Source of the DNA: a virus
Strand: one strand, 5' to 3'
DNA: 26,358 nucleotides
Virus record (IMG/VR): IMGVR_UViG_3300002514_000125
Coordinates: 524-26,881 of that record
The notes under the pieces were generated by a model, which saw only the letters and a program-made list of their open reading frames with translations, did no database searches and was not told where the DNA came from. Below are positions 1-26,358 of this stretch, in pieces (positions within the stretch are counted from its first letter, which is position 1; each line of letters begins with the position of its first letter). A program made the position numbers and the translations under genes.

Positions 1-32
1 AAAAAAAATAGAATAGAAAAACAGGGAAGGGA

Positions 33-233
33 TTACCCCTTTTTGCCCCGCTCTATATAGGACTTTACCTCTTTATAGGCTATCATTCTCCCTCGTATAG
101 TCTCAGTAATATCCATATTGGTATCAGTAAGTACAGGAGCAGAGTTGAGGAGTATGGAATCTCTTGCAATGTGTTCCTCTAGGAAAGAAGTTACTTCTTC
201 TACACTCGGAGTTCGTGATTCTTCTTTACACAT
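33..233 (-). CDS. Small hypothetical protein
   Basis: Sixty-six residues, rich in charged amino acids, with no recognisable domain, signal peptide or membrane segment. It ends with a basic tail (IERGKKG). The frame stays open upstream to an ATG at 299, but that start would overlap the preceding glycosyltransferase-like gene by 100 bases. The ATG at 233, preceded by GCGGAG, leaves a 34-base overlap, closer to the overlaps elsewhere in this genome. The start remains uncertain. It is the last gene in the direction of transcription in this window; the 32 bases beyond it hold nothing I recognise. Confidence 0.5.
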   Translation of the reverse strand: MCKEESRTPSVEEVTSFLEEHIARDSILLNSAPVLTDTNMDITETIRGRMIAYKEVKSYIERGKKG

Positions 234-1312
234 CTCCGCATGATGTTCGGGAAGTCGTGATGTATGTTTATCATGTCTATGAAGAAGTTTTTTGTCCATT
301 CGTATTTCGCCGTCTTAGAAAAATGGATAAGGTCATGTCTTTTCTCTTGCCACGGGGCTAACTCCGCAAACTTATGTTTTCCAAAATCCACACCCAAATG
401 GGGATAGTTAGCAAAATCCCAACCGTAATGTACAATCGTGTTGGGGGGTATTTCCTCATCATGTGTCCATGTATCCGTTCTTAGTTTCGAGTCTCGTAAG
501 GATTCAATCTCTAGGTTACTATTGGCTATGGCTAGACTAGGTGCAATCATATCTGTTTCGTGTCTACTGCCTAATGGGTGTTTGATTTCCATAAGGTGAA
601 GTAACAGATAGTTGTAGTTCATTATGTCGTTCAGCAGTTTGGGTTTAAGGTCTTTAGTGCGAAACTTAAATAATACTGCTCCTTGCTTCCATTTGGCAAT
701 CTTGTTCTTGGTCATGCCTGTTAGTCGCATGATATCTTCAAGGTTCTGCCCCCGAAAACTATTTTTCTTAAACTCTCTTGCTACTTGGAACGCATCTACC
801 TTCTCTGCTTCGTGTCCTCGCTTGAACGCAGTCTTTTTGTTTGGAATCCAATTATAGGATACTACATTCCCATCGGGTACTTCGGGGATTTCACCGCTGA
901 ACCAAAGGTCTTGTTCCAAAATCCAAACTTCGTCCCACTCCTTAAAGCAATCAGCATTTGCCCATTCAATCCATGCAGACCATTTGTTAAGCCCCGCATA
1001 GGGTTTTCCATGCCAATTCCCATTACCCATAAAACGGAATGTTCTATTCTGCCTTCCGAAGTTTTGGGAATACCTATGGTGCATAGTGGGATATGCTTCC
1101 AAAATCCCTCTTAACCAATCACTAGGAATATGTCCTTCGTAATCGGGTCTTGCGGGTTCTGTGTAGTAATCGGGAGAAGCCCAAAAAAGGAATATGTCTT
1201 TCGGGTCAATCTTGGCTCTCTTTACGAGCGAGTAGATGAACAACTCTAGTTGCCATAGCAAGTAAGGTTTATCCTCCACAAATACCGAATAACATATCCT
1301 TTTTTGGGTCAT
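200..1312 (-). CDS. Putative glycosyltransferase-like protein
   Basis: 370 residues. The N-terminus (YSVFVEDKPYLLWQLELFIYSL) and the later segment NKWSAWIEWAN followed by VWILEQDLWF resemble the layout of peptidyl-serine/hydroxyproline glycosyltransferase-like proteins: an opening strand with a 'PY..WQ' element, an 'NK...W' element, then an acidic strand end. I see no clean DxD; the LEQDLWF segment may play that part. There is no signal peptide or membrane helix, so a cytoplasmic enzyme is likely. The gene follows the small-ORF run and has a TATAATA box four bases before its ATG. AAGGA also lies upstream, about 13 bases away, which is far for a ribosome site. Given the many sugar genes in this genome a glycan role is reasonable, but the family call is tentative. 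Confidence 0.42.
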   Translation of the reverse strand: MTQKRICYSVFVEDKPYLLWQLELFIYSLVKRAKIDPKDIFLFWASPDYYTEPARPDYEGHIPSDWLRGILEAYPTMHHRYSQNFGRQNRTFRFMGNGNWHGKPYAGLNKWSAWIEWANADCFKEWDEVWILEQDLWFSGEIPEVPDGNVVSYNWIPNKKTAFKRGHEAEKVDAFQVAREFKKNSFRGQNLEDIMRLTGMTKNKIAKWKQGAVLFKFRTKDLKPKLLNDIMNYNYLLLHLMEIKHPLGSRHETDMIAPSLAIANSNLEIESLRDSKLRTDTWTHDEEIPPNTIVHYGWDFANYPHLGVDFGKHKFAELAPWQEKRHDLIHFSKTAKYEWTKNFFIDMINIHHDFPNIMRRCVKKNHELRV

Positions 1313-1316
1313 ATTT

Positions 1317-1326
1317 TATTATAGTT
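1317..1326 (-). promoter_or_regulatory. TATAATA box directly before the 1312 start
   Basis: On the minus strand the bases read AACTATAATA, then AAAT, then ATG. The spacing TATAATA-N4-ATG matches that before uvsX, rmlA and the 9753 gene. The CTATAA part also encodes the last Leu codon and stop of the preceding gene, so the match may be partly forced by coding. A promoter role is an inference. Confidence 0.35.
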
Positions 1327-1558
1327 CCTTTTTCTGATAATCAGAACCCCAAAAAGGATTTATCCTTTCTTTTTCGCTTTCCCTGTGAGCCTTCTCAAGC
1401 ACCTGTGAGGCGTTCTTCACATGGGAGTAATGTTTGTCGTGTGAAACGCTTTCGTGCCTTACAATGGATTGTAGAGCGTATTGGATACCCGCAAACTCAT
1501 TAGGGGTTAGGGTAATCTCTACGTCCTCTTCAATCTTGTTGTTTTGGAGATATTTCAT
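1319..1558 (-). CDS. Small hypothetical protein
   Basis: Seventy-nine residues from the ATG at 1558. The frame stays open to a GTG at 1591, but the ATG forms a TAATG overlap with the stop of the lipoprotein gene, a junction used again and again here. The protein is soluble and probably helical (LTPNEFAGIQYALQSIVRHE), with several His residues, and has no motif I know. It ends in KKEL, whose last codons form the AAGGAACTATAA preceding the next gene. Function unknown. Confidence 0.6.
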   Translation of the reverse strand: MKYLQNNKIEEDVEITLTPNEFAGIQYALQSIVRHESVSHDKHYSHVKNASQVLEKAHRESEKERINPFWGSDYQKKEL

Positions 1559-1782
1559 TAAGGTATCATCTTCTTGTATTCGATACACCAATGGCAGTCG
1601 GATATATCCTGTCCTTCGGCAAAGTGTTCTTTATGCTCCAACCAATACTCATGGGAGTATACTGTGGGAGGTGATGCACAACTCCCCACAGCGAAAGCAA
1701 AAAAAGCAACACAGATTATTGTTCTGATGAAAGCCATTATGTTGAAGTAATGACCTAGTTTGTGTTCTAGGTTTCTCAACAT
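1558..1782 (-). CDS. Small putative lipoprotein
   Basis: Seventy-four residues. A hydrophobic stretch (IRTIICVAFFAFAVGSC) ends in a lipobox-like AVGSC, so signal peptidase II cleavage before that Cys would leave a mature lipoprotein of about 40 residues with a CHWC pair near the end. The ATG at 1782 has GGGAG seven bases upstream. A second ATG at 1737 would give a more usual short signal peptide but has no Shine-Dalgarno. Between the two starts lies a 6-bp inverted repeat (ACCTAG/CTAGGT, 8-base loop). Small phage lipoproteins include outer spanins and superinfection-exclusion proteins. No inner-spanin partner is adjacent, so exclusion, or an unknown envelope role, is as likely. Confidence 0.6.
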   Translation of the reverse strand: MLRNLEHKLGHYFNIMAFIRTIICVAFFAFAVGSCASPPTVYSHEYWLEHKEHFAEGQDISDCHWCIEYKKMIP

Positions 1783-2066
1783 ATATCATCTCCCAACGGC
1801 GAATCTGTACCTGTGAATACATCGGGCAAGCGTCGAGCCGAACGGCGAAGTGCTTGCAACTCTTCATCGGTCGCATTTATGGGTTCTGCTGTCCAAAGGT
1901 GAGGAGGTAAATCTCCATTCCACTCTAACGACATAGAGCGCATGGGTTCTCCGTTTCCTTCGCACACTTCATTTATCGCTTCTTCGGGGCAGTCTGCTTC
2001 TACGAGGACAAACTCGTTTGCAATCACCTTCTTGAACACGACATATTTTTCTTTAGTAGACTTCAT
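1776..2066 (-). CDS. Small hypothetical protein
   Basis: Ninety-six residues from the ATG at 2066, chosen over a GTG at 2075 because AGGTGA lies seven bases before the ATG. It opens MKSTKEKYVVFKKVIANEFVLVEAD and continues with PEEAINEVCEG, which suggests a small alpha/beta fold. A long acidic, Trp-containing middle and a polar tail follow. No known domain recognised. Its last bases overlap the lipoprotein start (ATATGTTGA). Confidence 0.55.
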   Translation of the reverse strand: MKSTKEKYVVFKKVIANEFVLVEADCPEEAINEVCEGNGEPMRSMSLEWNGDLPPHLWTAEPINATDEELQALRRSARRLPDVFTGTDSPLGDDIC

Positions 2067-2403
2067 AGTTATCACCTATTCCTTTGTATTTGTACGTTTT
2101 TAGTTTAGTTTTATCAAAGTTCTGCCACACGATTTGTCCTGTGTACAAATCAAGAACAAATCGAGGGTGGTCGAACCTGTTTTTTAAGTTTTTGTCTGTG
2201 CGCCAAAAGTAAAGCCCCCAACGCACAGCCGTCCATAACTGAGAGTAGACGTTGTGATGCGGAACCCACCCTTCACCATTGCTATCAGTCATTAACATAA
2301 AGCCTTTGTATCTCCCCCAATCCCAATCGTGATGGATTGTGGTAAGGGGAGATGCAAAACACTCTTCCTTTGTTAAGTTGCGAATGTGAGGTCTTTTACT
2401 CAC
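2053..2403 (-). CDS. Small hypothetical protein, aromatic-rich
   Basis: 116 residues. It begins at a GTG that overlaps the previous stop as GTGA, with AGGGGA just upstream. Trp and Tyr are frequent (HHDWDWGRYKGF, LWTAVRWGLYFWRTD), and the C-terminal part (FVLDLYTGQIVWQ) looks like beta strands. No catalytic motif, signal peptide or clear membrane helix. Function unknown; it lies in a row of small ORFs downstream of the DUF3310 gene, a position phages often use for host-takeover genes. Confidence 0.6.
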   Translation of the reverse strand: MSKRPHIRNLTKEECFASPLTTIHHDWDWGRYKGFMLMTDSNGEGWVPHHNVYSQLWTAVRWGLYFWRTDKNLKNRFDHPRFVLDLYTGQIVWQNFDKTKLKTYKYKGIGDNYEVY

Positions 2404-2603
2404 TCCCCTAACTGCTCCCTAATAAACTCCTCTACAATATCACATGATTCGTAGGCGTGAGCAATGTTATCGGGCATATCATGGGTATCGTCTGTCCACT
2501 CAAAGTTATTATCGCAATACATATTGCGAACAATATTTGCTAAATGCTCCATAGCATCAAGGACGTTATCCCAAGTGTCTATTTCTTCTACTTGGTTAGG
2601 CAT
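2400..2603 (-). CDS. Small acidic hypothetical protein
   Basis: Sixty-seven residues, strongly acidic (EEIDTWDNVLDAMEHLAN, EWTDDTHDMPDN) and probably all helical. The ATG is preceded by GGGAG six bases upstream, and the gene overlaps the end of its upstream neighbour. Small acidic phage proteins can mimic DNA or act as inhibitors, but nothing specific supports that here. Function unknown. Confidence 0.6.
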   Translation of the reverse strand: MPNQVEEIDTWDNVLDAMEHLANIVRNMYCDNNFEWTDDTHDMPDNIAHAYESCDIVEEFIREQLGE

Positions 2604-2791
2604 TTCTTACTCCCTTTTCTTTCAACACCCCTCACGGTGTAGCGTGTGTAGTATTTGCCCGACTGCTTCCGTTCTTTAATAAACAGTTGCATAGGTGCGT
2701 GTTTCTGAAATCGCTCAAGCATTTCTTCTGCTTTGCGAAGGGTGTTATAAGTTCCGTAGTTCTTGAACCTAGTTCTTCTAGTTATCGCCAT
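2588..2791 (-). CDS. Small basic hypothetical protein
   Basis: Sixty-seven residues from the ATG at 2791. The frame is open further upstream, but that part lies inside the DUF3310 gene. Strongly basic (MAITRRTRFKNYGTYNTLRK...KERKQSGKYYTRYTVRGVERKG), which fits nucleic-acid binding. The pattern of a helix followed by strands resembles small phage DNA-binding proteins, but no family was recognised. It overlaps both neighbours by a few bases. Confidence 0.55.
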   Translation of the reverse strand: MAITRRTRFKNYGTYNTLRKAEEMLERFQKHAPMQLFIKERKQSGKYYTRYTVRGVERKGSKKCLTK

Positions 2792-3062
2792 TTTGTTCTT
2801 TCTCCATTTTGTTAATGAGTCTGCGGAGATACCACTCCGCTTTTTTGAGGTCTTGAACACCTCGTTTGTATTTGTAGCGAGAGACATACTTAATGATGTT
2901 TCCCTCAATGAAATCCATACCCCACGATTCGATGTAGTTTGTAGTTTCGATTCCTACGGTATAGTGTTCGGGGTGGTTGATACACTTATCCTCCTCCCCT
3001 AAAAGGGATTGTTTGTAATCCCTTTGTTGCTCACGCATCTTATCTGCATTATTCTGAGTCAT
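2778..3062 (-). CDS. DUF3310 domain protein (T7 gp1.7-like)
   Basis: Ninety-four residues. It shows the DUF3310 pattern: a NHPEHYT motif, then GIETTNYIES, then GNIIKYVSRYKYK, then DLKKAEWYLRRLI. In phage T7 the family member gp1.7 is a nucleotide kinase acting on dTMP/dGMP. Most phage homologues have not been tested, so a role in nucleotide metabolism is known for the family only. The start follows the previous stop directly (TAAATG). Confidence 0.85.
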   Translation of the reverse strand: MTQNNADKMREQQRDYKQSLLGEEDKCINHPEHYTVGIETTNYIESWGMDFIEGNIIKYVSRYKYKRGVQDLKKAEWYLRRLINKMEKEQNGDN

Positions 3063-3857
3063 TTAGACCTCCAAAGTCTTTAGTTCGCCCAACAGGATAT
3101 TCTTACTCAAGTGAGTATTCGGGGGATAAACCTTATCCACATTACACATTCCTGCATAAGAGGTAGTAAGGTAATGCTTCCATGATTCCTCTTGGTAGCG
3201 GTCAGATACCATAGGATACATAGACGATGCCAAAGCACTATTCTCAGAATCAGCACGACCATAGTATCGGTCTTGACGCTTTTCTAGTTTGTAATCATTC
3301 TGCATACCCTCAAGAGATATTTCAATCAAGTTACCCTGTATCTCTCCAAAGTAGCGAACGATGTCTGCAAGTCTGATGAAGTGCAAAGCGTTTTGCTCGT
3401 AAGTATAGTAACCCCCTCCATGTTCACAAGCGTAGGTAATATGCTCTTCTGCTTTGGTATTACCCTTAGTTTCAAGACCCGCAACTGTGGAAAGGTGCAA
3501 CATTCTTTTAAGCAAACCTGTTGTTACCACTAGCCCAACAGAAGTTGGAGTAGAGACATACTTGAGGTCGGGCTTTGAATGTTTGGCAACACTAATGAAA
3601 GAGCCTGTAGGCATCTTCTTTGATTCACCTAGAACGGTATCCCTAACCTCTTGATTGAACTTGGAGATGTTCGCGAAAGCGTCAATATCCTTTTGGGTGA
3701 ACAACACTTCGTTGGACTCAACCATTTTGTGATACATACGGCTTTGGTATGTACTAACGGAGAGTGATGCACACCTAGCCAAGATTTCGGAAGTGTGAAC
3801 AAGGGATTTGAGAAGGGAGAACCCTACTCGTCGGGGAAGTTTATTGGTTTGTTTCAT
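3063..3857 (-). CDS. Hypothetical protein downstream of the sigma-like gene
   Basis: 264 residues, not recognised. The N-terminus is basic (KQTNKLPRRVGFSLLKSL). The middle has a beta-rich segment (LKYVSTPTSVGLVVTTGLLKRML) and a Gly/Tyr patch (ACEHGGGYYTYEQNALHF), followed by a charged segment (DYKLEKRQDRYYGRADSENS). No signal peptide or membrane helix. It overlaps the sigma-like gene by 17 bases and abuts the DUF3310 gene, so it belongs to the same polycistronic run as the AAA+/VWA module. Confidence 0.7.
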   Translation of the reverse strand: MKQTNKLPRRVGFSLLKSLVHTSEILARCASLSVSTYQSRMYHKMVESNEVLFTQKDIDAFANISKFNQEVRDTVLGESKKMPTGSFISVAKHSKPDLKYVSTPTSVGLVVTTGLLKRMLHLSTVAGLETKGNTKAEEHITYACEHGGGYYTYEQNALHFIRLADIVRYFGEIQGNLIEISLEGMQNDYKLEKRQDRYYGRADSENSALASSMYPMVSDRYQEESWKHYLTTSYAGMCNVDKVYPPNTHLSKNILLGELKTLEV

Positions 3858-4428
3858 TGTTGTAATCTCGTAAGTCGTACTTCATCTTCTCGATGGCAAC
3901 ACGCACTTCGTTTTTTGGTTTTTGGGTTATTCGTGAAAGTTTGGAAATGTTAAGAGAGCCATCGGGTTTGATGATTCTCATATCAGATATTACAGCATCG
4001 GCAATAGCCTGTGCGGTAGAATCTAGTTCTGCGTCCTCAAAAGCGGATACGGCGGTGGGTTCTGTTTCAAGCGTACTACTTCCATAGGTTGCACCTGTTT
4101 CAGTAGAGAACATTTCGGGGTTGGAAGAAAGAGATACACAGCGTCTAACTTCGTATTTCTTCTTAATCTTGTTTCCGACATTGTTCTTCTTGTTCCACAA
4201 ACAAGTTTTGATATACTTATCAAAAGGTATTGTGTTAAAGAAGGTATCGAAATCCTCCCCTGTCTTGCGAGAGTAAGCAGATACAGCGTCCATAGCCGTG
4301 ATTGCAAGTTCTTGGTTGCTATCATCAAAGTCGTGTGCAACCTTATCCCCTCCAATCCTATGCGCTACTGCATACATCAAACGCCTATACTTCTTATGGA
4401 TTTTTGCCCATTGTTCGTCGGTAAGCAT
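3841..4428 (-). CDS. Divergent sigma-factor-like protein (gp55-type candidate)
   Basis: 195 residues from the ATG at 4428, which forms a TAATG overlap with the VWA gene. Residues about 35-75 (DDSNQELAITAMDAVSAYSR...TFFNTIPFDKYI) follow the helix pattern of sigma region 2, with QE, an A-x-x-A-x-x-A-Y core and a Y-I element, then the basic stretch NKKNNVGNKIKKKYE. T4 gp55 (185 residues) has the same order: a QE helix, F-DE, YITQA, then IKKERKE. Residues 160-190 (LNISKLSRITQKPKNEVRVAIEKMK) could be a helix-turn-helix. The middle is Ser/Thr/Glu-rich. If correct it would direct RNA polymerase to late promoters. The match is by eye and weak. Confidence 0.5.
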   Translation of the reverse strand: MLTDEQWAKIHKKYRRLMYAVAHRIGGDKVAHDFDDSNQELAITAMDAVSAYSRKTGEDFDTFFNTIPFDKYIKTCLWNKKNNVGNKIKKKYEVRRCVSLSSNPEMFSTETGATYGSSTLETEPTAVSAFEDAELDSTAQAIADAVISDMRIIKPDGSLNISKLSRITQKPKNEVRVAIEKMKYDLRDYNNETNQ

Positions 4429-5336
4429 TATTCTAAGAACCCCGCAAATGTTTTGAACAATGCTCCTGCAAAGTCTGTGTTTGCACAAATCATGTTCTCG
4501 CCATAGATGTCCTTCATACGGTCATCATTCCTTCCCCCTAACATAAGTGTAAGGTTGGGAATCCCCCGAAGGTATTTCATACGCATCGCTTTGGTATCCC
4601 CACTTCGGAACTGATAACTGTCCTTGCCAAGACCGCAGTATGCTTCACCATCAGTTAGGTTGAACACAATGCACTTCTTGGTTTTTACATTCTTCATAAT
4701 CCACTTCTGCAAAGCAGGAAGAACAGCATACTCGCAAGTGTAACTGCCGTCGTAACTACCGTCTTTGTCCACAATGGGAGAGTTGGTATTCAACTTCAGC
4801 ATCTTGTCGTAATCTTTCTTACGAGACTTCGACGAGAATATCCTAGAGAGAACTGCCATATCTCCGTTCTTTGTTCCTGTTAATGTAGAACCATGAACAG
4901 AGGGAGCAGACTTTAGGAACACCTCAATAGGAATCTTCCCTTTCAACACTTGGTCATTTGCTTTTGCGAAAGCAGAAGCAACAGCACTACAAATACCGAT
5001 AAGGGTGCAATCCCCAACAGGAGTCTTTGCGGTGTTATCCATACTGCCCGAACCATCTATAAGGAAAACAATAGTGGTATCTGATGATACCGAACGAATA
5101 GTTTTCTGAAAGATGTTATCGCAGTAAGGAAACTTATGTAACGAACGAGAATCCAAATACCCCTTTTGAGAGGATACTTTGCGAGTTTTCTTTTGCTCAA
5201 GCAACAAGGTGATATGTTGCTTGAACTTTTGGAAAAAGTAGTTTCTCAGTTCCTCTGTACGAGAGTTACGACTATAGTAACTCTCTGCGTACAAAGGCTT
5301 TTCTGAGAAAGCGTAATGGTCTTGGTTTCTTCTCAT
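4428..5336 (-). CDS. CobT-like VWA domain protein
   Basis: 302 residues. A von Willebrand A domain starts at about residue 87 with a complete MIDAS motif, IVFLIDGSGSM (residues 89-99), and the later strand CIVFNLTDGEAY fits the metal-binding loop. The stretch before it (HITLLLEQKKTRKV...GYLDSRSLHKFP) parallels the 'G-LD...L' lead-in of CobT C-terminal domains. In CobS/CobT, NorQ/NorD and CbbQ/CbbO pairs the VWA protein links a MoxR-type ATPase to its target, and that ATPase lies three genes upstream here. It directly follows the unknown 257-residue gene (TAAATG) and overlaps the sigma-like gene. The substrate is unknown. Confidence 0.82.
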   Translation of the reverse strand: MRRNQDHYAFSEKPLYAESYYSRNSRTEELRNYFFQKFKQHITLLLEQKKTRKVSSQKGYLDSRSLHKFPYCDNIFQKTIRSVSSDTTIVFLIDGSGSMDNTAKTPVGDCTLIGICSAVASAFAKANDQVLKGKIPIEVFLKSAPSVHGSTLTGTKNGDMAVLSRIFSSKSRKKDYDKMLKLNTNSPIVDKDGSYDGSYTCEYAVLPALQKWIMKNVKTKKCIVFNLTDGEAYCGLGKDSYQFRSGDTKAMRMKYLRGIPNLTLMLGGRNDDRMKDIYGENMICANTDFAGALFKTFAGFLE

Positions 5337-6110
5337 TTAGCAAATCTCCAAGCATGGAGTGGAAGCGTGGGAAAAAGTAACCTTGTAAGTGAAAGTGCCT
5401 TCATTCACAATCCTTTTTGCACTATCTGAAAGCGTATCTTCGTCTAGGTTCATATCAACAATCTTAGTACGCATTGTGTTTGAACCCGAACCCTTGTATG
5501 CGAACGAGGAAGTAGGAAAGGGTGAACCCTCTTTTAGCATAAGACTAAAAGGCATAGCCACATAACCCTCTCCATCAGCATTACCAATAAGATGGTCATC
5601 AAGGTCTTGTTGAGCAGAAGCCTTCGCAACGCTAACAGCATTAGAGATAGTGAAATCAGAGTTTAGAGCCATACCCTTTTCCATGAGGTAAGCAACTGCA
5701 TTGTTGATTTCTTGAAGTGTATCATCACCACTTGCCTTTGGAGCATTAGAACTACCAATGAAGTTGCAATACTTTTCTTTCGCTTCAGTAATGCGTTGTT
5801 CAACATGGGAAGGGCGAGGATACTGCTTTGCGTGTTGGTCAGTAAGAGTTTCCCCTCCACGAACCATACGGTCAAAATACTTAACTTGCTTGCAATCAGA
5901 CTCGCCTCCAAAAATGGATTTGAGAGAAACACGGCAAGTGTCTATCATATCGCTCATTGCACGAACAGCATCGTGTTGAGCGGATTTGTAAATCTCAAAC
6001 TCAGCCTTGTATTCAGCGATGTCGTTATCGGTGAACGTAGCAAGGGTTTGTTCGGGAAGGTTTTTATCAGCAAGAGGGTGCTTAATATAGTAAAGAGTAG
6101 GTGTAGTCAT
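5337..6110 (-). CDS. Hypothetical protein inside the AAA+/VWA module
   Basis: 257 residues, no known domain recognised. The first half is helical and charged (DIAEYKAEFEIYKSAQHDAVRAMSDMI), followed by SHVEQRITEAKEKYCNFIG. The second half is Ser/Gly-rich with possible strands (EGYVAMPFSLMLKEGSPF, FTYKVTFSHASTPCLEIC). It sits between the HExxH and VWA genes with only a few bases either side, so it may be a fixed partner or the client of the module. No signal peptide or membrane segment. Confidence 0.7.
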   Translation of the reverse strand: MTTPTLYYIKHPLADKNLPEQTLATFTDNDIAEYKAEFEIYKSAQHDAVRAMSDMIDTCRVSLKSIFGGESDCKQVKYFDRMVRGGETLTDQHAKQYPRPSHVEQRITEAKEKYCNFIGSSNAPKASGDDTLQEINNAVAYLMEKGMALNSDFTISNAVSVAKASAQQDLDDHLIGNADGEGYVAMPFSLMLKEGSPFPTSSFAYKGSGSNTMRTKIVDMNLDEDTLSDSAKRIVNEGTFTYKVTFSHASTPCLEIC

Positions 6111-6114
6111 GGTT

Positions 6115-7425
6115 TTAGTTTACAGCGTCGAAGATTACGGTATCGTAAGTTACTTGTGTGTCGGAGAATGATTCGGTCGCTGTGTGAACCTGCACATTCT
6201 TAAAGGATTTGATTTGTTGCACGACTTCGGGAGCCATAGCAACATTTTTATTTTCTTCTTCCAACAGTTCCCTAAGTTCTTGTGCGTTATTAGGACTCTG
6301 TGAGGAGAAGTTTGCATTCTCAACATCAACTGCTTGAACAGGTTGAGCGGTATTAGCACTTGCACTATTCGGTTGAGGTTGGGATACTTTGATATTTTTA
6401 ATATCGTCTTTAGCCTGTTCAGAAGCGTTCTTTTCGGCTTCCTGTTGGGGCTGTTGATGTTTAGGAACAGGCGTGTTTGAGAGTTGCTCTTCTAGGGAAT
6501 CGCCAATACTATGATTGACCTTACCCCCAAAGTAGCCGTTAATATCAAACTCTCCGTCATCATCTTGTTGCAGTTGTGGGTTTGCTTCGGGAGGCATACC
6601 ACAATGTTTAAGATATTCTTCATAAACATGAGTAGCGATTTCCTCTTTGTAAGCAGTAAACAATTCAACAGGATAAGTTAGAGCATCTGCATCAACGATG
6701 GCTTGGGTATCCCCATAAGTGCTTTCGATAAACGGAAACTCGTAAATGCCTTTGTGATGGCACAGAAGCATAAAGCCGATAGCGACCAAATCCCTATCGT
6801 CATCACCGAAAGCCCCCTTCTCGATATTCGCAATGAGTTTTTCCCCACCTTGCTTGTCTATCTTGTCGATATACTTTCTAAGGTTCGGAGGTGTGTTAGA
6901 GTCGATTCTAACATCTTCTACTGCGTTAATCAAAAAGAGCAAATCGCCCAACACTTTACGAAGAAACTTAACCTCTACCCCACATTCGTCATCACCAAGA
7001 ATCTTGTCCATAGTAATAGAAGAATCGGTAAACACTCTTTCAGCAAGAGTCGTGCCATAACAATCTATCTGCTCCATCAAGGTTCTGATAAACTGAAAGG
7101 ACAATGTGTGGTAGTGCTTCTCACTAGGAGTGAGTTTGATGTGATGAAGTTCATGTATCATCGCACCAATAGTTTCATCTACTCGACCTATTTGTAAAAG
7201 ATTAAAAGGGATTACCACTTCCCCTCTTGATACACACGCTCTTGGAGATTCGTTTGCATCAGTAGGGAAAGCGATAGAAACCTTTTTATCGGGAACAATA
7301 ATGTCTCTGTAGTATTCGATAAGCGTCTGCACATCATACATGGTCTTAGCAGACAGACTTTCAATCTGACTGCCATCACCCAACCACCGATTCATGTATT
7401 CGGCATCTATGTTGTGCGTATCCAT
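6115..7425 (-). CDS. Predicted metallopeptidase-like partner of the VWA protein
   Basis: 436 residues. HELHH at residues 91-95 is an HExxH zinc motif, and INAVEDVRID (about 166-175) supplies a possible downstream acidic ligand. This matches the N-terminal metallopeptidase-like half of cellular VWA proteins encoded beside MoxR ATPases (DUF2201_N type). Residues 300-400 are a low-complexity Gln/Ser/Asn/Pro linker (PVPKHQQPQQEAEKN), followed by a short conserved-looking tail. In cellular versions the VWA domain is usually on the same chain; here it is a separate gene. Whether it cleaves protein is unknown. It follows the ATPase gene by two bases. Confidence 0.72.
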   Translation of the reverse strand: MDTHNIDAEYMNRWLGDGSQIESLSAKTMYDVQTLIEYYRDIIVPDKKVSIAFPTDANESPRACVSRGEVVIPFNLLQIGRVDETIGAMIHELHHIKLTPSEKHYHTLSFQFIRTLMEQIDCYGTTLAERVFTDSSITMDKILGDDECGVEVKFLRKVLGDLLFLINAVEDVRIDSNTPPNLRKYIDKIDKQGGEKLIANIEKGAFGDDDRDLVAIGFMLLCHHKGIYEFPFIESTYGDTQAIVDADALTYPVELFTAYKEEIATHVYEEYLKHCGMPPEANPQLQQDDDGEFDINGYFGGKVNHSIGDSLEEQLSNTPVPKHQQPQQEAEKNASEQAKDDIKNIKVSQPQPNSASANTAQPVQAVDVENANFSSQSPNNAQELRELLEEENKNVAMAPEVVQQIKSFKNVQVHTATESFSDTQVTYDTVIFDAVN

Positions 7426-7427
7426 TC

Positions 7428-8237
7428 TTAGTTCTCCTCAAACATACCAAGTGAATCTGCGTATTCACGAATGATGTTAGCATCGTTGATGACGCTACAA
7501 GAATCTTCCTCGTACATCGAAAGAAGGACATTGTTCAAAATGTCTTTCAGCGAGAACTTGTCCATAAGCGGAACGCACTCTAGCACCATACGAGTTGAAA
7601 TCTGCGAAGAGATTTTGCTCTCTTTATACATTTGGTGAGAGTAATCGTAAACCTGTACGAGAGGCTTTGCGCTCTTAGAAATCTCACCATTGTAAAGGTG
7701 AGTGATGTATTTGGAAAGTTCCTTTCCCTTGATGTAATCAAGGTGGAAGGGGATAAAGCGGTCTTTCAATGCACGGTCTAGTGAACGCGCAGAAGAGTAA
7801 TCAAGACCGATGTTTGCGGTAGCCACAAACTTAACAGTAGGGTCTACCATAATGGTTTCGCCCGAACCGCCAAGTTCCTCAACACGAATGTCCCTACGGA
7901 AATCCAACAATGGGAAAATGATGTTGAACGCATCATCGGAAGCCCTAGAAAGTTCATCAAGAATGATGAGCGTATTCGGGGTTTGAATGGCTTTAATAAA
8001 GTCTGAGGTTTGGAATCGGGTTGTGCCGTCCTCCAAAACATGATAGCCGATGAGAGAAGTTCTAGCGTCCTGTGTCGAACCCATGTTGATAACAACGGGG
8101 TTCATGCCAAGTGAGTTTGCTATCTCTAGGCAAAGTGTGGTTTTGCCACACCCTGTTGCTCCTGTGAGTAAACAGTTTTTGCCACTACCGATTAGTGTAG
8201 CGAGCATTTCTTTTTTTGTATCGTCAATAACGAACAT
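7428..8237 (-). CDS. cobS: CobS/MoxR-like AAA+ ATPase
   Basis: 269 residues from the ATG at 8237, which has AGGA about eight bases upstream; an upstream GTG at 8294 lies within the promoter. Walker A GATGCGKT at residues 26-33, Walker B LIILDELSRA at about 90-99, sensor-1 ATAN at about 139-142, and an arginine-finger region LDRALKDRF at about 153-161. The short single-domain form fits the MoxR/CobS/CbbQ/NorQ group, which remodel enzyme complexes together with VWA partners. CobS-like genes are known from T4-like cyanophages, where a cobaltochelatase role has been suggested but not shown. First gene after a strong sigma-70-type promoter. Confidence 0.85.
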   Translation of the reverse strand: MFVIDDTKKEMLATLIGSGKNCLLTGATGCGKTTLCLEIANSLGMNPVVINMGSTQDARTSLIGYHVLEDGTTRFQTSDFIKAIQTPNTLIILDELSRASDDAFNIIFPLLDFRRDIRVEELGGSGETIMVDPTVKFVATANIGLDYSSARSLDRALKDRFIPFHLDYIKGKELSKYITHLYNGEISKSAKPLVQVYDYSHQMYKESKISSQISTRMVLECVPLMDKFSLKDILNNVLLSMYEEDSCSVINDANIIREYADSLGMFEEN

Positions 8238-8294
8238 AGGTAAATCCTGTGGTTTGAGTGAGTTGAGAGTCGGGTATCGCCCCGAACAGCCCAC

Positions 8295-8323
8295 ATTATA
8301 CCACAGACCTACCCCTACGTCAA
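8295..8323 (-). promoter_or_regulatory. Sigma-70-type promoter for the AAA+/VWA run
   Basis: Minus strand: TTGACG (8318-8323), a 17-base spacer, then TATAAT (8295-8300). This is a near-consensus housekeeping promoter and the best one in the window. Transcription would begin at about 8288, giving a leader of roughly 50 bases to the ATG at 8237. It predicts expression of the ATPase/VWA/sigma-like run by unmodified host polymerase. Confidence 0.75.
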
Positions 8324-8432
8324 GCCCCTACACAAGAAAACTTTGGAAATAGCCAAATTCGTCGTAAGTCCTGCTCTCACAAGAAGTTACGTCGTCGCGG
8401 GGCTCCCAAACGCTCACACCTTTGTGTTTCCC
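8324..8432. other. Short intergenic gap
   Basis: About 110 bases without a gene lie between the stop at 8433 and the promoter. A weak ACAC/GTGT hairpin near 8416-8428 follows the stop of the upstream gene but has no T-run, so I do not call a terminator. Nothing else recognised. Confidence 0.5.
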
Positions 8433-8864
8433 CTATTCGGGAGTTTCCCAATCATCAAGTTCGTCTTTATCAGTATCTAATAACCACATCAACTCTAGTT
8501 GAGTAGCAGAAAGAGTTTCGTCATCATCGGTTATGTTGAAAGTTCTACGCACTTTCTGTTCAACCTCTTTGTCTGTGAAGATTAACCTTTCATAGAAATC
8601 ATGAAATGTTATCCCATCTTCCCTTGAAACATACAAGAAAGAGATTACCTGAAACGCTTGTCGTAAAAACGGGTTCTTGCGAAACCCTTTTCGGGCTAAG
8701 TCTTTCACATTCTTATAACCAAGTAACCGAGCAATCATGTTTGACTCTCCTACATTCATAGAAAGACCGATAAGCGGTTGGAGATTCTTAAAACATAACA
8801 TCTCCTCTTCCGACATCTTCAGTTTAACAATGTAGTTCTTGCGTTCATCATTTGACTTTTCCAT
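8433..8864 (-). CDS. Hypothetical protein
   Basis: 143 residues. A good ribosome site, AGGAG, lies seven bases before the ATG. Mostly helical: KMSEEEMLCFKNLQPLIGLS, then NMIARLLGYKNVKDLARKGF, which could be a helix-turn-helix-like pair, then FLRQAFQVISFLYVSREDG. It closes with a strongly acidic tail (DTDKDELDDWETPE). No family recognised. It stands alone, with its own upstream promoter candidate and a gap on the far side. Confidence 0.65.
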   Translation of the reverse strand: MEKSNDERKNYIVKLKMSEEEMLCFKNLQPLIGLSMNVGESNMIARLLGYKNVKDLARKGFRKNPFLRQAFQVISFLYVSREDGITFHDFYERLIFTDKEVEQKVRRTFNITDDDETLSATQLELMWLLDTDKDELDDWETPE

Positions 8865-8901
8865 TTACATACTCCTATGGTGTCTATAAGTATCTAGGAT
8901 T

Positions 8902-8925
8902 CCAGAAACATGACTGGTGTTCTGG
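8902..8925 (-). promoter_or_regulatory. Hairpin in the leader of the 8864 gene
   Basis: An inverted repeat, CCAGAA...TTCTGG, which can extend by three more pairs if one T bulges out, with a loop of about seven bases. It lies between the candidate promoter and the start at 8864, so it would form in the 5' leader. There is no U-run after it. Role unknown. Confidence 0.3.
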
Positions 8926-8932
8926 GGACTAT

Positions 8933-8962
8933 AATATAGTATGGAGACAAGGTAGTTTACAA
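8933..8962 (-). promoter_or_regulatory. Weak sigma-70-like promoter candidate
   Basis: Minus strand TTGTAA (8957-8962), an 18-base spacer, TATATT (8933-8938). It is correctly placed to transcribe the gene starting at 8864. The same spot read on the plus strand gives GACTATAATATAG, the box seen before other genes, but only a five-codon frame follows it there. Confidence 0.35.
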
Positions 8963-8992
8963 GTGTGTGAAGCCAATAGTGGTTTTTGACTT

Positions 8993-9361
8993 TCACGCTT
9001 TTACCTTCGTCATCTTCGGTTTTCGTGAATCAGGTTTGTGATTTGAGGAAGTTGAATCTCGTCTCTCAGGATTGTCTGAGGGGCGAGGTTTGACTTTTGA
9101 CTTTCTACTCCCGTCGAAAAAAGCACGGTCTGACGGTTTCAGCTTCCAAGCGTTATCGAAAGTCCTGCCGAACTCGGACGGAGGCGCACCCTGAACCACG
9201 AAGGATTCGTTCTTGACTTTCTTCATGCGCTTCTTCTTCTTGCCCTTCCCCGCTTTATCAAGCGCGATAGCAATAGCTTGCTTGTGAGGATAACCCTCAT
9301 CGCTGAGCTTGCTTATATTAGAGGATACATCCTCTTGACTTTTACCTGTGCGTAGGGGCAT
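8993..9361 (-). CDS. Small basic protein, DUF6496-like N-terminus
   Basis: 122 residues. The N-terminus ([19 protein letters not shown]...[15 protein letters not shown]) matches a pattern common in phages: MPL, a Lys/Ser-rich turn, SxNI, then P[12 protein letters not shown]. After this come a poly-Lys stretch ([13 protein letters not shown]) and a disordered basic tail with KVKPRP and TKVKA. Very basic overall and likely to bind nucleic acid, but the function is unknown. AAGGA lies four bases before the ATG. Several of the AAAGTCAA repeats are inside the gene, and one overlaps its stop codon. Confidence 0.7.
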
Positions 9362-9440
9362 AATTCCTTGACTTTTTCTTGTAGGGGGGGAGGTGTACGG
9401 GGGTACGAGAATGAGGTTTGACTTTTACTGCGCTTCTCAT
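9342..9440 (-). CDS. Possible 32-residue basic peptide
   Basis: A short frame from the ATG at 9440: [20 protein letters not shown], then [12 protein letters not shown] and a stop inside the next gene. It lies right after the GACTATATAATATAG box and carries the same KVKP element as the neighbouring basic protein. There is no ribosome site and it overlaps the downstream start by 20 bases. It may be only the non-coding leader, in which KVKP is simply how the repeat reads. Confidence 0.22.
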
Positions 9441-9453
9441 GTTTGACTTTTAC

Positions 9454-9467
9454 TATATTATATAGTC
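9454..9467 (-). promoter_or_regulatory. GACTATATAATATA box
   Basis: Minus strand GACTATATAATATA, a variant of the GACTATAATA element found before other genes. It lies just downstream of a terminator and about 95 bases upstream of the DUF6496-like gene, so it could restart transcription there. No -35 is evident. Confidence 0.4.
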
Positions 9468-9468
9468 T

Positions 9469-9511
9469 AAAAAAGAACCCCTCATGCCAAAAGCATTAAG
9501 GGGCTCTCTTT
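9469..9511 (-). terminator. Rho-independent terminator
   Basis: Minus strand stem GAGCCCCT/AGGGGTTC with one G-U pair, a small internal loop, ATGC/GCAT, a five-base loop, then six Ts. It lies about 15 bases after the stop of the coiled-coil gene, whose transcript it would end. Confidence 0.8.
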
Positions 9512-9525
9512 AATATAGAAAAAAC

Positions 9526-9753
9526 CTACGCCTCGGCGGCAACAGCTTCTGCTTTAGCCTTATCTGCGTCCGTTTCCTCTTCAAGACCAAGCTCCTGCTT
9601 AATCTCCGCAATAGCATTCAACATGTCCTGCTTCTGCTCCTGTGCTTTTTCAAGCGCAGTCGTAGTCTCAGCAATGTAGTTATCCACTCCTTGAATGCCG
9701 TTCTCGTAACCTTCTAGCATTTGCGCTAGATACTTTTCAGATGTAGTAGTCAT
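9526..9753 (-). CDS. Small coiled-coil protein
   Basis: Seventy-five residues. Residues about 15-58 form a long helix with heptad-like spacing (IAETTTALEKAQEQKQDMLNA), followed by an acidic, Ala-rich tail (EEETDADKAKAEAVAAEA). No known domain. It lies between the tRNA and a strong terminator, with TATAATA four bases before its ATG and no Shine-Dalgarno site. It may be a small virion or scaffold component, but nothing fixes that. Confidence 0.65.
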   Translation of the reverse strand: MTTTSEKYLAQMLEGYENGIQGVDNYIAETTTALEKAQEQKQDMLNAIAEIKQELGLEEETDADKAKAEAVAAEA

Positions 9754-9757
9754 AATT

Positions 9758-9764
9758 TATTATA
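9758..9764 (-). promoter_or_regulatory. TATAATA box before the 9753 start
   Basis: Minus strand TCTATAATA, AATT, ATG. Here no upstream coding sequence overlaps the box, so stop-codon use cannot explain it. No ribosome site lies between box and start. Confidence 0.42.
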
Positions 9765-9780
9765 GATTTTTTTTAGTGAA

Positions 9781-9799
9781 AGCAGCCAAAAAAGCTACT
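9781..9799 (-). terminator. Weak hairpin after the tRNA
   Basis: Minus strand AGTAGC-TTTTTTG-GCTGCT forms six pairs with one G-U, followed by TTTCACT. It begins six bases after the tRNA CCA end. It could be a processing signal or a weak terminator; the T-run lies in the loop rather than after the stem. Confidence 0.28.
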
Positions 9800-9804
9800 G
9801 AATT

Positions 9805-9880
9805 TGGTAGGGCGAATGGGATTCGAACCCATACTGAACGGATTTTAAGTCCGATGCCTCTGCCGTTGGGCTACCGCCCC
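9805..9880 (-). tRNA. tRNA-Leu(UAA), class-I shaped
   Basis: 76 bases including an encoded CCA. The acceptor stem GGGGCGG/TCGCCCT pairs fully with two G-U pairs. The T arm is ATGGG-TTCGAAT-CCCAT. The anticodon loop CTTAAAA puts UAA at 34-36 (9845-9847), reading UUA leucine codons. The discriminator base is A, as leucyl-tRNA synthetase prefers. The variable region is only about five bases, whereas bacterial tRNA-Leu normally has a long variable arm. The D stem has three clear pairs, and the first anticodon-stem pair is a T-T mismatch. It does not read a stop codon. Confidence 0.88.
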
Positions 9881-9886
9881 AACTTA

Positions 9887-10123
9887 TTAAACAGGGGCAG
9901 CAACCTCTTCGGTTAGCAAACCTTCTGTTTCGGGACTCATAAAGGTATCAACCTTTCCCTTAAGGCAGAACTTCAAACCTTGCTCAGTAAGAATCATTGT
10001 GCGCCTAGAGTTTCCAGGGACGGAGTATACAGCGACAACAGTGTCGCGTCGAAGTACGATGGTGCCCGCAATCTTCTCGTCGGTTACCTCAGCGAAATAA
10101 TCAGCTTTAATTAGTGTGTCCAT
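9887..10123 (-). CDS. Small hypothetical protein
   Basis: Seventy-eight residues, predicted mostly beta (AGTIVLRRDTVVAVYSVPGNSRRTMILTEQG), ending in an acidic Pro/Ala tail. No domain recognised. It follows the two paralogous proteins by 12 bases, in which GACTATTATAG, a variant of the box, lies three bases from the ATG; no ribosome site is visible. By position it may accompany the structural-type genes. Confidence 0.6.
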   Translation of the reverse strand: MDTLIKADYFAEVTDEKIAGTIVLRRDTVVAVYSVPGNSRRTMILTEQGLKFCLKGKVDTFMSPETEGLLTEEVAAPV

Positions 10124-10135
10124 GCACTATAATAG

Positions 10136-10597
10136 TCATACCATCTGCATATGGTACATAATATTTAAAGAAATTGGGCGGTCATCGTCAGGTCCTAGGA
10201 CGTGATAAACAACCAATGGTTTTCCTACTCCAACACTAATGTCTAGATTCTCTCCAAATGATACCTTGTTAGCTACCGCCCCTAGAGAACCTACAAATAA
10301 ATTATTACCAGCATCGCCATTACTAAGCACAATCATCCCAGGAGCATAAGGGCTACCTGCAAGACCATAAGTAGCACATTGAATCTGGTCAATAACGATG
10401 GTTGAGCCAGATACCGCAGGAACTAGCACCGTGCTAGTATCAGCCGCAGGGGAGGCTTGGTAGTGTGCCGCAGAATCCCCCGCATCTAAGCCTGCCCATG
10501 CCGTTGCTGAGGTACCAATCCACACTTTAGTGTTATCATAATACCCCCCAGCGCCACGCATGACAGGGACGATACGTCGTTCAATGGATAGTGCCAT
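10136..10597 (-). CDS. Putative virion-associated protein, paralogue B
   Basis: 153 residues, rich in Gly, Ala, Ser and Val, with alternating strands and no catalytic motif. The central segment (WAGLDAGDSAAHYQASPAAD...TVLVPAVSG) aligns with its neighbour encoded at 10600-11064, as do GENLDISVG and the last strand. This composition is typical of beta-sandwich fibre, decoration or tail proteins, but no named family was recognised. TATAATA abuts the ATG directly, where it also contains the neighbour's stop codon. Confidence 0.55.
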   Translation of the reverse strand: MALSIERRIVPVMRGAGGYYDNTKVWIGTSATAWAGLDAGDSAAHYQASPAADTSTVLVPAVSGSTIVIDQIQCATYGLAGSPYAPGMIVLSNGDAGNNLFVGSLGAVANKVSFGENLDISVGVGKPLVVYHVLGPDDDRPISLNIMYHMQMV

Positions 10598-10599
10598 TA

Positions 10600-11064
10600 T
10601 TATACGTCTACCATAGTGTACGCAACATTTATAATATTAGCGTCGGATGTCGAGCTACCAACATTACCTGCAACTCTATAATGGATTAAGTCCTTATTCT
10701 CCCCAAGAAGAATCTTAGCGGTTAGTCGGGCTTCCGAGTACTGAGTTCCCGTATACACAAACAAATCATCGTCTGAACCCTCCTCACCAAGCGTACCTGT
10801 ATAATCCAAGTTCCCACCAGTCGTCATAGCAGCCACTTCAAGGACGAGAACCCGTTTACCTTCAACACCAGCAACAACCACCGATGAGGTATTAGCATCA
10901 GGGGAAGCCTGTAAGTGGTTAGCAGTAGCATCTAAGCCTGCAAAAGCGGCTGCTTGATAAGCTACTTCTGTGTACATCGTGGCGAACTGTGAGCCAAGCA
11001 CCTTTTCAGGGGAAATTCCCGCAGGACCTTCCATCATCATCCCATTCATTCTAGTTTGAGCCAT
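10600..11064 (-). CDS. Putative virion-associated protein, paralogue A
   Basis: 154 residues. It shares AFAGLDATANHLQASPDANTS, then a VEGKRVLVLEVAA strand, then LGENKDL and a final INVAYTMVDV strand with paralogue B. The N-terminus is Met-rich (MAQTRMNGMMMEGPAGISPE). Probably beta-rich and structural; no enzymatic motif. It lies at the end of the run after rmlD, with TATATAA six bases before its ATG and no Shine-Dalgarno site. Confidence 0.55.
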   Translation of the reverse strand: MAQTRMNGMMMEGPAGISPEKVLGSQFATMYTEVAYQAAAFAGLDATANHLQASPDANTSSVVVAGVEGKRVLVLEVAAMTTGGNLDYTGTLGEEGSDDDLFVYTGTQYSEARLTAKILLGENKDLIHYRVAGNVGSSTSDANIINVAYTMVDV

Positions 11065-11082
11065 AGTACTTTATATAGGTGC

Positions 11083-11808
11083 TTACTCGTCTAGAACCAT
11101 AGAACAATCTGTAGGGTATTGGTAGGGGGTTTTTAGGTCTATAGGGTCTACCAGCTCCACCCAAGGGTACTCCTCCCGTGCGAGGTCAGCAAGAAGTTTC
11201 CTTTCTGTTCCTAGGTTAATTACCCCTGTTCTCTCATCGGCAACCACTTCTACAATCTTTTCGGCTATAACATCTATCCAGTCTGCATTTGTCCACACGG
11301 GGTCAATAACTTTAGTATAGGCATTTTCTCCCCATGTCCCTCTAGCCTTCATAGATGTCCTAATAATTAAATCTTTTTCGGGGTCGCAAAACCACTCCCC
11401 AATAAACTTAGTCATTCCGTAGGAGCCTAAAGGGGAAACATCGCTAACAGAGTAATTTCCTTCGGTTCCAGGGTAGACGTAATCAGTCGAAATGTAGACA
11501 ACCTTAGCCCCATGGTAGTGAGCCGACTCGCACACGAACTTACTGCCCATGATATTGGTCCTTACGCACTTATCCTTCCCCTCCATTGTTTCAGCTTTAG
11601 GCACATCTGTGTATGCAGCAAGATTGATGACAATGTCGGGGTTATGCCACATGACGCACTGCCATATTTTAGTGGTAGCGATATCCACTTCTTCGGAGGT
11701 CGGGGCTATAACATGAGCGCCAGCTGCTTTAAGAAGGGGGACAAGGTCTTTACCTAGTCTCCCCCCTCCTCCAAATACTAAAATTTGCTTATCTTTCAAT
11801 GTGTTCAC
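11083..11808 (-). CDS. rfbD: dTDP-4-dehydrorhamnose reductase-like (RmlD)
   Basis: 241 residues, an NAD(P)-binding short-chain-type reductase. GGGGRLG (13-19) is the Rossmann loop, STDYVYPG (107-114) is the family strand, and YGMTK (130-134) holds the catalytic Tyr and Lys. INLAAYTDVPKAE also matches RmlD. RmlD reduces dTDP-4-keto-rhamnose to dTDP-L-rhamnose. It is shorter than usual (about 290), with a compact C-terminal substrate domain, so the exact sugar may differ. The start is a GTG at 11808 (TTG at 11799 is possible), overlapping rmlB by 20 bases. Confidence 0.8.
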   Translation of the reverse strand: MNTLKDKQILVFGGGGRLGKDLVPLLKAAGAHVIAPTSEEVDIATTKIWQCVMWHNPDIVINLAAYTDVPKAETMEGKDKCVRTNIMGSKFVCESAHYHGAKVVYISTDYVYPGTEGNYSVSDVSPLGSYGMTKFIGEWFCDPEKDLIIRTSMKARGTWGENAYTKVIDPVWTNADWIDVIAEKIVEVVADERTGVINLGTERKLLADLAREEYPWVELVDPIDLKTPYQYPTDCSMVLDE

Positions 11809-12763
11809 GTAACTGTTCCCTTATAAAGTAACTTAAGGTAGTTAGTTCAGGCCAGTGACCCATATACGATTCTAATTTAGTAGAATTTAAAAGATACTTT
11901 CGGTCATGACCCAAGCGGTCTTCGACGAATTTATACTCTACGTTTTTTCCGAGGATGTCGCTAATCTTTTCAATAATATCAATATTAGTATGAGTTACCC
12001 CACTTCCAATATTATACACTTTCCCTTCGGAAGCACTCATCATTAGATGAAAAATAAACTTCACATTATCATCAACGTGTATCCATTCACGCACTTGTTC
12101 TCCATCTCCATACACAGGAACCTCAGAGCCTTCCGCAATAGACTTCATAATCTTAGGAAGGAACTTCTCAGGGTCCTGATTAGGTCCGAAGTTATTACAG
12201 GTTCTCGTAATAAGGTAAGGAACATCGAACGTTCTGCCCGCAGCCTCCACCAACAGGTCGGCGCTCGCCTTAGAAGCAGCGTAGTAAGAACTACCCTTCA
12301 GCTTAAAGCTCTCGTCGGCACCGAGATGACCTCCCCTAACATCAGCCATGTCTCCATAGACTTCATCGGTTGATATCTGGACAAACTTGATGAGGTTCTC
12401 GTTATGCTTGCAAATCTCTAAGAGGTTGAACACTCCCCGAATATTAGTTTTTACAAAAGGAGAGCCATCCGCTATGGAATTGTCTACGTGAGTCTCAGCC
12501 GCGAAATTAACAACGTACTCTGCCGTCTTCAGGGCGGGACAAATATCAGCTACATCGCTCTGAGCTATATCCCCAATACAATGCTTAACGCGGCCCATGT
12601 GTGCTTTGCTATCCAACCACGACGTTACTCGCGTCTTATCAGCAGCATAAGTGCATTTATCTAAAATTACAACGTTATAGTTTGTATTCTCTACAACGTG
12701 TTTTACGAATCGAGAGCCTATGAAACCATAGCCCCCAGTTACTACAATATGTTTTCTATTCAT
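11789..12763 (-). CDS. rfbB: dTDP-glucose 4,6-dehydratase (RmlB)
   Basis: 324 residues from the ATG at 12763, which overlaps the end of rmlA. Extended short-chain reductase fold: GGYGFIG NAD loop (10-16), AAETHVDNSI, catalytic TDE in STDEVYG (131-137), YAASK (161-165), and RTCNNFGPNQ where typical enzymes have RCSNNYGP. It converts dTDP-glucose to dTDP-4-keto-6-deoxyglucose. The C-terminal GDGEQVREWIHVDDN matches the substrate-binding region. Length is normal for the family. Confidence 0.9.
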   Translation of the reverse strand: MNRKHIVVTGGYGFIGSRFVKHVVENTNYNVVILDKCTYAADKTRVTSWLDSKAHMGRVKHCIGDIAQSDVADICPALKTAEYVVNFAAETHVDNSIADGSPFVKTNIRGVFNLLEICKHNENLIKFVQISTDEVYGDMADVRGGHLGADESFKLKGSSYYAASKASADLLVEAAGRTFDVPYLITRTCNNFGPNQDPEKFLPKIMKSIAEGSEVPVYGDGEQVREWIHVDDNVKFIFHLMMSASEGKVYNIGSGVTHTNIDIIEKISDILGKNVEYKFVEDRLGHDRKYLLNSTKLESYMGHWPELTTLSYFIREQLREHIER

Positions 12764-13472
12764 CTTCAAAGAATGTTTTAGTTGCTAGTGCTAATGAATC
12801 AAAGGTCCCGCAGTCCATCCACGTCCCATGAATCTTATGCACTTGGAGTTGCCCGTCCATTAAGTACGAGCGGTTCAGGTCGGTTACTTCAAGCTCTCCA
12901 CGACCTGACGGTACAAGCTGCTCAATCCTTCTAAACACACTATTATCATACATATACAAGCCAATAATTGCATCATTCGAAGGAGGTATAGAAGGCTTCT
13001 CAACTAGGTCTTTTGCCCACCCTTTCTCATCCCATTCCACAACGCCAAAGCGTTCTGGGTCATCCACTCTTTTAGTGAAAATGCAAGCGCCACCAATAGC
13101 ATCAAACTCCCTAACAGGAACAGAAATATCATCAGCGATAATATTATCGCCAAGGATGACAACACAATTATCGTCTCCGACAAACGGTTTAGCCATGTTG
13201 AGGGCGTGTGCGATACCCCCTTCACCTTCTTGGTATGCATAATTTAATCCCTCTAATCCGAAGTCTTCACCGTTGCGCAGTACTCGGATAAAATCACCTG
13301 CGTGTGGTCCCCCTGTTACGATAAGAATATCCTTAACCCCTGCGTTCACCAATGTTTCAATTGGATGATACACCATAGGCTTATCATACACAGGCAGTAA
13401 ATGTTTGTTAGTTGCTTTAGTTAAAGGGGATAGGCGCGTACCAAGCCCCCCAGCAAGAATAATTCCTTTCAT
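12756..13472 (-). CDS. rfbA: Glucose-1-phosphate thymidylyltransferase (RmlA)
   Basis: 238 residues, a nucleotidyltransferase. The signature GGLGTRLSPLTK begins at residue 8, followed by NKHLLPVYDKPMVYHPIETL, VILGDNII and EKPSIP. It makes dTDP-glucose from glucose-1-phosphate and dTTP, the first step of dTDP-deoxysugar synthesis. It is about 50 residues shorter than classical RmlA, as in the short form of the family. First gene of rmlA-B-D; it has a terminator upstream and TATAATA four bases before its ATG. Confidence 0.9.
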   Translation of the reverse strand: MKGIILAGGLGTRLSPLTKATNKHLLPVYDKPMVYHPIETLVNAGVKDILIVTGGPHAGDFIRVLRNGEDFGLEGLNYAYQEGEGGIAHALNMAKPFVGDDNCVVILGDNIIADDISVPVREFDAIGGACIFTKRVDDPERFGVVEWDEKGWAKDLVEKPSIPPSNDAIIGLYMYDNSVFRRIEQLVPSGRGELEVTDLNRSYLMDGQLQVHKIHGTWMDCGTFDSLALATKTFFEDE

Positions 13473-13476
13473 ATCC

Positions 13477-13486
13477 TATTATAGTC
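13477..13486 (-). promoter_or_regulatory. GACTATAATA promoter candidate for rmlABD
   Basis: Minus strand GACTATAATA, GGAT, ATG. It lies about ten bases after a terminator, with no coding overlap, so it must restart transcription if the rml genes are expressed from here. No -35 hexamer at 16-18 bases. GGAT might serve as a minimal ribosome site but is too close to the start. Confidence 0.5.
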
Positions 13487-13496
13487 GTAAGTCTAT

Positions 13497-13525
13497 AAAA
13501 AAAGAGGACTTCTTTCGAAGCCCCC
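13497..13525 (-). terminator. Rho-independent terminator upstream of rmlA
   Basis: Minus strand GGGGGCTTC-GAAA-GAAGTCCTC: nine pairs, two of them G-U, closed by a GAAA tetraloop and followed by seven Ts. It separates the transcript of the 13827 gene from the rml genes. Confidence 0.88.
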
Positions 13526-13554
13526 TTTAAGGAGAATAACAAACTTTGCCTACA

Positions 13555-13827
13555 TTAGCCCGTGTAAGCAATCCCATCCGTCTTATACATACGGAAGGAA
13601 TTTCTGGCGGGAGAACCTACTCGGTTCATGAGAACGCGCTCCTTGGTAGAAGTGCTCCAACGTTGATTCTGAATCTTACGCCATTCGTTTTGAATTCGGG
13701 TCGCTTGTCCCTTGGTCATGTAATTGGTGTTAAATCCTCGAACCATGTGCTGGTTTTGCGAAGTAACCAGAACTTCAGGGGTGCTGTCATTCTTGGCGTT
13801 CGCGTACTTAAAATTGATTTTCTTCAT
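13555..13827 (-). CDS. Small basic hypothetical protein
   Basis: Ninety residues, basic, with a Shine-Dalgarno (GAGGT) eight bases before the ATG. The sequence has strands and a helix (PEVLVTSQNQHMVRGFNTNYMTKG, then QATRIQNEWRKIQNQRW), and ends NSFRMYKTDGIAYTG. It looks like a small conserved phage protein that could bind nucleic acid, but I cannot name the family. It sits alone between a promoter-like box and a strong terminator, so it may be made in quantity. Confidence 0.65.
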   Translation of the reverse strand: MKKINFKYANAKNDSTPEVLVTSQNQHMVRGFNTNYMTKGQATRIQNEWRKIQNQRWSTSTKERVLMNRVGSPARNSFRMYKTDGIAYTG

Positions 13828-13873
13828 AGTGTTTACCTCTTGATTAATTGGAAGGGCATCGGCTTGCCCACAC

Positions 13874-13885
13874 TATGTTATAGTC
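13874..13885 (-). promoter_or_regulatory. GACTATAACATA box
   Basis: Minus strand GACTATAACATA, 46 bases before the 13827 start. Between them lies a short hairpin (GGGCA-AGCCGA-TGCCC) and then the ribosome site. A variant of the recurring box, but with a normal leader. Confidence 0.38.
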
Positions 13886-13905
13886 TCTACCCCTTCAAAA
13901 GGGAG

Positions 13906-14181
13906 CTACTTATCAGAATTTTTTTCGCCCTTAAGCCAGCGAACATCGCTCGAAATCTCGGCTACCTTCACTTTAACCTCAGTGAGGTTCTTATCCATGT
14001 CCCGAATCTCGCTGAGAATGGTAGTCTCGAGAATATTTACACGCCTCTCGACCTCTGAAAGGCGTACGTCCATCGCTCCATACGATACGCCCACTGCTGT
14101 CCCTGCTAGGACTACGGTTAAAATATGACCCATCCATGCGTGGAGTTTGGGAGGGGTTGTCCTAGCTTCTTGTGCTTCCAT
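13906..14181 (-). CDS. Small membrane-anchored coiled-coil protein
   Basis: Ninety-one residues. One membrane helix at about residues 17-37 (MGHILTVVLAGTAVGVSYGAM) is followed by a coiled coil (VRLSEVERRVNILETTILSEI...LTEVKVKVAEIS) and a charged tail. This N-in, coiled-coil-out form is shared by inner-membrane spanins and some holin-associated proteins, so a lysis or envelope role is possible but unproved. TATATAA lies three bases before the ATG. It is the next gene after the Clp-like gene, 13 bases on. Confidence 0.62.
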   Translation of the reverse strand: MEAQEARTTPPKLHAWMGHILTVVLAGTAVGVSYGAMDVRLSEVERRVNILETTILSEIRDMDKNLTEVKVKVAEISSDVRWLKGEKNSDK

Positions 14182-14194
14182 ACCTTATATATCC

Positions 14195-15421
14195 TTAGGA
14201 AATTCCTTCTACAGAAATGAATTTATTATGCTCAAAAACAGGCTTAAACTTTTCAGTCTCTCCACCTTCCAGAATCTTCTCTGCAAGCTTTATAGTAACG
14301 TTGTTTCGAATGAACCTTTTAATGTTCCGAGCGCCATATTCAGGAGAAAAGGAATTTTCCACCACATAGTCTACAAGCTTCTTTGTAGTTTTGATAGGCA
14401 ACTGCTTAAGGTTAATACGTGTGATAGCGGCAGCATCCTGCTCGGTGAGTTGATTGAAATACACCACCCCGTCGAGACGGTTAATGAACTCTGGACTGAA
14501 TTCTTCCTTAAAGGCTTTTTCGATGATTCCTTTACACGACTCGTAGTCCTGAACTTCCTTCCCGAAGCCCACCAAATCTTTACCTACGTTACCTTTAATA
14601 CCTACGTTGCTAGTGAAACAAACGATGGAGTCAGTAAAATCTAGGTCGCTACCGTGACTGTCCATCACCTTCCCATCATCCAGAAACCCCAAAAGCAGAT
14701 TCAATAGCTTGGGGTGAGCCTTTTCAATCTCGTCAAATAAGATAATCCATTCGGAAGACTGCTCTGCTTTTTCAGATAAAATGCCTTTTTCGTTATGCCC
14801 TACGTACCCAGGGGGACTACCAATCAGTTTGGCATACTCATGCCCTGTGGAGTACTCCCCACAATTAATTTTTAATAGTTTTTTTGGGTCTCCCAAATAT
14901 TCTTGGGCTAACAATCTAGCTAGTTCTGTCTTACCTACGCCTGTAGGTCCGATAAAAAACAAGGATACGAACTCACCGAGCCCAGAGCTAAGCAGTTTGA
15001 TGGATTTCATGCACTCATCAACAGCTTCAGGTTGCCCGATAAGCTTACCTTTGATTCGTGCGGTTAATTTTTCGATTTGAGTGAGGGTGAGAAGGCTCTC
15101 TTTCTTAGGGGCATCGTCTAACTCGCTAATCTCGTTAAGAGTTTTGCAGACGAAGTCTATCTGAAAGATAGGGTAAACCTCTATAACACACTCAAAGAGG
15201 GATTCCAGTTGCTCATCTATATTGAAGCGAGCGAAATCCTCTACAGTCTTAGCGATAACGCTTCGGATGTAGGCTCCGATTTTAATCCCAGGCTTATTAA
15301 TGAGAGTTCCAATCTTTACTACGATTTCTCCTAGCTCTGTATCAGAAAACTTTTTAATACGTACAAACTCATCTATGTGAGGATTGTACACAACATAACT
15401 ATCTTGTTCTTTTTTAGGCAT
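14195..15421 (-). CDS. Clp-type AAA+ unfoldase (single D2-like domain)
   Basis: 408 residues from the ATG at 15421; the upstream open frame lies inside the preceding gene. The first 120 or so residues are unlike ClpA/B/C N-domains. Then comes one D2-type AAA+ domain: GPTGVGKT (158-165), pore loop GSPPGYVG (201-208), Walker B IILFDEIEKAHP (226-237), sensor-1 FTSNVG (269-274), arginine finger EFINRLD (311-317) and sensor-2 GARNIKRFI. VGF at 284-286 lies where ClpA/ClpC/ClpX carry the tripeptide that docks on ClpP; ClpB lacks it. It may therefore deliver proteins to host ClpP. No ClpP gene is present here. Confidence 0.85.
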   Translation of the reverse strand: MPKKEQDSYVVYNPHIDEFVRIKKFSDTELGEIVVKIGTLINKPGIKIGAYIRSVIAKTVEDFARFNIDEQLESLFECVIEVYPIFQIDFVCKTLNEISELDDAPKKESLLTLTQIEKLTARIKGKLIGQPEAVDECMKSIKLLSSGLGEFVSLFFIGPTGVGKTELARLLAQEYLGDPKKLLKINCGEYSTGHEYAKLIGSPPGYVGHNEKGILSEKAEQSSEWIILFDEIEKAHPKLLNLLLGFLDDGKVMDSHGSDLDFTDSIVCFTSNVGIKGNVGKDLVGFGKEVQDYESCKGIIEKAFKEEFSPEFINRLDGVVYFNQLTEQDAAAITRINLKQLPIKTTKKLVDYVVENSFSPEYGARNIKRFIRNNVTIKLAEKILEGGETEKFKPVFEHNKFISVEGIS

Positions 15422-15755
15422 TCTTGCGAGACTTTTTAAGGTCTTCAAAGGACAGACTTTCAACGGGAGCGGACTTCTCTGATTCAATCTTTTGTTCAGA
15501 TTGAGTCATCTTAATCATCATATCGAGAATCTTTACAATTTTATCGTTAGCGTCTTGGGACAGCCCCAAGGCATGAATCATTTCCGCCTTAGCCTTGTCA
15601 TCGTCAGGGCTAGAATCGACGAGTTTTTTAAAATATGTAAATGTCTCTAAGGCTCTATCCCTATCCTCTCCGCAATCCCGAAGAACATCCTTCGCAATCT
15701 TATGGATTCTATTAGGTTCAAAGAACCGTCCTTTAGGAATGTATGTGCGAGCCAT
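15414..15755 (-). CDS. Hypothetical helical protein upstream of the Clp-like gene
   Basis: 113 residues, mainly helical and charged: FEPNRIHKIAKDVLRDCGEDRDRALETF, then DDDKAKAEMIHALGLSQDAND, then a Ser/Glu/Lys-rich tail. Not recognised. It starts in a TAATG overlap and its end overlaps the Clp-like start by eight bases, so the two are probably translated together; it might be an adaptor for that unfoldase. No membrane or signal segment. Confidence 0.6.
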   Translation of the reverse strand: MARTYIPKGRFFEPNRIHKIAKDVLRDCGEDRDRALETFTYFKKLVDSSPDDDKAKAEMIHALGLSQDANDKIVKILDMMIKMTQSEQKIESEKSAPVESLSFEDLKKSRKNA

Positions 15756-16174
15756 TAGTTAACAGATTTCATATTCTTGACGGTGTCTTTCTTGTCTTTG
15801 GTAGCGAACCCAGCCTCTTCTCGACCCTTCTCGCCTGCCTTAACAGTCTTACCGCCATGCTTGGCTTTTGTGCGCTCACTATAACCCTTAATTTCAGAGT
15901 AAGGAGTGCCCGCAGGAAAGCTCTTTACGACCTTGTCCTTGGATTTCTCACCCCATGTTCCATGAGTAATAACGTAGATGTTACTGGATTTGGGGGTAGT
16001 GAAGATTTGGCCGTACGTAGCTTTGCTGTATGCATCGTCAATTGTAGTGAATGAGGGAATCCTAGTCTTCCGAGAGTCGAAATCGGCTTTCTTGCCTTCT
16101 TTATCCTCAGGCTTAAAGCCTGTATTCTTCTTCTCGTCTAGATTAAGGTTCCATGAATGAAATAAGTTTACCAT
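15755..16174 (-). CDS. Hypothetical basic protein
   Basis: 139 residues, Lys-rich. The middle (YGQIFTTPKSSNIYVITHGTWG) looks folded. The C-terminal third is Lys/Gly-rich and probably disordered (TKAKHGGKTVKAGEKGREEAG). AGGAG lies before the ATG with nine bases between, and TATAATA immediately precedes that site, giving a short ordinary leader. No family recognised. Confidence 0.6.
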   Translation of the reverse strand: MVNLFHSWNLNLDEKKNTGFKPEDKEGKKADFDSRKTRIPSFTTIDDAYSKATYGQIFTTPKSSNIYVITHGTWGEKSKDKVVKSFPAGTPYSEIKGYSERTKAKHGGKTVKAGEKGREEAGFATKDKKDTVKNMKSVN

Positions 16175-16188
16175 AAGATTAGCTCCTG

Positions 16189-16195
16189 TATTATA
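16189..16195 (-). promoter_or_regulatory. TATAATA box with a ribosome site behind it
   Basis: Minus strand TATAATA, C, AGGAG (16183-16187), nine bases, ATG at 16174. Unlike the other boxes in this window it sits far enough upstream for the message to include a Shine-Dalgarno. Confidence 0.38.
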
Positions 16196-16200
16196 TTTAG

Positions 16201-16503
16201 TTAACTAAAAGGTAGTTGAGGTAGTTTATATTCATCAGAATACGAGTCGATGACAGTTCGAGAGGGTTTGCGGGGCGCTTTAGGTGCTTTTTTCTTAGGT
16301 TTAGACGGGGCTTTAGGCGGAGATACAGGAGACTCAGCCCGCTTTTTGCGTTTTGATTCCCATGTAAGCGCCCATAGAGCATGCTTAACAGACGCCCAGC
16401 AGTAAAAAATCCCAGTTCCCAGCAACAACGGAACTATAATATACCCCGCGTGTACAAAAAGCCATCCAATAGCTTTAAAACCGAAAACTACGACATCTTC
16501 CAT
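16201..16503 (-). CDS. Small membrane protein with Pro/Lys-rich tail
   Basis: 100 residues. One or two membrane helices in residues 5-45 (VFGFKAIGWLFVHAGYIIVP, LLLGTGIFYCWASV) are followed by a basic turn (ESKRKKRAE) and a Pro/Lys-rich stretch (SPPKAPSKPKKKAPKAPRKP) like the spacer of TonB-type proteins. The positive-inside rule places the tail in the cytoplasm. It starts in a TAATG overlap with the cupin gene. It could be a holin-like or envelope protein; no family recognised. Confidence 0.6.
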   Translation of the reverse strand: MEDVVVFGFKAIGWLFVHAGYIIVPLLLGTGIFYCWASVKHALWALTWESKRKKRAESPVSPPKAPSKPKKKAPKAPRKPSRTVIDSYSDEYKLPQLPFS

Positions 16504-16982
16504 TATATGTTATCAGGTAACCACCAATCATGTCCTACAAAAGAATCATGAGGGGCTCTCTCCTCGTCTGGCTCATGGGGGTTGTAAATGTTCGTCACAA
16601 GATATAATAGTCCGACAGGCTTCGTTCCTACCGCAGTTAATCCGTGGTATTCCCCCGCCTTGATGTGAACAATCCCAGGATTATGCTCCCCTATAAAGAA
16701 CTTTTCAGCCCCCTCTTCGTCTGAGTACACTCCTACCTGAGCCATACCATGGACTACACAAAAATAATCATCTTGATTTTTATGCCGATGCCAAGCTTTA
16801 ACAACTCCAGGGTGTAAGATAGAATAGTTTACCTGGCAATCCCTAAGCCGATACCCTTGCTCGTTGTAAGGAGTGGGGGCATCAGTAGGGTGCAGGATAT
16901 TTTTACGAGCAACGCTGTATAGGTCGTTAAGACTCCAGCCTCTTGCATCGCAGAATTTATGTAGTTTATGAAATGTTGCCAT
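16503..16982 (-). CDS. RmlC-like cupin (dTDP-4-dehydrorhamnose 3,5-epimerase family)
   Basis: 159 residues from the ATG at 16982; an open frame continues upstream into the glycosyltransferase gene. Cupin fold with the family's landmarks: VVKAWHRHKNQDDYFCVVHG where RmlC has RGLHYQ and a V-x-G turn, HIKAGEYHGL where RmlC has PPGFAHGF, and YLVTNIYNPHEPDEER at the end. It would epimerise the 4-keto sugar made by RmlB before RmlD reduces it, completing an RmlABCD set. It lies 3 kb from the other three genes. The exact sugar product is uncertain. Confidence 0.65.
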   Translation of the reverse strand: MATFHKLHKFCDARGWSLNDLYSVARKNILHPTDAPTPYNEQGYRLRDCQVNYSILHPGVVKAWHRHKNQDDYFCVVHGMAQVGVYSDEEGAEKFFIGEHNPGIVHIKAGEYHGLTAVGTKPVGLLYLVTNIYNPHEPDEERAPHDSFVGHDWWLPDNI

Positions 16983-17649
16983 TTGGGTATAGTAATTTAT
17001 GTAAAGGAGAATCAACTGTGAGTGGATTCCGAATATGTTCGGGGAGACGGTCAATAGTCTGGCTGGTGAGGTGGTGAACCTTAGAGCCCTCCACTAAAAT
17101 GTGCTTGACCTTATGTTTAGCCAGTTGGCTGCCATACACGGTGTCCGAGTGCCAAAACTCTACACACTCATCTAAATCTTTAATGATATTATAAATCCGC
17201 AAATCTTGGAATATGCACCACCCAGCAACAGGACGGTATCCAGACGTAACCTCATGCCCCTCATGGATACCATCGGTGAACTTTACCTCTTTATGAACGC
17301 GTGGCTCCATGGGGCAGGCGCTCATCACACCCTGTTCTTTCATTGCCTCTATCAGGGCAGTAGCCCACCCCTTTTCAAAAAGCAAATCGTTATTGCATAA
17401 CGCGATGTAATCACAGTCGTCAAATAGATGATGCTTTCTACACTCATTCATGGTCCTATTATAGTTAAAGTTCCCGAATGAGTAAGACATGTGAGCATTA
17501 TTATATTTAACGTTGCGTTCGCCCTCACATACAAGAATTTTAAAGTCTATCTCTGGGTCGCTGGCGATGCAACTATTGACGGCATTTTGGGTCATCATCC
17601 TCAGCTTGGAAGTGCCCCCTAAGCTTAAAAATATAACTCCTACTTTCAT
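16966..17649 (-). CDS. Family 2-like glycosyltransferase
   Basis: 227 residues. It opens VGVIFLSLGGTSKLRMMTQNAV, like GT-A enzymes. The strand DYIALCNNDLLFEKGW has NND where DxD is usual, and the C-terminal part (GWCIFQDLRIY, FWHSDTVYGSQL, KVHHLTSQT) fits the acceptor side of GT2 proteins. Cytoplasmic. Starts in a TGATG overlap with the methyltransferase. Donor and acceptor unknown. Confidence 0.72.
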   Translation of the reverse strand: MKVGVIFLSLGGTSKLRMMTQNAVNSCIASDPEIDFKILVCEGERNVKYNNAHMSYSFGNFNYNRTMNECRKHHLFDDCDYIALCNNDLLFEKGWATALIEAMKEQGVMSACPMEPRVHKEVKFTDGIHEGHEVTSGYRPVAGWCIFQDLRIYNIIKDLDECVEFWHSDTVYGSQLAKHKVKHILVEGSKVHHLTSQTIDRLPEHIRNPLTVDSPLHKLLYPNGNIS

Positions 17650-18239
17650 CAGTACGGCATATACATTGCAATAATGTCGTCTCTCTGTGCCCCTCTTGTT
17701 CTATCAATAAAACTAAGAAAGTGCTTATCTCCTTCAAAATTCTCGTAGAGTCCATTCACCGCACCGCCGCTGATACCCCCTTGAATATCTTCAATCAAAA
17801 GGATGCCATTAGGCGCAAGCTTGTCATGAAAATAATTGAGAGTATGAAGTTGGGAGGGGTAGTCGTGGGGACCATCATCCAACACGAAATCCCACTTAGT
17901 GTCACCGAAAGACTCGTCTAGGTTAGCAACATTATATCCATCCATGTGATGAAATACTACGTTGTCGGCTTGGTACTCTTCCTTTACCCTCTCCAACGGG
18001 TTAATATCTATCCCATGAACTTCTGCGTTCGGGAAATAATGACCGAGAGCCTCTAAATCACCAGAACCGAGCCACGACACTCCAATCTCTAAAACCTTTT
18101 TAGCAGTTTCTCTTTTGTGCGCTAAAAGGGGTCCGTATAACCCATCATACCTATGAAAGTTATGCTTATCAGTACCCTCTCCGCTCGGACCAGGACCTTC
18201 GATTTCATGATACAACTCAGTTAAAGTTTTTCCTTTCAT
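17649..18239 (-). CDS. SAM-dependent methyltransferase
   Basis: 196 residues, class I methyltransferase of the Methyltransf_24/TylF-like type. An N-terminal GTDKHNFHRYDGLYGPLL element precedes motif I VLEIGVSWLGSGD (49-61), then YFPNAEVHGIDINP, DFVLDDGPHDYPSQ and GILLIEDIQGG. Such enzymes often methylate sugars or small metabolites. Its place directly between uvsX and a glycosyltransferase suggests a sugar O-methyltransferase. It overlaps uvsX by four bases (ATGA). Confidence 0.82.
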   Translation of the reverse strand: MKGKTLTELYHEIEGPGPSGEGTDKHNFHRYDGLYGPLLAHKRETAKKVLEIGVSWLGSGDLEALGHYFPNAEVHGIDINPLERVKEEYQADNVVFHHMDGYNVANLDESFGDTKWDFVLDDGPHDYPSQLHTLNYFHDKLAPNGILLIEDIQGGISGGAVNGLYENFEGDKHFLSFIDRTRGAQRDDIIAMYMPY

Positions 18240-19207
18240 ACTATCTCACCTTCAGCTACCTTAGATGCAAGGAGAGCATCCAAATCTTTAGCTCTATGCT
18301 TACCCGTTTCGCCTTTCAGGGCATACCAGCCTTTAGAGGGGGATTCCACAGCCCCCGTCTTGAAGGCAGAAACGGTCATACCATAATCTGTAGTAAGCCC
18401 CGTATTATAAAGGAGTTCGAACTCACAGTTCTGATAAGGTACGGTTACTTTGTTTTTAACACACTTCACCGTGCCTTTAATACCTAGAGGGTTCTTATTC
18501 GCATCATACAGAACATCTGATTTTGCAGAACAAGTTTCCAAGGATACACCGCAGTAATATAGAAGTGCTTTTCCTCCTCCCGCCTTTGTGCGAGGGTCTC
18601 CAAACATAACTCCAACCTTGCTGCGTACCTGGTTAATAATTAAAAGTGCGGCTTTGTGCTTACGGAGGAGGGGGTTGATACGACGAAGACATTGCCCTGC
18701 AACTTTAGCTCTGAGAGCGCCACCCATCTCACTATTCTTACCGAAGGTATCATCCATCTCCTTACGGGTTGGAGAGACTCCAATGGAATCATACCCAATA
18801 ACAATAGGAGTGTCTTTGTCGTGCTCTCTAATGGCTACGATAGCCTTCTCAATCGCTTCAAAGCAATCCTCCATAGACTCAGGCATGAGATAAATAAGCT
18901 TCTCGGGGTCCACACCGAGCGTCTTAGCGAAGGCAGGCGAATAAGCGTGCTCATTATCAATCATTACGGTGTAGTAGCCCTTCTTCTGAGCCCCTACAAA
19001 CGCATGAGTAAGAAATACTGTTTTAGCAGTACTACTTTCACCATAAATCTCTGTAATAGCACCGATAGGATACCCACCGTTATACTTCCCAGAGAGAATC
19101 TTATTAAGGGGTAAGGACCCCGAATCTACAAAACCATGAATCTGGTCTTCCTCTGAGAGGAGCGCGGCTCCATCTAATTGTTTACAAATATCGTCTAAAA
19201 AGCTCAT
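18236..19207 (-). CDS. uvsX: UvsX/RecA-like recombinase
   Basis: 323 residues. RecA-type core: IGAITEIYGESSTAKTVFLT with Walker A GESSTAKT (56-63), VMIDNEHAYSP, IVIGYDSIG as Walker B, and IINQVRSKVGVMFGDPRTKAGGGKAL, close to the RecA L2/DNA-binding region. It forms filaments on single-stranded DNA for strand exchange and recombination-dependent replication, with gp32 and UvsY as partners. It looks nearer to RecA than T4 UvsX does. TATAATA lies four bases before its ATG, with no ribosome site. Confidence 0.92.
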   Translation of the reverse strand: MSFLDDICKQLDGAALLSEEDQIHGFVDSGSLPLNKILSGKYNGGYPIGAITEIYGESSTAKTVFLTHAFVGAQKKGYYTVMIDNEHAYSPAFAKTLGVDPEKLIYLMPESMEDCFEAIEKAIVAIREHDKDTPIVIGYDSIGVSPTRKEMDDTFGKNSEMGGALRAKVAGQCLRRINPLLRKHKAALLIINQVRSKVGVMFGDPRTKAGGGKALLYYCGVSLETCSAKSDVLYDANKNPLGIKGTVKCVKNKVTVPYQNCEFELLYNTGLTTDYGMTVSAFKTGAVESPSKGWYALKGETGKHRAKDLDALLASKVAEGEIV

Positions 19208-19211
19208 ACTG

Positions 19212-19221
19212 TATTATAGTC
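19212..19221 (-). promoter_or_regulatory. GACTATAATA box before uvsX
   Basis: Minus strand GACTATAATA, CAGT, ATG. The TAA of the upstream gene lies inside the box. No -35 at 16-18 bases (GGTTAC). Same spacing as at rmlA. Confidence 0.42.
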
Positions 19222-19921
19222 CTAGGATTCTAGAAGTAACCCTATTGTTAGGAGAATGACCCCGTTCTAACTTCCATTTAGCATACTCTTTGGAATTGTT
19301 ATCGGCTATACAAAACCCTCTCCCTACCAAAGCAACCACTGTACCGACTTTTTTGTCTACGCGTCGTACAAACTCAGCATCTTCGTGACCGTAAACTCCT
19401 CCACCCCACCAAAAGTAATTCTCGGCTCCAAGTTTTGCTCTCTTCCACACTAAACATGCACCCCCAATCATTTGAGGAACAACATAAGCATAAGGAAAGA
19501 TTTCCGTATTATGATGCTCTAAAACAGGCAGGTCCTCTACGAGAACTCCGCAAACCGCAATGTCCTTTTTATTAGCCAGAGACACGCACCCCCTAAGCCA
19601 GTTTTGAGGGAGGATAACGTCATTATCCACAACGGCAATATAATCATCTGTACAAGAAGCCAGAAGGCGGTTTAACTGTATGGCTTTCCCGTACCGTTGC
19701 GGGGATTCAAAGTACTCTACGCTGGTACACCAGCCTTGGGGGGTGGTGATGTAAGGAATAATATCCTTAAAACTTTCAGCACAACCATCATTTACCAAAA
19801 GCAACCTAAATTCATGACCCGCCGTCTCCGTCAGAGCCTGATACCACGTTACTGTTTTACTTACACGGTCGGCATCACCCTCCCACGCATATAACGAACA
19901 GCAAATACTAACTCTCGTCAT
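19214..19921 (-). CDS. Family 2 glycosyltransferase
   Basis: 235 residues from the ATG at 19921. GT-A fold: VSICCSLYAWEGDADRV, RLLLVNDG, GKAIQLNRLLASCTDDYIAVVDNDVILP with the DND metal site (99-101), GGACLVWKRAKL, and GGGVYGHEDAEFVRRV with the acidic ED of GT2 enzymes. It transfers a sugar from a nucleotide donor; target unknown. Overlaps the preceding gene by 14 bases. Confidence 0.85.
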   Translation of the reverse strand: MTRVSICCSLYAWEGDADRVSKTVTWYQALTETAGHEFRLLLVNDGCAESFKDIIPYITTPQGWCTSVEYFESPQRYGKAIQLNRLLASCTDDYIAVVDNDVILPQNWLRGCVSLANKKDIAVCGVLVEDLPVLEHHNTEIFPYAYVVPQMIGGACLVWKRAKLGAENYFWWGGGVYGHEDAEFVRRVDKKVGTVVALVGRGFCIADNNSKEYAKWKLERGHSPNNRVTSRILGL

Positions 19922-21035
19922 AATACCCCGTACGCTTCTTTGCAATTCTATACAACCACGATGAAACTCTGGCGGGACCTATGTCTTCCCTAAGCTCTTC
20001 ATTTTTCTCTTTGTCGCACATCCATAAGAAGGCTCCATAAGGAAACGTTTTCTTACACTCTTCTAGAAATTCCTCGGCTTTCGCCTCTCCAATTAAGAGG
20101 GTTTCGAAGTCTTCTCCTATAGCCCTAAAATCAGGTCTATACCTAGGAATTACTTCTTTATACACGTCTAAAAGTTCTCCGCACTGATGTGTGACTGCAA
20201 AATCATTACGCATAAAGGCTTCATACAAGTATAACAACGACAGCCCGAAGGTAATATTATTTTTAATATCGGGATAGCAGTCAGCGAGAGTTCTATACAG
20301 CCAAGTAGGGGGAGCATATGACCAGTGATAGTTATTGTATGCTAAGATATCCCCACGGTCATCGAGTACCTGCCCTCCAAGCATCTTTTCAAGAAGCTTA
20401 TGTTTAGGCTCCCAGTTAAGCCAACCATCCATTCTTACAAAAAAGGAGTAGTCGGGGTGCTTATTATTTTCCCGTAAACTTCCAGGCAAACAAGCATCAT
20501 TAAGCTCCTGCTCCGTTGCATTTTTTGAAAGGATGTTACACCAATGCACATCAGCTAAATCGTAAGTACGTGAAATTATATTAGATTTTTTATCTGTAAT
20601 AGGTTGGATAGCAACATTGTCAGTATCCACATAACTACCACCCCACTTATACAAAAAGATAATTCGATAAATATCACAAATAACGCGAGGATTCTTTTCT
20701 TCCCCATAAATTTTTCTAGCGAGGGCATTCCTTTCGAGGGGGGTATCTTTTACCAACTCATCATAAGAATAACGGACAATCGTGAACTTAACGTCCTTGT
20801 GAGCATAATCTTCAGGGGTAGCCTGATTCGAGAACAGGTAAACCTTTCTACTGGGATTAAACTTGGACGTTGTCCACAAAGCCGCCTTAGTTATGTCTGC
20901 TCTTCCCGAACTCTTCTGCACTTCAAACGGGTAATGCCCGTTCTCCCAAAAAAAGAAAATATTATCTTTTGAAGGTTCAAGACCGTTGTCAAGGTCAGAC
21001 AGTTTTATTATATTGATATGCGAGTTTGTAGTCAT
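19908..21035 (-). CDS. GT32-like DXD sugar transferase
   Basis: 375 residues. The mark of the family is RVICDIYRIIFLYKWGGSYVDTDN (residues 117-140), where DTD binds the metal-nucleotide sugar, as in capsular polysaccharide and OCH1-like transferases. It opens IFFFWENGHYPFEVQKS, the usual first strand, and KVYLFSNQ follows. It overlaps the end of the fused glycosyltransferase-methyltransferase gene by 41 bases; no later start would keep the first strand. Confidence 0.82.
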   Translation of the reverse strand: MTTNSHINIIKLSDLDNGLEPSKDNIFFFWENGHYPFEVQKSSGRADITKAALWTTSKFNPSRKVYLFSNQATPEDYAHKDVKFTIVRYSYDELVKDTPLERNALARKIYGEEKNPRVICDIYRIIFLYKWGGSYVDTDNVAIQPITDKKSNIISRTYDLADVHWCNILSKNATEQELNDACLPGSLRENNKHPDYSFFVRMDGWLNWEPKHKLLEKMLGGQVLDDRGDILAYNNYHWSYAPPTWLYRTLADCYPDIKNNITFGLSLLYLYEAFMRNDFAVTHQCGELLDVYKEVIPRYRPDFRAIGEDFETLLIGEAKAEEFLEECKKTFPYGAFLWMCDKEKNEELREDIGPARVSSWLYRIAKKRTGYYDES

Positions 21036-22587
21036 TTGAGAGGGTGTTCAATGGTTCATAACCTAAAGAGAGTAGTACTGGATGTACTTTATCTTGGTGA
21101 GGGTAACGGGTGACATCATCGAAAATAAATATTCCGCCGTCCACCATTCGACTGTGGAAGTAAGTTATAGCGTTGATAACTGCTGAAGCTTTGTGGTCTC
21201 CGTCAACATACACTAATCTGTAGGAATCTAATACGTAACGGTCTTCATCATAAATAGGAACTCCCTGACTATAAATTTTAAAGAAGTCTGTATCCGAAAG
21301 TTTCATAAACAGATAATGTTGGTTGTTGTCGGATGCCCACTCAAGCAACTTGGATTGCATGTATAACCCTAAACGGTTAGTGTAGGCGGGATAGCTCGCC
21401 TTATCGTTAAACCTAACTTGATTATCCTCTGTATCCCAGTAAGGGATATGACCGTAAGGGTCAATACCAATATGAATATTTGACTGCCCTGCCTCAGCAA
21501 ACACCTCCATAATTACTTTGGAATGTCCACCTCTATAAACACCAATCTCTACTGTACCCCCTGAGAGGGGGAGAACTTTCTCGCAGCACTCCTTAACTAA
21601 CCTCACGGCGTCCACAATGGGCATCCCTCCATCGTCAGAGATTAAAGGTTCCTCTTTCCAGAACTCCCCCTCCGACTCTCCTTCGACGGGTACACTAACA
21701 GGTCTCCATTCTCTCTTTTCTAGGTCAGGCAAATCTGTTTTTAAGTTTCCATACCGCTCAAACTTAGAGCGTAGCGCAGTAAGCTCGCTAGGGGAAAACT
21801 TTTGGGACGTTGGCTCGGGAGTTTTACAGTCTAACAAATTAAAGACTCTGGTGTAGTCCTCCCACACATCTACTTTAGGTAAGGGGTTACCTTCACCCGT
21901 ATCGGTATTATTAAGGGCATAATACTCAAAACCTTGGGATAAATGCCCGTTTAAGTGTAATGACCCGTTCCACACATACACATAAGAAGGGTCTGAAAAA
22001 CCCTCTTCTTTTGTATTTCCGAATATCCAGGTCTTAACGTTAGCTTGCCATTGAGGGTGCGGGTGTTGTGGTCCTTTAGGGTCTGGATTTCCAAAACCAG
22101 AACTCTTTAACAACTCAGTTAAAATAATATTACTACCCTCACAGCTATTACTAATAGCTTGGACAGTATCCACCCTCTCTTTATTATGCATCCAAGACAA
22201 CTGAATCTCTGGCTTGTATGCGACTCCCCCCGTCTCCTCTAGGCGTTGGATGCCATTAGATAAGTGCCACGGGAAATACATATCATCATCATCCCAAATA
22301 GCAGTGTACTTGCTGTTACAAAAAGTAATAGCGCTGTTGTATACATCAGGAATGGAGGTGAACTCCCCCGCATTGATAAGCTTTATATCTTTCCTCTCCG
22401 CCAGTTCTTCGGGCAATACTATAGGCTCTGCATGGTTATTAAATATGATAAGCTCTTTATCTTCGTAATCTTGCACATCATAATAAGCCACTGCTTTGGC
22501 TAAAAAACTAAAGCGGCCCTTAGTCGCACATAAACACGTTACTGTTGGGCGATGAGTGGGGGGTCCATCGAACTGTGCCGCGTCCAT
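20995..22587 (-). CDS. Glycosyltransferase-methyltransferase fusion
   Basis: 530 residues with two domains. Residues about 14-250 are a GT2 domain: VTCLCATKGRFSFLAKAV, ELIIFNNH and AIWDDDDMYFPWHL, with the DDDD metal site near 99-102. Residues about 325-530 are a class I methyltransferase: GTVEIGVYRGGHSKVIMEVF (motif I at 347-354), IGIDPYG, LVYVDGDHKASAVINAITYF and GGIFIFDD. Residues 255-320 form a charged linker. A single chain could add a sugar and methylate the product, perhaps capping chain growth. TAATG overlap with the upstream gene. Confidence 0.85.
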   Translation of the reverse strand: MDAAQFDGPPTHRPTVTCLCATKGRFSFLAKAVAYYDVQDYEDKELIIFNNHAEPIVLPEELAERKDIKLINAGEFTSIPDVYNSAITFCNSKYTAIWDDDDMYFPWHLSNGIQRLEETGGVAYKPEIQLSWMHNKERVDTVQAISNSCEGSNIILTELLKSSGFGNPDPKGPQHPHPQWQANVKTWIFGNTKEEGFSDPSYVYVWNGSLHLNGHLSQGFEYYALNNTDTGEGNPLPKVDVWEDYTRVFNLLDCKTPEPTSQKFSPSELTALRSKFERYGNLKTDLPDLEKREWRPVSVPVEGESEGEFWKEEPLISDDGGMPIVDAVRLVKECCEKVLPLSGGTVEIGVYRGGHSKVIMEVFAEAGQSNIHIGIDPYGHIPYWDTEDNQVRFNDKASYPAYTNRLGLYMQSKLLEWASDNNQHYLFMKLSDTDFFKIYSQGVPIYDEDRYVLDSYRLVYVDGDHKASAVINAITYFHSRMVDGGIFIFDDVTRYPHQDKVHPVLLSLGYEPLNTLSNDYKLAYQYNKTV

Positions 22588-23204
22588 TAATAATGCTCTC
22601 CTAAAACTTCTTTTATGAAGACGGGTTTACTCATCTGGGCTAACTCAGAAAAAAGATAGAAATCTGATTGTTTGCGCTTATCCTTCCAACCCCCTAAGGT
22701 TTCCCAGAGGGTTCTTTTCGCCACAAACTGCATACAATCAATATTCCCGTAGGCTATAGGATTACCTGAAAGGGTAACTCTTTTAGATTCGTTTCTGGGG
22801 GTACTATAAAACCTCCGCACCATGTTGGGATTCCCCCGCATAGGTCCCTCTTCCATACCTACCATGTCAATACCAAACACCATAGAATCATCCCCATAAG
22901 AAGAAAGAACTTCTAACGCATTAGGAGATAAAACATTATCGGGGTTAAAGTGTAAAATATACTCCCCCGTAGCCTTTTGTATGCCTATGTCCCGTAGGGT
23001 GTGACCCCAATCATCGTAACGCTTCTCTGTACATATCACCTCGACAGGAAACTCTTCTTCCGAGAGGAGTGGACCATCATGAAAACAAAGTATTTCAAAG
23101 TCCTGATACGTTTGATTTAAAATACTATTAACCCCACGCAAGAAAGTACCGTGGTCGATACTTCCTTGATAGTGAGGTATAATAATACTAAATTTGGGGC
23201 TCAT
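22587..23204 (-). CDS. Family 2 glycosyltransferase
   Basis: 205 residues. A classic GT2 opening, FSIIIPHYQGSIDHGTFLRGVNSILNQTYQDFEILCFHDG, then IGIQKATGEYILHFNPDNVLSPNALE with NPDN in the DxD place, and a late QFVAKRTLWETLGGWKDKRKQSDFYLFSEL segment like the GT2 acceptor loop. Cytoplasmic. Starts in an ATGA overlap with the small membrane protein. Confidence 0.85.
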   Translation of the reverse strand: MSPKFSIIIPHYQGSIDHGTFLRGVNSILNQTYQDFEILCFHDGPLLSEEEFPVEVICTEKRYDDWGHTLRDIGIQKATGEYILHFNPDNVLSPNALEVLSSYGDDSMVFGIDMVGMEEGPMRGNPNMVRRFYSTPRNESKRVTLSGNPIAYGNIDCMQFVAKRTLWETLGGWKDKRKQSDFYLFSELAQMSKPVFIKEVLGEHY

Positions 23205-23368
23205 TTTTTTCCGCGTAGGTATTGGTCCTTTTCATAGGACTTCCATTCATTCCTTGTCATAGGTCTTTGTGCAGCCATATAGAAGCCTAATACTAGAAAA
23301 ATAAATCCAATACCGCCTGCTATAATACTAAAGTTCTGAACCACTGTATTTACCATTGTTTCCATCAT
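23201..23368 (-). CDS. Hidden 55-residue membrane protein
   Basis: A short frame from tandem ATG codons at 23368: an N-terminal stretch METMVNTVVQ, one membrane helix (FSIIAGGIGFIFLVLGFYMA, about residues 13-32), then a basic, charged tail (QRPMTRNEWKSYEKDQYLRGKK). Its stop overlaps the next ATG as ATGA, and it fills what would otherwise be a 123-base gap in a tightly packed run. It overlaps the GT4 gene by 41 bases. Function unknown; it could anchor the glycosyltransferases at the membrane. Confidence 0.62.
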   Translation of the reverse strand: MMETMVNTVVQNFSIIAGGIGFIFLVLGFYMAAQRPMTRNEWKSYEKDQYLRGKK

Positions 23369-24596
23369 CTATAATTGCGTCCTTTGTTTTATGTTGGGCC
23401 TTAGCCTTAACATCCATAATCTCCCTATAAAGTTCGATTCTTCCGTATACATTTTTGTTAATATCGAAATGCTTATCGACAATTGTCTTTAGGTTCTGCC
23501 CCATCTCTTTAACGTGCTTCGGGTCTTTAATACACTTGGTGAGGATTCTAATCCAGTCTTTTTGAGGGTTAGAGGAATCAATAAGGTAGCCCGTCTCCCC
23601 GTTAATAATGGTTTCATCATAGCACCCTACATTTGAAGCAATTAAAGGGACGCCGTAACGCCCACACTCAGCCACTTTAATCTCAGATTTAGAATCGTTA
23701 AAGTTGTTCATTTGGAGGGGGGCTATAGCAATATCAATATTGGTATACATCTTTCCGTAATGCTCCGCAGGAAGTGCCCCGTACACTTGAAAGTTACGGT
23801 GGCGAATACCTTTAGACAGATACTTCTGATAGTTATCCCACACATCTTGTTGCCAATCAGGTTCAGGTTTGCCTGTCTGCTCATTTATAGGCATGGGGGG
23901 ACGACCGTACCAACCCCAATGAACATTTTCTGCGCCTGCTCTAGCGTTTACACCCATCGCTACCCCAGGGAACTCTTTAACATCTTCTTCGTGGTGAATC
24001 CCTCCAACCCATCCAATCCGAGTAAGCTTCTTTTTGGGAGCTTTGAGTTTAGGCTCATTCCAACACGGTAAGTTAAAATCAATCGCGTTTTTAATAATCA
24101 CCAAAGCTCTGCCAACATAATCGGCAATTCTCTCAGCAAATTTACGTTGAGTGACAGAAACGATATCCACCACCGCATAAATCCTCTTAGTGAGTTCTGC
24201 GAGGTTGTTATCTTTATAAGCACCGAACAACCTATGCCCTGTATACAAATCGGTAAGCAAGTCATCATTATCATAATGCGTAAGCTTACCCATAACAGCA
24301 GCACGATGCATCAACTCGAAAGTGTAGTTACCGCCAAAGTTATGAATGTTCTGGTGGAAGACAACGTCAGCCCACTCAAGGTTTTCAGGGGTAAAGTCTT
24401 TGAGAAGGATAGGTTTTCCATCCCCCTTGGCTTGCATAGCGTCTTTATCCCACCCTAAAGGGTTAAAGTCCATACGGACCTCTACCTCGTCAGAGTGCAG
24501 TTCCTGCAATTTGTTACAAGGGAGGATGACACGATAATATGCACATCCCCCCTCGTTTGCAGGACAAGCTAAAATCTTTAACTTGTCTTTCTTCAT
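23328..24596 (-). CDS. GT4-like glycosyltransferase
   Basis: 422 residues, GT-B fold. The N-terminal domain starts ILACPANEGGCAYYRVILPCNKL and includes VSVTQRKFAERI. The C-terminal domain begins LTRIGWVGGIHHEEDV, continues with YTNIDIAIAPLQMNNFNDSKSEIKVAECGRYGVPLIASN, the donor-site region with its conserved Glu pair, and NGETGYLID. The last 25 residues are polar. First gene after gp32, three bases on. Confidence 0.85.
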   Translation of the reverse strand: MKKDKLKILACPANEGGCAYYRVILPCNKLQELHSDEVEVRMDFNPLGWDKDAMQAKGDGKPILLKDFTPENLEWADVVFHQNIHNFGGNYTFELMHRAAVMGKLTHYDNDDLLTDLYTGHRLFGAYKDNNLAELTKRIYAVVDIVSVTQRKFAERIADYVGRALVIIKNAIDFNLPCWNEPKLKAPKKKLTRIGWVGGIHHEEDVKEFPGVAMGVNARAGAENVHWGWYGRPPMPINEQTGKPEPDWQQDVWDNYQKYLSKGIRHRNFQVYGALPAEHYGKMYTNIDIAIAPLQMNNFNDSKSEIKVAECGRYGVPLIASNVGCYDETIINGETGYLIDSSNPQKDWIRILTKCIKDPKHVKEMGQNLKTIVDKHFDINKNVYGRIELYREIMDVKAKAQHKTKDAIIDDGNNGKYSGSEL

Positions 24597-24599
24597 ACC

Positions 24600-25346
24600 T
24601 TAATCGACGTTTAGGCTTTTAAGGTTCGACAGAAAATCCGTGTCATCGTCATCCGATTGAGGAGTTCCGTTCCCGCTAGGGCGACCTGCAACAAGAGATT
24701 CCATCTCCATAGCCATCTTCTTAAGGTCATCATACTCGGCAACCTTGATAAGACCATGAATGTCATGAAGCTCATCCATCCACACAGCAACCTCCTTGGC
24801 GGAACCAGCCTCGCTCTGCTTCGGCTTAGGACCAGACTTGTCATAGCTCGGCCATTGACCTTGCGTATCCTTGATTACCTTGAAATCCCACCCCTCTTCG
24901 AGGTTAGTGATATCGCCGTAGTCCTCATCGAAGAAGCAGTCTAGAATCTTACCGAAGAGCTTCATACCCATCGAAAGAATCTTAACACTACCGTCGCGAC
25001 GGTCTACCACATTAGTGTAGTAACGTTTGCGGGGCTTAATCTGACGAGCGAGGTCTTGCGCCTCATCCTTCATCGGACCTTCTACCTTCCACAAGCGGTA
25101 ATACAAATCACATACAGGGCAGTCACCACCCTTTACTCGGGGGCAGTGATAGTTCTTATCGTTGATACGGTGGATTGCCGTCTCAGCGTAGAATTCATCT
25201 CCCTCATCTTTAGCAGGAAGGACGCGAACAACTGAAGTTCCTTCTTCCATCATGAAGAATTTCTTAAGGAAATCGTCGTTGCCGCCGCCACTTTGAGCCT
25301 TTTGAATTTGCTCGTACTTTTTACGTAGTTCGTCTAAGTTTACCAT
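24600..25346 (-). CDS. gp32-like single-stranded DNA-binding protein
   Basis: 248 residues with the T4 gp32 plan. A basic N-terminal segment (DELRKKYEQIQKAQSGG) for cooperative contacts. A zinc site: His59 or His67, Cys68, Cys76 and Cys79 in HCPRVKGGDCPVC. A core with RKRYYTNVVDRRDG and MKLFGKILDCFFDEDYGDI. A flexible acidic tail ending DDDDTDFLSNLKSLNVD, which recruits partner proteins in T4. It coats single strands in replication and recombination. The 5' leader is A-rich without a Shine-Dalgarno site. Confidence 0.9.
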   Translation of the reverse strand: MVNLDELRKKYEQIQKAQSGGGNDDFLKKFFMMEEGTSVVRVLPAKDEGDEFYAETAIHRINDKNYHCPRVKGGDCPVCDLYYRLWKVEGPMKDEAQDLARQIKPRKRYYTNVVDRRDGSVKILSMGMKLFGKILDCFFDEDYGDITNLEEGWDFKVIKDTQGQWPSYDKSGPKPKQSEAGSAKEVAVWMDELHDIHGLIKVAEYDDLKKMAMEMESLVAGRPSGNGTPQSDDDDTDFLSNLKSLNVD

Positions 25347-25365
25347 AGTTTTTTATTTGTTGAAA

Positions 25366-25461
25366 TTAGTTAAGAAGAGCTATAATTAACGCGTATCCGA
25401 AAATCGGAGCCGTAAGGCAGAACCCCACTAAAAGCTCCTTCAGGAAGCGTTTTCTCTTCAT
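25366..25461 (-). CDS. Tiny membrane peptide (31 residues)
   Basis: ATG at 25461: MKRKRFLKELLVGFCLTAPI, then FGYALIIALLN. A strongly basic N-terminus followed by one hydrophobic helix. It lies in the only gap between the UvsY-like and gp32-like genes. GACTATAATA stands two bases before the ATG, with no ribosome site. It could be a membrane-acting peptide or part of the gp32 leader. Confidence 0.5.
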   Translation of the reverse strand: MKRKRFLKELLVGFCLTAPIFGYALIIALLN

Positions 25462-25463
25462 AG

Positions 25464-25473
25464 TATTATAGTC
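25464..25473 (-). promoter_or_regulatory. GACTATAATA box upstream of the gp32 gene
   Basis: Minus strand GACTATAATA, CT, ATG. It starts at the last base of the upstream gene's TAG stop, so the TATAATA part is not constrained by coding. No matching -35. It would drive the tiny peptide and the gp32-like gene, a gene needed in large amounts. Confidence 0.5.
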
Positions 25474-25925
25474 TAACTAGTGTAATTATCACCAATTAGT
25501 TTGGATTCTGCTCGCTTATTTGCAGATATCTGGACCAACATATCTTTCTGGTGGTCGAGGGAGTTTAGTATGTTTTTAGCCAAGTAGTACTTGTGTGAAG
25601 CTTCCTGATGGGTAAGCTCTGCCTGTGCTACAGAAGGGTCGGTAACAACGTAAGAGTCCAAAGCTCTATCAGTTGCCTTCTTACCTTCGTCAAGTAATTC
25701 TTGACGGCGTGCCTCTTTAACCTTAGCCTCCGTACGGTCACGTTCAAAACCGAAGTTTTCCATTTCACGTTTAGCGTAGGCAAGAACAGCACCAAAAAAA
25801 GCATACACTCCAGTATGCGTAAGAAGTGCATTCTCTACGTTATGCTCATTGATGTTAAGATACTTTTTAGTTATCTCTAAATACGAGTCTTCTAGACTGT
25901 GGTAGGTTGTTTGGATATCATTCAT
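25473..25925 (-). CDS. Possible UvsY-like recombination mediator
   Basis: 150 residues from the ATG at 25925 (the first in-frame codon upstream is TTG). All helical: LTHTGVYAFFGAVLAYAKRE, then RTEAKVKEARRQELL, a polar hinge, then LTHQEASHKYYLAKNILNSL and DHQKDMLVQISANKRAE. The order of helices and length (T4 UvsY has 137 residues) recall UvsY, which loads UvsX onto gp32-coated DNA, and gp32 is adjacent. Identity is low by eye, so this is a position- and shape-based suggestion. Confidence 0.42.
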   Translation of the reverse strand: MNDIQTTYHSLEDSYLEITKKYLNINEHNVENALLTHTGVYAFFGAVLAYAKREMENFGFERDRTEAKVKEARRQELLDEGKKATDRALDSYVVTDPSVAQAELTHQEASHKYYLAKNILNSLDHQKDMLVQISANKRAESKLIGDNYTS

Positions 25926-26262
25926 TTGGACTAAAAATATATTCAAATAGTTCAGGGTTTAAGCCTGCTAATTGCTGTATCATATTAGATGTTACAGTAG
26001 TTAAGAATTCGTTACCCATTTGAGGCATCTCATCGTCATCACCCAACCCATACAAATCAAAGGCGATATGGCAAATCTCATGAAGGAGAGTTCCTTTGTA
26101 ATCTTCAATGCATTGATTGGGGTCAATCGAGAGAAGGCATTTGGGGAACTCCACGCAACCATAAAGATTATCTTTCGCAAGCGTTTGTTGTTTAATGGTA
26201 AATGTTTTTATACCAGTATAAACAACCATGGGGTGTACAGGTTTGGGGAATTTAGGAGTCAT
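25918..26262 (-). CDS. SprT-like zinc peptidase domain protein
   Basis: 114 residues. TLLHEICHIAFDLYGLGDDDE carries HEICH (61-65), an HExxH zinc site, and the following NEFLTTVTSNMIQQLAGLNPEL resembles the third helix of small phage metallopeptidases related to SprT or ImmA. Such genes are common beside phage replication genes, usually with unknown targets. Overlaps both neighbours by about ten bases. Confidence 0.75.
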   Translation of the reverse strand: MTPKFPKPVHPMVVYTGIKTFTIKQQTLAKDNLYGCVEFPKCLLSIDPNQCIEDYKGTLLHEICHIAFDLYGLGDDDEMPQMGNEFLTTVTSNMIQQLAGLNPELFEYIFSPNE

Positions 26263-26358
26263 CAGCAGTCGTTTGGGTTATGACTAGTCTAGAGTAATCA
26301 ATACCGATAGGGGTAATGAAGCGAGCGCGCCCATTACGAGACTTCATTAGATAAAGTC
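26252..26358 (-). CDS. C-terminal end of a probable replicative helicase (partial)
   Basis: Only the last 34 residues are inside the window: LYLMKSRNGRARFITPIGID, then YSRLVITQTTADDS and a stop at 26252. The K-S-R-N-G-R turn followed by a strand and a hydrophobic final strand is how DnaB/gp41-type helicases often end. Its location next to gp32 and UvsY-like genes fits. The tail overlaps the next ATG by 11 bases. The identification rests on a short piece. Confidence 0.4.
   Translation of the reverse strand, partial: LYLMKSRNGRARFITPIGIDYSRLVITQTTADDS

Follow-up and report, generated by a model that had tools for sequence, protein, structure and literature searches.

The window, by which we mean the whole stretch of 26,358 nucleotides that was analysed, comes from a viral contig of 32.9 kb. 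On its minus strand, from 8237 to 4428, four genes lie head to tail and encode an ATPase, a protein with an HExxH motif, a 257-residue protein here called U257, and a VWA protein (Table 1). The gaps between them are 2 nt (ATPase/HExxH), 4 nt (HExxH/U257) and 0 nt (U257/VWA), and the VWA stop codon shares the sequence TAATG with the ATG of a sigma-factor gene (4428-3841). A preliminary description of this DNA had listed these four open reading frames as a tight run, and all of them are present. The gene overlapping the sigma-factor gene is probably co-transcribed with it; no homologue of its product was found in the related contigs L005-L008.

Table 1. Features of the operon and its flanks, with positions in the window; L003-L008 are related viral contigs and A6 is a profile of fused homologues (see text).
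Feature	Position	Strand	Remarks
Candidate sigma-70 type promoter	8295..8323	-	TTGACG-17-TATAAT, TG before -10; 86 nt upstream of ATPase start
MoxR/CobS-like AAA+ ATPase, 269 aa	7428..8237	-	AAA_5, phrog_249
HExxH protein, 436 aa	6115..7425	-	HELHH...NAVED; hhalign to fused profile A6
U257, 257 aa, no family	5337..6110	-	homologues only in L003-L008
VWA protein, 302 aa, full MIDAS	4428..5336	-	phrog_459; hhalign to fused profile A6
Sigma-70 region-2 protein, same operon	3841..4428	-	Sigma70_r2 1.4e-5
Uncharacterised protein overlapping sigma gene	3063..3857	-	47% identical homologue in L003/L004, same position

The AAA+ core of the ATPase is complete, with Walker A (GATGCGKT), Walker B (LDE), sensor 1 (TAN), Arg finger and sensor 2, and the sequences DRALKDRF and STR are among its motifs. 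It matches AAA_5 (2.6e-16) and phrog_249 (3e-26), and the nearest solved chains to its sequence are Midasin, CbbQ and NorQ, joined by CobS when a profile is used as query. These lines of evidence agree on the CobS/MoxR-like identity proposed earlier, and, as in the MoxR class, a VWA partner gene is found in the same operon. The ATG at 8237 is taken as the correct start: the longer GTG alternative at 8294 precedes the point where transcription probably begins, and in the relative L005 the matching ATG comes after an obvious ribosome site, aaaggaggtaaaATG.

The order ATPase, HExxH, U257, VWA, sigma is shared by six other contigs, L003-L008, so the four-gene order, on whose conservation the preliminary description had made its interpretation depend, does recur in relatives. 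The six form two lineages, in which the HExxH protein is 73% and 36% identical to that of the window; the ATPase is 93% identical in L003 and 63% in L005. When VWA and U257 alignments were run against 2.9 million viral contigs, only the same contigs were returned, and a scan with the single VWA sequence was empty before the alignment query found the relatives. The named phages searched had no DNA-level relative of the operon, and no relative of the VWA, HExxH or U257 proteins when these were used singly. The operon genes are under purifying selection, the dN/dS values between the window and L003 being 0.07 for the ATPase, 0.20 for HExxH, 0.22 for U257, and 0.13 for both VWA and sigma. HExxH, NxxED and MIDAS are all retained in the window and its relatives. 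The locus is not a chance product, since the gene order recurs and dN/dS is low in all five genes. The L003 contig (record G001; G002 and G003 are the records of L004 and L005) has a gene for a major capsid protein of the T4 Gp23 type, and the group with the split operon is therefore T4-like. Defence-system profiles gave nothing on the locus beyond generic ATPase matches.

The HExxH protein consists of a zincin-like domain, with the motifs HELHH (residues 91-95) and NAVED (167-171), followed by a linker rich in Q, N, D and E and a conserved C-terminal tail. In the VWA protein (phrog_459, 2.8e-9) all MIDAS residues are in place (D94-S96-S98, T200, D229), as the preliminary description had it, and roughly 50 conserved residues inserted at about 143-195 may, by analogy, be a 'finger'. 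Scanning with the ATPase alignment turned up 80 viral loci, and these together with the named phages yielded 45 proteins of about 600-760 aa with an N-terminal HExxH and, by a simple pattern, MIDAS in most. Profile A6 was made from 33 of the 45, chosen on the HExxH pattern, so that this choice in part accounts for the invariance of HExxH in it; without such selection, 46/52 of the ATPase-associated fused proteins have the motif. NxxED, which played no part in the selection, is also invariant in A6. With hhalign, residues 9-282 of the HExxH protein align to 26-275 of the profile (94.5%; hmmsearch 1.4e-6) and residues 42-282 of the VWA protein to 455-672 (96.8%). One protein covers the N half and the other the C half, and they are therefore the halves of what is normally one fused metallopeptidase-VWA protein, which bears out the earlier suggestion. 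The split is placed by these alignments inside the low-complexity linker of the fused protein. No further internal splits of the partner were seen among the sampled loci.

The phage metallopeptidase-VWA partner ('CobT-like', phrog_459) is a single chain; here it is encoded by two genes with U257 between them, and the locus is therefore filed as a split variant and not as a plain phrog_459-type member. The protein that heads the profile aligning to both halves comes from the uncultured jumbo phage LR756508 (L013). Among 85,000 cellular genomes a relative of the fused protein occurs in only six contigs, which look like phage contigs in metagenome bins. Two expectations of the preliminary description did not hold: the two-gene cluster is reported as widespread (PMC8651126; PMC7824862), and with 45 fused partners found here phage CobS genes are not usually alone, and the DUF2201_N profile (PF13203) has no match in the record of the window.

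A profile search of the N domain of the HExxH protein against solved structures gave weak, chance-like matches only. Its structure model, from a shallow alignment, had a pLDDT of 45, and the empty Foldseek result on that model was disregarded. HExxH has been lost from cellular CobT and from a homologue on an Acinetobacter phage-plasmid, which shows that some relatives can do without the zinc site. Because the motif is kept in most of the fused proteins but lost in others, a functional zinc site is likely in the HExxH protein, not proven, and its protease activity would be a prediction from the motif only.

U257 has no significant family in Pfam, PHROG or NCBIfam, in keeping with the extra unknown protein first reported in this run, and it was found in L003-L008 alone, always in the same position and down to 30% identity. 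It aligns nowhere to the profile of the 33 fused proteins and was rejected as a part of the fused protein. A relationship to DUF3150 was also rejected (hhalign 0.3%, with a shallow alignment that could miss distant kinship), as was a structure model from the shallow alignment (pLDDT 43). The position of U257 resembles that of DUF3150 in the module of MOBH plasmids described below. It could be a bystander.

The candidate promoter in front of the ATPase scores 11/12 in the window, the best in 10 kb, and is found 86-88 nt upstream of the ATPase start in all three lineages, represented by the window, L003 and L005. Its sequence is TTGACG-17-TATAAT, TTGACA-16-TAAAAT and TTGACA-17-TATAAT, respectively, and 2, 6 and 2 of 3000 dinucleotide shuffles reached the observed score. 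In T4-like phages, promoters of the sigma-70 type serve early genes. With a host-type promoter heading the operon and the phage's own sigma-factor gene following that for VWA, the arrangement suggests early expression, and with such timing and such a promoter the target would be a host complex or a non-virion complex of the phage, not capsid or tail. The T4-type late motif TATAAATA is absent, which is uninformative as only 1.6 occurrences are expected.

Earlier papers already describe the pair of ATPase and partner, under the name of phage 'cobST' and as MoxR with metallopeptidase-vWA in jumbo phages; what is new is that U257 separates the halves, that the operon is conserved together with a sigma factor, and that a near-consensus sigma-70 promoter is present in all three lineages. 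Viral cobST (PMC8651126) has, as here, an ATPase with a CobT-type VWA partner, and a split CobT is on record in halovirus HHTV-2 (PMC8651126). When read directly, HHTV-2 has gp2 (HEVQH...NVLED) and gp3 (VWA) on separate genes as in the window, but these halves are adjacent with no gene between them and the ATPase is about 3 kb away, whereas the window has ATPase, both halves and U257 in one tight operon with a sigma factor. The MoxR and metallopeptidase-vWA pair of group 2.2 jumbo phages (PMC7824862) has an identical domain set; its partner is fused, while that of the window is split and U257 is additional. A module of AAA, DUF3150 and HExxH/VWA genes (L109-L114, mostly MOBH plasmids) lies in recombination regions, in several cases with bet, exonuclease, radC or ssb genes alongside. 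Its partner is homologous to the fused phage form over the whole length (99.8%), and with DUF3150 between ATPase and partner the three-gene module has, like the window operon, an additional protein, but the partner is unsplit and DUF3150 has no sequence match to U257. The fused phage homologues lie near polymerase, RecA-like, RNR and nuclease genes, and these neighbours, together with those of the MOBH modules, speak for a nucleic-acid or nucleotide setting and not for capsids.

NorQ/NorD, CbbQ/CbbO and Midasin, to whose ATPases that of the window is closest by sequence, have cellular enzymes or ribosome precursors as targets, and to our knowledge none of them has a metallopeptidase domain. 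NorD consists of an N domain, a disordered linker and a VWA domain with a finger (PMC9976466). NorQ is a hexamer, the pore of which is plugged by the NorD VWA domain and finger, and the MIDAS binds the target (PMC9976466). As to cellular CobS/CobT, the ATPase profile matches CobS and the profile of the fused protein is best on CobT (9uka), then on NorD, in both cases via the VWA part. Cellular CobT differs in having no HExxH, and the N half in the window is not PF06213.

The reading we favour, with about an even chance of being right, is a MoxR-VWA remodelling machine of the phage whose partner protein, usually fused, is split in two with a third, new protein between the halves; such a machine is most likely an early device for protein remodelling or proteolysis. 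By analogy, NorQD may serve as the mechanical template. The ATPase would form a hexamer, the pore of which would be plugged by the VWA protein with its conserved insert, and the MIDAS metal would grip an acidic residue of the target, which ATP hydrolysis then would pull. The HExxH protein may dock beside the VWA protein, presumably via its conserved C-terminal tail, and clip the target or handle the target's metal, and U257 would either replace the covalent linker or recruit the target. The target might be a host or phage complex in replication, transcription or nucleotide metabolism. Since the parts of the fused protein are separated here, the roles of metallopeptidase, VWA and linker can be tested singly. 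Phage 'CobS' is often counted as a gene of B12 metabolism; the promoter and the zinc motif give concrete reasons to doubt a simple cobalamin label as well as a virion-assembly label.

A cobalamin booster, in which the ATPase is CobS and the VWA and HExxH proteins are a split CobT that borrow the host CobN and raise B12 for a B12-dependent ribonucleotide reductase of the phage, has been proposed for viral cobST (PMC8651126), and we regard it as an unlikely explanation of the present operon. The best match of the VWA profile among solved structures is CobT. The proposal is given some weight by NrdJ, the AdoCbl-dependent RNR (TIGR02504): it is over the cut-off in only 3/50 ATPase-bearing records (G001, G003 and the jumbo phage L013), G002 carries it too, and no class I RNR small subunit was seen in the NrdJ-bearing records; an AdoCbl-RNR gene also lies beside the plasmid form, next to DUF3150, in Polaromonas (plasmid 2, L112). 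Seven ATPase-bearing records have class I RNR instead, however, the counts are small, and the link to RNR may reflect only the shared ancestry of T4-like phages. Outside the split lineage, an AdoCbl-dependent RNR was found in one of the 48 other ATPase-bearing records. CobN was not found in the four viral records tested, all of them fragments. Furthermore, the N half has retained a zinc motif absent from cellular CobT and does not match the N-terminal CobT family PF06213, which has no match in the window record nor in the 33 fused relatives. CobT_C (PF11775) gives a mixed picture, with matches in 11/33 fused relatives but none in the window VWA protein. By these profiles the partner appears CobT-like only in its VWA part. 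A genuine CobT, that of Shinella (90% identity to 9uka CobT over the part searched), has no HExxH but keeps VEQARVEA, which looks like a relic of NxxEDxRID, an equivalence drawn by eye. A cobalamin role retains some plausibility, since a gene for B12-dependent ribonucleotide reductase is present in two sister phages.

It is also conceivable, albeit improbable, that the split and U257 are incidental, so that the halves rejoin into a normal CobT-like protein with U257 as a passenger, which would be compatible with any function. The independent split in HHTV-2, with nothing between the halves, implies that splitting alone is tolerated; against a passenger stands the constancy of U257, which keeps its place at such low identity and with dN/dS well below one.

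The preliminary description had offered a virion-assembly chaperone, which with a processing peptidase, as in group 2.2 jumbo phages, would be analogous to the MoxR-vWA pair of Acidianus two-tailed virus. Virion assembly has been put forward for the same fused architecture (PMC7824862), and proteolysis in head maturation is plausible because G001 has the T4-like capsid gene. The assembly role fits poorly, if indirectly, with the host-type promoter before the operon in three lineages; besides, the recognised neighbours of the operon in the window are the sigma factor and a DUF3310 protein, with no head or tail gene among them, and fused homologues lie near replication and nucleotide genes. We find this role rather doubtful. 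A bolder form of the remodelling machine would be a four-component early protease-remodelling machine, with U257 as a substrate adaptor that bridges the free metallopeptidase and the free VWA subunit, and which dismantles a host complex or activates the phage's B12-dependent ribonucleotide reductase; this is a speculative version to which we give little credence.

A transcription switch, in which host RNA polymerase or an anti-sigma factor is remodelled or clipped by the machine so that the co-encoded sigma factor takes over, is highly improbable. In its favour, the sigma gene touches or overlaps the stop codon of VWA in each of the three lineages and is kept beside VWA in L003-L008, CobT-like, MoxR and sigma genes stand in a row in an unrelated phage-plasmid of Acinetobacter, and Listeria phage P70 carries, five genes upstream of its MoxR, a gene annotated as sigma. 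Against it, among 50 ATPase-bearing records Sigma70_r2 lies beside the ATPase in G001 only, the neighbouring sigma of L005 being below detection there. As G001 is a close relative of the window, a sigma neighbourhood was rejected as a general rule. The Acinetobacter row (NZ_CP033864.1, phage-plasmid-like, L125, 1849-5850) is located upstream of dnaE, and its HExxH is degenerate (DQEVAKY).

Elsewhere in the window, the minus strand encodes a ClpA/ClpB-type AAA+ D2 protein (14195-15487; phrog_4871, 5e-77), with an 81% identical copy in L003; no ClpP gene was recognised alongside it in the window. A second HExxH protein, small and with the motif HEICH, is encoded at 25918-26262 (-), and is weakly SprT-like (0.041; phrog_1233, 1.3e-5). 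From the translations, three adjacent genes at 11083-13472 (-) are putative dTDP-sugar genes of rmlD/rmlB/rmlA type, and several putative glycosyltransferase-like open reading frames extend up to 24596. Two adjacent look-alike genes of about 153 aa are located at 10136-11064 (-), and the L003 contig has two tandem homologues of the second.
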